From Anaerolineae bacterium (GTDB lineage: Bacteria; Chloroflexota; Anaerolineae; Anaerolineales; Villigracilaceae): DNA of 64,000 bases. How positions within the stretch are numbered: the first letter of the stretch is position 1; each line of letters opens with the position of its first letter. Below, one piece after another: positions 1 through 64,000 of the stretch. Location of the stretch: contig JABGOQ010000099.1 in assembly GCA_018645405.1 (NCBI GenBank), positions 1 to 64,000 on the forward strand, read 5' to 3'. A model generated the notes under the pieces. The model saw nothing but the letters and a program-made list of their open reading frames with translations, had not been told where the DNA came from and made no database searches. The position numbers were made by a program, and so were the translations under genes.

Positions 1-32
1 TTTATCCACCTTAACTTTGTCAATTTGTGGTC

Positions 33-62
33 TTGACAATGGGGTTCACTATAATATATACT
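33..62 (+). promoter_or_regulatory. Predicted sigma70-type promoter of the YgaP-like gene
   Basis: TTGACA (33-38) is followed after 18 bases by TATACT (57-62). A second TATAAT at 50-55 lies too close to this -35 box to pair with it. The start codon at 102 with its ribosome site follows about 35 bases downstream. Both hexamers are near consensus; the call is from sequence only. Confidence 0.6.
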
Positions 63-101
63 GTTTTTAGATTAACTTATTTCAATCAAAGGAGTATTAA
101 A

Positions 102-305
102 ATGTCTTTCATGAATCAAGCAAATTGGGATCGTATTGCTCGCGTAGTTTTAGGAATTGTTCTCTTATACCTTGGCTTTGGCGGGGTTGTTGCAGGTGGT
201 TTTGGTATCGTACTAAATATTATCGGTGTCATTGCCCTCGTCACTGGCTTAGCAGGTTGGTGCCCAATTTACGCTATTGCTAAATTCCGCACCAATAAAG
301 AATAA
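102..305 (+). CDS. Small YgaP-type (DUF2892) inner-membrane protein
   Basis: This 67-residue protein has two hydrophobic segments (about residues 13-30 and 35-52) and the typical YgaP transmembrane-domain ending with a Gly-Trp-Cys-Pro motif (GWCPIYAI). The family (Pfam YgaP-like TM domain, formerly DUF2892) is often fused to or encoded beside rhodanese or thioredoxin domains, and its role is unclear. The start at 102 is chosen over an upstream frame from 27 because AAGGAG lies just before it and a good promoter ends at 62, inside that upstream frame. The next gene, a thioredoxin, carries a C-terminal copy of the same domain, so the two probably work on one sulfur/thiol process. Confidence 0.85.
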   Translation: MSFMNQANWDRIARVVLGIVLLYLGFGGVVAGGFGIVLNIIGVIALVTGLAGWCPIYAIAKFRTNKE

Positions 306-329
306 TCTTTTTTCAAAAAAACGATAAGA

Positions 330-350
330 GAGCGGGCTTTATGCCCGCTC
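330..350 (+). terminator. Hairpin terminator after the YgaP-like gene
   Basis: An 8-bp perfect stem (GAGCGGGC / GCCCGCTC) with a TTTAT loop lies 25 bases after the stop. The following tract (ATCTTGTTT) is only moderately T-rich, so termination may be partial. Confidence 0.6.
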
Positions 351-454
351 ATCTTGTTTAACTGGTGCTAAGCACTTTCTTTATAAAGTTTTTTTGCCCC
401 TCTGCCCTGCCGGGCATCTCCCCATTTTGAAAAACAAAAACGGAGAGAACCAGT

Positions 455-538
455 AAAAGCAGTTTTTTTCTCTGAAAAAAACTGCTTTTAAAACCATACT
501 CCTCCCCCAAATTCCAAGTGCATGGAATTTGGGGGAGG
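455..538. repeat. Double intergenic hairpin element
   Basis: Two long perfect palindromes lie back to back in the 300-base gap between the first two genes. The first has 16-bp arms at 455-470 and 474-489 with a 3-base loop. The second has 15-bp arms at 501-515 (C-rich) and 524-538 with an 8-base loop. No credible coding frame is present. The arms are too perfect for chance, and the pair looks like a mobile palindromic repeat or a strong transcript-end structure. Confidence 0.7.
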
Positions 539-604
539 CTGGGTGGGGGCAAAGGCATTAAAAAAACGTGAATGCGTAATATAAATTATTTAACGGAGAG
601 CAAG

Positions 605-1126
605 ATGCAAATAGAAGCATTTGATCAGAAAGTAGCGAGTAATCCCCGTCCGCTTATCGTATATTTTTGGGCAACATGGTGTATGCCTTGTCGAACCATG
701 TCCCCAGCTTTGAAAGAAATCAGCCAAGACTATCAAGGGCAAGTGGATTTACTGAAAATCAACGCAGATGAATCTCAGGAATTGGTCAAATCGTTAAAGA
801 TTTTTGGCATCCCCACCTTATTATTCTTTCAGAATGGGCAAGAAATCGGGCGTAAAACTGGTGCGCAAAACCCAGATACTTTAAGACAGTTCTTTGAAGC
901 CGCTTTAGCAGGTGAAGCCCCGCGCACCCAAATCACTTCAAGTGATCGCTTTTTGCGCATCTTCACCGCCATCGCCTTGCTTATTCTTGGCATCACGACG
1001 AGCACATGGATTTTAATCGGCATCAGCGCTGTGGCTTTTTTCAGTGCAATCTACGACCGTTGCCCGCTTTGGCAAACTATCGCTCCTCGCATAAAAGCAT
1101 TTTTATACTTATCCCTTATTATTTGA
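605..1126 (+). CDS. Thioredoxin-fold protein fused to a YgaP-type membrane domain
   Basis: A 173-residue protein. Residues 1-110 are a thioredoxin domain with the redox pair Cys26-Met-Pro-Cys29 (WCMPC) and a cis-Pro loop (FGIPTLLFF, about residue 77). Residues about 122-155 are hydrophobic and end in a DRCPLW motif like that of the gene at 102, so the tail is a YgaP-type membrane hairpin. The thioredoxin domain precedes the membrane part with no signal peptide, which suggests it faces the cytoplasm. The start at 605 is preferred to an ATG at 572 because GGAGAG lies just upstream of it. A role in thiol-disulfide exchange is well supported; the substrate is unknown. Confidence 0.85.
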   Translation: MQIEAFDQKVASNPRPLIVYFWATWCMPCRTMSPALKEISQDYQGQVDLLKINADESQELVKSLKIFGIPTLLFFQNGQEIGRKTGAQNPDTLRQFFEAALAGEAPRTQITSSDRFLRIFTAIALLILGITTSTWILIGISAVAFFSAIYDRCPLWQTIAPRIKAFLYLSLII

Positions 1127-1186
1127 TAAAACTTCCACAACTAAGGCTGAGCTTCAGCTCTAACCTTAAAACTAATTTCCTATCAC

Positions 1187-1780
1187 CTATTCTTGCCTCA
1201 TCCACCTCTTCACAGATTCTTCCGAGTGGCTATGATTTCCCATCGCCTCCAGCAGCGCGGTAGAATCGGCATCGTGTAATATTCCTTTGAGGTGTTCGCT
1301 GAAGATGAAACCTTCTTTATCAAAATGTTCTATCATTCGCAGCATGGGTTGATAATAGCCGCGCACATCCAGCAAGCCGACAGGTTTGCTATGTTCGCCG
1401 ATTTGCTTCCAAGTGAGAGTCTCGAAGAGTTCATCAAGGGTGCCAAACCCACCGGGGAGGGCAATAAAGCCGTCTGCGAGTTCGTGCATCTGCGCTTTTC
1501 GGGCATGCATTGTAGGCTCCACTTCCATACGGGTGAGACCTTCTTGGGCGAGGGCTTCGGTATTCATACTGGGTATAATTACGCCAATAGCTTCGCCACC
1601 CTTTTCAATCACACCCTCTGCGACTGCGCCCATTAATCCCGTTTTACCGCCGCCGTAGATTAAACGGATATTATTCTTCGCCAATTCTGCGCCCATTTGA
1701 CGGGCAGCAAGTAGATAGTCCGCGTGAACCGAATCTGATGATCCGCAGAAAACGCAAATTGAGTTGAGTTGATTCATCAT
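1187..1780 (-). CDS. LOG-family nucleoside 5'-monophosphate phosphoribohydrolase
   Basis: A 197-residue protein of the LOG/TIGR00730 family (lysine decarboxylase-like Rossmann fold). It shows GGGKTGLMG (residues 43-51) and the nucleotide-binding PGGFGTLDELFE (109-120), with the conserved Glu residues of the phosphoribohydrolase site. Characterised members release adenine-type bases, including cytokinins, from nucleoside monophosphates; the bacterial role is usually assigned as nucleotide salvage. Its start overlaps the stop of rnz by 4 bases, so the two are probably co-transcribed from upstream of rnz. Length is normal for the short LOG class. Confidence 0.9.
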   Translation of the reverse strand: MMNQLNSICVFCGSSDSVHADYLLAARQMGAELAKNNIRLIYGGGKTGLMGAVAEGVIEKGGEAIGVIIPSMNTEALAQEGLTRMEVEPTMHARKAQMHELADGFIALPGGFGTLDELFETLTWKQIGEHSKPVGLLDVRGYYQPMLRMIEHFDKEGFIFSEHLKGILHDADSTALLEAMGNHSHSEESVKRWMRQE

Positions 1781-2715
1781 TGATCTCCCTGCTCTTTCTC
1801 TTCTCGTTTAATTGTATAAGTATCGAAATCACGAGCGACATAGGAATTGGGGAAGATCGCACGTGCTTCGCGGATTACGTCTCTTTCACGGTATCTGCGG
1901 GATAGGTGAGTCAGGATCAATCTCTTGACCCCGGCTTGCTTCGCCAATTCAGCAGCTTGCCGCGCCGTTAGGTGCCCAAACTTACGCGCCATTTGAGCAT
2001 CTTCGTCTATATAGGTTGATTCGATAACAAGTGTATCCAAGCCCCTGCAAACTTCGAGAAGGTTATTGGTTTTACCAGTATCCCCTGTAATTGCCAGGCT
2101 GGTGCCTTCCAAAAGGGGACCAAGCACATCGTCTGGTGCGATGCAAGTACCATTTTCGAGGGTGATGCTCTCGCCTTTGACCAAATCTCGGCGAACGGGA
2201 CCAAATGGAACGCCGAGCGAATCCGCTTTATCCGCTAAAAAGGGGCGGTGAGATTTTTCTTCAAATTTATAGCCGAAACATCCCGGCCCACGATGGTCAA
2301 CAGGAAAAGCGGTGACGCTGAAATCCTTGGCTTCAAAAATAACGCCCGGCTCAACCTCGCGCAGATGCAGCTTGGTTTGTGGTTTCTTGCCGCGCAAGAC
2401 AACACCGTATAGTAGATCGTGAACACGATCAAGGGTATGACGCCCACCGTAAACCTCGAGCTCTTCGAGAGCTTCCCAGCGCATGAGCGTGGAAAGCAAC
2501 CCGCCCAGCCCGAGAATGTGATCGAGATGCCCGTGGGTCAGCAGGACGCGGTTGAGACGTTTGAATCCAAGACCCGATTGCAAAATCTGACGTTGGGTTC
2601 CTTCGCCACAATCGACGAGAAAACGATACTCGTCATGTTTGACAATTTGCGCCGACAACCCACGTCGAATAGATGGGGCTGAGGCAGACGTTCCGAGAAA
2701 GATAATTTCGAACAA
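1777..2715 (-). CDS. rnz: Ribonuclease Z (tRNA 3'-end processing)
   Basis: A 312-residue metallo-beta-lactamase-fold nuclease, a usual length for short-form RNase Z. The zinc motif HGHLDH lies at residues 61-66, with further ligands in VDHRGPGCFG, GDTGKT and THLSRRY downstream. The N-terminus FLGTSASAPS is the standard RNase Z opening. The enzyme cuts the 3' trailer from tRNA precursors. It overlaps the LOG gene by 4 bases. Nothing looks damaged. Confidence 0.95.
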   Translation of the reverse strand: MFEIIFLGTSASAPSIRRGLSAQIVKHDEYRFLVDCGEGTQRQILQSGLGFKRLNRVLLTHGHLDHILGLGGLLSTLMRWEALEELEVYGGRHTLDRVHDLLYGVVLRGKKPQTKLHLREVEPGVIFEAKDFSVTAFPVDHRGPGCFGYKFEEKSHRPFLADKADSLGVPFGPVRRDLVKGESITLENGTCIAPDDVLGPLLEGTSLAITGDTGKTNNLLEVCRGLDTLVIESTYIDEDAQMARKFGHLTARQAAELAKQAGVKRLILTHLSRRYRERDVIREARAIFPNSYVARDFDTYTIKREEKEQGDQ

Positions 2716-2965
2716 GATTTTTTCCTAACTAATAAAGACACAGGTTTTCTGTGTTTGGGTAAATAAAAATTCGGGGCTTATTGTACCTCGATTATGGGAA
2801 AGAAATTGACCTACATTTGTAGAAACCTATGCAGTAAACCATGCAGGCATCATCAAAGATATGTGACAAAAGGAACTATATAGAGGCCACTCCTTGTGTC
2901 ATAATCCAATTGGTTGCGAGAAAAGCAGCCAACAATATAGCTATATCCTAGCTAAGGAGATTGTA

Positions 2966-5221
2966 ATGAGTAAGTTTACTCGTGAAGAAGCTTTGGAATA
3001 TCATCGTTTAAAAGGAAAACCTGGCAAAATTGCGGTCGTGCCCACAAAGCCGATGGATACCGCTCGTGAATTGAGCTTGGCATATTCGCCTGGCGTGGCT
3101 GTTCCGGTAGAAGATATCGCCGAGAATGCAGCAGATGCTTATGAATATACCTCGAAAGGAAATTTAGTCGCGGTTGTCAGCAATGGCACAGCGATTTTGG
3201 GATTGGGAAATCTGGGTCCATTGGCATCAAAACCTGTCATGGAAGGAAAAGGTGTTCTCTTCAAAAAATTTGCCGATGTGGATGTTTTTGATATCGAAGT
3301 TGATGAAACAGATGTTGAAGAAGTGATCAAAATCGTCAAGGCGATTGCCCCGACCTTTGGCGGCATTAACCTTGAAGATATTAAAGCCCCCGAATGTTTT
3401 GAAATTGAAACTAGACTTAAGAAAATGCTCGATATTCCTGTTTTTCATGATGACCAACACGGGACAGCCATTATTTCTTCGGCAGGTTTAATAAACGCCC
3501 TGGAAATTATTGATAAGAAAATAGAAGATATAAAAGTTGTTGTAAATGGTGCAGGGGCTTCAGCTATCTCGTGCAGTAAACTAGCAATTCGACTTGGTGT
3601 GAAGAAAGAAAATTTAATGATGCTCGATTCTCGCGGCGTTTTACACCATGAACGCGAAGGCTTGAATAAATATAAAAAAGAGTTTGTGCAAGAAACAGAC
3701 AGACGCACCCTTGCAGATGCCGTGGTGGGCGCAGATGTTTTTTACGGTTTGTCAGTAGCAGGTGTTTTGAAGCCAGAAATGGTCAAAACAATGGCAAAAG
3801 ATCCCATTATTTTTGCAATGGCAAACCCAACTCCAGAGATTATGCCCGAAGAAGCATTAGCCATTCGTCCTGATTGCATCATAGCCACCGGGCGTTCAGA
3901 CTACCCGAATCAGGTCAATAACGTTTTGGGGTTTCCCTTTATTTTCCGCGGTGCATTGGATGTACGTGCGAGTGCAATCAATGAAGAGATGAAAATCGCG
4001 GCGGTCAAGGCTTTAGCCGAACTCGCCAAAGAAGACGTGCCCGACAGCGTCTTGCGTGCCTATAATAAAGAAGTGATGCAATTCGGGCGCGAGTATATTA
4101 TCCCTGCCGCAATGGATCCGCGCGTATTGCTCTGGGAAGCCCCCGCAATCGCTCAAGCTGCAATGGATTCTGGCGTAGCTCGTAAAACGATTGATATCGA
4201 AGAATATAAAAAAGAATTGGCTTTCAGACAGGGCAAGGGTGCCCGTATGCACCACCTGATTATGAATAAAGCCAAATCTTCTGGCGGAACAAAGCGCATT
4301 GTCTTTGAAGAGGGTGAAGAGCCAAAAATTATTCGTGCTGCCGCTCGCGTAAAAGACGAGGGAATTGGCTTCCCAATTTTATTGGGAAATAAAGAACGAA
4401 TTGAAACAAAAATCAAAGAATTAGCTCTTGATTTTGAGCCAAAAATCATTAACCCGCGTACTTGCGAGGAATGTGAAGGATACGCACAAGCCTATTTCAA
4501 GCTCCGTCAGCGCAAGGGTAGAACTTTGACAATGTCCAGAAAAGTAATGCGCTTCTCGAATGTTTTCGCACCAATGATGGTTTATATGGACGCGGCAGAC
4601 GCAGTTGTTTCTGGGTTAACTTATGATTATCCCCAAGTAATCCGCCCCGCATTGAAAATTCACCACACAGCAGAAGGCACCGAACATGTTGCCGGGCTTT
4701 ATATAATGATTGTTGATGGGCGTTCGTACATCTTTGCAGACACAACTATGAATATGGACCCCAGCGCAGAAGATTTGGTAGAGATAGCCTCTTTAGCGGC
4801 AGATTTTGCCAAAACAGTAGAAATTGCCCCGCGCGTAGCATTTCTTTCTTTCTCCAACTTTGGCTCCACGCCACACCCGCACTCGAAAAAAGTTGCCAAA
4901 GCCGTCAAATTGATGAAAGAAAAGCGTCCCGACCTAGCAGTAGATGGAGAGATGCAAGCCGACACCGCAGTCGTCGCCGATATTATCGACAAACGCTACC
5001 CCTTCAGCGATGTAAAAGATGCTAACGTGCTAATTTTCCCATCCCTCGATGCCGCAAATATCTCCTATAAATTGCTCTCGCGGCTAGGCAAAGCAAAAGC
5101 AATTGGACCCATCCTGGTTGGCATGGGTGCCCCCGTCCACGTTTTGCAAACAGGCGACGAAGTGAACGATATCGTAGAAATCGCCGCAGTCGCCGTGATG
5201 GATGCGATGAGCCGAGATTGA
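2966..5221 (+). CDS. maeB: NADP-dependent malic enzyme with phosphotransacetylase-like domain (MaeB type)
   Basis: A 751-residue protein, the length expected for MaeB. Residues 1-430 form the malic enzyme part: [11 protein letters not shown] near the N-terminus, DDQHGTAI, a Rossmann stretch [11 protein letters not shown] and [10 protein letters not shown]. Residues about 440-751 match the phosphate acetyl/butyryltransferase fold, which in MaeB proteins binds acetyl-CoA as a regulator and is normally not catalytic. The reaction is oxidative decarboxylation of malate to pyruvate with NADPH formation. The start at 2966 follows AAGGAG by 6 bases; an upstream ATG at 2894 has no ribosome site. It stands alone between its own terminator and the divergent rnz operon. 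Confidence 0.95.
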
Positions 5222-5241
5222 TTTTTCCTGAACGATTTGAG

Positions 5242-5274
5242 ATGGGCGGCAGGCAACTGTCGCCCATTTTTTTG
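5242..5274 (+). terminator. Rho-independent terminator of maeB
   Basis: An 11-bp stem (5242-5252 with 5257-5267, one G-T pair) with a GCAA tetraloop is followed at once by a run of seven or more T. It starts 20 bases after the maeB stop. Confidence 0.9.
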
Positions 5275-5628
5275 CGTAACAAATGTAATTTGGGCTTGAT
5301 ACCGTTAAATTTTCTTTTTTCGCGTAGAGAGGCTTCTGCCATCAAAAAGAGTGAACTCGAACTCAACAATCCAAGACATGAACACGATATAATATATCCG
5401 ATATAAGATTCTCGGATATATATGATGACTTATTTCTACTTCCTAAACAGGGAATCTCTGCTAATCTTTATTTGCGGCGGTTTTCACTTGTTTATTCTTT
5501 GAAAAAACTCTTTGGAGACTTATCTAAACCCACTCGACTAATTATGTCTCGTGACAAAAAGCTCACAATTTCGACCTAACAATAGATAAGGGATCATATT
5601 TTGAATTGCTGATACGTCCTGCTTTCCT
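5275..5628. other. Non-coding gap with an AT-rich palindrome
   Basis: No convincing gene is seen between maeB and the lipoprotein pair. The one clear element is an inverted repeat ATATATCCGA (5392-5401) / TCGGATATAT (5412-5421) beside a TATAAT at 5388-5393. It could be an operator or a small-RNA hairpin. A 26-codon frame starting at 5422 has no ribosome site and is not called. Confidence 0.4.
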
Positions 5629-5657
5629 TTGCCCTGCAAGCATGGGTAGGCTATAAT
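5629..5657 (+). promoter_or_regulatory. Predicted promoter of the lipoprotein pair
   Basis: TTGCCC (5629-5634), a 17-base spacer and a perfect TATAAT (5652-5657) lie about 60 bases before the first lipoprotein start. Confidence 0.55.
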
Positions 5658-5716
5658 AAAAATATATTAAGTTATATAAGAGCGTTTTCTTTCTCACACG
5701 CTCATGGAGAATAATT

Positions 5717-6472
5717 ATGAAACTCACAAAAAAAATCTGGCTAACGACTATGCTCGTATTACTTTTGACTCTTAGCGCTTGCGGAGGTCAAACCGTAGCA
5801 GAGGCAGAAGCTGCAGCAGAGGACGCTGCGGCTGAAGTAGACCCAGTTGCCATCTTTACCTCTGCTGCAGCTACCGTTGCTGCACAACTCACAGAAACAG
5901 CTATTTCTTTTTCACCCACCCCAGCACCGGCAACAGCCACCCCAACTTCACTTCCTACTGCAACATTGGTTAATCTAAACCTAACCCCGCTACCAACTAC
6001 CGCCATTGGAGCTGTGCCAACCCTGCCCTCTGGAGCACCACCAACCCTTCTCCCTGGAGCGCCAACCCTCATCCCCACTGCAACGCAAGTTGTATTCGGT
6101 ACTACCCCTGAAGGTCCGATTTGTGATGCAATGATCTACGGAAGCCCTCTCGATGTTACCATCCCAGATGGTGCGACGATGGCTCCTGGCGAAGATTTCT
6201 ATAAGATTTGGCGTATTCATAATGATGGCGTCTGTACTTGGGATGATGGTTATCAACTTGTCGTTGTCTCTGGTGCTTCTTCACTTGATGCTGCTAATCC
6301 TGCTTGGAAAGTTACAGCTCTTGTTGCTCCTGGCGGGGTAGTTGACGTTGGAGCTCATCTAACCGCCCCCTTGGCCATTGGTGAATATGAGACTTGCTTT
6401 CTCATGCAAAATGACCGCGGTGTTTATTTTGGTGGCTATCTTTGTGTAAAGGTCGTCGTCAAAGGAGATTAG
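5717..6472 (+). CDS. Lipoprotein with C-terminal four-Trp (NBR1-type) Ig domain
   Basis: A 251-residue secreted lipoprotein. Residues 1-22 are a lipoprotein signal with lipobox LSAC (lipidated Cys22), followed by an Ala/Glu stretch and a Pro/Thr/Ala-rich linker to about residue 130. The last 120 residues are a compact domain with FYKIWRIHNDGVCTW, the signature of the NBR1-type Ig (FW) fold, ending in a Cys-containing strand. In bacteria such domains sit on cell-surface lipoproteins, and their ligands are mostly unknown. GGAG lies 7 bases before the start. The next gene is a clear paralogue 21 bases downstream. No enzymatic motif is seen. Confidence 0.85.
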   Translation: MKLTKKIWLTTMLVLLLTLSACGGQTVAEAEAAAEDAAAEVDPVAIFTSAAATVAAQLTETAISFSPTPAPATATPTSLPTATLVNLNLTPLPTTAIGAVPTLPSGAPPTLLPGAPTLIPTATQVVFGTTPEGPICDAMIYGSPLDVTIPDGATMAPGEDFYKIWRIHNDGVCTWDDGYQLVVVSGASSLDAANPAWKVTALVAPGGVVDVGAHLTAPLAIGEYETCFLMQNDRGVYFGGYLCVKVVVKGD

Positions 6473-6493
6473 TTCAAAAGCTATGGAGGTAGT

Positions 6494-7138
6494 ATGAAAA
6501 TAAACTTTCTCATTACAGCTTTCCTCACAGCAGTTTTACTAAGCGCATGTGGCACAAGTCTGCCTGCCTCCCCCTTGCCAGACGCCAACGTAATCTATAC
6601 CTCCGCTGCGCAGACTGTGGTTGCAGAACTTACCCAAACAGCAGCGGCAAATACATCAACCCCAGAGGCGACGGCCACAGAGACACAAGCCGCTCAAACC
6701 GCGACCACTGTCCCAACATCGGCTTCTGCCATTGAAACACTTGCTCCAACGGCAACAATTGAGGCCCCTCCAACAATTATCGTAGAGGCTTCGCCCACCG
6801 ACCAATTCTGCGACGATGCTATCTGGGTTGGTGATGTCAGTGTTCAGGACGGAACAGAAATGTCTGCCGAGCAAAACTTTGAAAAAACTTGGAGAATAAA
6901 AAATACAGGTACCTGCACATGGGGAGAAGGCTATCACTTGGTCTTTGGCTACGACGAAGAAATGAGTGGGCAAGCTCGCGCTCTTCCCGCAATTGTTTCC
7001 CCAGAAGAAACTGTTGAAGTGACCGTCGTTTTTAAAGCACCGCTCGCCACGGGCCAACACAAAAGCTATTGGCGAATGGCAAATACAGCCGGAGCCAATT
7101 TTGGCGAATTCTTCTACGTTGATATTGTCGTCCGGTAA
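6494..7138 (+). CDS. Second lipoprotein with four-Trp Ig domain (tandem paralogue)
   Basis: A 214-residue paralogue of the preceding gene with the same plan: signal peptide and lipobox LSAC (Cys about residue 19), the shared segment IYTSAAQTVVAELTQTA, a Thr/Ala/Pro-rich linker to about residue 105, then an NBR1-type Ig domain with FEKTWRIKNTGTCTW. GGAGGT precedes the start. The conserved segment just after the lipobox (compare FTSAAATVAAQLTETA in the first copy) shows descent from one ancestor and probable co-expression from the promoter at 5629. Function unknown; surface binding or scaffolding is the simplest guess. Confidence 0.85.
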   Translation: MKINFLITAFLTAVLLSACGTSLPASPLPDANVIYTSAAQTVVAELTQTAAANTSTPEATATETQAAQTATTVPTSASAIETLAPTATIEAPPTIIVEASPTDQFCDDAIWVGDVSVQDGTEMSAEQNFEKTWRIKNTGTCTWGEGYHLVFGYDEEMSGQARALPAIVSPEETVEVTVVFKAPLATGQHKSYWRMANTAGANFGEFFYVDIVVR

Positions 7139-7172
7139 ATCCCCGCGAACGGGAAAATATTTGTAAAAAACC

Positions 7173-8219
7173 GTGTATCAAGAACTTACAAAGAAAATAA
7201 AAAAAGAAGCCATCAAGCAAGGTTTCATACTCGTTGGCATTACCATGCCCACTCCTCCGCCTCACATCTCAACCTATTTAGATTGGTTAGATGCGGGGCG
7301 GCATGCTTCTATGGGGTATTTAGCGGATGATCGTGCCCGAAAGCGCCGTGCCGACCCAAATTTAATCCTCCCCGAAGCAGAATCTATTCTAGTTCTTGCC
7401 GCTCCTTACCCTGACCCAAAACTTGCTGAGGCTTCCGAAAAAGATTCTCTACACGGACAAATCTCAGCTTACGCCTGGGAAGATGATTACCATATCACCC
7501 TCAAAGAAAAACTAAAAAACATCGTCACATTTATTGAAGCAGAAGTCGAGCATCCCATCCCCAACCGTTGGTATACAGATACAGGACCTATCCTGGAGAA
7601 AGATTTAGCCCAGCGTGCGGGGCTAGGCTGGATTGGCAAGAATACCTGCCTCATCAACCCACAACAGGGCTCATATTTTTTCATTGCTGAAATTTTGCTC
7701 GGTATCAAACTCCCCCCCGATGAGCCTTTCGTTGCTGACCGTTGCGGAAGCTGCACCCGCTGTCTCGATGCCTGCCCCACCCAAGCTATTCTCCCGAACC
7801 GTACTATTGATGCAAATCTCTGCATCTCCTATCTCACCATCGAAAATAAAGGTGAAATTTCCGAAGGACTACGCCCTAAACTTGATAATTTAATTTTTGG
7901 CTGTGATATCTGTCAAGACATTTGTCCGTGGAATAAGAAAAACACTAAATCTGACAACTCTCTGCCTAAAATAAACCCTCATCCCAATCTCATTAAAGAA
8001 CTTTCACTCACTCCTCAAGAGTTTAATAAAAAATTCAAGAATAATCCCGTTAAACGCGCAAAAAGACGCGGCTATTTGCGTAATGTAGCGGTTGCTTTAG
8101 GCAACGCAGGTGACCCAGCCGCAATTCCTGCACTGGAACGTGCACTAGACGATATTGAGCCGCTCGTCCGTGACCACGCTAAATGGGCATTGAACAGGAT
8201 TAAGTCAAAAGGAAAATAA
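7173..8219 (+). CDS. queG: Epoxyqueuosine reductase QueG
   Basis: A 348-residue cobalamin- and iron-sulfur-dependent reductase of the last step of queuosine synthesis in tRNA. The catalytic domain includes the characteristic RAGLGWIGKNTCLI. Two 4Fe-4S motifs follow: CGSCTRCLDACP and, further on, CDICQDICPW. The C-terminal 60 residues form HEAT-like helices with GDPAAIPALERAL, used in tRNA binding. The start is a GTG at 7173 with no good ribosome site, and an in-frame stop lies 9 bases upstream, so the N-terminus cannot extend. The stop overlaps the rdgB start by one base (TAATG). Confidence 0.95.
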   Translation: MYQELTKKIKKEAIKQGFILVGITMPTPPPHISTYLDWLDAGRHASMGYLADDRARKRRADPNLILPEAESILVLAAPYPDPKLAEASEKDSLHGQISAYAWEDDYHITLKEKLKNIVTFIEAEVEHPIPNRWYTDTGPILEKDLAQRAGLGWIGKNTCLINPQQGSYFFIAEILLGIKLPPDEPFVADRCGSCTRCLDACPTQAILPNRTIDANLCISYLTIENKGEISEGLRPKLDNLIFGCDICQDICPWNKKNTKSDNSLPKINPHPNLIKELSLTPQEFNKKFKNNPVKRAKRRGYLRNVAVALGNAGDPAAIPALERALDDIEPLVRDHAKWALNRIKSKGK

Positions 8220-8812
8220 TGCTAAAGTTATTGCTCGCAAGCCAAAATTCGGGAAAGTTACGGGAGATGCAGTTTATCCTGCAAGATTTGCCCATCCAGA
8301 TCATTTCCCCCACAGATATCAACATCCATCTTGATGTTAAAGAATCAGGGAAAACCTACGCTGAAAATGCCGCCCTGAAGGCAAAGGCTTTTGCAGAAGC
8401 AAGCGGATTGATGGCTCTCGGTGACGATTCTGGTTTGGAAGTGGATGCGCTAAATGGAGAACCTGGTCTCTACTCTGCCCGATACGCCCCCATCCCCGAC
8501 GCGGATGATGGCGACCGACGCGATTTTCTGCTAAAAAACTTGCTTCCACACCCCCGCCCGTGGACAGCGCGTTTTCGCGCTACCATCGCAATTGCCCAGC
8601 CAAATGGAGAAATTTCTTATACAGAGGGAATTTGCGAAGGGGAAATCATCCCCGAAGAACGCGGCTCTGGCGGCTTTGGCTACGATCCAATTTTTTATCT
8701 CCCCGAGTTGGGATGCACAATGGCAGAGTTGGATGAGAAAGAAAAAAATCGCCTTAGCCACCGCGCAAAGGCGTTGGAAAAGGCGAAAGAGTTTTTAAGA
8801 GAATTAGTATAG
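8219..8812 (+). CDS. rdgB: Non-canonical purine NTP pyrophosphatase (RdgB/HAM1)
   Basis: A 197-residue house-cleaning enzyme that hydrolyses ITP, dITP and XTP to the monophosphates. It opens with the family motif SQNSGKLRE (residues 8-16). GDDSGLEVDAL follows near 67, then the GLYSARYA loop, and late GGFGYDPIF, which contacts the base. Length is normal. Translation is coupled to queG through the one-base overlap. It converges on the alpha/beta hydrolase gene with only 19 bases between the two stops and no obvious terminator there. Confidence 0.95.
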   Translation: MLKLLLASQNSGKLREMQFILQDLPIQIISPTDINIHLDVKESGKTYAENAALKAKAFAEASGLMALGDDSGLEVDALNGEPGLYSARYAPIPDADDGDRRDFLLKNLLPHPRPWTARFRATIAIAQPNGEISYTEGICEGEIIPEERGSGGFGYDPIFYLPELGCTMAELDEKEKNRLSHRAKALEKAKEFLRELV

Positions 8813-8831
8813 AGAGCTCGTTGCTTGAGTG

Positions 8832-9611
8832 CTATAGCTTCTCCACAAAACGCTCAATAACCTCTGCAACATCGCGGGGTTTTTCAAGCATGACCATATG
8901 CCCTGCGCCTTCGATGAGGGCAAGTTCTGAGTTTGGGATATGTTCATCAAGCTGTTTTGAGTATTTTGGTGGGGTCATTTTATCTTCTGTGCCACAAAGA
9001 ATCAGGGTGGAAACTTTGATTTCGGCAAGACCTTCCCTAGCGTTAAATTCGTTGCAGGCGATGAAGTCGCCATTTAAAACTGTAGGGCGGGTTTCCTGCA
9101 TTCGTTGAGTGGCAAGTTCTTTTAGACGATCTGAGGCTTGAGATCCATAAGACAAATCAACAATTGTTTTGATTGCAAGAGGGAATGTCGCTTCGTTGGC
9201 GGTACTTTCTAAAATTGACGGAGCCACGCCTAAACGGCTTCCCCCGCCCAATATAACGAGGGCAAGCACACGGTCGGGAGCGTCTAAAGCAAGTTGAAGG
9301 GCAATTGCGCTGCCCATCGAGTGTCCGATGATGACGGCGGCTGGCAAGTTAATCGCATCCATAAAATCTTGCACGACTTGTACATACTCGGAGATGGTTT
9401 GCCGCCCGACTCCCTCTGATTTACCATGACCAGGCAAATCGAGCGCGGCGACTTGGAATCCATTTAGACGGCGAAGTTCGGGGGGAAAGTGAAGGTGGGA
9501 GCCACCTGCACCGTGGATAAGAATGATGGGCGTGTTTGTGGGGTCTTCACCCTCATGGGCAAAGGCTTCACCCGGATGGGAGAAGTAATACAGGCTTGCA
9601 GCGGTAGGCAT
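8832..9611 (-). CDS. Alpha/beta-fold hydrolase
   Basis: A 259-residue alpha/beta hydrolase. It shows the oxyanion-hole motif HGAGGS, the DLPGHGKS stretch, the nucleophile elbow GHSMGS (Ser about residue 97), an acid in CGTEDKMTPP and the catalytic His in GAGHMVMLE. The family is broad (esterases, haloperoxidase-like, C-C hydrolases), and the substrate cannot be read from the sequence. No signal peptide is seen, so it is cytoplasmic. It lies downstream of the sensor kinase gene but is separated by a long hairpin (9643-9701), so joint transcription is doubtful. Confidence 0.85.
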   Translation of the reverse strand: MPTAASLYYFSHPGEAFAHEGEDPTNTPIILIHGAGGSHLHFPPELRRLNGFQVAALDLPGHGKSEGVGRQTISEYVQVVQDFMDAINLPAAVIIGHSMGSAIALQLALDAPDRVLALVILGGGSRLGVAPSILESTANEATFPLAIKTIVDLSYGSQASDRLKELATQRMQETRPTVLNGDFIACNEFNAREGLAEIKVSTLILCGTEDKMTPPKYSKQLDEHIPNSELALIEGAGHMVMLEKPRDVAEVIERFVEKL

Positions 9612-9642
9612 GGGGAACCTCGTTTTAAGCTTTAGTTTTAAG

Positions 9643-9701
9643 CTTTAGCTTTCAGACTTCAGACATCAGAAAAACTGAAGTCTAAGGTCTGAAAGCTAAA
9701 G
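9643..9701. repeat. 59-base intergenic inverted repeat
   Basis: Perfect 15-bp outer arms (9643-9657 and 9687-9701) continue inward as a 12-pair stem with two mismatches and a 5-base A-rich loop, giving a hairpin of about 27 pairs. A partial direct copy (AAGCTTTAG) lies just left at 9627-9642. It starts 2 bases after the stop of the sensor kinase (minus strand) and could act as its terminator. Confidence 0.75.
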
Positions 9702-9702
9702 T

Positions 9703-11439
9703 CTATTTCGCTCGATGGAGACGGTCGGCAGCTTCTTCCGTGAGCGGAATGAAGACCTGCACATTTGTCCCTTTGTCGGGCGCAGAATCGATATGGAGCA
9801 GTCCGTTGATCAATTCGGTGCGTTCGTCGAGATTGACCATCCCCAAACTGCCGCGTTTTTCGTAATTTTTGGTAACGGCTTTTACATCGAAGCCTTTACC
9901 ATTATCTTTGATTTCAAGAACGATGAGACCATGATCCAGATAGCGTAAACGAACGTCGATCAAACTTGCTTTGGCATGTTTACGAGCGTTGTTGACGGCT
10001 TCTTCTGCGAGGAAGAAAATAACGCCTTGTTTTCCCATCTCAAGATTTTCGATGAGTTTATCATCTACGTTAATTTGTACATTTTGCCCAAACGTTTCGT
10101 TCATTTTTTCTGCCATTGCTTCAAGAGCAGCACACAGCCCCTGTGATTCGAGCACGAGCGGGCGCAGGGTAAAGAGCATGTGGCGAATTTCTTTGGTCGT
10201 GCGGCGCGCTAAATCTTCGGCATTAATCAGTTCACCCTCAACTTTTTCAGGTGCACGGGTAAGCATCATACGGATCAAGTTAAGACGCATCGCAATTGCT
10301 GATATAGACTGTGTTGGGCCATCGTGCAAATCACGGGCAAGTTTCTTGCGTGCTTCTTCCTGCACTTCGATCATGCGCTCTTTCTCTTCGATCAGGTCTT
10401 GATATAGGCGCGCATTTTGAATGGCGATAACTGATTGTCGCCCAATTAGTTCGAGCATCTCTCGTCGTTCTACTGTGAAATATTCAGGGTCTGGATGGGA
10501 AAAAAGCAGCACCCCATAAACGGTAAACCCTGTGCGTAAAGGGACACAATAGCTGGATGTACAAGAACGCAAGGCAATTACGCGGCTTAGTTCAGGGTCG
10601 TAGCCCACATTTTGGGTAAGAACAGACTCTCCTTCTGTAATGGCTGTCCCCAAAACGCCTTCGGTGCCAGAAAAAATAAGCCGCTGATCTGCACTTGTAT
10701 ATCGTCGAGCAGATTTAACGATCAATTTATTTCCTACAAAGAGCAAAACTGCGCTCACCAACTGATCGCTAAAATCTTCATCTGCATCGGGGTGCATGGC
10801 TCTCACACTTAAATCAAGAGCTGATTCCAAGACACGTTTATAGCTAAGTGTCGCGTTGAGGGTCGTGGTGAGATCATAGATTGCACGAAGCCTTTCATTT
10901 TCTACTCTTTGCCGCTTTTTCTCTTTTTGCTCCTGGTTTTCCCGAAGGCGACGCAAACTATTGATCAGGCGATGACTTAAAAAACCAAATAAAACCCCCA
11001 AAGCCAAAGTGACGGCTGCACCAATTCCCCCCGCCATTAATGAGCCTGTTGGCATTTTAAAATTTGAGTAGGCAATCGTAATTGCTGCCATTATGCCAGC
11101 AGACAGCATACTCCCCAGAATTTCAAAATAAATCGCTCCACTTAAAATCGGGAGAAAAGCAACCCATAAAACCGCCCCTGTTAGCCCACCTTGTGTCCAA
11201 AAGAGAATACTGGCAAAAACAAGATCAACAAAAATAGACAATTGACGATGGTAGTTCAAACGAAAATTTAATCCCGCCATCACGCTCATGCTCAAATTCC
11301 AGAGAGCCAAAATAATCAGTGGCAAAAGAGAAATCAACTCGCTCCCCTTGCTCACGGTCACCGTCAATGCAAAAAGCGTCAGCCAGCGTAACGAGATTGC
11401 AAACCAGTCGGCAATATAGGGAGAGTCAAATTTTCGCAT
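9703..11439 (-). CDS. Membrane sensor histidine kinase, NarL/LiaS-like (HisKA_3) with GAF domain
   Basis: A 578-residue kinase. Residues 1-165 hold about six hydrophobic segments with short loops, a membrane-embedded sensor without a large outer domain. A coiled stretch (about 165-190) leads into a GAF-like domain (about 190-345). The HisKA_3 box LARDLHDGPTQS carries the phospho-His (about residue 372). The HATPase domain has the N-box EEAVNNARKHA, then DNGKGFD and GSLGMVNLDER. This class normally phosphorylates a LuxR-type regulator, but none is encoded nearby, so it is an orphan here. It borders the glycan locus, which begins 68 bases upstream. Confidence 0.9.
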   Translation of the reverse strand: MRKFDSPYIADWFAISLRWLTLFALTVTVSKGSELISLLPLIILALWNLSMSVMAGLNFRLNYHRQLSIFVDLVFASILFWTQGGLTGAVLWVAFLPILSGAIYFEILGSMLSAGIMAAITIAYSNFKMPTGSLMAGGIGAAVTLALGVLFGFLSHRLINSLRRLRENQEQKEKKRQRVENERLRAIYDLTTTLNATLSYKRVLESALDLSVRAMHPDADEDFSDQLVSAVLLFVGNKLIVKSARRYTSADQRLIFSGTEGVLGTAITEGESVLTQNVGYDPELSRVIALRSCTSSYCVPLRTGFTVYGVLLFSHPDPEYFTVERREMLELIGRQSVIAIQNARLYQDLIEEKERMIEVQEEARKKLARDLHDGPTQSISAIAMRLNLIRMMLTRAPEKVEGELINAEDLARRTTKEIRHMLFTLRPLVLESQGLCAALEAMAEKMNETFGQNVQINVDDKLIENLEMGKQGVIFFLAEEAVNNARKHAKASLIDVRLRYLDHGLIVLEIKDNGKGFDVKAVTKNYEKRGSLGMVNLDERTELINGLLHIDSAPDKGTNVQVFIPLTEEAADRLHRAK

Positions 11440-11507
11440 GAGCTTATGATACTCGAAAAAAGATAAATCTGTGTGAATTGGGAAAAGGCAATGACTTTAA
11501 AAGGCTT

Positions 11508-12239
11508 CTAAACTTCGTAGCCCATTTTTTTGAGGGATGTGCCGAATCGCTCTTGGATTTGGGCTTGCTGATCGTTTGTATACGCTTCTTTGTACCGACC
11601 AATTTTCCCTTTAAAAAAATGCAAACCCTGCTGCCCCGTATCCGCTTTGCCGGGGCGATACTCTTCGATGACTTTTTGATATTTTTCTTCACTCACGTCT
11701 ACCCCCAGATAGCTGAGAAGATGATTTATCTCTGTATCGTAGTCTGTGAGCAAAGCTTCATAGCTGGTGATCAGGATGTTTTTCTCGCGCATCCAATCTT
11801 CCCAAATTTTGACGTAATCTGCCATAAAGCTGAGTGTTTCATCAAAATTCTTTAAACGAGAGAAGAAGTTCGGTCGTCCTTTCTCGATGGAGCGTTGACC
11901 ATATTCATAGGCGGAGAGCATTGCATCGCGTGGGTCGCGGTAGATGTAGACAATCCGTAGCAAGCCCAAGGTAGCGAGCGTCCGTGACCAAGTTGTGGGT
12001 CCGGCATGCGCTTTGAGTACAAAATCACGTCCCATCAACGCCGGGATGCTGACCATCCCCAATCGCCTTAAAGATAAAACACCGATATTGACATTCACTT
12101 CGGTCAGAATATTTTGCAAACGAAATTTCTCACGGATTTCGCGGGCATCATCGTAGCCTGCCGCGTCCATGAGGTCGTGGATGATATTGTAGTGCCAGCC
12201 CGAGCCAGCGCGCGGCATGCCGACTGATAGAACGATCAT
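11508..12239 (-). CDS. PAPS-dependent sulfotransferase (copy 1)
   Basis: A 243-residue cytosolic-type sulfotransferase. The 5'-phosphosulfate-binding loop is GMPRAGSGW (residues about 7-15), and the 3'-phosphate-binding motif is IYRDPRDAMLSAY in the middle of the protein. The C-terminus has the usual lysine/glycine-rich segment (KADTGQQGLHFFKGKIGRYK). It transfers sulfate from PAPS to a hydroxyl or amine, here presumably on a glycan precursor. Its start overlaps the stop of the ligase-like gene by 4 bases, so it is the last gene of that translationally coupled run. PAPS could come from the Sat-CysC fusion at 43.6 kb. Confidence 0.85.
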   Translation of the reverse strand: MIVLSVGMPRAGSGWHYNIIHDLMDAAGYDDAREIREKFRLQNILTEVNVNIGVLSLRRLGMVSIPALMGRDFVLKAHAGPTTWSRTLATLGLLRIVYIYRDPRDAMLSAYEYGQRSIEKGRPNFFSRLKNFDETLSFMADYVKIWEDWMREKNILITSYEALLTDYDTEINHLLSYLGVDVSEEKYQKVIEEYRPGKADTGQQGLHFFKGKIGRYKEAYTNDQQAQIQERFGTSLKKMGYEV

Positions 12240-13816
12240 GTTTGCTCCTGTGAGGCATGATGTATTATGCCCAGCACGATTCCAAAATTAACCCATAGCT
12301 CTGCCATGGCGAAGGAATCTTGCATGAAATAATAAATAACGATGGCAAACCAAGTATAAAGTCCGGCTATGGCGAGCGTTTTTTGCTTACGTTGAAAGGC
12401 TTCACCGATTTTGGCAAGGATGGAAAAGATAAAAGAGCCAAAGATGCTAAACCCAATGACGCCCGTCTCTATAAGAATACGCAAATAGAGATTTTTGGTA
12501 TTGGGATAAAGTTGTGTGACAGGGCTAAGTTGCCGCGAAACTTCGGGGTTATTATACAGTGCCCAATCGGGATATTGTTGAAAAAGATAAAGCCCCGCGC
12601 TACCCAAGCCCGTCCCTAAAATGGGATATTGTGCATAAGCTTTTGCACCTGCCCAAAGATAGGTGAGCCGCCCCCCAGCATTGATTTGCACAAAATAATC
12701 AGAGAGAGAATTTGCTTCTACAGTCCAAAGGCGAGAAACATATTCTTGCTCGGTGATAAAAGATACGCCCCCCCACGCCATTGCAATGATGATGATAAAT
12801 AAGATAGCGCGGGTAGCATAGTGAGTAAATTTTGAACCGCTAAGATGCCAAGAGCGCGAAGTTTTGAGTGTTTTTTCTCTTGGTGTTTTTAATACCTTCT
12901 TGGTGTTCTTCGCGTCTTGGCGGTTGTTCTTTTTGAATATAAAGAACCAACTAAAAGCACGCGAAATTGCTTTTCTTCCGCTAATGAGCAATGTTAGTCC
13001 TGTTGCGGCGATTCCGATCAGTAGCCCGCCACGTGAGAAGGTCAATAAGAGAGATGCGACTGCGCCAATGAAAAGAAGTGGTTCTAGCCACTTATATTTA
13101 GTAACTCGAAAGCGCGTAATGATAGAAGCAAAAAGCCACGGGAGATAAAGCGTCACGATTTGCCCTGCCAGCCACGAAGCTTCAAAGGCGAATCCTGAAA
13201 CGCGGCGCACTTTTGTAAGTCCACGCACGGAGAAAATTTCTTGCCACGCGGAGACTTGTCCCTTTTTGAGCAGAGGCGTGTGGAGGGCTATTGCCTGCAC
13301 GCCCACCCATAAAATGGTGATAAAAAGCCCCGCGTAGAGCCACTTTAGCGAGTGACGTAAATCATCTTCGTCACGGTGCATCCATAAAGCGGCAATAAAA
13401 AAAGATAGCCCAATCGCAAAGGTGAGAAAGGCACGTAGAGCACGCCCCCAATAATCATGAGTATATAAAGAGATCGGAGCCAGCAATGCGCCGCCGGCAG
13501 TTACAAGAATCGTGAAAGCAAAAAAGAGCAAAAGCGGGGGGAGCGTGTTACTCCACGGGAGCTTGATTTCTTTTCGCATTAAACGCAAAAACAAAACAAG
13601 ATATAGCAACGCCAAAGGATAAAATGCCAATGGACGGACGTAGGTATGCTTGCTTAAAAAAGGAAAAAAACGAAAAGATGTAACAGGGAGGGTTAAGAGA
13701 ACAAATCCCCACAGGAGGCGGGAGAGTTTTTCAAGGTTTATCCATGAAGACACACGAAGAAACACGAAAGTTTTCTTTGTGCTCTTTGTGTCTCTGTGGT
13801 GAGTATCTCTACTCAT
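12236..13816 (-). CDS. O-antigen ligase/polymerase-like membrane protein (Wzy_C) with repeat-derived inserts
   Basis: A 526-residue protein with about 11-12 membrane segments. The Wzy_C-type region near residues 395-470 includes GTGLGSAGLYLFQQ and the downstream LYLRILIETGVIG, which mark WaaL/Wzy-type ligases and polymerases acting on the outer face of the membrane. Two stretches look foreign. Residues about 5-26 are encoded by an intergenic-type repeat (13737-13802), and residues about 298-328 by a 91-base inverted repeat (12835-12925); both give Lys/Arg/Thr-rich peptides between hydrophobic segments. The start overlaps the Wzz-like stop (ATGAGTAG). The gene is intact in frame despite the inserts. 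Confidence 0.8.
   Translation of the reverse strand: MSRDTHHRDTKSTKKTFVFLRVSSWINLEKLSRLLWGFVLLTLPVTSFRFFPFLSKHTYVRPLAFYPLALLYLVLFLRLMRKEIKLPWSNTLPPLLLFFAFTILVTAGGALLAPISLYTHDYWGRALRAFLTFAIGLSFFIAALWMHRDEDDLRHSLKWLYAGLFITILWVGVQAIALHTPLLKKGQVSAWQEIFSVRGLTKVRRVSGFAFEASWLAGQIVTLYLPWLFASIITRFRVTKYKWLEPLLFIGAVASLLLTFSRGGLLIGIAATGLTLLISGRKAISRAFSWFFIFKKNNRQDAKNTKKVLKTPREKTLKTSRSWHLSGSKFTHYATRAILFIIIIAMAWGGVSFITEQEYVSRLWTVEANSLSDYFVQINAGGRLTYLWAGAKAYAQYPILGTGLGSAGLYLFQQYPDWALYNNPEVSRQLSPVTQLYPNTKNLYLRILIETGVIGFSIFGSFIFSILAKIGEAFQRKQKTLAIAGLYTWFAIVIYYFMQDSFAMAELWVNFGIVLGIIHHASQEQT
12835..12925. repeat. Inverted repeat inserted in frame within the ligase-like gene
   Basis: The left arm begins AACCGCTAAGATGCC and the right arm ends as its near-complement (GCGTCTTGGCGGTT), giving imperfect arms of about 27 bases around a short centre. 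The minus-strand reading encodes a basic peptide including NRQDAKNTKK. A half copy of the same repeat lies in an intergenic gap at 18391-18417. Confidence 0.75.
13737..13802. repeat. CACGAAGAAACACGAA-type repeat forming the ligase N-terminus
   Basis: An imperfect palindrome with a CACGAAGAAACACGAA core at 13753-13768, also found at 14541-14556 and, with one change, at 39534-39549. Here it lies inside the 5' end of the ligase-like gene and encodes a peptide with HRDTKSTKK. Confidence 0.7.
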
Positions 13817-14522
13817 GCGCCTTCCCTGAGAACAAAATTCCCAACACGGAGAGGAAGAGCATCGTAATTGCGCCGAAGAAGATATATTCTCCGAGAGAAG
13901 ATGTGCGCGTGATTGGCAAGGATTCTTTTTGGCTCAGCGAAGTCTGTACATAGGCACTAATGCCCAAAGATTCAGATTCTAATTGAGCAATATCTGCTTC
14001 TACGTCAACGAGTTCAACTTCACCATTTTCTAAAGCCACTTTCAAAGCATTCAACGCTAAGGCATTTCCCGCCCCTGCCTGCACTTTCTGATTAAAACTC
14101 TCAGCCCATAATATGACAATCTTCTCTGCGCGTTTTGCATCAGGATCATCGGCGTAAAAATGCCAGGCACCATCTTGAGGCTGGGATAATTGGAGACGCT
14201 CGTTGCGTAAACTTGCTATCGTTAAATTAGCAAATTCTTGCATAACGGCATCTACCGTTTCATCCGCCCACGCCACTTCGACCAACTTCCGCGATTCCCG
14301 TTCGAGGTAGTAAAAAAGCTCACGGTCGGGAATTTGCTCCCATGATTCTTCAAGATTGAAATCAACGACCACTGTCGCCTGTGCACGATAATCTGGAGGG
14401 AAGATGAAATAAGTCACCGCGCCAATCGCCGCGCCTAAAACTGAAAATAGTAGCCAAAATTTCCACGCGCGTATAAGGCGTAGAAAATCATTTAATGAGG
14501 GGGGAGATAAGAGCCAGTTCAT
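13809..14522 (-). CDS. Wzz-like chain-length determinant protein
   Basis: A 237-residue protein with one membrane segment near each end (about residues 22-42 and 215-233) and a 170-residue, mostly helical outer part. This is the layout of Wzz/polysaccharide co-polymerases, although no tyrosine-kinase domain follows. The N-terminal stretch SLNDFLRLIRAWKFW and the YRAQATVVVDF strand after the first membrane segment fit the family. The ATG at 14522 is preferred to a GTG at 14543, because the seven extra residues come from an adjacent repeat and AAAAAAGG lies before the ATG. It is coupled to the downstream ligase-like gene, as expected for polymer length control. Confidence 0.75.
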   Translation of the reverse strand: MNWLLSPPSLNDFLRLIRAWKFWLLFSVLGAAIGAVTYFIFPPDYRAQATVVVDFNLEESWEQIPDRELFYYLERESRKLVEVAWADETVDAVMQEFANLTIASLRNERLQLSQPQDGAWHFYADDPDAKRAEKIVILWAESFNQKVQAGAGNALALNALKVALENGEVELVDVEADIAQLESESLGISAYVQTSLSQKESLPITRTSSLGEYIFFGAITMLFLSVLGILFSGKAHE

Positions 14523-14534
14523 AGTTTTGCCTTT

Positions 14535-14635
14535 TTTATCCACGAAGAAACACGAAACTCACGAAGTTTTTTGCGTGCGATGCCACGCATCGCTCGTAAA
14601 TCTTAGTATTTCTTTGTGTGACTTTGTGGATTCTC
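14535..14635. repeat. Intergenic repeat between Wzz-like and GT2 genes
   Basis: TATCCACGAAGAAACACG at its left end and TTTCTTTGTGTGACTTTGTGGA at its right end form imperfect arms. A smaller nested palindrome (GCGATG / CATCGC) sits at the centre. The right part overlaps the last 11 codons of the GT2 gene (stop at 14603), so the final residues of that protein are repeat-derived. Confidence 0.7.
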
Positions 14636-15445
14636 TAAAGCCTTCTCAATCTTTTTTCTGCGCCGCCGATTCCACCACGGCGCAACCACCTTGCGGATGA
14701 GATGTTTTGCATTGATCACCGAGAAGAAAGAGCCACCTTCACGATAATGAACGCGCATCATTTCGTTCCAGCAATACTTATCGGCGGCGATGGATTTTGC
14801 ATCACTGTGTAGGCGAAAATTTGCCCAAACTCGTCCAGGCAGGTAGCGCAACTCGCTAATTTTTGCCAAGCGCGTCCATAGATCATAATCCATTGCAAAG
14901 AAAAAACTGTCGTCTAGCGGGGCAACTTCTTTCCACAAATCCGCGCGCCAAAAGGAGGCTTGTTGGGGAATGTGAACATATCCCTGTTGCAGTTTTTTGA
15001 AATCTGTTTGAGTGGCATTGAAAACCCCAAATTTCTGTCCATTCTCGTCTATGAAATTGCACTCACCATAGACCAAACCTACATCAGGGTTTTCCATTAA
15101 AAAGGCAACCGCCTCACGCACTGCGCCCGGTTCATAGGTGTCGTCTGAATTGAGCCAGGCCAAAATCTGCCCGTTGGCACGTGCAAAACCTTTGTTGATC
15201 GCGTCCGTTTGCCCCTTATCTTTTTCAGAGACCCACCATGCCAATTTATCGGCGTAGCTCGCTATAATTTCTGCGCTGCCGTCTGTTGAGCCGCCATCCA
15301 CAACGATATATTCGATATTGGGGTAGTCCTGCCCCAGCACCGAGTCGATGGTCGCGGCGATAAACGCCGACTGGTTAAAGGATGGGGTGATGATAGAAAC
15401 CAGAGGCAAGCCCAAGTCCACGTTCGTTTCGGTTTTATTCGTCAT
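14603..15445 (-). CDS. GT2-family glycosyltransferase (copy 1)
   Basis: A 280-residue GT-A enzyme. The nucleotide-sugar site begins VSIITPSFNQSAFI (residues about 16-29). VDGGSTDGS binds the nucleotide, and the DXD-type motif is LAWLNSDD (about 100-107). WTRL with MDYD further on fits the acceptor-side region. It most likely adds a hexose to a lipid-linked or nascent glycan on the cytoplasmic side. It is 40-50 percent like the GT2 at 18509 by eye, including the shared KGQTDAINKGFARA-type segment. The last ten residues are encoded by a repeat. Its start overlaps the end of the upstream membrane gene by 11 bases. Confidence 0.9.
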   Translation of the reverse strand: MTNKTETNVDLGLPLVSIITPSFNQSAFIAATIDSVLGQDYPNIEYIVVDGGSTDGSAEIIASYADKLAWWVSEKDKGQTDAINKGFARANGQILAWLNSDDTYEPGAVREAVAFLMENPDVGLVYGECNFIDENGQKFGVFNATQTDFKKLQQGYVHIPQQASFWRADLWKEVAPLDDSFFFAMDYDLWTRLAKISELRYLPGRVWANFRLHSDAKSIAADKYCWNEMMRVHYREGGSFFSVINAKHLIRKVVAPWWNRRRRKKIEKALENPQSHTKKY

Positions 15446-16850
15446 AATCTAAACTTGTCGAGTGGACACTGATCGCATCCACGCCATAATAATCTACCGC
15501 TCCCCGATTGACCCAATGATTTGCGTCAACGTCAAATTCCTTGATTCCGGCCATCCCATCCATCGGCGGGAGGGATATATTCATCATACCACCATCTCTT
15601 TTAGATTGGATATACGCGTCGCGCGTGTCCCAGGCATTGGCGTACGCCTGAAACTTGGGAAGGGATTGGTAGGCTTGCCACGCCCCCCGCAGCGGATAGA
15701 GCGATGCGCCAATAAGCAACAGGGCAACGAGAAACTTCTTCTTGACCCCAAAAAACAGACCGAGCAACGCACCTTCGATAAATAATCCAAAAGTCAGCAC
15801 CACGCGCGCCGGAAAGCGGACGCGGGCATCGGGATAAGAAAGTGCATAAGCACTGGGCGCAAAGCTCGCCGAGATAAGAGCAAAGGTGATGATGGGAACG
15901 ATGATAAGCGAGAGCCACATGCCCTGTTTTTTTATCTCTCCCTTCATCGGGGAAAAAACCAGAAAACCAATAATTACCGTAAACGCACTCGGCAAAAGGA
16001 GGCTTTTGAAAGTATCAGTGATAAAACCATAGGGGAAAATCACAGATCTCTCTAAGAAAACGGGAATTGGCAAAGGCGGCGCGCTGGAACGAATGTCATT
16101 TGCTGGAGAAAGCGCCATCACCACCAGCGAGATGAGCGCGCCAAGCAATGCCGCGCCTAAAAGGATGAGAGCTCTTTTGCGATCAGTTTTTTTGCCCCAA
16201 ATCCAGAAAGCCAATATAGCAATAGACAGAATGCCAATATGCAATGTTCCGACAGTCTCTGAAAGTCCGCCGATCAGAAAAGCCAGCGTTGCCACAAATA
16301 AAGCCAGAAAAGTAAGCGTACCTTTTGAATGTGGGCATCTTATAAAGAAAAGAAGAGCGGCAAAAAAATATACAAGAAAAACAAGAGGTGCAAAATATGT
16401 TTGCGACCCTGAGAGCCAATAAAGGGTTTGAAACCGATTAGGGGCTTGTAAAATACTAAGAAAAATCAATAAAGAGGCAAGAGAAAAAATCATCTTACGA
16501 GAAAATTCTACGCTTTTTATTTCTTTCAATTCAGTTAAGAACCAAATTAGCCCCAGGAGCCACAGAAAAATCATTAAGCCAGAAACCCATCTGATCCCGA
16601 CTTCTTCTCCGAAAGAAAAAAACGACATCGTTGAATAACGATTTGAAACGTGGAGATATTTCTCTACGCTAATTTGCCAAAGATTTTTTCCGCTCTGAAG
16701 GAGATAGCTATGATAATAATCATCTGCCATTAAACGAGAAAAACTTCCCAGATACGCATAAATAGATAACGCGAGAAAACTCGCGATTCCTTGTAATAGG
16801 AGCGCGAGTTGAAAGAGATCCGTTTCTTTTATTTTTTTCCAGATTGTCAT
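15435..16850 (-). CDS. Multi-pass membrane protein, DUF6056/GT-C-like
   Basis: A 471-residue protein with about 11 hydrophobic segments. An acidic pair in the first outer loop (LMADDYYHSY, about residues 38-47) sits where GT-C glycosyltransferases keep a catalytic Asp. The C-terminal 80 residues are soluble and probably outside. It most resembles the DUF6056 family, whose members are taken to be lipid-linked-sugar-dependent transferases, but no activity can be proven here. It overlaps the GT2 downstream by 11 bases, pairing a cytoplasmic sugar transferase with a membrane one. Confidence 0.65.
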   Translation of the reverse strand: MTIWKKIKETDLFQLALLLQGIASFLALSIYAYLGSFSRLMADDYYHSYLLQSGKNLWQISVEKYLHVSNRYSTMSFFSFGEEVGIRWVSGLMIFLWLLGLIWFLTELKEIKSVEFSRKMIFSLASLLIFLSILQAPNRFQTLYWLSGSQTYFAPLVFLVYFFAALLFFIRCPHSKGTLTFLALFVATLAFLIGGLSETVGTLHIGILSIAILAFWIWGKKTDRKRALILLGAALLGALISLVVMALSPANDIRSSAPPLPIPVFLERSVIFPYGFITDTFKSLLLPSAFTVIIGFLVFSPMKGEIKKQGMWLSLIIVPIITFALISASFAPSAYALSYPDARVRFPARVVLTFGLFIEGALLGLFFGVKKKFLVALLLIGASLYPLRGAWQAYQSLPKFQAYANAWDTRDAYIQSKRDGGMMNISLPPMDGMAGIKEFDVDANHWVNRGAVDYYGVDAISVHSTSLDYDE

Positions 16851-16879
16851 TGGGTTAAATTATAAACGTGACTATATAG

Positions 16880-18382
16880 CTACCGCAAATCGAAAATCAG
16901 ATACCCCTCGCCTTCTGTATAAAGGGGGTAATTGGCAGTGAGATATTCGTGTAAATCTTCTTGTGCTTCCCATTCGTTAAAATCGGTGATTATAAAAAAA
17001 GAGCGGTCTTTGGCGTGTTTGTTAAAAACTTGAGTAAAATTTTGCGGATCACCACGTTTTTCTTGATACCATAAATCGCCTGCGGAGGGCCAGACTGTAT
17101 TATTGAGCCAACCCCAATAATTGAGTCTGTAGCCATAATCTTCTGAGAGGGCGACTGTTTTTCCTTCACCGCGTAGTAAATCGCCAACTTCACGATAGCT
17201 TTGAGCAAGGGGGCGATAGTCTGTAGCGCGGAGGTCGGCACGAATTGTCCACGCGGCACCGAGCAGAGCAAGTGTCCACGTAGCGACAAAGATAAAGCGC
17301 GGTATCACACCTGTTGACAAGCGCGAGCGCAGCGTCCCGCTGATCATCTCCCCAAGAGGGGCTAAGGATAATGCGGCGACCGGGATAAAGGGCATTTGGT
17401 AATAATCGTGCGTTGAGAAGTGATAGTTAAAAATTAATCCGTAGAGGATATATCCGCCCCAGAGACCGTAGACAATCCCATTTTTCTTTTTAGGAAAAAG
17501 GAGCAAGCCAAGCAGGGCGAGTGCGATACCGAGATAGCCAATGACTTCATCGAGATTTAGCCCCCAGCGCAAATAAAAGGAGGGTGAAATGAGCAGGTCG
17601 GGGAAGAAACGCCCGCTGTAATTTTGGGAGGTGCCGCCGCTGAACGCCAAGCCGTTGACGTAATACGCGAGGGTCGGGAGCAGGGCGAGGGTGGCGATGC
17701 CCCAAACTTGGACGTTATTAAAGGCTTTTTTGAGCGACATTTTCTGGAGGACGGTGAGAAGTGCCGCGCCTGCAATAAAAAAGGCTGCTATCACTTTCAT
17801 GAGGGTTGCCAAGCCACCAAAAAGCCCCGCTAAAATTGCCCATTTCCATTTTTTTTCATCTGACCAGCCCGCCAGTGCCCAAATAAATGCCGCGATGAAG
17901 GCGACCATGAGAGGGTCAGGTTGAAAACTTCGGCTGGCGTAAACGCTATAGGGGAGGTAGAGATAAAAAGAGGCGGTCAGGAGCGCGCCATCGGGCGAGA
18001 CGAGACGGCGTGCAGCGAGAAAGAGAAAGGTGCCGCTGATAACCCAAATTATCGCTGTAATGATGCGTGGGAGGGCGAGGTCGGCTTCTCCTCGCTGTGT
18101 GTAAGCGATGACGGTCAGATATTCAAGAAATTCTGGTTCTAGTGTAATTTGTGTTTTCCACTGCTGGACAGCCATATCCCGTTGCCACTCGGGGATATTA
18201 GGCGCGATGCTTTCGTAATACATCCCACGGGCTTTAAGGGCAGAGAAGAGCTGGCGCGTGGGGTGAAAGTCGAGAGGCAGGTCATCGATGTCGATCATCC
18301 GTACCGCAAATGCGCCGATGAAGAGGGTGAGGGTGAAGAGCCAGTAAATGGGTTTGGGGATGTAGGATGTTTTTGAGTTCAT
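16880..18382 (-). CDS. GT39/ArnT-like membrane glycosyltransferase
   Basis: A 500-residue GT-C protein with about 11 membrane segments. The first outer loop carries DIDDLPLDFHPTRQ (about residues 30-43), with acidic residues where the family keeps its catalytic Asp. RSFQPDPLM follows a conserved loop about residue 150. The C-terminal 110 residues are a soluble outer domain with ALSEDYGYRLNYWGW. It is a clear paralogue of the gene at 20958, with the same two motifs and the same ending (EGYLIFDLR / DGYLLIDLR). Likely reaction: transfer of a sugar from a polyprenyl-phosphate donor outside the membrane. Confidence 0.8.
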   Translation of the reverse strand: MNSKTSYIPKPIYWLFTLTLFIGAFAVRMIDIDDLPLDFHPTRQLFSALKARGMYYESIAPNIPEWQRDMAVQQWKTQITLEPEFLEYLTVIAYTQRGEADLALPRIITAIIWVISGTFLFLAARRLVSPDGALLTASFYLYLPYSVYASRSFQPDPLMVAFIAAFIWALAGWSDEKKWKWAILAGLFGGLATLMKVIAAFFIAGAALLTVLQKMSLKKAFNNVQVWGIATLALLPTLAYYVNGLAFSGGTSQNYSGRFFPDLLISPSFYLRWGLNLDEVIGYLGIALALLGLLLFPKKKNGIVYGLWGGYILYGLIFNYHFSTHDYYQMPFIPVAALSLAPLGEMISGTLRSRLSTGVIPRFIFVATWTLALLGAAWTIRADLRATDYRPLAQSYREVGDLLRGEGKTVALSEDYGYRLNYWGWLNNTVWPSAGDLWYQEKRGDPQNFTQVFNKHAKDRSFFIITDFNEWEAQEDLHEYLTANYPLYTEGEGYLIFDLR

Positions 18383-18390
18383 AAAGATTT

Positions 18391-18538
18391 AACCGCTAAG
18401 ACGCGAAGAGCGCGAAGATTGTAGTCTTTGGCAGATTTTATAAGTAGTTTTTAACACGAATTGCGCGAATAAGCGAATGACACAAACACTTTAATGTTTT
18501 TACTCTCGTTATTCGTCCATTCGCGACATTCGCGTTAA
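18391..18538. repeat. Two adjoining intergenic repeats
   Basis: 18391-18417 is a half copy of the repeat found inside the ligase-like gene (AACCGCTAAGACGCGAAG). 18451-18538 is a separate inverted repeat with arms TTAACACGAATTGCGCGAAT and its near-complement ending GCGTTAA. Related copies are at 55479-55566 and 63451-63530. The right arm overlaps the last 10 codons of the neighbouring GT2 gene. Confidence 0.7.
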
Positions 18539-19453
18539 GTTTTTTTGCCGCATATTCACATAAAGCTCACGCACATATCCAAAGCCAAGCAAACTCAGAA
18601 AGGCGTAAAGAATTCTCTTCCAGCTTTTGAGGGCAGTTGGGGGATGATACTTAAAAGTACGTCCATAGGCTGCCAAGCCTGCTTTCATTTTACCTGCTTC
18701 AACCAGATAAAAGGCATCAAGATGATTTGCACCCGCCAGAATTTTCTTTTTTTGCTTGCGAAGGATATTCACCAGCAAAGGTTGAGTATGCATCCACTCA
18801 AGAATTTTGAAGGCTTCTTTGCCAAAGCGTTCGGCGTGAGCGATATTTTTCGCATCGTCGTGATAGCGGGCTTTGGCTAATGTTTCTGGTGTGTAAATCA
18901 TTGGAGCGATTTGTGCCATCCGTAACCAGAGATGATGGTCGAGTAAGAAATGATAGTTTAAATCAAGATGCCCGGCCTGCTCTAAAATGCTGCGGCGCAT
19001 AAAAACAGCAGGCTGGCTGATAATTTTGAAAGCGGCTAGATCATCTACTTTGTAGGGAGAAAAACGCTGTACGTTGATGGGGTTGCCTTCGCCGTCTATG
19101 GATAAAACATCACCATAGATAATGCCAGCATCGGGATTTTTCTCGAAGAGTTCGGCTACTTTCGCTAAAGTATCAGGGAGGTAAACATCATCTGAGTTGA
19201 GCCAGGCAATGATTTCGCCTGTTGCACGGGAGAAGCCTTTGTTAATGGCATCTGCTTGCCCTGCGTCTATTTCGGAGACCCACCACGTCAAATGCTCGGA
19301 ATGTTTCTTTATGATTCCCACGCTCCCATCCGAGGAGGCTCCATCCACAATCATATACTCAACTTGTAGATAATTCTGCTCCAAAACAGAATTGATCGTT
19401 TCTTCCAAATAATCCGCTTGGTTGAAGGAGGGGGTGATAATAGAAAATTTCAT
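18509..19453 (-). CDS. GT2-family glycosyltransferase (copy 2)
   Basis: A 314-residue GT-A enzyme. It opens SIITPSFNQADYL (residues 4-16), then VDGASSDGS and the DXD-type LNSDD (about 92-96). The DHHLWLRMAQ region, about residue 180, fits the catalytic-base area of GT2. It is a paralogue of the gene at 14603. A C-terminal extension of about 90 residues is basic and has a short hydrophobic patch (FLSLLGFGYV), possibly a membrane anchor. The last ten residues (NLTRMSRMDE) are encoded by the intergenic repeat. The start overlaps the stop of the upstream membrane gene by 4 bases. Confidence 0.9.
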   Translation of the reverse strand: MKFSIITPSFNQADYLEETINSVLEQNYLQVEYMIVDGASSDGSVGIIKKHSEHLTWWVSEIDAGQADAINKGFSRATGEIIAWLNSDDVYLPDTLAKVAELFEKNPDAGIIYGDVLSIDGEGNPINVQRFSPYKVDDLAAFKIISQPAVFMRRSILEQAGHLDLNYHFLLDHHLWLRMAQIAPMIYTPETLAKARYHDDAKNIAHAERFGKEAFKILEWMHTQPLLVNILRKQKKKILAGANHLDAFYLVEAGKMKAGLAAYGRTFKYHPPTALKSWKRILYAFLSLLGFGYVRELYVNMRQKNLTRMSRMDE

Positions 19454-20958
19454 TGTAAAGGAAAAACCTCGTAAAGATGATAATTCCCATAGCTTCGCAA
19501 GCCTTGTAGGGTGTCGAGGTCGAAGCGATAAGGCTCAGCAAATTTTTCTAGCATGGTATCCAGGTTTTCGCCATTCCATTCTTGAACGACCAAGAAAATA
19601 CGCCCATACGTCTTTTTTCGATCGAAATAGTTTTCTGTTTCATTTCGAATAAGCATTTCGTATTCAAGGATAGGAGCCGATGTCGTATTGATTAAAATCA
19701 GGTCATCAGTGCGTAATTCTTCGTCCAAAAAATCTGCGATTGCTTGTGTATTACTTTTTCCTGCAAAATAACCAGGCAAATTAGGGATAAGTTGAGCCGT
19801 ATATATAAAAGCAAGAAAAGACATTAGGCCTATGAAAACCCACTCAAAAGGGTTTTTTTTGATCTTCAATTTTCTAAATGCACCAACTATGCCAGCAGAT
19901 GCAAAAATGAGTAAAGGAGCTATAGAAAATGACCAAATTCGAGGCCAGGAGTTTGGTCTTTTTAGCAAGATCACGGTAGTTATGCCAACAATAAAAGCAA
20001 GTTGCATAGGAATGCGATGATTAGCAAGTTTTTTATGAAAGAAAAACGCAAAGATGCTACCAAAAACTACTGCCCATATCATCCAAGATGGAATTGCTCT
20101 TGTCCAAACTTCCCATGTGTTCAGGAATTTTCCCCACATTCGATCAGGAAGTATCTCCCAAGGGACAGGGATAACAGAATTATTAGCAAAAAATTCATCT
20201 CGACTGAAAAGTAAAATTGGTAAATACAAAATGGTTGTCAGAAAAGCTGTTGAAAAACCAGAAATTAGCCAATAACGTAAAAAATCCCATTTTGATGTAT
20301 AACTTCCACCAAAATCACCTATATAAGCAGAAAAAAGTAACCAAAAATATAAGATAAGAAAAGGGAAAAACATCGTTGGGATGGTAAAGAATCCCAAGCT
20401 AAAAATAATAACAAGAAGAAGCCAAGAGAATCTGTTTTTTTTGCGTCGAAGCTCGTTTCCTAAGATAAAAGCTAATAAGGTAAAAAAAGCAACTAAAATA
20501 TATCCACGAATCAGGAATGAAAACTGTAGCAATGTAGGGAAAAATGCAACCATCAGTGCCGCGAGTGTTCCCGTTGCGGGGTTATAAAGGCGTTTCCCTA
20601 AAATATAGCTTGCTGGCACCATCAAAACCCCTACCGTTAAAGGCATTATACGCAAAACCCAGATTTCTTTTCCTCCCAAATGATAAACAAGATTAAGTAA
20701 AACACTTGAAAAAACATGATTATTCGGCAAATGATAATCACTTACTGTCTGAAAGAGACTGCCACGAATAAAAGCAAGATAAGTGTAAGCTTCGTCATGC
20801 GTAATGCTTAACCCAATTTTGGGAATACGGGCAATTATCGCAGCAAAAATAATAAATATAAGCAGAAAGGTATGTGTAGAGAAAGGTAAAAGCGACAAAA
20901 CTTCTCTCGCAAAAGATTTTACGTCTTCCCAAAAATCAGCTGAAAAAGTTTTTATCAT
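19450..20958 (-). CDS. GT-C membrane glycosyltransferase (GT39-like)
   Basis: A 502-residue protein with about 11-12 membrane segments. The first outer loop has SITHDEAYTY (about residues 52-61), the HDE signature of ArnT/PMT-like GT-C enzymes. DYHLPNNHVFSSVLL a little later matches the substrate-loop motif of many bacterial GT39 proteins. A soluble C-terminal part of about 100 residues follows the last helix. The start codon overlaps the stop of the upstream paralogue by one base, and its own stop overlaps the GT2 start, so three genes are translationally linked. Confidence 0.8.
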   Translation of the reverse strand: MIKTFSADFWEDVKSFAREVLSLLPFSTHTFLLIFIIFAAIIARIPKIGLSITHDEAYTYLAFIRGSLFQTVSDYHLPNNHVFSSVLLNLVYHLGGKEIWVLRIMPLTVGVLMVPASYILGKRLYNPATGTLAALMVAFFPTLLQFSFLIRGYILVAFFTLLAFILGNELRRKKNRFSWLLLVIIFSLGFFTIPTMFFPFLILYFWLLFSAYIGDFGGSYTSKWDFLRYWLISGFSTAFLTTILYLPILLFSRDEFFANNSVIPVPWEILPDRMWGKFLNTWEVWTRAIPSWMIWAVVFGSIFAFFFHKKLANHRIPMQLAFIVGITTVILLKRPNSWPRIWSFSIAPLLIFASAGIVGAFRKLKIKKNPFEWVFIGLMSFLAFIYTAQLIPNLPGYFAGKSNTQAIADFLDEELRTDDLILINTTSAPILEYEMLIRNETENYFDRKKTYGRIFLVVQEWNGENLDTMLEKFAEPYRFDLDTLQGLRSYGNYHLYEVFPLQ

Positions 20959-22436
20959 TATTTTCTCAAATCAATTAGAAGATAGCCATCGCCTTCTGCC
21001 GCGATTGGGTAAGTCTCTAAAATCTCGCGCAAGCCTGCCTGTTTTTCATATTGCCCGAAAGCCGTGATCAGGAAAAAATCTTTACCTTCTGTCAACCCTG
21101 CAAACTCTTTTTGCGCATCAATCCCGCCACCGCGCACCTTCATCAGCTCGGTATCAATGGGCCACAACGCGACCTTTCTCCAGCCGAGCGCCATCAGCCT
21201 GTAGCCATAATCTTGCGTCAGCGCGATGGTTTTACTCTCCGGTGGGATTGCTTCGCCGATGCTCTCCCAAAATGGAATTTCATGCTGATAATTTTCGGAT
21301 ACGAGAACTGAGCGCGCCACCCAAGCAGGATACGCAACCCCGAGCAGGATTATGCCAATCAGCAGGCTACGCCAGAAACGCCCTTGACCTTTGGCTTGCT
21401 CGGCGATTAATTGAGCAATTGGTGCGATCCCCAACGCGATGATCGGTATCAACTGAATATGATAATAACTGTGTGTATACATCTGAAAAGGCAGCGTTAG
21501 CCCATAAAGCAAATAGCCAATCCAAACTGAGACGAGAAGCGCACGCCCACGCGAAGGCAGGAGAAAAACCCCAATGATGCTCAAATAAATAATGGGCAGA
21601 CCAAATAATGAGCCGATAAAGGTCATCCACTGTAGATAAAATTTGGTGCTGGAAAGAAGGTGAAGTAAATCAAGCGTCCAACTGATAAAGTATTCGCCAG
21701 AACGCTCACCAGAGCCGAGAATATAATAGCTAAAAGCAGGCAAGATCATGATGAGTGCCATTGCCCAAACTTGCGGAGATTTCCAAACTTTCTTCCAGCC
21801 ATAAGCGAGTAAAACAGCTGTAATAACTGCTCCCGCAACAAAGAAAGCGATAACAATTTTGATGAGAGTGGCTAATCCGAGTAAGAGAGCGGCGAGGATT
21901 GCCCATTTCCATGTCTTTTCTTCTACCCAACGATAAAGCGCATAAAGCCCACTTACAAAGAGAGATGTCATTAATGGGTCAGGCTGAAAAGAACGGGAGG
22001 CCTGTACCGAGAAGGGTAAAATAAGATAAAAAGCGAGTGCAATTAACGCACCTTCATCGGATGTCATACGGCGAGCAAGGTCGAAGAGAGCGAGCCCCGC
22101 AAGGAGCCAGAATATGGTGTTAAGAATACGTGGGGTAGCAAAGCTCTCTCCGCCAGTCAGTTTGTAGCCGAGCGCGACCAAGCTTTCGATGATAGGTGGC
22201 TCAAAATCACCGACACGGTTGCTGAAGGTGGCGGCTAATTCTTTGAGTTGAGTATCTGCATCGGGGGAGAGTTGATAATAAATATCGCGTGCAACGAGGA
22301 TATTGCGAAGTTGACGCGTGGAATGAAAGTCGAGGGGGGGATCGTTGAGATCTATCAGGCGCAGAATCCCGCCCAAGATCAGCAAGCAAGCCAAAATCAG
22401 GTGCGTTGCGGAAATTTTCTTAAAAAAGGCTGTCAT
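20958..22436 (-). CDS. GT39/ArnT-like membrane glycosyltransferase, paralogue of the 16880 gene
   Basis: A 492-residue GT-C protein with about 11 membrane segments. DLNDPPLDFHSTRQ (about residues 28-41) and RSFQPDPLM match the gene at 16880 nearly word for word, and both end with a soluble domain containing an LxQDYGYRL / LSEDYGYRL segment. The pair must come from a duplication, but the copies now flank a GT2 and another GT-C gene. It probably transfers a sugar from polyprenyl phosphate at the outer face. The start lies 17 bases inside the upstream DUF115 gene. Confidence 0.8.
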   Translation of the reverse strand: MTAFFKKISATHLILACLLILGGILRLIDLNDPPLDFHSTRQLRNILVARDIYYQLSPDADTQLKELAATFSNRVGDFEPPIIESLVALGYKLTGGESFATPRILNTIFWLLAGLALFDLARRMTSDEGALIALAFYLILPFSVQASRSFQPDPLMTSLFVSGLYALYRWVEEKTWKWAILAALLLGLATLIKIVIAFFVAGAVITAVLLAYGWKKVWKSPQVWAMALIMILPAFSYYILGSGERSGEYFISWTLDLLHLLSSTKFYLQWMTFIGSLFGLPIIYLSIIGVFLLPSRGRALLVSVWIGYLLYGLTLPFQMYTHSYYHIQLIPIIALGIAPIAQLIAEQAKGQGRFWRSLLIGIILLGVAYPAWVARSVLVSENYQHEIPFWESIGEAIPPESKTIALTQDYGYRLMALGWRKVALWPIDTELMKVRGGGIDAQKEFAGLTEGKDFFLITAFGQYEKQAGLREILETYPIAAEGDGYLLIDLRK

Positions 22437-23229
22437 AATCCACTTTGATAAAAATTGTTAATTTGCCGCCGATGGTCGCATCCAAAATTTCACGTCCGTC
22501 TTGCTCGTAGTTGATACGTGCCATCGCGTAGGCGACTTCGGACATATCCAAATCGGGGAGTTGCCAACGGAAACCTTTGCCAAAATAACGCGGGTCGAAA
22601 TGATTCGGGTCATCGCCATCGGATGTGACGGTTTTATTGGCTTCACCCTTACTCTTGAAGCTGTGATCCACGCCGATTAGAATTGCCTGCTCGAAGCCCA
22701 TATGATAGGCGAGCTGGAGACAGACGTTGGTAACGGTTGCCCCCTCCCAGAGACGGTAGCGGGCATCGTGGGCGAATTTTATGCCGTCGTAAGTTGTGTA
22801 GAGAAAATTTGGCGGGTTGGATGTTGAAGGTTGAAAGTATTTACGCGAACGCCAGGAGAAAAAGCGAGGCATATCGAGGGCGAGAAAATCATCTACGCAT
22901 TGTTCGATGACTAGGTCGTTAACGGAGGCGAGGAAAGATGTCTGGAAGCCCCATTCTTCAAAGGCGAGATAGATGCGATTCATCCCAAAAGTGTATTCGC
23001 CTTTGAGCTTAGAGACATCTGTATCGCGCAAGCTGGGGCCATTACCGATGATGAAGCAGCGTTCGCCTTTGTATTTATCTTTGAGTTCACCGAGGGCGTC
23101 CATACTCTCTTTGCGCCAAGGGTGAAGGTAGGCGGCGGGTAGCTCAGGCAGATGGCGCGCGGTGATGACTGCATCACGGGCGAGATTCCAAAGGGGGGTG
23201 GGAATGAGGGATTTGAGGGTATTTTTCAT
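22420..23229 (-). CDS. DUF115 (Maf/MptE-like) protein
   Basis: A 269-residue protein of the DUF115/PF01973 group. The family motif is GERCFIIGNGPSLRD (about residues 55-69), with a Rossmann-like core, GADHSFKSKG-type ending seen here as GVDHSFKSKG, and a conserved Asn-rich MNRIYLAFEEWGF. Relatives include archaeal MptE-like kinases and the flagellin-modifying Maf proteins, which move nonulosonates onto protein. Since NeuB- and NeuA-like genes lie in the same locus and no flagellar gene is seen, a glycosyl-transfer role is plausible but unproven. It has no signal peptide or membrane helix. Confidence 0.7.
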   Translation of the reverse strand: MKNTLKSLIPTPLWNLARDAVITARHLPELPAAYLHPWRKESMDALGELKDKYKGERCFIIGNGPSLRDTDVSKLKGEYTFGMNRIYLAFEEWGFQTSFLASVNDLVIEQCVDDFLALDMPRFFSWRSRKYFQPSTSNPPNFLYTTYDGIKFAHDARYRLWEGATVTNVCLQLAYHMGFEQAILIGVDHSFKSKGEANKTVTSDGDDPNHFDPRYFGKGFRWQLPDLDMSEVAYAMARINYEQDGREILDATIGGKLTIFIKVDYDSLF

Positions 23230-23243
23230 TATTTAATCTTAGG

Positions 23244-23291
23244 GTGGTCTCGATACGAGCGACAGAAGCATGTCGCTCTACTCAACCAACG
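23244..23291. repeat. Short copy of the GTTGAGTAG repeat
   Basis: GGTGGTCTCGATACGAGC at the left and CTCTACTCAACCAACGA at the right match the ends of the larger repeat at 33611-33714. A small palindrome (GAGCGACA / TGTCGCTC) lies between. It fills the gap between the DUF115 and SDR genes. Confidence 0.6.
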
Positions 23292-23294
23292 ATC

Positions 23295-24053
23295 TTACTC
23301 TGTACTTAATCGTGCTGTTGCGCCACCGTCCACGACAAGGGCTTGACCGGTCATGAAGGAAGACTGCTCGTTATCTGCAAGGAAGTAGATCGCGTTGGCA
23401 ATTTCTGCTGGTGTGCCAACTTTTCCGCTGACTGTTTTGCGAGCGAGATTTTCGAGACGCTCATTGATGCCACCATCGCCAACGTGGCCGCGTCCCAGTC
23501 CGTCACGGAGCATTTGGGTATCGACTGCACCGGGCAAAATGGCATTGACGCGGATCTCATCTGGCGCAAATTCTATTGCCATCGCGCGGGTCAGGGCGAG
23601 AAGTCCGCCTTTGCTGGCGGCGTAGGCGGCGATATTAGCAGAGGTTTGGATTGCGTGAACGGAAGAAACATTCACCACCGCTCCACCATTACGAGCTTTT
23701 AATAAAGGATGTGCCAATTTTACGCCCAGAAAAACGGAGCGCAAATTTGCTTCCATAACAGCATCCCATTCTTCGACGGAAGTCTCTAAAATTGGTTTAG
23801 CGATTTGCAATGCAGCATTGTTGACCAAAGCATCAAGACTATCCGTGAACTGCTGTGCTTGGGCAAAAATATCTTCCATCGCATCACCACTCGAAATATC
23901 AGATTGGATGAAAAGACCATCTTCGGGAAAATCATCACCAAAGGGAGAAATATCCACGCCGATGACGCGCCAGCCTTTGGACGCGAAGAGTTGAACTGTG
24001 GCGCGCCCGATGCCGCCAGATGCACCTGTGATGAGGATTGTTTTATTTGTCAT
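23295..24053 (-). CDS. Short-chain dehydrogenase/reductase (SDR, copy 1)
   Basis: A 252-residue classical SDR. The cofactor motif is GASGGIGRA (residues 10-18), then NNAAL, an active-site Ser in NVSSVHA and the YAASK dyad (Tyr about 154, Lys 158), with a C-terminal GQALVVDGGA. It is FabG-like by sequence, but the setting argues for a sugar or nonulosonate precursor rather than fatty acid synthesis. Its start overlaps the end of the adjacent 2-hydroxyacid dehydrogenase gene by 11 bases, so the two oxidoreductases are probably used in one pathway. The substrate is unknown. Confidence 0.85.
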   Translation of the reverse strand: MTNKTILITGASGGIGRATVQLFASKGWRVIGVDISPFGDDFPEDGLFIQSDISSGDAMEDIFAQAQQFTDSLDALVNNAALQIAKPILETSVEEWDAVMEANLRSVFLGVKLAHPLLKARNGGAVVNVSSVHAIQTSANIAAYAASKGGLLALTRAMAIEFAPDEIRVNAILPGAVDTQMLRDGLGRGHVGDGGINERLENLARKTVSGKVGTPAEIANAIYFLADNEQSSFMTGQALVVDGGATARLSTE

Positions 24054-25014
24054 TTTTCAAAGCACTCGAATCTATTTCAAGACCATCCAATAAATTTTTT
24101 ATCGTATTCCAATGCACCCGCTCCCATGCTGCGGGGCTGGAGTTGGAGTTATGCGGAGCAAGCATGACATTGTCCATTTTCTTGAGGGGGCTATCTTCGG
24201 GCAAAGGCTCGACTTCAAAAACGTCCATTGCTGCGCCGCCAAGTTTACCCGCTTGCAATGCTTCAATCAATGCTATTTCGTCCACTATGGGACCGCGCGC
24301 AGTATTGATAAGAATAGCATTTTCTTTCATCTGCGCGAGCGTGAGCGCATTAATAAGGTGCTCACTGGTGGGGTTTAAATCGCAGTTTACTGAAAGAAAG
24401 TCTGAATTTGAAAGCAAAATATCAAGCGTTGTCAATTCAATACCTGATTCATTGATAAAAACATGGTCGATTTCGATAATATCTGTGCCTAGAACTTTCA
24501 TCCCAAAGGTTTTGGCGCGGCGCGTGACGGCTTTGCCGATATTTCCGATTCCGATGATTCCCAGCGTGGATTCGCTGAGGGTCTTTCCGGGAATTTTCTT
24601 CCACTCGCCATTTTTCATGGCAGCATCCATCCACGGTTGGCGACGGGAGAATGCGAGAATATAGCCAAGAACTGAATCCGAGACAGGGGTGGTGAAGGCA
24701 TTCTGTGTCCGCCCGATGATGATTCCATAACGGGAGCAAGCTAAGGCGTCGAGTGAATCGATTCCTGTGCCCCATTTCGAGATCACTTTTAGGCGCGGAG
24801 CACATGCTTCGATTACGCGAGCGGTGTATCGGTCATCTCCACAGATCGCGCCATCAAATTGACCGGCGTATTCCAGCAAATCAGATTCTTCCATTCGCTC
24901 TTCGACATTTGGGACAATTACTTTTAGACCATAGCTTTCCAGCACTGGCTGAAAACGGTCTAAAAATGGAATCATATAGGGGGCGGTGAGGAGGATCGTT
25001 TTCATTTTATTCAC
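24043..25014 (-). CDS. D-isomer-specific 2-hydroxyacid dehydrogenase (SerA-like)
   Basis: A 323-residue NAD-dependent dehydrogenase without the C-terminal ACT domain of long SerA. The NAD site is GIIGIGNIGKAV. The catalytic Arg lies in NTARGPIVDE, the Glu in DVFEVEPLPEDSPL and the His in LAPHNSNSS. It acts on a 2-hydroxy/2-keto acid; phosphoglycerate is possible, but its place in a glycan locus suggests a sugar-acid. It is coupled to the SDR downstream (11-base overlap) and to the large membrane gene upstream (8-base overlap). Confidence 0.85.
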   Translation of the reverse strand: MNKMKTILLTAPYMIPFLDRFQPVLESYGLKVIVPNVEERMEESDLLEYAGQFDGAICGDDRYTARVIEACAPRLKVISKWGTGIDSLDALACSRYGIIIGRTQNAFTTPVSDSVLGYILAFSRRQPWMDAAMKNGEWKKIPGKTLSESTLGIIGIGNIGKAVTRRAKTFGMKVLGTDIIEIDHVFINESGIELTTLDILLSNSDFLSVNCDLNPTSEHLINALTLAQMKENAILINTARGPIVDEIALIEALQAGKLGGAAMDVFEVEPLPEDSPLKKMDNVMLAPHNSNSSPAAWERVHWNTIKNLLDGLEIDSSALKNDK

Positions 25015-27010
25015 AGATTTTTTTCTCTATAAAAGTTTGCATTTCTTCATCATTTGCGGCGTCTGAAAGAAAATCGCAGGCCTGTTGTGCCATGAAGGCT
25101 TCTTCGCGAAGAATGCTGACATAGGGGCGCATTTTTTCTTTTTCACCCAGATGTGTATAGGCTTCGAGCAGAGGCATCCACTCAATGCTGTCTTCCGGAT
25201 AGTAGCCGTCTTCAAGTGCCTTTTCCTGGAGTTTGATGACGCTTTCCCAATCACCTACTTGGCGGGCGAGAGAGGCTTTCTGATAATAATAGCACCACTT
25301 GTGGGAGGGTTCATTCCCAAAAACAACCTGAGGGGGTTCTGGGAAAGCGGAGTTTACCAAAACATTGTCAAGCTGCGAATGGGGGGCAACAACCATCGTC
25401 CGGTGAGAGTCATAAAGCGAAAGCTCTGGCGCATTCCCATCAATTATGCGAACACAACTATTCTTGGATGTTTGCGCAATGAAAAGCAAATCGTCAAAAC
25501 CACGAGTCAGGATATTTCCCCTGCGTTCTGGTGTCTCAACACCCTTGCCAGTAATGATATTGAGTACTGCATCGTTGGTTAATACTGCTGCGGGCAATTT
25601 GATCTCTATTGGTGTCTGCTCTTGCTTTTCAGGATAATAGATCAGATTGGCAGGTCCCCACACAAAATAATCTTCTGAAATGCCAACGCCCGGATAAGAT
25701 GCTATTAATGTCGTTCCTTCCTGAATATTTGGCGCACGCCAACTTACCTGCCACCAAAAATCACGAATAACTTCGGTTTCCTTTACCGCACGGATGGCGT
25801 TGGCATGATGTGTCATCACGGACACAGCCACAAGGAAGCCGACTAAGGCCATTCGTAGCGAACGCGAATAAAGCTGCTCAATGATTGCAGCCAGAAGAAT
25901 GGCAACACCCACAGAAGCAGGTAAGGCATAACGTGAAAAACCTGGGAAGACGATGTGACGATTTACCAAAATGACAGGGAGTAGCCCCCCAATAATTGTC
26001 AATAACCCGAGCCAATATTCTTCTCGCATCCAACCGTGATTTGAAGTTGCTTCCCTTTCAACATCATCATCTTTCCCCCAATATAACCCAACAACCACGA
26101 TCAAAACGACAAAAGCGGCCATCCCAAAACCGATCAAGGTGTCGCTCAAGCGCATTTGATAGGCGATCGTATATAAGGGGTAGCCCCAAGCCACCAATAA
26201 TACGTTGATCATATCTTGGATCAAATGAACCAGCCACCAAAGCCCAACCAGAGGAGATGAAAATAATTGCCCAACCTGAGCACCAATATCTGTAGCGCGA
26301 CGGTCAGTCTCGAAGATGAATAAACGCCAGATCAAAAAACCACCCGGCGCAGCGGCAAAAGGCAGCCAGCGAAGCAATGTTGTAGTAAAATTTTCTTTGA
26401 ACGATTTACCTTTCCCTCTTAACACGAGCATAAGAACAATAGCCAAACGAAACACTTCCAAGCCAATAAAATACTCCATCTGACTTAGATAAGCCCAACC
26501 AAGCAAAATTGACCCAATTGTGAACAAAACACGCGTCTTTGGAGAGGGTGCCAAAATCGCTTTTACCGTTAATTCAATCGACAAAAGCGCAAGGAAAAGC
26601 CCCAAAATATGCGATTGAAAGTCAATCGCATTAACCTGTGAAAGAAAACCCGGATAAATTGTAAATAAAATAGAAGCAACTGTTGCAAAAAAGAAACGCT
26701 TGGGGAAAAGCATCCTCAAAGTGCCCAAAAGACTCATCCCACCGAGAAAACGAAATAAATAAGCAGTGATGTGATAAGGGAGTGGATCCATCCCAAATAA
26801 ATTGTACAATGGGGCCATAAGAAGGGTGCGCCCAGGTCGGTCTATGCGCCAGATTTCATAAAAGGCTTTTACTCCCTGAACATGAGCATCGAACATCACA
26901 TACCAATCATCGTTATAATATCCAAAACTAGCAACTTTTGGCAGGTAAACCAATGCCGAGACCAACAATAATAAAAATGATGCGCCCCAAAACTTCTTCT
27001 CTAGCTTCAT
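25007..27010 (-). CDS. Large GT-C-like membrane protein with TPR-like tail (paralogue 1)
   Basis: A 667-residue protein with about 12 membrane segments in residues 1-420. The first outer loop has SFGYYNDDWYVM (about residues 28-39) with an acidic pair at the GT-C catalytic position. An outer soluble region follows. The last 98 residues start KWCYYYQKASLARQVGDW and form two or three TPR-like helix pairs. The same plan and the same WCYYYQKA-type motif recur in the genes at 27669 and 45397. No family name is certain. Stop and start overlaps link it to the cytidylyltransferase upstream (4 bases). Confidence 0.65.
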   Translation of the reverse strand: MKLEKKFWGASFLLLLVSALVYLPKVASFGYYNDDWYVMFDAHVQGVKAFYEIWRIDRPGRTLLMAPLYNLFGMDPLPYHITAYLFRFLGGMSLLGTLRMLFPKRFFFATVASILFTIYPGFLSQVNAIDFQSHILGLFLALLSIELTVKAILAPSPKTRVLFTIGSILLGWAYLSQMEYFIGLEVFRLAIVLMLVLRGKGKSFKENFTTTLLRWLPFAAAPGGFLIWRLFIFETDRRATDIGAQVGQLFSSPLVGLWWLVHLIQDMINVLLVAWGYPLYTIAYQMRLSDTLIGFGMAAFVVLIVVVGLYWGKDDDVEREATSNHGWMREEYWLGLLTIIGGLLPVILVNRHIVFPGFSRYALPASVGVAILLAAIIEQLYSRSLRMALVGFLVAVSVMTHHANAIRAVKETEVIRDFWWQVSWRAPNIQEGTTLIASYPGVGISEDYFVWGPANLIYYPEKQEQTPIEIKLPAAVLTNDAVLNIITGKGVETPERRGNILTRGFDDLLFIAQTSKNSCVRIIDGNAPELSLYDSHRTMVVAPHSQLDNVLVNSAFPEPPQVVFGNEPSHKWCYYYQKASLARQVGDWESVIKLQEKALEDGYYPEDSIEWMPLLEAYTHLGEKEKMRPYVSILREEAFMAQQACDFLSDAANDEEMQTFIEKKICE

Positions 27011-27672
27011 TTTTGCTTCCTCTTCAAAATATCCGCAATTTCAAAATCGGATTCTTCGTCAATATCCACAGCTTCAATAGCAGGGATTTCAAACATCAGC
27101 GGATTTTTGCCAACACGATGATTGTACTGAATCAGATTTTCACGCGTAAATAAATAGATGCAGGAATTCTCTTCATAGACGGGAGGTAAGTCCTGCGTTT
27201 GGATGAGTTCTTCGGGATCATGATTGATGGCTTCTCCGTGACGATCGTATAAGCGGGTTTGCCACCGTGTTACCGAAAATAGCGAGTCGTGAGCAGGATG
27301 CCCTTCGAGAAATGCCCTAATCCCGGCAGATACCGTTTCAGCACGCAATAGCGGATTTGTGCTATGCGTCTGCAAATAAAAATCTGCATCCACTTGCTCG
27401 GTATCGTAGAGCAGGATGTCGTTCATCGGGCGGTCATCTTCCCGCAAATGCTCTGGGCGATTGATGATGACCACATCTGGGAAATGCTCACGCAAACCAT
27501 CCATAATGGGTTGAGAATCCGTATCCACAACGATAATATCAATTTCGGGGACGGATTCCAATGTCTCAATAATATGATGAAAAAGCGGTTTTCCTGCCAA
27601 TTCACGGTAATTTTTCCCCGGCACACGCTGAGAGTGATGTCGCATGGGGACAAGTGCAGCGATTTTTGTCAT
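27007..27672 (-). CDS. Divergent CMP-sugar (acylneuraminate-type) cytidylyltransferase
   Basis: A 221-residue nucleotidyltransferase of the NeuA/KdsB superfamily. The N-terminal loop reads VPMRHHSQRVPGKNYREL where classical NeuA has an ARxGSK loop, so the usual Arg-Gly-Gly-Ser is changed, but the following PGKN is kept. DADFYLQTHSTNPLLR and AVDIDEESDFEIAD match the nucleotide-side and metal-binding parts. It likely activates an acidic sugar with CTP. The gene sits between two paralogous membrane proteins with 4-base overlaps on both sides, which strongly suggests one function. Confidence 0.75.
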   Translation of the reverse strand: MTKIAALVPMRHHSQRVPGKNYRELAGKPLFHHIIETLESVPEIDIIVVDTDSQPIMDGLREHFPDVVIINRPEHLREDDRPMNDILLYDTEQVDADFYLQTHSTNPLLRAETVSAGIRAFLEGHPAHDSLFSVTRWQTRLYDRHGEAINHDPEELIQTQDLPPVYEENSCIYLFTRENLIQYNHRVGKNPLMFEIPAIEAVDIDEESDFEIADILKRKQK

Positions 27673-29705
27673 GGGAGAAAAGCCTCACATTTAAGTTTGT
27701 CTTGCACATCCTGAAGCACAGTTTCGGGAGCGTTTTCTTTGTCCATATTTTGCCATACTTGGCATAAATAAGGTCCCATTCGCTCAGAGATGAGATTTGC
27801 CCGAAAAGTTAGTTTTTTAGCTTTGAGCCAATCGCTTTCATGAGCAAATGCTTCTATAAATGGAATATATTCAACACCATGGTTTGGAAGCTCGTTCTTT
27901 TTTTCTGCTGCATCCCATAATTTTGTAACTTCTTGCCAATCTTCTTGTTGGCGAGCAAGGTCGGCTTTTTCGTAAAAATAGCATCTATTATGGGCTGGCT
28001 CTTTGCCAAAAATTGCTTCAAGTGGCAGAGCATCATCATTAGCTTTTATTCTGCTGATATTCGATGTAGGAAGAAACTCGTGCATTAACGGTGTTAGTAA
28101 ACGATTGTCTTTATCTTCTGGTCGTAATACCCATAAGCATTGTAATTTTTCTGGCTCAAAAAGAATAGCAAAACTGTTTAGGCTACTTCCCCTAAAATCT
28201 GAGGCATATTTCTGATATTCTAAAGTGTTCCCTGCTCTAAAATCTTCCCATTTGCCAAGGCGTTCATTAGAGACATACAACCAATAGTTCATATCTGCTA
28301 AATTGTCGTTGCTTTGATATAAAGTATTAATAGCAAAAGAAGTAGGGTAAACACCCATAAAAAAAAGAAATTCACTATCTGCTAGAAGAGCTGTCTTAGA
28401 TTCTATTTCAGGTGCACGCCAAAAAAGTTCCCAATAAAAACGGCTTTGTTTCTCCCAAGAAGCTTTATATTGAAAGGCCGTGCGCATATTCGTTCCAATA
28501 GCAAGAGAAATCATTATTCCTAAAATCAGGATGATATGACTTTCTTTACGGAAAAATTTATAGATAAGCCCGACCCAAACCATGCCTGCGCCAAAGAGCG
28601 ATGCCATCGTGAAGCGGTCATTCCATAACGGATTGGATGTGTGTACTGTTTTCCCAACAGCCCAACCAGGCAAAACACCCAGAAGAACTGAAATTAGACC
28701 AAGAAGAATCATTCCTTTTGCCCAGTCATCGGGCTTTTTTTTCTTATTCTCTGGTTCTCTAAGTTTCGAGAAGTAAAGCACAAAAAATATCGTAAAAACC
28801 AGCACGTTACCCCAAACAATGAGATTTGAAATCCGTGAAAAAGAAAATAACGCAGGTTCAATGGTTCCGTACCAAGCAGTAATTAGGATTTCAGAAAAAT
28901 CTTGCAACATCGTTTGAAATAAATATACGATCGTTTTTAAAGGCTCTTCAAATAGTTGATACAAAATAACAGGAGTATTGCGATCGTAGCTAAATGTTTC
29001 AGCAAAAGACAAACGAAAAGCAATATAAATACCAAGAATAAGAAGAAAAGGAAAACTCGTTTTGAGTGTACTTATTAAACGCTCTCGTAAAGATTTGTTT
29101 TTAAAGATTGCAAATATTAAAAAGGGTCTTAGAAACTCTAAACCGACAAAATACTCTAACATCAGCAAATGCGCTATCTCTAAAAGCAATGAAATAACCA
29201 TCAGTATTGAAAAATAACGTGGATTATCAAGTGCCTTTAGCATCGCCCAGATAGAGAGCATATAGACCAAATACATTGCCCAATGAAGAGCAAACATTAC
29301 AGACATAGGTTGAAGCAAAAAAGCAGGGTAAATTAAGAAAAACAAGGCAACGATAGCATTTCTTTTTTGCTCTTCTTTCCAAACTATATTCAAAATTTCC
29401 CAAAAGCTAAAAGCGATAAGGAAACGTAAAATCAATACACTAATATGCCACCCTGCTGGATTAACACCTAATATTTTAAAGAAAGGCGCGTAAACTAAAA
29501 AAGCAAAGGGGCGACTATCTGTAAACAAGAACTGTTTTAGCCCCTCAACCTCGCCTTGTGAAAAATAATAAATATGGTGCCAGTCGTCTTGATAAAATCC
29601 CAACCACGGGATTAGTAAACCAAAAGCCCACACAGTGGTTAAAAAAAAGAACCACGGAATGGTTTTCTCACTCAAACTAAAGTTTTTAAGGTCTTTCAAT
29701 TTCAT
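27669..29705 (-). CDS. Large GT-C-like membrane protein with TPR-like tail (paralogue 2)
   Basis: A 678-residue paralogue of the genes at 25007 and 45397. About 12 membrane segments come first; the acidic pair is in the first outer loop (GFYQDDWHHIYYF, about residues 35-47). The C-terminal tail has NRCYFYEKADLARQQEDW in place of WCYYYQKASLARQ, again with TPR-like helices and a GVEYIPFIEAFAH repeat. The rest is much diverged, so the duplication is old. It overlaps the cytidylyltransferase downstream by 4 bases and follows the ACT-domain gene after 3 bases. A transferase role is inferred from the fold only. Confidence 0.65.
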   Translation of the reverse strand: MKLKDLKNFSLSEKTIPWFFFLTTVWAFGLLIPWLGFYQDDWHHIYYFSQGEVEGLKQFLFTDSRPFAFLVYAPFFKILGVNPAGWHISVLILRFLIAFSFWEILNIVWKEEQKRNAIVALFFLIYPAFLLQPMSVMFALHWAMYLVYMLSIWAMLKALDNPRYFSILMVISLLLEIAHLLMLEYFVGLEFLRPFLIFAIFKNKSLRERLISTLKTSFPFLLILGIYIAFRLSFAETFSYDRNTPVILYQLFEEPLKTIVYLFQTMLQDFSEILITAWYGTIEPALFSFSRISNLIVWGNVLVFTIFFVLYFSKLREPENKKKKPDDWAKGMILLGLISVLLGVLPGWAVGKTVHTSNPLWNDRFTMASLFGAGMVWVGLIYKFFRKESHIILILGIMISLAIGTNMRTAFQYKASWEKQSRFYWELFWRAPEIESKTALLADSEFLFFMGVYPTSFAINTLYQSNDNLADMNYWLYVSNERLGKWEDFRAGNTLEYQKYASDFRGSSLNSFAILFEPEKLQCLWVLRPEDKDNRLLTPLMHEFLPTSNISRIKANDDALPLEAIFGKEPAHNRCYFYEKADLARQQEDWQEVTKLWDAAEKKNELPNHGVEYIPFIEAFAHESDWLKAKKLTFRANLISERMGPYLCQVWQNMDKENAPETVLQDVQDKLKCEAFLP

Positions 29706-29708
29706 AAG

Positions 29709-30095
29709 TTAATTCTCAAAAATATATCCTGCTTTTTCTAAAGCATTTTTGGCAGTAGCTAAAACCTTAGATTTAACCAAAACATAATCTGTATCATAAG
29801 TTGAAAGTGCAAAAATGCTTATTTTTGCCTCAGCCAAGATACCAGAGATTTTAGCTAAAATCCCTGTGATCGCAAAATCAAGCGGACCCAATACTTTTAT
29901 ACAAGCCCAGCCATCTTCACTTTTCTCACTTGAGACAGAAAGATGAGCATCACAAACAATGGATAACTCCTCATTTGTTCGTGTAATTGAGAAGAAATCA
30001 CCTTTCAACACACTCGTGGGAATATCCTGTTCTGGTGAGAAACGATGAATTGTATACTCTTCATCAAGTATTGCTAAGGTCAGTTTAGTTTTCAT
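29709..30095 (-). CDS. ACT-domain protein (CASTOR-like)
   Basis: A 128-residue protein with two ACT-like halves. The C-terminal half has GPLDFAITGILAKISGILAEAKISIFALSTYDTDYVLV, split here into the glycine-containing turn GPLDF and the helix following it; this is the layout of stand-alone ACT_7/CASTOR-type proteins that bind amino acids. No catalytic motif is present. Its place between a GT2 and a large membrane gene, with an 11-base overlap upstream and a 3-base gap downstream, makes it a stable member of the glycan operon. A sensor role for an amino acid or a small ligand is a guess. Confidence 0.75.
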   Translation of the reverse strand: MKTKLTLAILDEEYTIHRFSPEQDIPTSVLKGDFFSITRTNEELSIVCDAHLSVSSEKSEDGWACIKVLGPLDFAITGILAKISGILAEAKISIFALSTYDTDYVLVKSKVLATAKNALEKAGYIFEN

Positions 30096-31020
30096 ATTCT
30101 ATCTTTTCAACAGCACGCGGCGCAGGCGTTTTCTCGGAGAGAATACCGGGTGGATAATAAAAGCCTTGATGGAGTTGGGCATCAATCTTACCCGAATAAT
30201 TATAGCCCTGATACGTTCCCCAGTATTGCAAAAAACGAAACCAAAGAATACTTGCCCAATATTGTCTCAGCACATCTTCTCTTTTTGCTTCTAACAAATC
30301 AGAATAAGTGCTACTCAACCAAAGACGAATAAAGTTCCACAATGAGAAGGTGCTGTTCGGCAAAATCTGCTTCATCGCGATTGCTTCACGTCTATAGCGG
30401 TTATGGACTTGGGCAGGCTTCTCATCGTGGAGATGGATGATCTCTGCTTCGGCGGTGTAGGCAATGCCATAACCCTGCTCCATTGCCCAACTGCTCCATG
30501 CCAAATCTTCGAGACCCGTTAAGGCCTCGTTATATGGGTGTTGCTCCCAAAGCGATTTACGAATGGCGGCATTGGCATTATGTGAGTAGGGATGTCCTTG
30601 ACGGGGCTGGGATATATCGGGGAAATATTGTTTGAAGAATTGATGTTCGGAATATTGATTGGTCACGCCGCCACGTTGTTTGCCATAGCTGACAGCAAGA
30701 TTCTCATCATCAAATGGTTTTAGTAATTGCTCTAGCCAATCGGGATAAATAGGATAGCAATGTGCGCTAATATTGACAATGAATTCTCCCGTCGCGGCTT
30801 CTACGCCATAATTGAGCGAACGACCAAAGGTGAATTTTTCGGGCGTGATGTGGACGATTTTTGCTCGGTAGCTCTCAGCAATGGAGACAGTTTCATCGGT
30901 GGAGCCAGAATCTACGAGAATGATCTCGACGTCATTGAGATTTTGCTGCTTGATCCCCTCAAGCAAACGACCAATATCTTTGGCTTCGTTATAGGCGCGG
31001 ATGACTACTGAGCAGTTCAT
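30085..31020 (-). CDS. GT2-family glycosyltransferase, rhamnosyltransferase-like (copy 3)
   Basis: A 311-residue GT-A enzyme. VVIRAYNEAKDI (residues 5-16) opens the nucleotide-binding fold, then VDSGSTDET and NISAHCYPI where many rhamnosyltransferases keep the metal-binding loop. GLEDLAWSSW, about residue 165, is the ED-type acceptor motif with the catalytic base. The C-terminal extension of about 100 residues is helical. It differs clearly from the two other GT2 genes in the locus. It overlaps the four-helix-bundle gene by 4 bases at its start and the ACT gene by 11 at its end. Confidence 0.88.
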   Translation of the reverse strand: MNCSVVIRAYNEAKDIGRLLEGIKQQNLNDVEIILVDSGSTDETVSIAESYRAKIVHITPEKFTFGRSLNYGVEAATGEFIVNISAHCYPIYPDWLEQLLKPFDDENLAVSYGKQRGGVTNQYSEHQFFKQYFPDISQPRQGHPYSHNANAAIRKSLWEQHPYNEALTGLEDLAWSSWAMEQGYGIAYTAEAEIIHLHDEKPAQVHNRYRREAIAMKQILPNSTFSLWNFIRLWLSSTYSDLLEAKREDVLRQYWASILWFRFLQYWGTYQGYNYSGKIDAQLHQGFYYPPGILSEKTPAPRAVEKIEYEN

Positions 31021-31472
31021 GATGTAATCGGGGAATCGGGAGTTGGGAGTTGGGAATTGTCTTCCGCATCGTAGAGGGCTTCGTCTTCACGGATATTTTT
31101 GCCCTGTTTGCTGCGTTTCAAGTAGCCGATATAGCCGTTGATGAGTTGTGTCAGTTTTTCGCCATCTTCAGCTAATGAATCAAATAATGATTTTGGAATA
31201 TAGTTTAACTCCACACACATAACCAGATGGATTAAGGTTTCTTCTAGTGAACCGCGTGCGATATAACAAAAGCGGATATTGTCTTGGTAGTGAAAACGTC
31301 CATAGCCTTCTGCTATATTTGCAGGGATACTATTTGCAGAACGCCTGATTTGCTGTGCCATGCTCCACTTTTCTTCCGCTGGAAATAACGGTACGACCTC
31401 ACGATAAACGCGTAAAGCAAAACCTTTTGCTTTTATCCATGTATTCAAAGATGCCAAACTTTTAACACTCAT
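31017..31472 (-). CDS. Four-helix-bundle protein (S23/IVP family)
   Basis: A 151-residue helical protein of the group known from 23S rRNA intervening sequences and from diversity-generating retroelements (Avd-like). Residues about 35-60 carry the family stretch AQQIRRSANSIPANIAEGYGR, here with NIAEGYGR as its clearest part, and GSLEETLIHL near residue 75. The last 12 residues (NSQLPTPDSPIT) are encoded by a repeat. Inverted copies of that repeat lie on both sides of the gene (31031-31059 and 31479-31515). No reverse transcriptase or rRNA gene is near. Function is unknown; binding of nucleic acid is typical for relatives. Confidence 0.85.
   Translation of the reverse strand: MSVKSLASLNTWIKAKGFALRVYREVVPLFPAEEKWSMAQQIRRSANSIPANIAEGYGRFHYQDNIRFCYIARGSLEETLIHLVMCVELNYIPKSLFDSLAEDGEKLTQLINGYIGYLKRSKQGKNIREDEALYDAEDNSQLPTPDSPITS
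31031..31059. repeat. GGGAGTTGGGAATTG repeat, left copy
   Basis: Tandem GGGAGTT/GGGAATT units lie inside the 3' end of the four-helix-bundle gene. An inverted relative lies at 31479-31515, beyond the other end of that gene. Confidence 0.65.
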
Positions 31473-31478
31473 CTACAA

Positions 31479-31515
31479 CCAATTCCCAATTCACAATTCC
31501 CAATCTACCAATCCC
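31479..31515. repeat. CAATTCCCAATTC repeat, right copy
   Basis: Tandem AATTCCC units, complementary to those at 31031-31059, fill the gap before the four-helix-bundle gene and reach the last codons of the neighbouring sulfotransferase gene (stop at 31505). Confidence 0.65.
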
Positions 31516-32404
31516 CATCCTCTTCATAGCCCAATTTGATCAACAAGTCCCCAGCCACATCTTTGAAGATGCGTTTATGCTCATCGGTGAAATACTTCTT
31601 CCATTCGCCGGTTTTGCCAGAGCGGAAGGTGGGCGAGTTTTTGGGGTTGATGCTTTCTTCGAGTATGTCTATTGCTTTTTCACGCTCTATGGACAGATTT
31701 GGGATACGTTTGGCTACATGGTCAAAAACTTTACCCAAAGTAACACGGCGATTATGAATGAAGTCTTCAAAGTGAAGAGGTAGAACTTCGGGGCGATCGA
31801 GCCAATCGGTGTAGAAGGAAAAGCGTTCGGCGATGTTGGGGAATTCCACATCTGCTTCTGGGAGGCCGAGGATGCTGACGGTGAGGCGTTCTTCGAAGCT
31901 GTGCAATTCTTCGGCGTAATATTTATGATGATGGTGATCGGGCAGCATTTCGGCAATATAGAAAACGTGCGAGACGACGACATCACGGGGGTCGCGGTAG
32001 ATAAAAAACGGGACAAATTTGGAGGAACAGACCCTCTCTACAACCGGCGGCCAAGCCAAGAGATGAGCTGCGGTCACATCCAATGGACGCAGAGAATCTA
32101 AATAGGCAATGGCTTCGTCCACACTGCGCTTGCGTCCGGTATCCCCATCATAAGCCGCAAAACTGACGGGGATATGGTGAGCGAAAGGCGCAAATTCGGA
32201 AAACCCGAGCAAGATTTGATTTAGCAGATGCGTGCCGCTTTTGGGAAAGGAGATGCCGAGCAGGATAGGCCAGTCATTCTCTGGGGCGGTCATTTCAGAA
32301 AAGCGAGGACGGCGCGCAGCAGTTTCGGCTCTGTAGGCGTAGATGCGCAGTTGGTCACGCAGTTTGGGGGGCAGGAGGGCTTTAAGTTTTTTGATTGTGG
32401 ACAT
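31505..32404 (-). CDS. PAPS-dependent sulfotransferase (copy 2)
   Basis: A 299-residue sulfotransferase_1-type enzyme. The 5'-phosphosulfate loop is GISFPKSGTHLLNQ (about residues 50-63), the 3'-phosphate motif is FIYRDPRDVVVSH, and the C-terminal PAPS clamp is TFRSGKTGEWKKYF. All active-site features are intact. It is close to the gene at 36399 (same TFRSGKTG ending and same IEAINPKK/EESINPKN segment) and more distant from the one at 11508. It begins a long minus-strand run; a PilZ gene is divergent from it 144 bases away. The acceptor is probably a glycan or lipid-linked sugar. Confidence 0.9.
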   Translation of the reverse strand: MSTIKKLKALLPPKLRDQLRIYAYRAETAARRPRFSEMTAPENDWPILLGISFPKSGTHLLNQILLGFSEFAPFAHHIPVSFAAYDGDTGRKRSVDEAIAYLDSLRPLDVTAAHLLAWPPVVERVCSSKFVPFFIYRDPRDVVVSHVFYIAEMLPDHHHHKYYAEELHSFEERLTVSILGLPEADVEFPNIAERFSFYTDWLDRPEVLPLHFEDFIHNRRVTLGKVFDHVAKRIPNLSIEREKAIDILEESINPKNSPTFRSGKTGEWKKYFTDEHKRIFKDVAGDLLIKLGYEEDGDW

Positions 32405-32474
32405 TTTTACTCTCTATCTATTGCAAAAGTTTAGTCGCTGGCAATTGTATCAGGTGTTCGAGATTCTTTCAGCG

Positions 32475-32504
32475 TTCAACAAAGTCGAAAACTTGTTGTA
32501 TAAT
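32475..32504 (+). promoter_or_regulatory. Predicted promoter of the PilZ gene
   Basis: TTCAAC (32475-32480) with an 18-base spacer and a perfect TATAAT (32499-32504), 44 bases before the PilZ start. The -35 box is weak. Confidence 0.5.
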
Positions 32505-32548
32505 AAAAAAGATGTTGAGATTACTGTGAGATAGAGCAGGAGAATCGC

Positions 32549-32920
32549 ATGAATGACTATGGTGACCGAAGAAAAGAAGCCCGAAAACTTGTGGTGACAT
32601 TTACGCTGGTTTATGAATCAAAAAAGGGGAAATTATTAGGCTATTTGCGTGATCTAACGCTGAACGGCGCACAGGTAAGTGGAAATAAGGAATTGGATAT
32701 CGGGACAGAGGTTTCCTTATATATTGAGCTTCCAAGCGATCTGCCGGGGGTAAGAGATGAGTATTTGTATATTGGCGCAAAGGTTGCACGGTGCATTACG
32801 GTAACAGAAGAGCCTGCCAGTTATGCAATCGGATTTGAGTTCACTAATTTGCAACCTGAGCAAATTGAAGTGATAGAAATACTTTTGAAGCGATACCATT
32901 TTCAGCATAAGTTGCATTAA
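32549..32920 (+). CDS. PilZ-domain c-di-GMP-binding protein
   Basis: A 123-residue single-domain PilZ protein. The c-di-GMP motifs are present: an Arg-rich box DRRKEARK (residues 6-13) and DLTLNGAQV (about 36-44), fitting the RxxxR and D/NxSxxG pattern with Thr for Ser. The rest forms the expected beta-barrel and a final helix. Such proteins report c-di-GMP to a partner and often control exopolysaccharide production or motility. Placed on the opposite strand inside a glycan locus and with its own promoter and terminator, it is a candidate regulator of that locus. Its start follows AGGAGAATCGC. Confidence 0.88.
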   Translation: MNDYGDRRKEARKLVVTFTLVYESKKGKLLGYLRDLTLNGAQVSGNKELDIGTEVSLYIELPSDLPGVRDEYLYIGAKVARCITVTEEPASYAIGFEFTNLQPEQIEVIEILLKRYHFQHKLH

Positions 32921-32934
32921 GTTTCTATAACATA

Positions 32935-32976
32935 AAAAAACAGGCTGATGAGAGTTCTCATCAGCCTGTTTTTTCG
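32935..32976. terminator. Bidirectional terminator between convergent genes
   Basis: A long stem (AAAAAACAGGCTGATGAG with CTCATCAGCCTGTTTTTT, about 18 pairs) lies between the PilZ gene and the convergent membrane gene. Both strands end in T runs. The stop codon of the minus-strand gene (32961-32963) lies within the stem. Confidence 0.9.
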
Positions 32977-33545
32977 TCTCTGCGTTTTGAGCGCCACTTA
33001 ATGAATTCTGGCAAAAGAATAAAGAGCATCGCGGGGGTAGAGAGACAAATTGCCCCACCACAAAGACCGAAAAATAACTCTACAATGATCCATTCCCCGA
33101 ACACATCACTCTGCCAAAAGTGGAGGCTCCCGTTTTCACGCAAGGCAAAAACATAATTTCGGCTCACCCACATTTCAACACGGCACTCTTCTATTTTCTC
33201 CGCAACACGCATAAGCGGCAAGCTCGGCGAGCAGGTTGTGTCTTTAACTTCTATAGGGTCAGGATTATCGTAGCGTACAGGATCGGGGATACTCTGCACC
33301 CTCATCCAGCAATCGGATATACAATTTTCGGCATCGGTATATTTGAATAACGTACCCGATTCGCTCTCCACCCATAATTGGTCACGTTCAATGGATATCA
33401 ATTTGGCAACCGGCTCTGGTGAGGCTTCGATCTGTACCCACCCTGCACCAAACCAATCCCAAATAAAAGCGATGGCTGCTGAGAGTCCTAAAATCCCTCC
33501 GATAATTGTGATAAGAAAGGTGAGCGCAAATCGTTTTTTCATCAA
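32961..33545 (-). CDS. Hypothetical two-helix membrane protein
   Basis: A 194-residue protein with a membrane segment near each end (about residues 8-30 and 155-178). About 120 residues lie between, probably outside the cell, with five Cys that could pair (CISDC, TTCSP, EECRVE). No family is recognised. The outer part repeats short Trp-containing strands (DQLWVESESGTLF, MWVSRNYVFALRENGSLHFW), suggesting a small beta-structure. Its stop lies in the shared terminator hairpin. It is not in line with the other minus-strand genes, since repeats and a plus-strand gene separate it on the right. Confidence 0.65.
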   Translation of the reverse strand: MMKKRFALTFLITIIGGILGLSAAIAFIWDWFGAGWVQIEASPEPVAKLISIERDQLWVESESGTLFKYTDAENCISDCWMRVQSIPDPVRYDNPDPIEVKDTTCSPSLPLMRVAEKIEECRVEMWVSRNYVFALRENGSLHFWQSDVFGEWIIVELFFGLCGGAICLSTPAMLFILLPEFIKWRSKRRDEKTG

Positions 33546-33610
33546 GTTTTCCGATAGGTTTTAGAAAGGAGAAAGGTATCTAGCGACCTAATAATTTTGT
33601 ATTTGAAGGT

Positions 33611-33714
33611 GGTTGAGTAGCTCGAAGCAGCGAAGAGCGTATCGAAACCACGTGCGTAGTTATTTATACGCACTTGTTGGTTTCGATACGCCGAAAAACA
33701 TCGGCTACTCAACC
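33611..33714. repeat. Triple-nested inverted repeat
   Basis: Three perfect stems nest: GGTTGAGTAGC (33611-33621 with 33704-33714), a 14-bp stem (33637-33650 with 33778-shifted arm 33678-33691) and GTGCGTA (33652-33658 with 33667-33673). The gap of 280 bases between the flanking genes holds nothing else recognisable. A shorter relative is at 23244-23291. Confidence 0.8.
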
Positions 33715-33797
33715 AACGAGCACTTCTTTTATCAAACTATCAGGCAATTAGAATGTAGGGAAGGTTTATAGAATTCACTAATTCTTTATGATATGCT

Positions 33798-33819
33798 CTT
33801 ATCAGAAGTTGATAAGGAG
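33798..33819 (+). promoter_or_regulatory. Inverted repeat overlapping a ribosome-binding site
   Basis: CTTATCA (33798-33804) and TGATAAG (33810-33816) are perfect arms 5 bases apart. The right arm includes the first bases of the AAGGAG ribosome site (33814-33819) of the next gene. It may be an operator for autoregulation or an RNA hairpin masking the site. Confidence 0.5.
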
Positions 33820-33826
33820 ATAAATT

Positions 33827-34057
33827 ATGAAACTCTCAACAGAGGAAACTCAATTCTTAAAAATCTTGGCCGATGGGCGCAAAAAAACATATGTACATAT
33901 TATAAAGGGATTCGGTCAACCCCTGACACCTATGGCACCAACTTTCACCAATCGAATCGCAAAGCCTTTGCTCAAAAGTAAACTCATCAAAAAGGCTGGG
34001 GTTTTGAGAGATGGTTACAAAATTACGGATAAAGGACTTGCAACTCTAAAAGAATAA
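33827..34057 (+). CDS. Small winged-helix-like protein
   Basis: A 76-residue basic protein. The pattern of a helix (ETQFLKILADGR), a second helix, a likely recognition helix (FTNRIAKPLLKSKLIKKAG) and a two-strand turn (VLRDGYKITDKGLATL) ending in a helix is that of a winged-helix DNA-binding domain; the DGYKITDKG stretch resembles wings of MarR/PadR-type proteins. AAGGAG lies 7 bases before the start. It is on the opposite strand to the glycan genes on both sides and only 18 bases from the stop of the KpsC/S-like gene. The small palindrome at its own ribosome site hints at self-control. Confidence 0.7.
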   Translation: MKLSTEETQFLKILADGRKKTYVHIIKGFGQPLTPMAPTFTNRIAKPLLKSKLIKKAGVLRDGYKITDKGLATLKE

Positions 34058-34075
34058 ACTGTCTTTAACAACTTT

Positions 34076-35692
34076 TTACGCCAAATTTTCTTTCAATAGG
34101 AAATCCCCATTATCCAGCACCCCATCCAAAATCGTTTTAATAGTGGGGGAGTTTTCAGGCGATAATTTCTCTAAATCAAAATCCTGCAAAAGCGCATGAG
34201 ATGTGCGTACGCCTGTTTCTAAGTATTCTCCAAAAGGCAGCGAAGAGAAATAGAGTTGATAATATAAAAATCGGCGAGCGTTGCGTTTGAACTCAGCGGG
34301 AACTTCAATACTTTCTGCATTCAACATTTCTTCAAGTTTCTCCCCATACGCCCCCATGCTTTGCGGAAAGAAAACGGTTGGGTATTGCGTGAAGCGCGCC
34401 TTCCCCGCACAGAGTACAGGCTCTCCCATAATAGAGGCTTCCATACCGATGGTTGAGTTGTAGATCATGGTGAATTTCGCGCGCTGGATTAATTCATAAG
34501 AGCTGAGAGTCTCGTGTGGTGGGACGAAGATGACGTTCGGCTCGTCGGCGGCGTGGCGGTCGGCGACCCAATTTGCCACCGTCTCAAGGCTGGCTTTGCG
34601 CAAGCGCATCTCGTCGGGGTGTGCGCGGATTATGAAGAGCGTTTCTCGATGCTTCTTGATAACATCCAAGACTGCATCGAGCCAGGTGAACATATCTTCA
34701 AAAACGGTGTTGGCGTGCGGCTGGCTGGTATCAAAGATGACATTGGTAAAGATCGGCACGATCTGCTTGAAGGTCGCTGCTTTTGCCAGAAACTCTTCGC
34801 CCAAACCTTTCATATTTTCCCAAAACTTCATCCCGGCCATTGTGAAATCGCCCTGAAAACGCTTGGAGAGATATTCGTCCAGACGGGCGTTTTGGGCATC
34901 GTTTAATTCAAATTCATCTGGGATGTGGAGAGGGTACGCGGTTGCTTCGCCTTCGGTGAAGAAAACAGTTTTTGGACGCAAGCCAACTTCGTGCGTGAGC
35001 GTGCGTATCCCGTGCTTGCGTGCCACGAATTTGGCAGTTGCTTCGGGATACATCTGACCGTTAAAAACAACCATAGCTCGAGGCTTTGACCGTTTAATTA
35101 ACGCTTCAAATTCCTGAGCAATATTCCACGCTGAGCGGATATATTCACGGAGTAAGTAACGTGTCGGGTTATCATCGTTGAGATGATGACGACGCAGAAT
35201 CCAACGTAAGCCCGGCAGACAGAGTTGCCCTAGCGGTATCTCGTTGAATTCGAAATCCATTAATTCGGGGAGTGTCAAGTTGAATAACGAGCGATCCAGT
35301 TTTTCATCCGCATTAAAAGAGAAGGTTTTTACATCCGCGCCGGTGTAGAGCGTCTTGGATTGGTAGACACAGGATGCGCAGGGCGGCTTTTGCTTGACGT
35401 TGTCGCGATTGGTACCAAGCACGCAGTGGGTCATCCCGGCGTTGCAGGCAAAAAACTGGACGGGGATGCCCTGCAAACGAAAAGCCCAGGAGGTGAGCAG
35501 ATGAAATGCGCTGTTCCACGAGAGATCATCGACGCCGGAGGAAGCCTTGAAAAAAATGACGGGCGCGCCCTCAGCAGCGGGAACGGCTTTGGCAACACGG
35601 CGTGCCATCTTCCAAATTTGGAGGTTGTTTAGATGGCGGGTGAGGCGCCGTTGAATATTTTGTATGTAGAATTCGGTAAGGCGATTTTTCAT
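34076..35692 (-). CDS. Capsule-biosynthesis-like (KpsC/S-type) glycosyltransferase
   Basis: A 538-residue protein with a GT-B-like C-terminal half: IIRAHPDEMRL and YNSTIGMEASIMGEPVLCAGKA (its first part is the key piece) match the nucleotide-sugar side of KpsC/KpsS/PF05159 proteins, which build the capsule linker or polymer. The N-terminal half carries four Cys in a tight cluster (Cys83, Cys90, Cys105, Cys108; the last two as CASC), which could bind zinc or an iron-sulfur centre. No signal or membrane helix is seen. Its start follows upstream sequence with no strong ribosome site. A surface-polysaccharide role is well supported; the exact linkage is unknown. Confidence 0.75.
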   Translation of the reverse strand: MKNRLTEFYIQNIQRRLTRHLNNLQIWKMARRVAKAVPAAEGAPVIFFKASSGVDDLSWNSAFHLLTSWAFRLQGIPVQFFACNAGMTHCVLGTNRDNVKQKPPCASCVYQSKTLYTGADVKTFSFNADEKLDRSLFNLTLPELMDFEFNEIPLGQLCLPGLRWILRRHHLNDDNPTRYLLREYIRSAWNIAQEFEALIKRSKPRAMVVFNGQMYPEATAKFVARKHGIRTLTHEVGLRPKTVFFTEGEATAYPLHIPDEFELNDAQNARLDEYLSKRFQGDFTMAGMKFWENMKGLGEEFLAKAATFKQIVPIFTNVIFDTSQPHANTVFEDMFTWLDAVLDVIKKHRETLFIIRAHPDEMRLRKASLETVANWVADRHAADEPNVIFVPPHETLSSYELIQRAKFTMIYNSTIGMEASIMGEPVLCAGKARFTQYPTVFFPQSMGAYGEKLEEMLNAESIEVPAEFKRNARRFLYYQLYFSSLPFGEYLETGVRTSHALLQDFDLEKLSPENSPTIKTILDGVLDNGDFLLKENLA

Positions 35693-35732
35693 AGACTGGA
35701 ATTTTACTCTATCCCCTTCATTTTGTTTTGAA

Positions 35733-35762
35733 TAAAAAGGGCAGATACAACAATCTGCCCTT
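35733..35762 (-). terminator. Rho-independent terminator, minus strand
   Basis: AAGGGCAGAT / ATCTGCCCTT (10 bp, 6-base loop), and in the minus direction a T run follows. It would end transcripts coming from the small membrane gene at 35923. Confidence 0.75.
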
Positions 35763-35922
35763 GGTTGCTTTTCTTAACCAAAAATTCATTGGATAGGTTT
35801 TCTCAGTTCCTCCTCGGAGATGGGAAGAGGATGGAGATCGTGGGGAGGTAAGAGATAAATAATTTTCAACAATTGTCATAATGACCCTGCTAAAATGCAC
35901 TGCGATTCGAAGAAGAACAAAT

Positions 35923-36234
35923 TCACTTACGAATAAGTTTTTTTATGACGCTAGCTAGAAAAGAGAAAGGTTGGCGGTCTTCTTCTCCATATTTCGACAG
36001 CCAGGAAGCTGCTTCACTTCTAAAGTGCTGTCTCTGCCAATATGTCGTCGCATTTGTGTACATTACCAAGGCTGCTAAGATCCCCCCTACTAGCCAACTC
36101 GGTGAGCCATCACCTCCTACAAAACCAATTAAGCTACCACTGATAAAACCGTAAATACCTAATAACCGGCTAATCCATTTCTTCGGATCAAGGCCAATAA
36201 ATATTACAAAATTTATAGGTATCAATGTGTCCAT
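35923..36234 (-). CDS. Small hypothetical membrane protein
   Basis: A 103-residue protein with two hydrophobic segments (about residues 5-15 and 22-60, the latter long enough for two passes with a GGDGS turn) and a basic C-terminal tail of about 40 residues. A strong ribosome site (GGAGGAAG) lies 8 bases before the start, which supports a real gene. No family is recognised. It has its own terminator and a 164-base gap before it, so it looks like a single-gene unit inside the glycan locus. Confidence 0.65.
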   Translation of the reverse strand: MDTLIPINFVIFIGLDPKKWISRLLGIYGFISGSLIGFVGGDGSPSWLVGGILAALVMYTNATTYWQRQHFRSEAASWLSKYGEEDRQPFSFLASVIKKLIRK

Positions 36235-36398
36235 AATTTACTTCCTCCATCATAAAAAAATGGTGCACCATAGTGTCTCGTCGGATCTGTATAATTTATG
36301 GGGTTCTTTTGGATGTATGAGTATCTATTCCAGCTTTGGGAGTTGGCTGGGTTGGGTATGGTTGTATCCATTTGCGTGAAGTGGTTATGAGAAGTTCT

Positions 36399-37253
36399 TT
36401 ACCAATCGTTACTTTCTTCGTATCCCAATCTCTCTAACAAATCCCCACTGATTTCCTTGAAAAGAGCTTTATTCTTTTCGCTGAAATGCTCATGCCATCC
36501 CCCCGTCTTCCCCGAACGGAAGGTGTGACTCTTCTTTGGATTGATCGCTTCAATGAGTATCCCCAGCGCCTTATCTCTCGGCGTTGGAATTTTATACCCC
36601 GTTTTCTCAACTTCATCGAGCATAGCAAGGAGCGTCTCGTTTCGATTATTAATCAAATCCTCAAAGCGGATGCACATCACCTGCAGCTGGTCGAGCCACT
36701 CAAAAACACCTTCATAACGCTGGCGCACGCTAACCATCTTTAGCTCATCTTGGTCGATACCCGTGATGGCGATTTTAAGCCGTGCATCAAAATCGGGCAG
36801 GGATTGATAGTATGCGTGCATCCCATGCTCTTTGTGCATATCAGTTGCAAAAAAAACTTGCGAAACGAGCATATCGCGTGGATCACGGTAGATGAAATAG
36901 TTTACACGCCCCTTGCGGCATAAAATTGCCAGATTCTCAGGAGAAGCCTCGACATAACCCCATCCGATAACAGAAGGATAGATGCTCATTAAATCTGTCC
37001 CGATTTCCCTGGCAGACCTACGTCCACCCTCTTTGCGGATGGTACGAACTGGTTCTGACGCCGTGTAAGCATAGGGCATGATCTTCGTAAACCCATTTAA
37101 AATTTGGAGCAGGAGATGCGATCCGCTTTTGGGTTTGGAGTTGCCAAAAATCGGAGGAGCATCTCCAAAAGACAATCTCCGCCAACGCAAAATAGCCTGA
37201 GCATATTTGCCCGGCTCACGGAGTTTTTTGCGGAGTTGATTTTGGATAGACAT
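36399..37253 (-). CDS. PAPS-dependent sulfotransferase (copy 3)
   Basis: A 284-residue enzyme closely related to the copy at 31505. The 5'-phosphosulfate loop is SKPKSGSHLLLQ, with Ser for the usual Thr before His. The 3'-phosphate motif is FIYRDPRDMLVSQ and the PAPS clamp is TFRSGKTGGWHEHF. All catalytic features are present. It is separated from the NeuB-like gene by an inverted repeat (37265-37334). With PAPS synthesis encoded 6 kb away it probably sulfates a sugar of the nonulosonate-containing glycan, but that link is inference. Confidence 0.9.
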   Translation of the reverse strand: MSIQNQLRKKLREPGKYAQAILRWRRLSFGDAPPIFGNSKPKSGSHLLLQILNGFTKIMPYAYTASEPVRTIRKEGGRRSAREIGTDLMSIYPSVIGWGYVEASPENLAILCRKGRVNYFIYRDPRDMLVSQVFFATDMHKEHGMHAYYQSLPDFDARLKIAITGIDQDELKMVSVRQRYEGVFEWLDQLQVMCIRFEDLINNRNETLLAMLDEVEKTGYKIPTPRDKALGILIEAINPKKSHTFRSGKTGGWHEHFSEKNKALFKEISGDLLERLGYEESNDW

Positions 37254-37264
37254 AAAAAAGATTC

Positions 37265-37334
37265 ACCACAGAGAGCACAGAGATTCACAGAGATTTTTTA
37301 AGTTTTTCTCAGTGGTCTCTGTACTCTCTGTGGT
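37265..37334. repeat. CACAGAGAG inverted repeat
   Basis: ACCACAGAGAGCACAGAGA at the left and a near-complementary TCTCTGTACTCTCTGTGGT at the right form imperfect arms around a T-rich centre. It fills the gap between the sulfotransferase and the NeuB-like gene. Confidence 0.7.
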
Positions 37335-37347
37335 AGAGTACTTAGCT

Positions 37348-38223
37348 TTATTTCACGCGGCGAAGTTTCTCGCGTGGTCCCATTTCACTCTCATAAACAT
37401 GTTTGACGCCGTCTCCAAGTCCCTGCTCGGTAACGCGGATATATTTGACCAATTTTCTGAATCCGCCCGGTTCAACAGAAGCAGATTGGTCAGACCCCCA
37501 CATCGAGCGGTCAACAGTAATATGACGCTCAACCATGCACGCACCCAAAGCGACAGCAACAGCCGAAGGCACTAAGCCAACTTCATGTCCTGAATAACCA
37601 ATGGGGATATTGGGAAATTCTTTTTTCAGGGTTTCAATCATCTTCAAATTCAATTCATCTGGCGCACAGGGATAAGAAGAAGTCGAGTGCATCATCCCCA
37701 GATTCTCTTCGCCAACAACTTCAACGCCTTTGCGAATTTCTTCCATTGTAGACATACCCGTTGAGATAATAATCGGGCGTCCAGTTTCGCGAACTTTGCG
37801 CAAAAGCGGATAATCTGTTAATGAAGCAGAAGGCAATTTATAAGCGTGGGTGTCAAATTGCTCCATGAAATCTACAGAGCCTTCATCCCAAACCGAGACG
37901 AACCAATCAATCCCTTTTTCTTTGCAATAGCGGTCAATTTCGGTGTATTCTTCCACACCAAATTCCACTTTATAGCGATAATCGAGATAAGTGATATAGC
38001 CCCAAGGGGTCTGGCGCATTTTTGATTGCTGGTCTTTTGGGGTGCAAACTTCGGGGGTGCGTTTCTGAAATTTGATTGCATCCGCTTTAGCATTTACAGC
38101 CGCATCAATCATCTTTTTTGCGAGATCTAAATCGCCGTTATGGTTAATCCCAATTTCACCGATGATATAGGCGGGGTATCCATCGCCTACTAATTTGTTG
38201 CCAATTTTTATTTCACGTTTCAT
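37348..38223 (-). CDS. NeuB-family (sialic acid/nonulosonate synthase-like) protein lacking the SAF domain
   Basis: A 291-residue TIM-barrel synthase. It has the NeuB opening EIGINHNGDL (about residues 22-31), KFQKRTPE (phosphoenolpyruvate side), STGMSTMEE and the metal-site stretch ERHITVDR with His234. Two things are odd. Where classical NeuB proteins keep a DH pair (a second metal ligand) this one has Asp245-Gln246 (WGSDQSAS). And the protein ends at residue 291, without the antifreeze-like SAF domain that brings usual NeuB to about 340-350. It condenses phosphoenolpyruvate with an amino-sugar or related aldose if active. It is next to a CMP transferase/HAD fusion. Confidence 0.85.
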   Translation of the reverse strand: MKREIKIGNKLVGDGYPAYIIGEIGINHNGDLDLAKKMIDAAVNAKADAIKFQKRTPEVCTPKDQQSKMRQTPWGYITYLDYRYKVEFGVEEYTEIDRYCKEKGIDWFVSVWDEGSVDFMEQFDTHAYKLPSASLTDYPLLRKVRETGRPIIISTGMSTMEEIRKGVEVVGEENLGMMHSTSSYPCAPDELNLKMIETLKKEFPNIPIGYSGHEVGLVPSAVAVALGACMVERHITVDRSMWGSDQSASVEPGGFRKLVKYIRVTEQGLGDGVKHVYESEMGPREKLRRVK

Positions 38224-38242
38224 TTTTTTACTCCTTTTTTTT

Positions 38243-38291
38243 CACCATAGAGACACAAAGGAATTCTCTGTGTTCTTCGTGTCTTTGTGGT
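38243..38291. repeat. CACCATAGAGACACAAAG repeat
   Basis: Imperfect arms CACCATAGAGACACAAAG and CTTCGTGTCTTTGTGG fill the gap between the NeuB-like gene and the NeuA-HAD gene, whose stop at 38291 touches the right end. It is related to the CACAGAGAG and CACGAAGAAACACG repeats. Confidence 0.65.
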
Positions 38292-39514
38292 TAATCTGTT
38301 TTTCTGCTCAATATCAAATCACATAATTCCCGCACCGCGCCATAACCACCTTTTTTGCTTAGTACAAAATCAGCTTGGGCTAAAACTTCTGGCATAGCAT
38401 CGGATACGGCGACTCCCCAGCCCACAAGCGGAAAAGCGGGGAGATCGTTCAAATCGTTGCCGACAAAGATAGTCTGGGACGGATCGAGCTTGCGTTTGGC
38501 TTGCTCTCGTTTAAGAATCCCTGTTTTGTCGTCAACACCTTGCACATAAGGAACGTCCATCTTTTTACAACGAGCCGCCACGACGGGATTTCTCTCTTTC
38601 GAGATGACAATTATTTCAATGCCCGCTTTCTTGAGCATGGCGATTCCAAAACCATCTCCACGGCTGGCGACCACTGATTCGATACCGGTTTCATCTGTCC
38701 AGACGCGGTTGTCTGTCAGCACCCCGTCGAAGTCGAGAAAAAGTGCACTAACGATATCAGGCATAAATCTGCGTGCGTCTCGGGGGGAGACGAAGTCCAA
38801 ATCGCTGAATTTTACCAGCCATTCGTAACGTGCCCAATCCGAGAGATTATCAATATCCACTGTATATTTAGCATCGATGATGAGCGGGAAAATCTTCTCA
38901 CCCGTCATAGATTTACCTTCCAAAATGGCGCGGGAGCGGATGGCATCGATATGCCCTGTTTGCCAAAAAATGGGCGGGAGGCTCTGGCGGGGCGCGTTGA
39001 ATGGCTCGGCGATGCCATCCACATTGAGCAGATTTTGCATGGCGGCATTTTCACCATCGGGCAACCGCCACATCTTATGTGGATTTTGCCCCGCAGGCAC
39101 AACGCCACGCACAGAATCTGCTTCAGGGCTATCAAGCAGGATGCGAATAGCATCATCCACGCAATCGGTGGGGCGAATCGGCGAAGTAGGGCGCAATTGC
39201 ACGACCACATCTGGGTGATAATTCTCATTCTCAGCCAGCCATGCGAGGGCGTGCTCGAAAACGGGCAAGTCGGTGGTGTTATCTTCGGCAAAAACGGAGG
39301 GGCGCATAAAGGGCGTTTCCGCACCATATTCACGAGAGACGGCGGCGATTTCATCATCATCTGTGCTGACGATGACGCGCGTCACCAGCTCAGATTTTAG
39401 CCCGGCTGCAATGCTATAGGCAATCAGCGGGTAGCCCGCAAATTTGCGGATGTTTTTACGCGGGATGCCTTTAGAGCCGCCACGCGCGGGGATGATTGCT
39501 AAGATTTCTGTCAT
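38291..39514 (-). CDS. CMP-nonulosonate cytidylyltransferase fused to a HAD phosphatase (NeuA-KdsC type)
   Basis: A 407-residue fusion. Residues 1-230 are a CMP-sialic-acid synthetase: IPARGGSKGIPRKN near the N-terminus, VVVQLRPTSPIR and DIDNLSDW. Residues about 250-405 are a KdsC-like HAD phosphatase with LFLDFDGVLTDN, a lysine loop (ISKERNP) and GNDLNDLPAF. The order matches that of animal CMAS enzymes. In bacteria, KdsC relatives remove the 8- or 9-phosphate of ulosonates, so one protein may dephosphorylate and activate the sugar. The start is taken at 39514, since the 22 residues upstream of it come from the repeat at 39521. It lies next to the NeuB-like gene and the SDR. Confidence 0.85.
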   Translation of the reverse strand: MTEILAIIPARGGSKGIPRKNIRKFAGYPLIAYSIAAGLKSELVTRVIVSTDDDEIAAVSREYGAETPFMRPSVFAEDNTTDLPVFEHALAWLAENENYHPDVVVQLRPTSPIRPTDCVDDAIRILLDSPEADSVRGVVPAGQNPHKMWRLPDGENAAMQNLLNVDGIAEPFNAPRQSLPPIFWQTGHIDAIRSRAILEGKSMTGEKIFPLIIDAKYTVDIDNLSDWARYEWLVKFSDLDFVSPRDARRFMPDIVSALFLDFDGVLTDNRVWTDETGIESVVASRGDGFGIAMLKKAGIEIIVISKERNPVVAARCKKMDVPYVQGVDDKTGILKREQAKRKLDPSQTIFVGNDLNDLPAFPLVGWGVAVSDAMPEVLAQADFVLSKKGGYGAVRELCDLILSRKTD

Positions 39515-39520
39515 TTTTTT

Positions 39521-39613
39521 GTCCACGAATGCACACGAAGAAACACTAAGGTTTAAAGCGACGCTTTGCGTCGCGCACAAAAAAACTTCGTGCCTTTCGT
39601 GTTTCTTCGTGGA
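39521..39613. repeat. CACGAAGAAACACT repeat upstream of the NeuA-HAD gene
   Basis: Long imperfect arms: TCCACGAATGCACACGAAG at the left and CTTCGTGGA-type sequence at the right (39599-39613). A nested palindrome GCGACGCTTTGCGTCGC lies at the centre. It fills the 107-base gap between the NeuA-HAD and SDR genes. Confidence 0.75.
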
Positions 39614-39621
39614 TAATTATC

Positions 39622-40446
39622 TTACCAAGCCGTCCAGCCGCCATCGACGACCACGTTTGAGCCGGTCATATAGGATGATGCGGCCGAGGCTAGATAAAGA
39701 AGTGCGCCGTTCATTTCGTCTAGTTTTGCCATGCGTCCCATGATCGTTTTTGCGGCATAGTTTTTCGTAAACGTTTCGTCATGGTCGTTATACACGCCGC
39801 CGGGGGTGAGCGTATTCACGCGAATATCGGTCTCGGCGTAGTATGCCGCCAGATATTTTGTGAAGCCCATCACGCCCGCTTTTGTGGTCGTATAATACAC
39901 CGGTTTAAACGCCACGCGCTTTCCATCTTTGAGATATATGCGCTGGTCGGGTCCGTTCAATCCGTAAGTCGAGCAGATATTGATGATGCTCCCTTTTCCT
40001 TGCTCTACCATCGGTTTTACGCAGGCTTGCGTCACCAAAAACATGCCGGTTAAGTTTACGTTTAGGGCATCATTCCATTGGTCAAGGGGATAATCTTCAA
40101 ATGCGCCAGGGGCGATGCCTTTCTCTGCCGCGCTTGCGTCAAATTTGGGATCAAGAGCTGCACTGTTGACAAGGATGTCGAGACTCCCAAACTTTTTAAG
40201 CGTCTCAGACACCATCTCTTCGGCAGACTCTTTTCGGGTCACATCTAGCCCGAAACTTGCTGATTGATAGTCAGCATCTGCCAACCCCTGAGCAATTTTC
40301 TGAGCCGCGACTTCATCAATATCTGCGACTACGACATTCGCGCCCGCTTCAGCGAGAGTGCGCGAGAATTCCGCACCCAATAAACCAGAGCCGCCTGTCA
40401 CGATGGCGGTTTTTCCTGTTAAATCAAATTTTTCTTGGATGGTCAT
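39622..40446 (-). CDS. Short-chain dehydrogenase/reductase (SDR, copy 2), nonulosonate-locus type
   Basis: A 274-residue classical SDR. The cofactor motif is GGSGLLGAE (about residues 18-26), then NSAALDP, an active-site Ser in NICSTYG and YYTTTKAG (Tyr and Lys of the dyad), with C-terminal GSNVVVDGGW. An insert around residues 150-170 (GPDQRIYLKDGKRV) is typical of the SDRs found beside NeuA/NeuB-like genes, such as PtmA-type proteins of flagellin glycosylation loci. It probably oxidises or reduces a sugar intermediate in nonulosonate synthesis. The substrate is not proven. Confidence 0.85.
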   Translation of the reverse strand: MTIQEKFDLTGKTAIVTGGSGLLGAEFSRTLAEAGANVVVADIDEVAAQKIAQGLADADYQSASFGLDVTRKESAEEMVSETLKKFGSLDILVNSAALDPKFDASAAEKGIAPGAFEDYPLDQWNDALNVNLTGMFLVTQACVKPMVEQGKGSIINICSTYGLNGPDQRIYLKDGKRVAFKPVYYTTTKAGVMGFTKYLAAYYAETDIRVNTLTPGGVYNDHDETFTKNYAAKTIMGRMAKLDEMNGALLYLASAASSYMTGSNVVVDGGWTAW

Positions 40447-40448
40447 AA

Positions 40449-41900
40449 TTATTCCTGTGAGTTCTTGATATTATTGTACTTTCCTTGCAAGAAAAAATAG
40501 AGGAAAGTGCTTGAAAAGAAAATGGTGAGAAGTGCCGTTGAGTTTCGAGAAAGATAGATTGGCTTTACTTGGTTAAATTCATAAGGGTAAAGCGTAGACC
40601 AATAGGCGAGGGAGAGCATGATGATGAAGAGGGTGTAAATCGCTCTTCTCTTGGCAGAAGCGGGGCGAGGTAAATTATAAAGTAAGAGCATCATTGGAAC
40701 GACAAGAATGGTGAGTTTATAATCGAAGCTCGCGGCGGGAATCATCAATGCGCCGATGGTGACTATCAAAAAAAGATAAGGGTTGAAGCCTTTTTGATTT
40801 TTTTTATAAAAATGAAAAATTATTGCAAGAATAATACCAATAAATAGAATAAGAAAATTTTTCTCGATTAATCCTGCATATTTTGTGGAGATTATCTGCG
40901 CTTCTTCGCTGAGAAAATAGCTGAACCCTGAAATGGATAAATCTTCGTATCTGGAGCTTTGCATATTGGCTCTTTTGAAAATTTGCTCCATAAAATCAGA
41001 AAAAAGTTTGTTGCCTAACACAAAAAGAAGGGAGAAATTGAGCATGGCTAAAGCTATAAATCTTTTAAGGTTGTTTTTTATATCTCGCCAATCTCGCACG
41101 AGCATGATGATAAAAATAATTGGATAGAGCTTTAATTGCACCCCTATTATAAAAAAAATATAGGCAAAATAGCGGTATTTATGTTGATAATGATAAATAT
41201 AGATGGCTAAAAGTATAAAAAAGAAAGCAATTACGTTAAATTGCCCGCGCTCTAATTCAAATTGAAATCCGTAAGAAAAAAGTCCAACCACGCCCAAAAG
41301 CGCAAGAATACCATATTCTTTTTTGCGCAAAAAATATAAGGGAAGCCAAAAAACCGAGACCGCATAACTCAAAATCGTAATTAGCGTCAAAACTTTATAA
41401 TAGGTGGGATAGCCCAAAATAATAAAGGGTGTAAAAAGAGCCAGCGCAAAAGGCGTATAAGGGACAATGCCATCGGCGTAGGGTGAAACGCCATCGGTTA
41501 GCCAAGTGTTGATATGGCTCACCGTCATTTCTACATCAAATCCGATATAAGGTGTCCAGGCATTGGGGATATATTTTTGAAAATACTGAATATGGGTTTC
41601 AGTAAGAAAAATCGGGGAGATGAAGAAGAGAATATATAGAAGCAAAAAAGTTGTAATGAGCCAAAAAATCATGGGTATTTCTAAAATTTTGCCAAATATA
41701 TTGCTAAATTCTTTTTTCTCTGATTTTATTGTCTGCAATCCTACGCCAATAATGATGAAGGCTATGCCAATTTCTATGCTCAAAATTTGTGCGGCACCAA
41801 ATATATTTCCAGCTTGCCCTGCGCCAAAAGAATCAGAAAATAAAGGGAAAAGGATAAAAAATATGCCGAGGGCTAGAAAAATCAGCGTGCTTTTCTTCAT
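40449..41900 (-). CDS. GT87/DUF2029-type membrane mannosyltransferase-like protein
   Basis: A 483-residue protein with about 12 membrane segments. The GT87 signature ERGQFNVIAFFF with following Tyr-rich helix and GVQLKLYPIIF lies about residues 215-260. The outer loop DVEMTVSHINTWL and DGVSPYADGIVPYTPF holds acidic residues expected at the active site. In actinobacteria the family transfers mannose from polyprenyl phosphate to lipoglycans. It starts the block upstream of the SDR, and 3 bases separate the two genes. The sugar is unknown. Confidence 0.75.
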   Translation of the reverse strand: MKKSTLIFLALGIFFILFPLFSDSFGAGQAGNIFGAAQILSIEIGIAFIIIGVGLQTIKSEKKEFSNIFGKILEIPMIFWLITTFLLLYILFFISPIFLTETHIQYFQKYIPNAWTPYIGFDVEMTVSHINTWLTDGVSPYADGIVPYTPFALALFTPFIILGYPTYYKVLTLITILSYAVSVFWLPLYFLRKKEYGILALLGVVGLFSYGFQFELERGQFNVIAFFFILLAIYIYHYQHKYRYFAYIFFIIGVQLKLYPIIFIIMLVRDWRDIKNNLKRFIALAMLNFSLLFVLGNKLFSDFMEQIFKRANMQSSRYEDLSISGFSYFLSEEAQIISTKYAGLIEKNFLILFIGIILAIIFHFYKKNQKGFNPYLFLIVTIGALMIPAASFDYKLTILVVPMMLLLYNLPRPASAKRRAIYTLFIIMLSLAYWSTLYPYEFNQVKPIYLSRNSTALLTIFFSSTFLYFFLQGKYNNIKNSQE

Positions 41901-42004
41901 TTAAAAACCTATTTGCTGGGATGAGATGCACCGCGTCGCGCATGGTTTGGGCTTGTGTGCTGTGACCCAAATATTTACGCAGAGAGAATCTTTGTCGCGC
42001 GCCC

Positions 42005-43522
42005 CTACTCAACCTTGCGATACAAATTGCCTAAGCCTGATTTTTGGATTGGCTCTAGTCCTTCTGTCATCATCTCTAACCATGCCTGAAACTCAGGGAT
42101 TTCAGCATAATCTGGGAAAAATATCGCTAAAGTATCATCGCCATTTCGAATACTTTCTGGTTGCTCATCCCAAAGCCGATATGCGGCACGCCCTGTCCAA
42201 AAAAAGACTGCGGGGGGTTGATTTGTGTAAATGTCAATATCTGCGGGCAAGTCACAAATTTGCGCCATCACCACTGATTCGCTCCAACGCCACGATGCAA
42301 ATCCCGTTGCAGATTCTTGTAATACGGGAACCGTACGAATTTGGGCAATTAATGATGAGCCGATGAAAAAAAGTATAAGTCCAGACGCAAAAATGCGCGA
42401 GGCTATTTTACCTTGTTGATAGAGCCTGTGGATAAAATAGACCAAGATCACAAAAATCGCCAAATATACAGGGGATAGTATGCGATCGTTTAGTGGTGTT
42501 GCGGCATCAAAGAACGAGAGTGAAACGAGCAATGAGCTCATATAGCTAAAGATATATAGTATTGTAAGAAAAGAGATAATTTCTGGGGGACGATTTTCTT
42601 TTGCGTTGAGAAAGTATCTAATGCTTCGTGAAAGTAGCCAAAAGAGCAACACAAGGGCAATGCAAGAAAGAATAATGCCCAACAAAAGATAATTTTCAAT
42701 CCAGTTTTGGTGAAGTTCTGGTAAAGAAATAAGAAAGGAGAAAAACTCAGCAAATCCACGCTGGATATTTTCAAGGCTGACAGGATGCCACTCGATGGCG
42801 CGATTTGTTGCTGTTCCGCTGATTAATTTATTGCGTAACATCCAGACAAGGATAGGTGGCAAAGTGCCAGCAAGGAAATAAGCTAAAGAAGTGAAACGCT
42901 TACGCCATGTAGGACGCAGAATAAAAATAGCGATGATAAATGTTGCGATTAATGAAAGTGCGGCGTAACGGGTGAGATAAGAAAGACCTGTTAGGGTGCC
43001 TGCAATTACGAGCCATTTGCTTTGCTTATTAGCAATCTCGCTAAATGCTCTATAAAAAGCCGAAAATGCCAACAAACTCACCAAAATATAAAGTGGTTCA
43101 CTCAAGGCTTGGGCATGAAGGCGTAAAAGAGCCGTATTTGATAGAAATAAAATGGAAAGAAAAATGCCCACAAGTCGGGATTTGGTCATCTTATAGCCGA
43201 GCAAAGCCAATATCCCTGCATTTGCGCCAAAGACGAGAATGTTGAGAACACGCGCACTTCTGTAAGGATCAATTTTCAGGATAGTGCTAATTACAGCTAG
43301 ACTAAATGAAAAGAAAGGAGGCCAATGCGTGATTGGTTCTAATCCCGTTGCAAGCCAGATGCGTGTGAATCCTTGCCCTGCTAACAAGGCGCGTGAGGCA
43401 GCAATGTAGGAGATGGCATCATCTGTCAGGCCGAGACCGTGCGGGGTGCTGATTGCCAGCAACCAAATCCCAGTCGCAGTGAGCAAGCCTAAAACAAGAG
43501 CGAATGCGGTTTTTCTATCCAT
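42005..43522 (-). CDS. GT39-like membrane glycosyltransferase
   Basis: A 505-residue GT-C protein with about 11 membrane segments. The first outer loop is GLGLTDDAISYI (about residues 29-40), with the acidic pair at the catalytic position. THWPPFFS follows the second loop, a PP motif common in bacterial GT39 proteins. A soluble C-terminal domain of about 90 residues ends YRKVE. It is not close to the paralogue pair at 16880/20958. The gene lies downstream of sat-cysC, separated by a strong palindrome. Confidence 0.78.
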   Translation of the reverse strand: MDRKTAFALVLGLLTATGIWLLAISTPHGLGLTDDAISYIAASRALLAGQGFTRIWLATGLEPITHWPPFFSFSLAVISTILKIDPYRSARVLNILVFGANAGILALLGYKMTKSRLVGIFLSILFLSNTALLRLHAQALSEPLYILVSLLAFSAFYRAFSEIANKQSKWLVIAGTLTGLSYLTRYAALSLIATFIIAIFILRPTWRKRFTSLAYFLAGTLPPILVWMLRNKLISGTATNRAIEWHPVSLENIQRGFAEFFSFLISLPELHQNWIENYLLLGIILSCIALVLLFWLLSRSIRYFLNAKENRPPEIISFLTILYIFSYMSSLLVSLSFFDAATPLNDRILSPVYLAIFVILVYFIHRLYQQGKIASRIFASGLILFFIGSSLIAQIRTVPVLQESATGFASWRWSESVVMAQICDLPADIDIYTNQPPAVFFWTGRAAYRLWDEQPESIRNGDDTLAIFFPDYAEIPEFQAWLEMMTEGLEPIQKSGLGNLYRKVE

Positions 43523-43530
43523 AAAAAGAA

Positions 43531-43602
43531 AAACCTGACAGGTATACCCGCTCTGATGGGATTACAAATCCAGCTAGAGCAGGAAGAAAACCTGTCAGGT
43601 TT
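43531..43602. repeat. AACCTGACAGGT inverted repeat, possible sat-cysC terminator
   Basis: Perfect 13-bp arms (43531-43543 and 43590-43602), AAACCTGACAGGT and its complement, enclose about 46 bases. It begins 9 bases after the stop of sat-cysC on the minus strand. Confidence 0.75.
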
Positions 43603-43610
43603 AGGGTAAA

Positions 43611-47388
<3,778 letters not shown>

Positions 47389-47481
47389 TTTATTACAAGG
47401 TTAGTTTCTGAATAGTTGTGAAGACCGTGCTTTTCTGCTCAACCTAAAATATATTGAGAAAATCTTTCGTATATTTATACC

Positions 47482-49197
47482 TTATCCGTTCATAAACCAG
47501 TGTGCGCCATAGAGATTGATGGCGATACTGGCAATAACCAGCAATTGAAAATGCCAAGGTGTTTTTTTCTTGAAGCCCACGGCGAGCAGAACCATAAGGG
47601 GGGTGAGAAAATCGAGAATATATCTGTAGCCAAATTGGTGCGCGCCTGTATTGTGATAAAGGCTGAGTAACCCGACCGTGAGGAAGACAGCTGTCCAAGA
47701 ACCGATGATCCACCAGTCTTTTGAATAGCGGCGAAAGAGGTAAATGAGAGCAGGTGTGGTCAGAAAGATGCTCATTCCTGTTGCGGAGGGTTCGATGAGC
47801 CAGCGTCCATCTGGATTCCAGAATGGCAATTTAAAAAGCATTACTTGTAAGTTAGTGGGGATGAAGTGGGCAGAGAATGTACCCCATGTTTGGACATTAT
47901 GAACAATTTCTGGTCCTGCGTTAACAGTGACGTAGCCAAAGTCAAAGAAGTTTTCAAAGCGGAGGTAATTATAGATGAGCAAGCCTATGATAGCTAAGCC
48001 GATAGAGGGGAGCGTTTTAGCTATCCATTGCACAGCTTCCTTGAGCGTTACTTCTCCATTTTCTTCTTTTTTTATTTGCATGGCTATTGCAAAATAGAAA
48101 GAAGAGGTCATTATTCCTGTTGGGCGGGCCATGATAGCAATGGCAATCAGTGCGCCAATAAGCCAGGCAGATCTTTTTCGAAGCGTGGCATAGGCTGCGA
48201 GGGCGAGAAATAAAAGTGTGAGAATTTGGCTAAAATACCAGCCGCGCCCGCTGATGCCCATCCAAAGGTGAGGGGTGCCAAAAAGAAACAAAGTGATGAG
48301 AATGAAAATGCTGCGCGTAGAAAGGGAAATCCATTTGCGGGCATTGAGTTCTTTTAGAATCAGAAATAAAAGCACGCCGTTTATTGCGCTAGCGACCATC
48401 GACAAATAACTTGTGCTGATATTTGCCGCCCCGACAAAATAAGCAAGGGGCATCATTAGAATAGCAGGTAGGGGCGGCATGGGGGCATACCAATTCCCCT
48501 TATAGAGAGTTAGGTCATGCGTATAAGGCGGGTTTTCTATGTAGAGTTTCCCTTGTATGAATTGCTCTGCAAGCAAATCGAAAAATGAATACTTAGTTTT
48601 GCCAACCCACCCGATCAGGGCGGCGAAATGGGCGTAGAGAAAAAAAATGATAATAAATAATCCGAAAACAGTCAATGCTTGATCCAAACGTGCAATCAGT
48701 TGAGAATTACTCTCTTCTTCTGACATAATCGCTCGTAAAAGGATAATGAAAAGGAGATTCGAAAAAAAGAGCCATCCAATAATGCTGCTTAAGCGTGCGC
48801 TAAAAGGTTCAAGAAAAGATAAAGGGCGAATAATTGGCGGGATAGAGAGCAACAAAAATGTGGCTGTAAATATCAAAACTGCATATAAGGTGACTATGAT
48901 GCCGATATTGTATCTTACGATAAGGCCAGAAATTTTCGTTTTTAGTTTTTTCTGCCAACTCCCAAATTCAAATATTGAGAGAAGGATTATGCCGATATTG
49001 AAAAGTAGGAGAAACAGAAAAATGAGGGCTATCAATACTCGTGATGTTGATAATCCGAATATAAGTTGATTGTTTGGCTCTGAGCGCGGCAGAACGAAAA
49101 TGACAAATAGAATCATCCCAACGATGGCATTTACCCCTAGAGAAATGGGGATGATGTTTTTTTCTTTTAGGTGAAATTTTCTGGAACGGAAAGACAT
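47482..49197 (-). CDS. GT-C-like membrane protein with PPLPA loop
   Basis: A 571-residue protein with about 13 membrane segments. An N-terminal extension of four helices (to about residue 150) precedes the GT-C part. In it an outer loop carries THDLTLYKGNWYAPMPPLPAIL (its YKGNWYAPMPPLPA core lies near residue 235), a motif of bacterial GT39-like proteins that have a DxxxYKGxxYxxxPPxPA loop. The active-site Asp would be the one before LTLYKG. It ends with a membrane helix, without the soluble tail of its neighbours. The sugar is unknown. Confidence 0.7.
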   Translation of the reverse strand: MSFRSRKFHLKEKNIIPISLGVNAIVGMILFVIFVLPRSEPNNQLIFGLSTSRVLIALIFLFLLLFNIGIILLSIFEFGSWQKKLKTKISGLIVRYNIGIIVTLYAVLIFTATFLLLSIPPIIRPLSFLEPFSARLSSIIGWLFFSNLLFIILLRAIMSEEESNSQLIARLDQALTVFGLFIIIFFLYAHFAALIGWVGKTKYSFFDLLAEQFIQGKLYIENPPYTHDLTLYKGNWYAPMPPLPAILMMPLAYFVGAANISTSYLSMVASAINGVLLFLILKELNARKWISLSTRSIFILITLFLFGTPHLWMGISGRGWYFSQILTLLFLALAAYATLRKRSAWLIGALIAIAIMARPTGIMTSSFYFAIAMQIKKEENGEVTLKEAVQWIAKTLPSIGLAIIGLLIYNYLRFENFFDFGYVTVNAGPEIVHNVQTWGTFSAHFIPTNLQVMLFKLPFWNPDGRWLIEPSATGMSIFLTTPALIYLFRRYSKDWWIIGSWTAVFLTVGLLSLYHNTGAHQFGYRYILDFLTPLMVLLAVGFKKKTPWHFQLLVIASIAINLYGAHWFMNG

Positions 49198-49227
49198 GTG
49201 TTTTCCTTGATACGAATTGCGCGATAC

Positions 49228-50760
49228 TTAAGGAGCACTAAAATCATAACGGTATACAGAGGCACCTTCTACATTATATTGCTCTTCTATGCTTCCGTAT
49301 TGGTTCAAATATTCGACATAAAAAGTTTCCATATCACCTTCGCAGCCCCCACAATCAACAATATGAGAAAAGATGACCCAAACGCGGCTATGTCCGTTGA
49401 GTTTGTTGTTAACATGTTTATAAAATTGTGTAAGGGCTTGTGTATTGCCTAAATCCAGCCCAGTGATGATGCTTTCTCCTTCTAGTCCGTAAAAGGGGGC
49501 GTAATAATTAAAGGAAGGGCGTGCACCGTGATATATATAGACTATGTCATCTTCATTTCTGTTTTCGCTGACGTACGTCAAGACAGGTTTAATATGTGCT
49601 CCCAATCTCGGAGAAAGAAAATTATCAATGGCTCCATTTACAGGAGTCCAAGCTATGAATAGAACAAGAGCAAAATAAGTAATAATTGCTGCGTTGTGAT
49701 TCCACTGATTAATAAATATGTAGATACGCCCAGCTCCCTCGGCGAGGAGCAAAATGATGATAGGGATTAAGAACAGAGCCAAACGCCCACGAATGGGATA
49801 GATTTGCATAGCGGAAGCTAGAGAAACGATGGAAACAGGGACAATGATGATGAGAGCCTTATACCAATCTTTAAAGAAATAAGATATAACCCCGATAATA
49901 ATTAGCGCGGTAGAAAGCCAAAGAAGTTTTTCACTATCTAATCCCCAAGATGTACTCTGCAATAAGGATGTATAGGTTTTGATGAACCATCCCCAATCTT
50001 TCCATGGTGGGATGGGCATAAAGGCATTTCGCCAATAATGTTTCAACGATTCGTCTGCTGCTAGAGAGCGTAGCGAGATGAGATATGTGGAGCCGAAAGA
50101 AACTATCCACACGACACCCATGCCCAACATCCAGGAAAGACGTGTGTAGCTTTTTTTGAGAAACTTTTCAAGGGCAAGTACCAAGCCAATTCCTGCGGCG
50201 ACAAAAGCCCCCGGATGAGATATCCAAATAAGAAAAAAGCCAACAACAGCAAGCATGATAATGTCTTTTTTCTTTGCATCTTCTCCAAGAGAACGAAAGG
50301 CTAGGTAAATCAATAAGACGACTGCCATAACATCGCTGGCGTATTGTTTTAGGTCAGAGGCGTAATATACCAAAGACCACGAAGTTGCGAAGATAAGCAA
50401 GAAAAGGTACCCGCCTACGCCAAGGTATTCTTTGGCAAGACGATAAGCAAGATAGGTTGCGAGCAAACCTGAAAGGATTGGGATAAGACGCAAAATATAA
50501 TCTTCGTTCCCGAAAAGGAGGGTGAAGGTTTTTGTTATGAGCAAAAATCCGATCGGTGCGCCTTGATCGTAATCCAAAGGTTGGAGGAGTTCTGCAAAAG
50601 TACGATTAATGATATTAAGTGCGAGATTGGCTTCGTCGTGCCAAAGAGAGCGATTGGCGATATATTGTTGTAAACGAAAAATGACCCCCAAGGAGATCAG
50701 CGTCCACCAAATATAATCTGACTTGAGAAAGAATTTCAGCCGATTCCACAAAGAGCACAT
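49228..50760 (-). CDS. GT39-like membrane glycosyltransferase at the end of the locus
   Basis: A 510-residue GT-C protein with about 11 membrane segments. The first outer loop is SLWHDEANLAL (about residues 38-48), with the HDE signature, followed by DQGAPIGFLLI with the AP motif of the second loop. The soluble C-terminal domain of about 130 residues has a Cys pair (VDCGGCEGD). It is the most upstream gene of the minus-strand glycan run that ends at 11508. The gap of 250 bases before it contains an inverted repeat and the terminator of lgt. Confidence 0.8.
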   Translation of the reverse strand: MCSLWNRLKFFLKSDYIWWTLISLGVIFRLQQYIANRSLWHDEANLALNIINRTFAELLQPLDYDQGAPIGFLLITKTFTLLFGNEDYILRLIPILSGLLATYLAYRLAKEYLGVGGYLFLLIFATSWSLVYYASDLKQYASDVMAVVLLIYLAFRSLGEDAKKKDIIMLAVVGFFLIWISHPGAFVAAGIGLVLALEKFLKKSYTRLSWMLGMGVVWIVSFGSTYLISLRSLAADESLKHYWRNAFMPIPPWKDWGWFIKTYTSLLQSTSWGLDSEKLLWLSTALIIIGVISYFFKDWYKALIIIVPVSIVSLASAMQIYPIRGRLALFLIPIIILLLAEGAGRIYIFINQWNHNAAIITYFALVLFIAWTPVNGAIDNFLSPRLGAHIKPVLTYVSENRNEDDIVYIYHGARPSFNYYAPFYGLEGESIITGLDLGNTQALTQFYKHVNNKLNGHSRVWVIFSHIVDCGGCEGDMETFYVEYLNQYGSIEEQYNVEGASVYRYDFSAP

Positions 50761-50803
50761 AGTATCCTATTTCTTCTTTTAAAAAAACATTTAAAATAGT
50801 CTC

Positions 50804-50869
50804 AGCAATTCCAAATTGGGACGAATTTGAGACAAGTATGCTCATCACGGAGTCATATTTGGAATTGCT
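50804..50869. repeat. AGCAATTCCAAAT inverted repeat
   Basis: Perfect 13-bp arms (50804-50816 and 50857-50869) enclose 40 bases. It lies between the promoter side of the glycan run and lgt, in an otherwise empty gap. Confidence 0.75.
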
Positions 50870-50953
50870 AAAATTGCCTTCCTATAGTTTATATTGTACT
50901 CTAATCACGGCATAACCCTGCCACAATTTGTATGCAATACTCTTTTTTTTAGT

Positions 50954-50983
50954 AAAAAGAGATTGACTTGAGCCAATCTCTTT
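50954..50983 (-). terminator. Terminator of lgt
   Basis: AAAGAGATTG (50956-50965) pairs with CAATCTCTTT (50974-50983). On the minus strand the stem is followed by a T run. It is 28 bases beyond the lgt stop. Confidence 0.8.
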
Positions 50984-51010
50984 ACTATCAAGGAAAATCT
51001 GTTTTTGCTC

Positions 51011-51922
51011 TTACCTTCCCCTTCTCTTCCTTTTCTTCTTTTCAGGAGATGGGGAGATCGCGGGGGCAATTTTATAATTTTCTGCCCATTTTTCAGCAAA
51101 GGGAACTTTCAGAACTTTATAGCGAACCAAGAGCATTATCACGCCAACAAGAGCCATCACTCCTGCAACAACGCGCGTGATGCTCGTATCCGTTCCGGGG
51201 ATGCGAGGTTGATCGGGGCGGAAGGCTTCGAGGAGGACACGCCCGATCCCTGCGAGGATCAGCCATGCAGAAAAAGCTGTGCCTGGTTTATCTTTTTCAG
51301 GGTTACGACGGAGCCACCACAAGATCAATCCTGCGGCGAGGAAGTTCCAAATCATTTCGTAGGCAAAGGCTGGATGAAAACGTGTCGATTCTGGGAAAAG
51401 ACTCATATCGCTGTATTGAGAGAGACGATGTGATGAATCAATCGGGATTCCCCACGAAAGTGTGGTCGGTTGCCCATAAAGTTCCTGATTAATGAAGTTG
51501 GCTGGGCGCGCAACGGCTTGCCCGATCAGAGCGGCTGGCGTGAGGGCATCGAGGAGTAACCAGAGATCAAGTTTGTGTTTTCTAGCATACCAATATAAAG
51601 CTGCCGCACCAAATAACAGCCCCCCGTAAAAGTGCAAGCCACCTTGAGGGATATTAAGTATCTGACCGGGATTCTCCATATAGTAGGGATTCCCGCCCAA
51701 GGTCGCGTTCGCCACGTACCAGAGACGCGCACCCAAAATCCCAACGGGAAGCAGGATGACAAGCGCATCCCAGAGATACTCTGCATTTTCTCCACGACGG
51801 GCCATCTCTTTTGATGCAACCCATGTTCCAGCTAGCGCACCAGACATGACAAGAACGCCATACCAGCGTAGTGCAAATTCTATACTACCGATATTGAATG
51901 AAAAGATAACAGGATCAATCAT
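51011..51922 (-). CDS. lgt: Prolipoprotein diacylglyceryl transferase
   Basis: A 303-residue, seven-helix membrane enzyme that puts diacylglyceryl on the lipobox Cys of prelipoproteins. The family motifs are present: GARLWYV, GLHFYGGLLFG, RPANFINQELYG (with the conserved Asn/Glu) and GIGRVLLEAFR near the C-terminus. The ATG at 51922 follows AGAGG with 5 bases between and is preferred to a GTG two codons upstream. A long basic tail (KKKRKRRGR) ends the protein. Its substrates in this window would include the three lipoproteins at 5717, 6494 and 52917. Confidence 0.95.
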   Translation of the reverse strand: MIDPVIFSFNIGSIEFALRWYGVLVMSGALAGTWVASKEMARRGENAEYLWDALVILLPVGILGARLWYVANATLGGNPYYMENPGQILNIPQGGLHFYGGLLFGAAALYWYARKHKLDLWLLLDALTPAALIGQAVARPANFINQELYGQPTTLSWGIPIDSSHRLSQYSDMSLFPESTRFHPAFAYEMIWNFLAAGLILWWLRRNPEKDKPGTAFSAWLILAGIGRVLLEAFRPDQPRIPGTDTSITRVVAGVMALVGVIMLLVRYKVLKVPFAEKWAENYKIAPAISPSPEKKKRKRRGR

Positions 51923-51987
51923 AAACACCTCTTTATTTTGAATGGGCGGATTATATCATCGCTTGCCTAGGGGATTTATGCTATGCC

Positions 51988-52635
51988 TTACTTTTTCCCC
52001 AGAATTTTCTCTAATTGGTCTTCTTTTTTCACGCGCATCCGAATAGCGATGGGAGCATCTAAAAAGCGTTGAATAGCACTTTCGATTAAGTCAGGGTTGT
52101 AATGGTCGCGATACATATCCAGTATTGTTACCCTTTCACCTTCATATTTTTCTACACGAACAGAGTCTCCGGTTTGGACGCTGCCGTCTTTTAACACACG
52201 GCAATAGAGACCGGGACGCTCTGCCTTACGAAATTTCTTTACAAACTGTGAGTCTTCCATACGGGCGGAAAAAGTTTTACACGGTATTCGCGGCGCGGAT
52301 ACTTCTAAACTGACTTCGCCGATATGTAGAATATCGCCAATGAAAAAATTCGCACTCTCAAGCTCGCTAATCGTTAGATTCTCGCCGAAGACGCCGGGAG
52401 AAAGCTCGCGTCCCAGTACCTTTCACCACCAATCATAATCAGTATCTCCATAAATATAGACAGCTTGGTCAACGCCACCATGATGTTTTTTGCTCATGAT
52501 GACATCGCCTTCTAACCCCGATCTGCCAATTTCTACGCTTTTGTTAGTAGGGATTTTGAAAATGCCGGTTTTTTCTTTATAGAGTTTTCGTTGAACAGTT
52601 CCTGCTTTACCAATATTAACGCTAATGAGTTTCAT
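51988..52635 (-). pseudogene. MOSC-domain protein interrupted by one in-frame TGA
   Basis: Reading from 52635, the first 70 codons (MKLISVNIGKAGTVQ...) and the stretch from 52422 to 51988 form one open frame apart from a single TGA at 52423-52425. Across the stop the protein reads DTDYDWW, stop, KVLGRELSPGVFGENL, which is the usual YiiM-type MOSC sequence without a gap. The conserved Cys lies in RIPCKTFSARM, after the stop. 215 residues in all, the normal YiiM length. It could be a young pseudogene, a sequencing error or a recoded stop. MOSC proteins bind molybdenum cofactor or carry sulfur; activity here is unsure. Confidence 0.8.
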
Positions 52636-52856
52636 TTATAACTCCGCTTATAATTTTAGAAAAAGATAGCCTTTTATGGAATAAGAATGGCTGTAAAGAT
52701 GATACCCCAAAGCTATGAGTGTTGTTGAGATAGTGATTAGAAAGTAAGCGCCTAAGACATCTGCGAGTGAATTATTATTTTAGGACGAATGAAAAGAATA
52801 AACTCTTACCCTCCCCCCAAAACATCTTCCTTAGAACACTTTGGTTGATTTCACAT

Positions 52857-52886
52857 AAAAAAGCACTCTGCGCAGAGTGCTTTTTT
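52857..52886 (-). terminator. Terminator of the large lipoprotein gene
   Basis: The 30 bases 52857-52886 are a perfect palindrome (A6, GCACTCTGCGCAGAGTGC, T6). It lies 30 bases beyond the lipoprotein stop on the minus strand. The gap 52636-52856 holds nothing else I can identify. Confidence 0.85.
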
Positions 52887-52916
52887 ATGAATATGGGTTT
52901 CTAATTTGAGATTATT

Positions 52917-53993
52917 TTATTCACTTACATAGATTGTCTCAAAGGGAGAATCAATTTCACATACTACAATATTGTCAAAGGTATAAACAGAATTTGATCC
53001 ATCAAACAAATGCACCTCCAATCCAATTGTTCCTGGCTCCATAAGTTGTGGGTCTGTATAAGAATTTTTCTTTTCACCATCAACCCATACTTCTGTTGTC
53101 TCACCAAAGGTGCTGATTTCAAAGAGGTACCACTGCTCTTCTTGGGGGCTAAAAGAGGAGCCGCTAACACTAAAGTGACCAACCTCATAATGCAAACGAG
53201 AGAGATCAAGCATAGCGGGGCCCCCATACTGAATAATATAACGCCAGTCGCCAGTTTCGGTCCCAGCATGGCGCCAGTTTAAGAAGGCATCATTATCATT
53301 GCCAACGATTTTTGTTCTTAGTCGCCAGACAGCATTGCTATAAGGTTCTAAACCCTCATAAAAGTAACTGTCGGTTGCGAAATTAGCGGCCTGAGAAGCA
53401 GTGAGAACAAAATTGCCAGGCTCATCCTCAACAAGTGCCCAACCATTCTGCGCATTGAATTCTAATGCAGCAGTAATATTGCTCCAGCCTTGAGCCTTGC
53501 CATCCTGGAAATCTTCGATGAGTAAAGGTTTTTCTCCTTGGGCACAGGCTTCTGAGGGCAATAGACCAAAAGGATCGCGCTCCAAAGTAAACTTAACTTC
53601 GTTAGCACCACGTTCAATGGTCTGAGATAATTCTCCTGAAAAATATCCCTGCCCCTGAACTGAAAGGGAAATCATTTCTTCGGGCAAATTCCCCCATGAA
53701 ACCTGACCATTTTCATCACTAGATTGGGTTGCTTTTTCATCTTCTTCACCCAACTCAGCAAGCATAACAGAGGCACCTGAGATTGGATTACCGTCTGCAT
53801 CTACTACCGTAAAAGTTAAATCATAAGGGATTGGCGTTGGTGTTGATGTTGGTAATGGCGTAGAAGTTGGCTCAGGAGTTGCTGTCCACGTCGAGGCAGT
53901 CATGGTTGCAATTTCTTCTGGTGAAGGTCCACACCCTGCAAGAAACACCATAACAAAGATAAGTAGAAAAAAAACAGTGTGATTAGGTTTCAT
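52917..53993 (-). CDS. Lipoprotein with peptidase-regulatory-like and concanavalin-like domains
   Basis: A 358-residue secreted lipoprotein. The signal peptide ends in lipobox LAGC (Cys about residue 22), then a Thr/Pro/Ser-rich linker to about residue 55. Residues 56-140 (DLTFTVVDADGNPISGASV...) form a carboxypeptidase-regulatory-like beta-sandwich. Residues about 165-350 resemble a concanavalin/LamG-type domain with RWRHAG-like and VWVDGEKK strands. The start at 53993 follows AAGGAGG, a strong site, and is preferred to a start 12 codons upstream. Likely a surface carbohydrate- or matrix-binding protein; no enzyme motif is seen. Confidence 0.8.
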   Translation of the reverse strand: MKPNHTVFFLLIFVMVFLAGCGPSPEEIATMTASTWTATPEPTSTPLPTSTPTPIPYDLTFTVVDADGNPISGASVMLAELGEEDEKATQSSDENGQVSWGNLPEEMISLSVQGQGYFSGELSQTIERGANEVKFTLERDPFGLLPSEACAQGEKPLLIEDFQDGKAQGWSNITAALEFNAQNGWALVEDEPGNFVLTASQAANFATDSYFYEGLEPYSNAVWRLRTKIVGNDNDAFLNWRHAGTETGDWRYIIQYGGPAMLDLSRLHYEVGHFSVSGSSFSPQEEQWYLFEISTFGETTEVWVDGEKKNSYTDPQLMEPGTIGLEVHLFDGSNSVYTFDNIVVCEIDSPFETIYVSE

Positions 53994-54060
53994 TTTGTCC
54001 TCCTTGACAAATCTCTTTTTGGATAGCATATAAGCAGTAATGCTAATAGAGAGATCCCTC

Positions 54061-54076
54061 TATACTATTTAGTATA
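54061..54076. promoter_or_regulatory. Palindrome between divergent lipoprotein and rsmI genes
   Basis: TATACTA-TT-TAGTATA is a 16-base perfect palindrome. Each half offers a TATACT that could be a -10 box, one for each direction. It may be an overlapping promoter pair or an operator. Confidence 0.4.
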
Positions 54077-54120
54077 CAGAATATAGAATTCAGATACAAG
54101 AGAAAAATGGGGAATTCCAT

Positions 54121-54126
54121 TATAAT
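54121..54126 (+). promoter_or_regulatory. rsmI: Possible -10 box of a leaderless rsmI transcript
   Basis: A perfect TATAAT ends 7 bases before the rsmI ATG (54134), which would start transcription at or near the start codon. No Shine-Dalgarno sequence lies before that ATG and no clear -35 box was found, so the call is tentative. Confidence 0.35.
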
Positions 54127-54133
54127 CTTCCTC

Positions 54134-54955
54134 ATGAACACCCTCTATCTTGTCGCCACCCCGATTGGTAATCTTGAAGATCTCTCCCCTCGCGCTGAGC
54201 GGATTTTGCGTGAAGCCCATCTCATCGCCGCGGAAGATACGCGCGTGACCGGGAAGTTGCTTGCCCACTTCAAGATCTCCACAGCCCAAACCAGCTATTA
54301 CGAACATAATAAGCTCAAGAAACTCGACCGCGTTCTCACCGCATTGAATGAAGGTGACATCGCCCTTGTCTCGGATGCTGGAATGCCAGGGATCAACGAT
54401 CCCGGTTATGAGTTGGTGAAGGCAGCCCTTGCGGCGGGACATGAAGTTAGCCCCATCCCAGGCGCATCCGCGCCGATAGCGGCCTTGGTTGCTTCGGGGC
54501 TGGCTACTGATTCTTTTCTCTATCTTGGCTATTTGCCGCGTAAAAGTAAAGAGCGACGGGATAAATTGGCAGAAGTAAAAAATCAACCCTATACGCTGAT
54601 TTTCCTTGAATCACCACATCGGGTTTTGAAGGCCTTGGCTGATATTGAAGCGGTTTTGGGAAATCGTCAAATTGCAGTGGCGAGAGAGTTAACGAAGATG
54701 TATGAGGAGTTCTTTCGTGGTGATACGGTTTCGGCACGAGAGCATTTTGAAATTAACAAACCACGCGGGGAGTTTACTTTGGTGGTAGCAGGTAAAAAGC
54801 TGGAAGATGCTCAATGGACGGAAGCAAGCCTAAATATCGCGATCGATGCGGGGATCGCCGAAGGCGAGTCCCCATCCGCATTGGCAAAACGTTTGGCAAA
54901 AGAATCTGGCTGGGCAAGAAGAGATGTCTATAATCGCATTTCTCTGATAAAATAG
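54134..54955 (+). CDS. rsmI: 16S rRNA (cytidine1402-2'-O)-methyltransferase RsmI
   Basis: A 273-residue SAM-dependent methyltransferase of the tetrapyrrole-methylase fold. The N-terminus LYLVATPIGNLEDLSPRA is the standard RsmI opening; AEDTRVTGKLL, SDAGMPGINDPGYELV and PIPGASAPIAAL follow in order. It methylates the ribose of C1402 in 16S rRNA. The ATG at 54134 is preferred to one 9 codons upstream because it aligns with the conserved beginning. It diverges from the large lipoprotein gene. Confidence 0.95.
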   Translation: MNTLYLVATPIGNLEDLSPRAERILREAHLIAAEDTRVTGKLLAHFKISTAQTSYYEHNKLKKLDRVLTALNEGDIALVSDAGMPGINDPGYELVKAALAAGHEVSPIPGASAPIAALVASGLATDSFLYLGYLPRKSKERRDKLAEVKNQPYTLIFLESPHRVLKALADIEAVLGNRQIAVARELTKMYEEFFRGDTVSAREHFEINKPRGEFTLVVAGKKLEDAQWTEASLNIAIDAGIAEGESPSALAKRLAKESGWARRDVYNRISLIK

Positions 54956-54987
54956 CCCCCATAAATTATTCGAACTAAGGAGAAAAA

Positions 54988-55311
54988 ATGTCTGAAAAAG
55001 AAGGTACGACTTTTCACAACGAAGATGCGATTTTTCGCATTGCGATGTGGTCAAATATTGTCGCATGGATTGGTTTGGTTTTATCGCTGTTAATGTTTGG
55101 AAGCACGATCTATAATATCACCTCAAATTGGGCGATGGTTTCACAATCTTTGCCCCCAGGATTTTTTGAGAAAGTAGCTGCATTTTCTGGTGTTTTCTCG
55201 GAGCCTGTACTTGGTGGTGTCTTTGTTTTTCTTGTTCTGCGTGGTCTTTCACAGGGTCTTTACCTTGCGATGGATTTCTATATGGACGACGAAGAAGGCG
55301 AAGAAGAGTAA
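54988..55311 (+). CDS. Hypothetical two-helix membrane protein
   Basis: A 107-residue protein with two hydrophobic segments (about residues 23-42 and 73-92), an N-terminal polar part and a very acidic tail (DDEEGEEE). AAGGAG lies 6 bases before the start. No family is recognised. It follows rsmI after 32 bases and is followed by a strong terminator, so it is likely the last gene of that unit. Confidence 0.7.
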   Translation: MSEKEGTTFHNEDAIFRIAMWSNIVAWIGLVLSLLMFGSTIYNITSNWAMVSQSLPPGFFEKVAAFSGVFSEPVLGGVFVFLVLRGLSQGLYLAMDFYMDDEEGEEE

Positions 55312-55342
55312 ACTGAGAAGAATTAAGTTAGCTTAATTTCAT

Positions 55343-55380
55343 AAAAAAGCTGCCCGATAAAATATCGGGCAGCTTTTTTT
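55343..55380 (+). terminator. Strong rho-independent terminator
   Basis: A 17-bp perfect stem (55343-55359 with 55363-55379) with an AAA loop ends in a T run. The central part is GCTGCCCGATA / TATCGGGCAGC. Confidence 0.9.
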
Positions 55381-55478
55381 GTTTTTAATCTATATATTTA
55401 TTCCTGAGATGTGCGTTGCATCTGCTTTTAATACATTGCACATCGGGCAAGAGCCTTTAGAGATCCGAATAGAAATTT

Positions 55479-55566
55479 TTTAACACAAATTACGCGAATT
55501 TAGCGAATGTCACAAAAAAAATCTAAACTTCGTATTTTTCACCTTTTTCGCGCCTTTCGCGTTAAT
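55479..55566. repeat. TTAACACAAATTACGCGAAT inverted repeat
   Basis: The left arm begins TTAACACAAATTACGCGAAT; the right arm ends CGCCTTTCGCGTTAA. It is a relative of the repeats at 18451-18538 and 63451-63530. It lies in the gap before the convergent hydrolase gene. Confidence 0.7.
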
Positions 55567-55587
55567 AAAGAGATTATGGAATAAATC

Positions 55588-56370
55588 TTATAACTCTCTC
55601 AAAAATTCCAACAGAACACGATTAAATCCATCAGGATGTTCAACGGGCGTAGCATGTCGTGAATCTTCGATAACGGCTACACGTGCGTTGGGCATCTTTT
55701 TTGCGTAGGCTTCTTTTTCCGATACAGGGGTGTAATCTTCATCGGCTGCGACAATCAAGGCCGAGCAGGCGATTTCACCCAAGCGATCCTCTACAGACCA
55801 ACCTATCCCGGCATGAAAAGATGCCATATAAGAAGGCTTGTGATTCTTTGCCCAGCTTTCTACAAAATCGTTTAGCAGCCCTTTTTGCTCAGGCTTAATA
55901 AATATTTTTTCACCAAGCACTTCTCCTATTTTTCGCATACTGAAAAGCCTGAAAATAATGGCGCGCTGAATATACCCTTTCCAATCTTGCCAGGTTTTCA
56001 TGCGCATATCTGCCCATGAGTTTACGATGGTCAGAGAATGCGTTCTTTCAGGGTAATCGACTGCAAATTGAAAAGCTATCCAGCCGCCCATCGAAAGCCC
56101 AACGATATGCGCTTCTGATACGCCCAAACCATCAAGCAAGGCTGCCAAATCTTTTGCAAAGAGCGGCACACTATAGGGGCCTTTTGCTTTTTCACTTTGC
56201 CCATGCCCACGCACATCGTAGACAATCGTTTGAAAATGCTCAGGGAAAAAAGCCTGCTGAAATTGCCAATCCCCGCTGCTGGAGCCAAGCCCATGCACAA
56301 AGACCAGTGCTTCGCCCTCGCCTGAAACTTCATAATAAGTGCTGGTATTTCCAGTCTGCATTTTCGGCAT
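55588..56370 (-). CDS. Alpha/beta-fold hydrolase (second)
   Basis: A 260-residue alpha/beta hydrolase. It shows HGLGSSSGDW (oxyanion hole), YDVRGHGQS, the nucleophile elbow GLSMGGW (Ser about residue 94), the acid in AADEDYTPV and the His in DSRHATPVE. It resembles 3-oxoadipate enol-lactonase/haloperoxidase-like members, but the substrate is unknown. The ATG at 56370 follows AAGGAG and shares one base with the stop of the HD gene (TAATG). Confidence 0.85.
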   Translation of the reverse strand: MPKMQTGNTSTYYEVSGEGEALVFVHGLGSSSGDWQFQQAFFPEHFQTIVYDVRGHGQSEKAKGPYSVPLFAKDLAALLDGLGVSEAHIVGLSMGGWIAFQFAVDYPERTHSLTIVNSWADMRMKTWQDWKGYIQRAIIFRLFSMRKIGEVLGEKIFIKPEQKGLLNDFVESWAKNHKPSYMASFHAGIGWSVEDRLGEIACSALIVAADEDYTPVSEKEAYAKKMPNARVAVIEDSRHATPVEHPDGFNRVLLEFLREL

Positions 56371-57011
56371 TATTTTTCTCCTTGCCACTCGGCGATCAAT
56401 CGCTCAAAATAATCATCAAGATAGCGCAGGCGTTCGTCGGCGATGGCTCGGGCGGTGGGGGTGTGCATCCGCTCGGGCAGTTTTCTCAATTTGAAGAGAT
56501 GCTCATGGTACGCGCTGTGTTTTTCGCCTTCAATTTTTTGCCAGCTTTCCAGAAATTTTGCCGAAGGTTTTTCATAAAAAGGCGTCCCCGCGATAGCGGC
56601 ATAACCAATTACACGCGCTACACCCACTGCACCGATCGCATCCAATTTATCGGCGTCGAAGATGATCTTTGCCTCGAGCGTTTTAGGCTTTTCTGCCGGA
56701 TTGCGGAATCTATGTGCCAAAATACAATGTTGGACAGCTTCGATTTTTTCCTGCTCCCAATCTTTTTCTTTAAGAACCGCCGCAGCGAACTTGGCCGAGG
56801 CTTGGTGATGTTCCAACCGGCCGGATTCTGAGCCCGGGTCGCTTCCCTGCGAATCGTGCAAAAGAGCAGCCGCACGGACAATTTCCAAATCTGCACCTTC
56901 AGCTTTGGCAAGGCGTTCGGCCATGCGGTAAACGCGCATGATATGGTCAAAATTATGAACGGCATCGGTCTCCTGATACCAAGTGCGGGCTTCTTCTATT
57001 TTTAGTTTCAA
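56370..57011 (-). CDS. HD-domain phosphohydrolase
   Basis: A 213-residue metal-dependent phosphohydrolase. The HD set is present: [11 protein letters not shown] with His about residue 23, LLHDSQG with the HD pair (about 52-53), and ADKLDAIG with the final Asp. The order and length match the YedJ-like HD group. Substrate is unknown, probably a nucleotide or phosphorylated metabolite. It overlaps the ROK gene by 4 bases at its start. Confidence 0.85.
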
Positions 57012-57742
57012 AAGGGTTTACCTGCCAACGCTGCTCCAATGATCCCTGCCTGATTAAAAGTTTCGGCGATGACGATCTCCGCCTGTACGTTTAAATAAGG
57101 CATGAACTTTTCATGCTTTTTACTCACGCCACCGCCTAAAATGATCAGGTCTGGCCAAACTAATTTTTCGAGATGATCCAAGTAGATATCGAGCCTTTTC
57201 CCCCATTTCTTCCATGATAGATTTTCCTGCTTTCGAATGGCATCAGACGCCATTAATTCAGCTTCTTCGCAGTCGATCTCAATATGCCCCAATTCTGTAT
57301 TTGGCAGCAATATGCCATTTGTGAATATGGATGTGCCCAGCCCTGTACCGATAGTGACCAAGAGCACCACCCCCATACGATTTTGCCCTGCGCCAAAAGT
57401 CATTTCGGCTAATCCGGCAGCATCGGCATCATTGATCGCATTCACAGGGCAACCCGTAACTTCGCTAAAGAGCTTTGCGGCATCTGTGCCAATCCAACTG
57501 GTATGAACATTGGCGGCAGTCCGCGTCACGCCCTGCTGTACCACACTGGGAAATCCACAGCCAATAGGCCCTTCCCACTCGAAATATTTGGCGATCTCTG
57601 CCACTGTCTTTGCAACCGCTTTAGGTTTTGCTGGCTGCGGTGTCGGGATGCGGTAACGCTCCCTCAGCATTTCCCCTTTTTCAATATCTACGGGCGCGCC
57701 TTTGATGCCGCTCCCGCCAATGTCGATGCCTAGCACTTGCAT
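57008..57742 (-). CDS. ppgK: ROK-family kinase, polyphosphate glucokinase-like
   Basis: A 244-residue kinase. The phosphate-1 loop is [14 protein letters not shown] (about residues 5-18), then [11 protein letters not shown], a [11 protein letters not shown] phosphate-2 region and [10 protein letters not shown] (catalytic-region motif). TPQPAKP, about residue 35, is a motif of actinobacterial PPGK that helps bind polyphosphate. It phosphorylates glucose using polyphosphate, possibly also ATP. The gene is 4 bases into the HD gene and shares one base with the MazG-like stop, so the set is co-translated. Symbol chosen by similarity to PPGK. Confidence 0.85.
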
Positions 57743-58107
57743 TAACTCTCCTTATACTCTTTTGCAAGAGCAGTTTTTTGTTTTTCTTTGGTCTCTTTCC
57801 ACAGGATACCCTTCTCTGTACCCGAAACTCTTTCTTCGTATTTACGGGAAGCTCGCTTGAGTACATTTTCCAGTTTGATGCCCTTTTCTTTTTCGAGCGC
57901 AAGAACGAGATTTAGATAATCCCAAAGCACATCGCCAAGCTCATCTTCGAGATAGGGCTTGCGGTCTTGGGCGATCTCTTCTGCAACTTCTTGTACTTCT
58001 TTTTTTATTTCTTCGATATAGGTGCTTGAGCCATTTGACCAAGGATTGGTTTGGTCAAAAAGGTTTTTTCTGTGAGCGATGTTTACGAGATTATCAAAGA
58101 ATTTCAT
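57742..58107 (-). CDS. MazG-like nucleotide pyrophosphohydrolase
   Basis: A 121-residue all-helical protein of the MazG/dUTPase superfamily. [14 protein letters not shown] (about 32-45) and [12 protein letters not shown] (about 55-66) provide the metal-binding ExxE and ExxD residues. It hydrolyses nucleoside triphosphates to monophosphate and pyrophosphate. It shares one base with the ROK gene's start and overlaps the ruvA end by 4. Confidence 0.85.
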
Positions 58108-58679
58108 TGAAAATATCCCAACGCCAGCCGCAAGCGTTCTTCGATGTCTTTTGGGGCATCTTTGGGGATGGACTGAATCGCGGTTTGGGCTTCGACGACG
58201 CTGTATCCCAGCGCGGTGAGGGCAGCGAGCACTTCTCCATCGGTGTCGGACATGGAGGCAACTTGCTCGAGGGCATCGGTTGGTTTGAGTTTATCTTGAA
58301 GCGAGAGAACGATGCGTTGGGCAGTTTTCTTTCCCACGCCAGGGACGCGGTTAAGGATATCAAATTCTTCGTTGAAGACAGCTCTTTTAATGGTATCAAG
58401 TGAAAGGGAGGAGAGAATCGCCAATGCTAGTTTGGGTCCGACCCTGTTCACGCTCAGAAGAAGCGTATAGAGGTCACGGTCGCCTTGAGATTCAAATCCA
58501 AATAAAGACATGGCATCTTGGCGAATCACAAAATGGGTATAAAGAAAAATGCTCTCGCCCACATTCATCTGCTCACGCAAAGTAGCGGGGACGTGGACGC
58601 GCATCCCGACGCCGCCGACTTCGACGATAAGGGAGTCTTCTTCTTTGATGGTGATTTCACCGCGTAGGGTTGCGATCAT
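58104..58679 (-). CDS. ruvA: Holliday junction DNA helicase subunit RuvA
   Basis: A 191-residue subunit, the usual length. It begins MIATLRGEITIKEEDS (OB-fold domain), has two helix-hairpin-helix regions (LLSVNRVGPKLALAIL and FDILNRVPGVGKKTAQ) and the C-terminal domain III (ALTALGYSVVEAQ) that contacts RuvB. It holds the four-way junction for RuvB and RuvC. No ruvB lies nearby; ruvC is 1.5 kb upstream with a membrane gene between them, a split of the common ruvC-ruvA pair. Confidence 0.95.
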   Translation of the reverse strand: MIATLRGEITIKEEDSLIVEVGGVGMRVHVPATLREQMNVGESIFLYTHFVIRQDAMSLFGFESQGDRDLYTLLLSVNRVGPKLALAILSSLSLDTIKRAVFNEEFDILNRVPGVGKKTAQRIVLSLQDKLKPTDALEQVASMSDTDGEVLAALTALGYSVVEAQTAIQSIPKDAPKDIEERLRLALGYFQ

Positions 58680-58700
58680 ATTTTGCTCCAGTTATGTGAA

Positions 58701-58794
58701 GACCCGAAAGGATTCAATTGTGCCGTGATAAAACAGATTTTACGCATTCAAAACTTTCTGATTATAAAAGCGTCCTAATAAAACCTTTCGGGTC
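58701..58794. repeat. GACCCGAAAGG inverted repeat
   Basis: Perfect 11-bp arms (58701-58711 and 58784-58794) enclose 72 bases between ruvA and the MgtC-like gene. The bases around the arms are also loosely complementary (TTATGTGAA and TCATAA). Confidence 0.7.
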
Positions 58795-58802
58795 TCATAA
58801 CA

Positions 58803-60059
58803 TTAGATTAAAAGTGCTGTGCCGATGCCAACCGCCAACATCATCAAAATGGCAAATAGTAAGGGTTTACGCAGGGCTTTGCCACCCATTGCGAGGGCGA
58901 TGCCCCCCTTAACCGCAGTATTTGACATGGTAGCGAGGATGATGGCGAGGGCGGCTTTTGGCATTTCAATCACGCCCGTTTTGCTGAGTTCTGCCATCGA
59001 AAGGGTGATGGCATCTACATCGGCAACGCCAGAAATGATACTTGAAAGATAAAGCCCTGTATCGCCGAGATACATTTGTGCTGCTCGTGAAATGAGAAGG
59101 ACAAGCCCGTATAGGAGACCAAATTTAATCGCTGAACCTAAATCGAAGGGGTTTGAAAATTCGACATCGGCTTTTTCGGCGGTGCGTTGGGAGAAAAAAA
59201 GGTAAAGACAATACGCTAAGCCAACCAGCCCGGACGCTGTGACTGGAATCCAGACCAGTTTTAGGAGAGGCTGATAGACAACGCCAACTTCAACAAGAAC
59301 GCGGGCGAACATGACTGTCCAAGCGACTGTGATGGCGAGAGCAAAAGGTTTTGAGAGTTCGGGTTCTCGTTTGCTGCGCTCTGAAAAGCTCAAGGTAACG
59401 GCGGTGCTGGAAACCAAGCCGCCGAGAAAGCCGGTGATGCCAATTCCCTGTTCGGGACCGATTACTTTGATGGCAACATATCCCAAGAAACTAATGCCTG
59501 AAATAAAGACGACCATCAACCAGATTTTGAAGGGATTGAGCACATCAAAAGGAGGGGGCAGAAAACTCTCGTTGGGGAGCACTGGCAAAATGATGGCAGA
59601 GATCACAGCAAGTTGCAGCGCGGCGGAAAGATCTTCTCTCATCAGCGAGCGAGCAAAACGATCCGTTTCTAATTTTAGTGAGAGCAAAACGGTGGTTGCG
59701 ATGCCTACAGCAAGAGCCAGCGTGAGGTAGCCCCAATAAGCTAAAGCTCCTGCGGTAATAGCGACCACAATGGCGACTTCGGTTGTTAGCCCCATCTGCC
59801 CTTTGCGGGCATCAACCAGATAGGCAGCTGTGATAAATGCGCCCAAAACGAGAATAATGCCGACAAAAGCCAGCGCAGAATCAAGCTCATCGGCAGCCAT
59901 CGCGGCTAATGCACCAGCAAGCCCAAATAAGGCAAAGGTGCGCTCGCCAGCAATAATATTACGTTCAGAGCCACCGTGAGCAAATTCGCGTTGTAGTCCG
60001 ATCAAAAATCCAATTGCTAAAGCCACCCCAAATCGTAGAAAAAGGTCTGCGTTTTCCAT
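58803..60059 (-). CDS. MgtC/SapB and DUF4010-domain membrane protein
   Basis: A 418-residue protein with about 12 membrane segments. The first 130 residues are an MgtC/SapB domain (RFGVALAIGFLIGLQRE near the start). The rest is DUF4010, with GFLGGLVSSTAVTLSFSER and a final block ending in helix. Such proteins are taken to be transporters or sensors of Mg or other ions; function unsure. The ATG at 60059 follows AGGAGAAAT and fits the MgtC start; 22 residues that could be read before it contain part of an inverted repeat. Confidence 0.8.
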   Translation of the reverse strand: MENADLFLRFGVALAIGFLIGLQREFAHGGSERNIIAGERTFALFGLAGALAAMAADELDSALAFVGIILVLGAFITAAYLVDARKGQMGLTTEVAIVVAITAGALAYWGYLTLALAVGIATTVLLSLKLETDRFARSLMREDLSAALQLAVISAIILPVLPNESFLPPPFDVLNPFKIWLMVVFISGISFLGYVAIKVIGPEQGIGITGFLGGLVSSTAVTLSFSERSKREPELSKPFALAITVAWTVMFARVLVEVGVVYQPLLKLVWIPVTASGLVGLAYCLYLFFSQRTAEKADVEFSNPFDLGSAIKFGLLYGLVLLISRAAQMYLGDTGLYLSSIISGVADVDAITLSMAELSKTGVIEMPKAALAIILATMSNTAVKGGIALAMGGKALRKPLLFAILMMLAVGIGTALLI

Positions 60060-60082
60060 TCTTGGATTTCTCCTTCTATAGC

Positions 60083-60178
60083 AGAAACTCGGTTTTTCTT
60101 TTTCGCTTGGGATATTTTTTGCCAAAAATCATCCTCTTTCACGAAAAAGATTTTCTAGCCGATAAAAACCGAGTTTCT
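60083..60178. repeat. AGAAACTCGGTTTTT inverted repeat
   Basis: Perfect 15-bp arms (60083-60097 and 60164-60178) with a second perfect 9-bp pair inside (TCTTTTTCG 60097-60105 with CGAAAAAGA 60142-60150). Total 96 bases between ruvC and the MgtC-like gene. Confidence 0.8.
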
Positions 60179-60192
60179 TAGCGTTTTATTTG

Positions 60193-60675
60193 TCAATCAT
60201 ATCTCTTTGTATGAATATGCGTAATTGCGACAGCCAGCGCATCCGCGGCATCGTCTGGACGAGGGATATCATCCAGCTCGAGGAGCATCCGTACCATCTC
60301 TTGGACTTGGCGTTTCCCTGCGCCTCCGTAACCTGCTACCGCTAATTTAATTTCGTTGGGGGTGTATTCAGCAGGCTCCATCCCCGCTTGGGCGAGGCCA
60401 AGCATTACCACCCCACGTGCCTGCCCCACTGCGATGGCGTTTGTCACATTCCGCTGAAAAAACAACTTCTCCACCGCGCAGCGTTCTGGCTGATGGAGAA
60501 GCAAAAGTTGTTTGAGTTCGTCGTAAATTGAGACAAGCCGTTCGTGAGCAGGCATTTTTGCTGGCGTTGTGATGACGCCATACGCAACCGCTTCAAGACT
60601 ATCATCATCACGCTGACGGACAAAGCCGTAGCCAGTGGTCGCGGTGCCAGGGTCGATGCCGAGCACTAAACTCAT
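60193..60675 (-). CDS. ruvC: Crossover junction endodeoxyribonuclease RuvC
   Basis: A 160-residue nuclease. The acidic catalytic residues are in LGIDPGTATTGYG (Asp7), AVEKLFF (Glu about 66) and DDAADALAVA (the Asp pair near 138-141). It resolves Holliday junctions. It follows yebC after 2 bases, a usual arrangement. Length normal. Confidence 0.95.
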   Translation of the reverse strand: MSLVLGIDPGTATTGYGFVRQRDDDSLEAVAYGVITTPAKMPAHERLVSIYDELKQLLLLHQPERCAVEKLFFQRNVTNAIAVGQARGVVMLGLAQAGMEPAEYTPNEIKLAVAGYGGAGKRQVQEMVRMLLELDDIPRPDDAADALAVAITHIHTKRYD

Positions 60676-60677
60676 AT

Positions 60678-61433
<756 letters not shown>

Positions 61434-61616
61434 GGGTATTTCTCCTTCTTTTTATCTTTGCCCCCATCCTAGCCTTCCCCCAAAGGGAGAAGGAATTATT
61501 CTCTCTTGGGGAGAGAGAATAAAGAGGGGCAGGTGAATGCTTGTTTTTTATTGGGTTCTCCCTATTATAACGGTGCGAAGGGGGTTTGTGAAGCAGCAGA
61601 GAGAATCGCTAGGGTT
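61434..61616. other. Non-coding gap with a C-rich palindrome
   Basis: The stretch upstream of yebC carries an imperfect palindrome at about 61474-61525 (CCCCCAAAGGGAGAAGG and TTCTCTCTTGGGG, with a one-base slip). No gene or clear promoter could be called. Confidence 0.45.
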
Positions 61617-61816
61617 TACGCATGAAATTAAAACGGATATTTTTGGATCAGAGATTAGTATTTTTTCCTGTTTCGTGCGGGGCTAAAGCCACCTTCTTAG
61701 TTCATGGAAGTCCTAGCGGGCTGGAATCGAGTCGGATTTATTCGACTTTCATGCTCTGATGCAAGGGTTTATCTCGCCCCGAGCCGATTTGCAAAGAAAA
61801 TCTTATTTCATGCGTA
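61617..61816. repeat. 200-base element with 12-bp terminal inverted repeats
   Basis: TACGCATGAAAT (61617-61628) and ATTTCATGCGTA (61805-61816) are perfect terminal repeats. Inside are ATCAGAG/CTCTGAT (61647-61653 with 61754-61760), CGGGGC/GCCCCG (61678-61683 with 61776-61781) and AGTCG/CGACT (61730-61734 with 61743-61747). The second pair crosses the first, so they would be alternatives or a pseudoknot. No coding frame is seen. It resembles a MITE or a structured RNA. Confidence 0.6.
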
Positions 61817-61858
61817 GGTCTTGAGATAACCGCTAATCTAGTGATTTTTCGCTAAAAA

Positions 61859-61889
61859 TAAGGGCGCGATACTTTGCATCGCGCCCTTA
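61859..61889 (-). terminator. Terminator of radA
   Basis: A 12-bp perfect stem (TAAGGGCGCGAT 61859-61870 with ATCGCGCCCTTA 61878-61889) and a 7-base loop; T-rich sequence follows on the minus strand. It lies 24 bases beyond the radA stop. Confidence 0.85.
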
Positions 61890-61912
61890 AAAATACTTGT
61901 GTAAATTAGTGG

Positions 61913-63349
61913 TTATACCACCTTGCGTCCTTTCTTTCTCTCCGGTTTCCCCATCGCGGCATCCAAGGCTTGATGAATGGAACGTGCTTCAATAATTTGA
62001 ATATCCTTTGTCCACGGTTCTGCTTTGCGGAGACGTTTTGGGACGATGGCAATTTTGAAGCCAAGTTTTGCGGCTTCTCGCAAGCGGAGGGGCATTTGCG
62101 AGGGCATTCTCAACTCACCTGCCAGCCCTAACTCGCCGATCAGAACCGCGTCTGCGCGGACGGGTTTATCACGCATAGAGGAGGCAATTGCTGCGGCAAC
62201 GGCCAAGTCTGCAGCGGGTTCGTCTACTTTTAATCCGCTGACAATATTGACGAAAATATCTTGTTCCGAAAGATTAAGCCGCGCTCGCCGTGATAATACT
62301 GCTGCAATCAAGAGCAAACGATTGAAGTTGACTCCGTTTGGCGTGCGGCGGGCATTGCCAAAATTGGTTGGGCTGGTTAATCCCTGCACCTCCACTAAAA
62401 GCGGACGCGTGCCTTCCATTGTGACAGCCACAGATGAGCCGGGGGCATTCACCATTCTTTCTGCTAAAAATGCTTCTGAGGGATTGCTTACTTCGACCAA
62501 TCCACGTTCGTGCATTTCAAAAACGCCTACTTCTGCGGTTGCACCAAAGCGATTTTTCACCGAGCGTAAAAGTCTATAGGCTTGGTAGCGGTCGCCTTCG
62601 AGGTGTAAAACGGTATCTACGATATGTTCTAATACGCGCGGACCGGCGATTGTGCCTTCTTTGGTGACGTGCCCGATGATGAAAACTGAAATCCCGCTGG
62701 TTTTTGCTAATTCACGTAATTGCGATGCACATTCTCGAACCTGTGTGACCGACCCAGCCGATGATTTTGATTCAGCGATATAAGTGGTCTGGATAGAATC
62801 TACAATAAGCAAGGTCGGTTTGACTTCGCGAACGTGCTCCATGATCGATCCCAGATTTGTTTCTGTGACAAGAAATAAATCTTTTGGAAGGGGAGCGGGA
62901 GTAGCATTTTGCTCCCCGGCATTATTTTGTGATGAGATGCGTGTTGCACGCATTTTTATCTGGCGCTCTGATTCTTCGCCAGAAACGTATAAAACGCGAT
63001 GCTTATCCGCCATCCCCATGGTCATTTGCAGTAATAAAGTTGACTTCCCTATACCGGGATCACCTCCAATTAGCACAATTGATCCGGGTACGATTCCCCC
63101 GCCCAAAACACGGGCGAATTCGCCTATGGGTACATGGATGCGGTCTTCGGCACCTGTGTCAATATCCGGTAATCGACGCGGCTTCGAGCGTCCGCTTAAT
63201 CCGCGTACAGGAGCACTTATATTTTCTTCATCACGCATGATCTCTTCGACCATGCTGCCGAAGGCTTCGCATTTGGGGCATTTGCCCATATATTTGGGCG
63301 ATGTGCCGCCACATTCGTTACATACAAAACGGGTGAGTGTTTTTGCCAT
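61913..63349 (-). CDS. radA: DNA repair protein RadA (Sms)
   Basis: A 478-residue recombination protein. It has the N-terminal four-Cys zinc motif CNECGGTSPKYMGKCPKC, the Walker A GGDPGIGKSTLL, the Sms-specific KNRFG (SVKNRFGATAEVG), and the Lon-protease-like C-terminal domain (PAADLAVAAAIASS). It is a helicase/branch-migration protein in homologous recombination. Its start lies near the divergent ABC transporter with a 289-base gap that contains a repeat. Confidence 0.95.
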   Translation of the reverse strand: MAKTLTRFVCNECGGTSPKYMGKCPKCEAFGSMVEEIMRDEENISAPVRGLSGRSKPRRLPDIDTGAEDRIHVPIGEFARVLGGGIVPGSIVLIGGDPGIGKSTLLLQMTMGMADKHRVLYVSGEESERQIKMRATRISSQNNAGEQNATPAPLPKDLFLVTETNLGSIMEHVREVKPTLLIVDSIQTTYIAESKSSAGSVTQVRECASQLRELAKTSGISVFIIGHVTKEGTIAGPRVLEHIVDTVLHLEGDRYQAYRLLRSVKNRFGATAEVGVFEMHERGLVEVSNPSEAFLAERMVNAPGSSVAVTMEGTRPLLVEVQGLTSPTNFGNARRTPNGVNFNRLLLIAAVLSRRARLNLSEQDIFVNIVSGLKVDEPAADLAVAAAIASSMRDKPVRADAVLIGELGLAGELRMPSQMPLRLREAAKLGFKIAIVPKRLRKAEPWTKDIQIIEARSIHQALDAAMGKPERKKGRKVV

Positions 63350-63450
63350 AATTTATTTCTCGTTTTTTGGGGATAAGTTATGTTCAAAGTATAACAGAAA
63401 TTATGTTCTTTTTTTCAAACCTATACGCGCAAATATTATCAAAATCTTTT

Positions 63451-63530
63451 TCAACGCGAATTACACAAATTGACGAATGACACGAATAAAAACCGAATTT
63501 AAAAAAATTCGCTCATTCGTGTTTGAATTA
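63451..63530. repeat. TCAACGCGAATTACACAAAT inverted repeat
   Basis: A relative of the repeats at 18451-18538 and 55479-55566: the left part reads TCAACGCGAATTACACAAAT and ends in ATGACACG; the right part CATTCGTGTTTGAATTAAG. A short A/T hairpin (GAATTT/AAATTC) is at the centre. Confidence 0.65.
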
Positions 63531-63638
63531 AGAGACACTATTTTCTTGCTAACAACATCTACACGCTCGCTCCACGAACTCTAACGAGAAACTTATACCA
63601 CCCAACTATAATAACCTCCTACTCACGGAGGTATTCTT

Positions 63639-64000
63639 ATGGGTTTTCACAGTGCTGGCTGGTACGCCTATCTACGCTATGACGAAGATCAGGATCAACC
63701 GACAATTACGCGCGAATTGCTTTTGCGTGCTTGGGGAATAGCTAAACCTTATCGCTTGCAATCTCTGGGATTGCTTTTCACTATTTTGATGATTTCAGGA
63801 ATCACGCTGATTTCCCCTTTATTATATAGAGACTTAATTGACAACGCCATACCCAATGGAGATTTTACGCGCCTAAATTGGCTCGCGTTGGGGATGATCG
63901 GCGTGCCGCTCATCAATGGCGTGATCGGCATTTTTCAACGCCGCCTAAACTCGCAAATTGGCGAAGGCGTTATCTACGATCTGCGCCGCGCCCTTTATAG
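63639..64000 (+). CDS. ABC exporter, N-terminal part (runs off the window)
   Basis: An open frame from ATG 63639 runs without a stop to the window end (120 codons). GGAGGT lies just before the start and TATAAT at 63607-63612. The protein begins MGFHSAGWYAYLRYDED, then ITRELLLRAWGIAKPYR and a membrane segment (LLFTILMISGITLISPLLY), YRDLIDNAIPNGDFTRLN and a second hydrophobic run. This is the start of the transmembrane domain of type-IV (MsbA-like) ABC exporters; QRRLNSQIGEGVIYDLRR fits the coupling-helix side. The ATPase part lies outside. Substrate unknown. Confidence 0.85.
   Translation, partial: MGFHSAGWYAYLRYDEDQDQPTITRELLLRAWGIAKPYRLQSLGLLFTILMISGITLISPLLYRDLIDNAIPNGDFTRLNWLALGMIGVPLINGVIGIFQRRLNSQIGEGVIYDLRRALY

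Follow-up and report, generated by a model that had tools for sequence, protein, structure and literature searches.

The 91-bp repeat inside an O-antigen ligase-like gene is probably a non-autonomous mobile palindromic element, i.e., a member of a low-copy family of Candidatus Desulfolinea that inserts beside TTTTG and is tolerated in protein loops. It lies in a window, i.e., the whole 64,000-nucleotide stretch of DNA that was analyzed, from a genome grouped in the genus Candidatus Desulfolinea (Anaerolineales). The following features were annotated.

12236 to 13816, minus strand: host gene, Wzy_C / O-antigen ligase family membrane protein of 526 aa (ORF and Pfam match).
12830 to 12834, plus strand: TTTTG tag directly next to one palindrome end, read as CAAAA on the coding strand.
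12835 to 12925, minus strand: in-frame palindromic element of 91 bp, coding strand AACCGCCAAGACGCGAAG...CTTAGCGGTT, encoding ligase residues 298-328.
12835 to 12861, unstranded: arm 1, AACCGCTAAGATGCCAAGAGCGCGAAG, three CGCNAAG-type units at 8/9-bp spacing.
12899 to 12925, unstranded: arm 2, CTTGGTGTTCTTCGCGTCTTGGCGGTT, inverted copy of arm 1.
13742 to 13801, minus strand: second element-like palindrome (CACCACAGAGACACAAAG..., CAC-type subfamily), in frame at the N-terminus of the ligase, HHRDTKSTKKTFVFLRVSSW.
18391 to 18417, unstranded: half copy consisting of one arm, located between genes and upstream of the one at 16880-18382.

The repeat is an imperfect palindrome, AACCGC...GCGGTT. Its single strand folds into a long hairpin of -16.6 kcal/mol (DNA parameters); dinucleotide shuffles averaged -6.96 (z = -4.50), and 0 of 200 folded as well. 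A 91-base repeat with long imperfect arms had been claimed here from the sequence, together with a half copy in the intergenic gap at 18391; the coordinates were exact, and the half copy was identical to the arm at 25 of 27 positions. The sequence adjoining the half copy (18453-18484, AACACGAATTGCGCGAATAAGCGAATGACAC) resembles the arm of another short-unit repeat family.

The host ORF matched PF04932 (Wzy_C / O-antigen ligase) with an E value of 2.3e-9, and its start codon overlaps the upstream stop (ATGA). The palindrome is translated in frame as NRQDAKNTKKVLKTPREKTLKTSRSWHLSGS, a strongly basic peptide, and the ORF is intact. The original prediction of a repeat within an O-antigen ligase-like gene, read through as a basic peptide at about residues 298-328, was thus borne out. 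In an AlphaFold2 model of the ligase (40 sequences, mean pLDDT 83.2), only two stretches fell below pLDDT 50, i.e., residues 1-23 and 318-327. The insert block was at 50-66 apart from the latter stretch, and was modeled as a short helix (296-309) followed by disorder, between helices 281-292 and 329-356. This low-confidence segment between transmembrane helices agrees with the loop position that had been proposed. Basic segments of membrane proteins favor the cytoplasmic side, i.e., the positive-inside rule, and the composition of the insert suggests a cytoplasmic location. Residues 1-23 overlap the part of the protein that the N-terminal CAC-type element encodes; a CAC-type palindrome was also found in the ligase of L147, as at 13742-13801 of the window.

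The closest named relatives of the window ligase were from MAG BB38 (Anaerolineales) and Candidatus Desulfolinea nitratireducens. When the ligase was aligned with its homologues, nearly all were without the insert loop, so it is not a loop common to all of them. The insert was confined to the window and G023 among 30 loci of the family. Among 80 named loci, it was found at the same place in L141 (the same as G023), L144, and L147, and was absent in 77. The presence is also patchy within the genus; of eight orthologues, the window, L141, L144, and L147 have it, and L142, L143, L145, and L146 do not. L142 is a close relative, yet it has no ligase insert. In the ligase tree, the carriers were not grouped together. 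The four inserts have the same orientation and phase, starting with AAC CGC CA and ending with GGT TCA AAA in the reading frame.

The repeat belongs to a dispersed family. By BLASTn (E ≤ 0.01), another dozen or so matches, full or half copies, were detected in the window genome, and all nine genus genomes carried the family with 2-15 matches each, these copy numbers resting on searches and fetched loci. The repeat is therefore not confined to this site. In the fetched genus loci, 54 distinct full copies of 44-139 bp were recognized, and their arms consist of CGCNAAG units at spacings of 8 and 9 bp. Two copies in G059 (L065), placed 1.2 kb apart, are near-identical over their whole length and have different flanks; the pair is direct evidence of copying. 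About 9 of the 54 full copies lie in credible genes, whereas about 90% of the window is coding. Insertions within genes are therefore strongly depleted, as one would expect were most of them harmful. Some copies are spanned by ORFs of 106-273 aa without homologue support (L021, L065, L078, and L113), which were not counted as credible genes, and L245 (315 aa, no Pfam match) is a candidate host gene only.

The host proteins of in-frame copies were checked by Pfam. In MurJ, copies were found in G000 (half), G063 (full), and G064, with remnants in G023 and perhaps G061. In LutB, they lie inside the LUD domain (G000 and G050). In an FAD/Fe-S oxidoreductase, they lie between the parts of the 4Fe-4S dicluster domain (G050, G062, and G064); degenerate copies were seen in G000, G023, and G061, and none in G039. 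The MurJ of G059 and G023 (L290 and L300) has a second, unrelated palindromic repeat of TGACTTCAGTCATT...GGGCTAAAGCCCTTACTA type in frame in the same loop.

The copies are tagged on one side. Exactly one flank carries TTTG in 27 of the 54 copies and TTTTG in 21, and both flanks in none, against a local background per side of 0.9% for TTTG and 0.3% for TTTTG. The binomial P was about 4e-31 and 5e-31, respectively, with copies taken as independent though they are partly related. The flank opposite the tag tends to TT next to the element (AA on the tag-bearing strand). About half of the tagged copies lie directly upstream of a Shine-Dalgarno-like AAGGAG, and part of the tag signal may reflect this position rather than target choice, but the tags of copies inside the ligase and LutB genes are left unexplained by it.

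The empty site of L142 reads AAATCTG/CAAAACC, against the filled site of L141, GGCGGTT/CAAAACCC. CAAAA at the ligase site thus appears to precede the insertion and not to have been duplicated, and TTTTG at 12830-12834 is a probable pre-existing landing site. L142 is the only empty site close enough to be read, and it could instead represent a precise loss. The ends of the insert were inspected for a target-site duplication, and none was found in the flanks of the ligase copy, with this one informative empty site.

From these patterns we infer transposition with TTTTG as the target. A copy would insert as a hairpin-forming unit beside 5'-TTTTG without target-site duplication, its orientation being set by the strand of TTTTG. 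Most insertions would survive only between genes. The few survivors within genes would be those in which the arms of CGCNAAG units are stop-free in a suitable frame and the site falls in a permissive loop. Such a copy would be translated into a short, basic, partly helical linker, presumably neutral for the protein. The loops in ligase, MurJ, LutB, and the FAD/Fe-S oxidoreductase are occupied repeatedly in different species.

In placing a hairpin unit 3' of TTTTG with no duplication, the process is similar to single-strand HUH transposition, i.e., that of IS200/IS605 and REP/RAYT. It is possible, though rather unlikely, that the element is a REP-like unit and that a RAYT-type (HUH, IS200/IS605-like) transposase mobilizes it at a distance. 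The hairpin unit, its one-sided tag, and the lack of duplication are consistent with this, and several Y1_Tnp genes were found in most genus genomes. However, the tag is not GTAG, the arms are longer than REP arms, and no Y1_Tnp gene is flanked by the element; none of 30 Y1_Tnp loci in genus genomes, a set to which seven weaker Y1 matches do not belong, had an element within about 1.5 kb. A protein of ~550-630 aa with a response regulator-like N-terminus (weak match) and a C-terminal Y1_Tnp (IS200-type) domain was found once in each of nine genus genomes, i.e., L088 (G000:C149), L267, L268, L272, L273, L274, L277, L285, and L287. It looks like a domesticated transposase domain.

The same-site copies could also derive from a single old insertion per site in the genus ancestor, followed by vertical descent and loss in some species. 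The phase and orientation common to all ligase inserts fit this, as does the FAD protein, in which six of seven genus orthologues have inserts, some degenerate. Likewise, the ligase insert of the window resembles that of BB38 (91st percentile). These two probably represent one shared insertion event, and the FAD-protein copies of G050 and G062 were probably inherited from a common ancestor. However, when the ligase carriers were compared, the codons for the same amino acid were identical at only 39-53% outside the element, against 9 of 12 to 11 of 11 in the arms (75-100%). The loops of same-site copies were also no more alike than those of random copies; 1264 of 5000 random sets reached the observed mean similarity, and 1811 of 5000 when the window-BB38 pair was removed, in a test whose power is limited because the elements are short and AT-rich. 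The inserts of L144 and L147 had intergenic copies as best matches, as did most intragenic copies. The ligase tree would demand three to four losses, each restoring a clean frame. A single old insertion is thus the less probable history. Because codon identity is far higher in the arms than in the hosts and sharing a site does not make copies more alike than random ones, repeated insertion into tolerant loops is favored, and we read the ligase site as having received at least three independent insertions, i.e., in the window/BB38 ancestor, L144, and L147.

That the hairpin is kept by selection for a function, i.e., mRNA structure or a cytoplasmic anchor or linker of the ligase, is improbable. 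The arms stay palindromic both within and between genes, and the insert is basic and placed between transmembrane helices, which would suit a function. However, the four genus members and almost all other homologues without the insert, the occurrence of the same family in unrelated proteins, and the low model confidence of the segment argue against it. An assembly or frame artefact, or a chance inverted repeat, could be suspected in a draft genome of 208 contigs with about 5% estimated contamination, but it was refuted by the same insert in the independent MAG BB38, by the family elsewhere, and by the fold z score.

The Rickettsia palindromic elements (RPEs), reviewed previously (PMC2229807, PMC10969869), are palindromes of 105-146 bp found in frame in 19 genes, and guanylate kinase, the one product tested, proved active (PMC2229807). 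In R. conorii, RPEs terminate in CGTC, and tagged REPs (GTAG, CGTC) include intragenic copies that are read through (PMC3733652). In recB of two Xanthomonas species, different REPs occupy about the same site (PMC3733652). The Desulfolinea family and RPEs are both palindromic repeats present several times per genome, between genes and in frame inside conserved genes. The encoded peptide is tolerated in RPEs and would be so here, and both are without a known mobilizing enzyme. However, the sequences are unlike, with no sign of relatedness, and the tag is TTTTG instead of the CGTC of R. conorii RPEs. The Desulfolinea copies are 44-139 bp with only tens per genome, and a striking feature is that they occupy the same loop repeatedly in different species. 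The likeness to Rickettsia elements that had been noted from the sequence therefore holds as an analogy, not as homology.

With REPs, the family shares a palindrome tagged at one end only and some intragenic, read-through copies; it differs in the tag (TTTTG, not GTAG/CGTC), in longer arms of CGCNAAG units, and in that no RAYT neighbor was found at the 30 Y1 loci. Bacterial MITEs with ORFs (ERIC/RU-1, RU-2, and NEMIS) are likewise short hairpins, non-autonomous and capable of in-frame fusion with genes, whereas the Desulfolinea family has no TA ends and no target-site duplication was seen in the ligase flanks. By analogy, this is the RPE / intragenic-REP phenomenon in a new phylum. What is new is the one-sided TTTTG tag and the finding that the same loops are repeatedly occupied across species. 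A literature search, from whose reach subscription papers mostly fell out, returned no paper on the arm sequence.

The best-known in-frame palindromic elements are those of Rickettsia, and there a decaying genome and a parasitic lifestyle could be held responsible. The presence of such elements in important genes (MurJ, LutB, FAD/Fe-S oxidoreductase, and ligase) of uncultured Chloroflexota suggests that neither is needed. Tentatively, it may be that a TTTTG-directed hairpin element with codon-readable arm units colonizes the same protein loops repeatedly and independently across the genus. If so, inter-domain and inter-helix loops would be landing pads for selfish DNA, with the MurJ loop taking even a second family. 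With eight ligase orthologues, filled and empty, and re-used loops, the genus offers a natural test of mobile DNA adding protein segments, and the same material could show what decides where inserts are tolerated. The one-sided TTTTG is a handle on the mobilization machinery.

In an exact-pattern search across the phylum, 6 of 201 genomes were hits, in the family of the window and one other. Similar arms were found in Nostoc and Thiodictyon plasmids and in two viral contigs, so this arm type reaches beyond the genus. At L012 (G000:C42), a CGCNAAG arm is apparently nested inside a longer repeat of GCGGATT/AATCCGC type. In G031, from the same family but another genus, near-identical AACCGCCAAG palindromes were found (L120, L124, L133, L135, L137, and L140). 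These copies, which are part of a larger palindromic MITE whose ends resemble TCACTACCGTACA / TGTACGGTAGTGA, were left out of the family set.

Follow-up and report, generated by a model that had tools for sequence, protein, structure and literature searches.

An IVP/S23 four-helix-bundle gene between inverted heptamer arrays: a probable small mobile element of a widespread kind

The locus considered here raises the question of why a small gene of the "IVP" (S23) four-helix-bundle family should stand between the genes for a sulfotransferase and a GT2 glycosyltransferase with repeats at both of its ends, and of whether gene and repeats form one transferable unit, as a preliminary description of the DNA proposed. 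The window, by which is meant the whole 64-kb stretch that was analysed, is contig 151 of a 3.9-Mb draft genome. The IVP gene and its repeat "arms" are probably one small mobile element whose ends are inverted tandem arrays of a 7-mer (elsewhere of an 8-mer), and the gene-free derivatives of this element, on the best reading of the data, resemble heptamer repeats that have already been described.

The gene and its arms

The features of the locus are as follows.

30085..31020, minus strand: GT2 glycosyltransferase gene, the downstream neighbour and target flank
31017..31472, minus strand: IVP/S23 four-helix-bundle gene, 151 aa, identified by the PF05635 and TIGR02436 profiles, an AlphaFold2 model and fold matches
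31021..31504, no strand assigned: approximate extent of the inserted unit, from the sulfotransferase stop to the GT2 start; the relative G003 (L040) has 3 nt here
31030..31061, no strand assigned: 3' arm (relative to the gene), four degenerate heptamers, GGGAATC GGGAGTT GGGAGTT GGGAATT, which also code the C-terminal tail
31477..31505, no strand assigned: 5' arm, inverted heptamers, minus-strand reading GATTGGG AATTGTG AATTGGG AATTGG
31505..32404, minus strand: sulfotransferase gene, the upstream neighbour and target flank

The gene scores 106.9 bits against PF05635 (curated cut-off 33.8) and 106.1 bits against TIGR02436 (curated cut-off 24), and the AlphaFold2 model of its product has a mean pLDDT of 88.4 and the fold of the solved family members, the best matches being 2gsc (TM up to 0.95) and 2rld (up to 0.88), both normalized by target length. 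The stop codon of the gene and the start codon of the GT2 gene downstream overlap. Searches of the window unit with Pfam and NCBIfam returned IVP-type families only, with no transposase and no HUH (Y1) transposase; the unit holds no other gene, and IVP itself has no known catalytic motif. No rRNA match was found at 30900-31700, the window IVP being flanked by the sulfotransferase and GT2 genes rather than lying inside an rRNA gene, and Rfam returned no credible known RNA for the unit, since the one match, SCARNA7 (22.1 bits against a cut-off of 65), was taken as spurious. The idea of an anti-phage defence gene was rejected, the PADLOC models matching 0 families.

The preliminary description had placed mirror-image runs of heptamers at the two ends of the gene, and these are confirmed at 31030-31061 and 31477-31505. 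They contain an inverted repeat of 25 nt (31035-31059 and 31480-31504) that is 84% complementary across a spacing of 420 nt. The 14-mer GGGARTTGGGARTT, with one mismatch allowed, has five matches in the window, all of them at the arms, where 0.18 would be expected and where none of 100 shuffles reaches five. The arms are the sole inverted pair of period-7 arrays found in the 64-kb window, five shuffles of which give none, and no inverted array pairs were found there at periods 5, 6 or 8-12. In the predicted RNA fold of the unit (-140.5 kcal/mol, z -3.28) the arms are paired with each other and the IVP open reading frame occupies the loop. The 3' arm (31031-31059) is also translated, as the C-terminal tail NSQLPTPDSPITS of the window IVP protein.

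The fold of the protein brings a retroelement into consideration, in which IVP, like its fold relative Avd of the diversity-generating retroelements (DGR), would partner a reverse transcriptase acting in trans on the hairpin RNA. Matches with weak E-values to Avd (4dwl) and to the DGR reverse-transcriptase complex (8ube) favour this reading, as would the bias towards the sense orientation reported below, which would fit an RNA intermediate. The four-helix fold is indeed common to Avd and the window protein (TM 0.58-0.62 to 4dwl by query length, at 6% identity), but the present unit contains no reverse transcriptase; none lies beside the window IVP, the single RVT_1 match of the genome being on another contig (C80). 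Against the retroelement reading, moreover, RVT_1 was not detected in 24 of 50 IVP-bearing genomes and was detected in 6 of 10 genomes without IVP (Fisher p 0.74), and 119 of 271 IVP genes are found in genomes without a detected reverse transcriptase. The enzyme thus does not seem to be required in an IVP-bearing genome, and the involvement of a retroelement is unlikely.

Copies, empty sites and gene-free forms

By profile search this genome has four IVP genes, every one of them bracketed by inverted heptamers.

Window copy: sulfotransferase-GT2 junction, unit GGGAGTT
Second copy: between prs and mutM, unit AGACCTC
Third copy: between two epimerase genes, unit GTTTAAG, with an in-frame stop
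Fourth copy: between argB and argC, unit GATGAAT

The expectation that the same gene with the same ends would recur elsewhere in the genome is therefore borne out for the gene and not for the ends: since each of the four copies has a heptamer of its own, the ends are not identical, and what they have in common is a grammar rather than letters. The in-frame stop of the epimerase copy (L004 1426-1797) is a TAG, and matches of the same score with one TAG are found in two relatives (G003:C197 and G004:C171), so that this copy seems to be a shared pseudogene or a shortened gene.

At the sulfotransferase-GT2 junction, the comparison with relatives that the preliminary description recommended shows the unit in this genome and in G007, whose IVP is 89% identical and whose arms are similar, while in G003, G004, G005 and G006 the two neighbours are next to each other and the unit is absent. 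Only 3 nt separate the neighbours in G003, and three heptamers without a gene are found in G005; no relative was seen to keep the gene at this junction without the repeats. A different palindromic repeat, CATTGCGAG..., occurs at the sulfotransferase-GT2 junction of G004 (L038) and at the argC-argB junction of G012 (L079).

The junctions of the other copies are occupied with similar irregularity. Among 20 prs-mutM junctions, IVP is present in one, the gap is below 30 nt in five, neither IVP nor a stem is found in seven, and gene-free period-7 stems that exceed all 40 shuffles, with differing letters, are found in six; a further junction (L091) has a unit, AGACTTT, close to that of the IVP-bearing copy here, in a stem that only ties with the best shuffle. 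Among 22 argC-argB junctions, IVP is present in three genomes, gene-free period-7 stems are found in two, with AATGC-type units that resemble those of the IVP copies, and stems of period 8-10 exceed all shuffles in three. The last codons of the sulfotransferase gene (AATTGG) are in register with the adjoining array at the window, which raises the idea that the letters of the site serve as the template for the units; since the prs-mutM site bears many different units on one target, this was ruled out as a general rule.

Gene-free repeats are represented in this genome by single GGGAATT arrays and by an insert in prmA, and gene-free hairpin copies are present in relatives and in other organisms. 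One variable loop of prmA contains a 54-nt in-frame hairpin insert of the GGGAATC type in three relatives and a 36-nt insert of other units in this genome, so that four of nine genus genomes have such inserts (L314, L315, L317, L318) and the remaining five have neither. Inverted heptamers of the CGTCCAT type, without IVP, also occur at and inside a P-type ATPase gene of G016 (L205 8543-8940).

Cyanobacterial plasmids offer filled and empty versions of the same site. On plasmid C of Trichormus variabilis ATCC 29413, a unit of 423 nt, made up of arms (TCAGAATTCAG...), IVP and inverted arms, lies between GTAAT and GTAAT, and three related plasmids with flanks 96-99% identical have an empty site reading AAAAAGTAATTAACAAATAA, without the insert and without heptamers, so that the Trichormus unit has been cleanly inserted, with a duplication of 5 bp of the target. 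In Scytonema NIES-4073 the insert is the same but for two heptamers missing from one arm, Nostoc (C052) has a remnant of it, and Brasilonema has at the same place a gene-free hairpin of the same units with TAATTAA, a 7-bp repeat, on both sides. One further copy is internally deleted with both arms intact (L362), and an arms-only element is nested inside the IVP gene of a Nostoc plasmid (L364 441-820); this element matches 111 places in 47 plasmid records, with at least 80% of it present in 30 of them. Filled and empty pairs were also found at cas10-cmr3 (Picosynechococcus PCC 7003 versus 7002) and in an integrase operon (Calothrix versus Tolypothrix), in both cases without a clear target duplication. 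Duplication of the target by a gene-bearing unit is thus seen at a single site, the GTAAT site of Trichormus, and none is clear at the window's own site. Some cyanobacterial plasmid IVPs are located inside CRISPR clusters (cas10-cmr3, L339 1465-1894; cas6-cas4, L347 1285-1966).

The abundance of gene-free forms could suggest instead that the heptamer arrays are pre-existing host repeats, or hot spots, into which IVP merely lands. In favour of this, the same junctions often contain gene-free hairpins or single arrays, whose heptamers differ between species, and G005 has three heptamers without a gene at the window's junction. The empty site of the Trichormus type, however, has no heptamers, landing in a direct array would not yield inverted arms, and the arm sequence and unit length follow the IVP protein across unrelated sites (see below); little probability is therefore assigned to host repeats as the source of the arms.

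The empty sites, the one target duplication and the internally deleted and gene-free copies support the earlier proposal that the gene and its inverted ends are transferable, as does the fact that the arms go with the IVP protein across sites and phyla. Movement of the element is inferred from sequence comparison, and the reading of the window copy as a transferable cassette is supported by these wider data.

Arms, protein and orientation across genomes

IVP genes were found in 50 of 60 genomes searched, with at most 22 per genome. Arms were scored by aligning the left flank of each gene to the reverse complement of its right flank, with a threshold of at least 27. In the set drawn from the order (78 IVP rows in 73 loci, including some orthologous sites such as L004 and L175), inverted arms reach the threshold in 53 of 78 rows, or in 52 of 77 distinct rows, since L031 and L179 are one locus entered twice. 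The controls give far fewer: the threshold is reached by 8 of 78 arms in direct orientation, 34 of 780 mispaired arms and 2 of 569 random loops, and by 1 of 109 small open reading frames of similar length from a 400-kb sample of a relative, in which there is one cluster of inverted period-7 arrays. A second, named set, obtained by scanning one genome per species in many phyla (80 IVP loci, of which two were dropped for short flanks), gives a similar result, with inverted arms in 53 of 78, direct arms in 9 of 78 and mispaired arms in 17 of 624; it spans Bacteroidota, Desulfobacterota, Planctomycetota, Acidobacteria, Nitrospirae, Elusimicrobia, Omnitrophica, Nomurabacteria and others. The IVP genes below the threshold number 25 of 78 in each set. 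Degenerate short repeats are easily over-read, and chance or low complexity might be thought to generate such arms, but the window shuffles, random loops, mispaired arms and small open reading frames all fall far below the IVP loci, which leaves an artefact of this kind with a negligible probability.

The arms are periodic and degenerate at the same time. Within those of the order set, identity is 0.65 at a lag of 7 and 0.61 at a lag of 14, whereas lags 4-6 and 8-13 give 0.19-0.32. On average 3.6 of the 7 positions of a period-7 unit are kept, and the median arm length is 32 nt. The 5' arm is typically G-rich, with G exceeding C in 93 cases, C exceeding G in 11 and two ties; since the unit is palindromic, this polarity is intrinsic to it. 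In two Flavobacterium genomes the octamer of an IVP arm gives 17 and 20 matches, compared with 0 for the reversed pattern; of 14 octamer places inspected in three Flavobacterium genomes, two are by an IVP gene, a few are hairpins and most are single arrays.

When the period (7 or 8) is mapped onto the IVP protein tree, using the 107 of 156 scored rows that passed the period filter, 11 changes are required, as against 25.0 with shuffled labels, and none of 500 shuffles gives as few; units of 8 nt are found in 10 of 11 rows of one clade, which comprises Flavobacterium, Aquimarina, Lambdaproteobacteria and Nitrospirae. Among 5521 pairs with unrelated flanking genes, mean arm similarity is approximately 0.23 where the proteins are less than 50% identical, 0.40 where they are 60-70% identical (n=57) and 0.60 above 70% (n=12, with 8 of 12 above 0.6). 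The overall Mantel rank correlation is weak (0.075, a value reached in 21 of 500 permutations), and the arms are unlike in several pairs whose proteins are 63-74% identical. The letters of the arms thus keep to the protein over short distances and drift over long ones, and since the unit length tracks the protein tree and close IVPs at unrelated sites share units, the arms travel with the gene. Eleven columns are invariant in 35 IVP proteins from many phyla, including Q41, S48, N52, E55 and E78, and this conservation suggests a shared surface or site.

IVP genes are biased towards the sense orientation. When the two neighbours share one direction, IVP is co-directional with them in 48 of 50 cases in the order set and in 60 of 61 in the named set, rows without near neighbours on both sides (19 of 78 and 10 of 80, respectively) being omitted, and the total of 108 of 111 exceeds a background of 168 of 199 gene triples (Fisher p 2.5e-4) that was obtained by simple open reading frame calling in a 400-kb sample of one relative, G016. 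The bias could reflect selection for expression. It is also compatible with the view that the arms are RNA regulators, such as stem insulators, terminators or stabilisers, of a domesticated and vertically inherited gene, a view which the pairing of the arms in the predicted fold likewise favours, and which receives some support from copies that species have in the same place (G000 and G007 at the window junction, and three genomes at argC-argB). The patchy presence of the gene argues against it (1 of 20 prs-mutM and 3 of 22 argC-argB junctions, with up to 22 copies per genome), as do the gene-free hairpins inserted in frame within coding genes and the arms-only element inside an IVP gene. We regard a purely regulatory role of the arms as quite improbable.

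A second, unrelated protein family has the same architecture with a different spacing. GxxExxY genes were found in 49 of 60 genomes searched, with PF13366, a PD-(D/E)XK family, in the four proteins scanned, and those of relatives (L118-L147) are bracketed by inverted arrays of 9-10-nt units of the types ACGCAGATT and ACGAAGGGC. Within one bacterial order, 23 of 30 fetched GxxExxY loci were long enough to be scored; inverted arms reach 27 in 18 of these 23, compared with 7 of 23 for direct and 13 of 230 for mispaired arms, and the best period is 9 in 11 loci, 10 in six and 8 in one. No GxxExxY relative was found in viral contigs among 39 stretches scanned. The ratio of periods of at most 8 to periods of at least 9 is 99:7 for IVP and 1:17 for GxxExxY (p 1.7e-14). 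Two unrelated families with the same architecture and different spacings argue that the protein matters for the array.

Relation to known systems and a possible mechanism

Several known systems combine some of these features. The REPIN-RAYT system has one gene flanked by inverted hairpin repeats, many gene-free copies and an HUH (Y1) transposase; the present element is like it in having a gene between inverted repeats and gene-free hairpins, and differs in having no HUH transposase and arrays of variable units. Terminal inverted repeats are likewise common to the present unit and to insertion sequences, but the present unit is without a transposase.

The closest likeness is to the intervening sequences of 23S rRNA genes (Coxiella, Leptospira), in which an S23/IVP gene also lies in the loop of terminal inverted repeats. 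The Coxiella sequence is described in excerpts of PMC4990558 as a selfish element with an S23 open reading frame, a 28-bp terminal stem, excision by RNase III and tandem GACAGAT heptamers upstream of the open reading frame; the same excerpts report a homopentameric ring for an S23-type protein of Xanthomonas. The present unit differs in that it lies between protein genes and its arms are inverted arrays of site-specific units, and the present elements show gene-free and deleted copies, a target duplication at one site and a unit length that goes with the protein. Seen in this way, the intervening sequence of rRNA looks like one particular form of the present kind of element.

The short tandem repeats of cyanobacteria (STRR) are heptameric intergenic repeats. 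Excerpts of PMC4692102 describe heptameric intergenic repeats of GGGAATC in Xanthomonas and GGGGATT in Nostoc, which are G-rich on one strand, lie between aligned open reading frames and are generally not associated with mobile elements, with 70 and 75 inverted heptamer pairs in two xanthomonads. The units are of 7 nt in both cases, but these excerpts make no link to IVP, whereas here the repeats end a gene-bearing unit; the inverted pairs of Xanthomonas look like gene-free forms of the present element. The intergenic TAACTGA heptamers of the Beggiatoaceae, for which a repeat-binding protein acting as a mobile element was suggested (PMC4679880, in excerpts), are almost all direct repeats, unlike the inverted arms here, and those excerpts are silent on "23S", "four helix" and "intervening". 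The excerpts of PMC10910872, PMC11270868 and PMC8934634 mention IVP or GxxExxY without a link to arms, and no paper tying IVP to heptamer arms was found in searches of the open-access literature.

A mechanism can be outlined on this basis. The transcript would fold its arms into a stem that RNase III may cut, as reported for the 23S rRNA version, and such excision would make insertion into an operon tolerable, with the element expressed by read-through. If IVP forms a ring, it might, as a matter of speculation, bind the arms of its own element, each subunit taking one unit, on a hairpin of DNA or RNA. The protein TRAP, which binds spaced triplets, is an analogy for a ring on repeated units. 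The IVP ring might then, again speculatively, bring the arms to host enzymes that cut and join, and copies that have lost the gene could still be moved in trans, giving rise to gene-free heptamer hairpins.

The cassette is genuine and represents a widespread type of element, within the S23 intervening-sequence kind, and there is a fair probability that it stands for a separate class. We give even chances to the broader proposition of pan-bacterial transposase-free elements, in which one small gene lies in an inverted-array hairpin and the protein reads the unit spacing (7-8 nt for IVP, 9-10 nt for GxxExxY), with the intervening sequences of rRNA and many unexplained bacterial hairpins of heptamers, octamers and nonamers as members or gene-free derivatives. 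Such a class would unite three unexplained things: the IVP proteins, a family of unknown function that is spread over many phyla; the intervening sequences by which 23S rRNA is broken; and the degenerate heptamers repeated in cyanobacteria, in xanthomonads and elsewhere. It offers a testable code, in which unit length and sequence are set against the protein, along with a family of mobile units that are very small and carry a gene but no recognised transposase.
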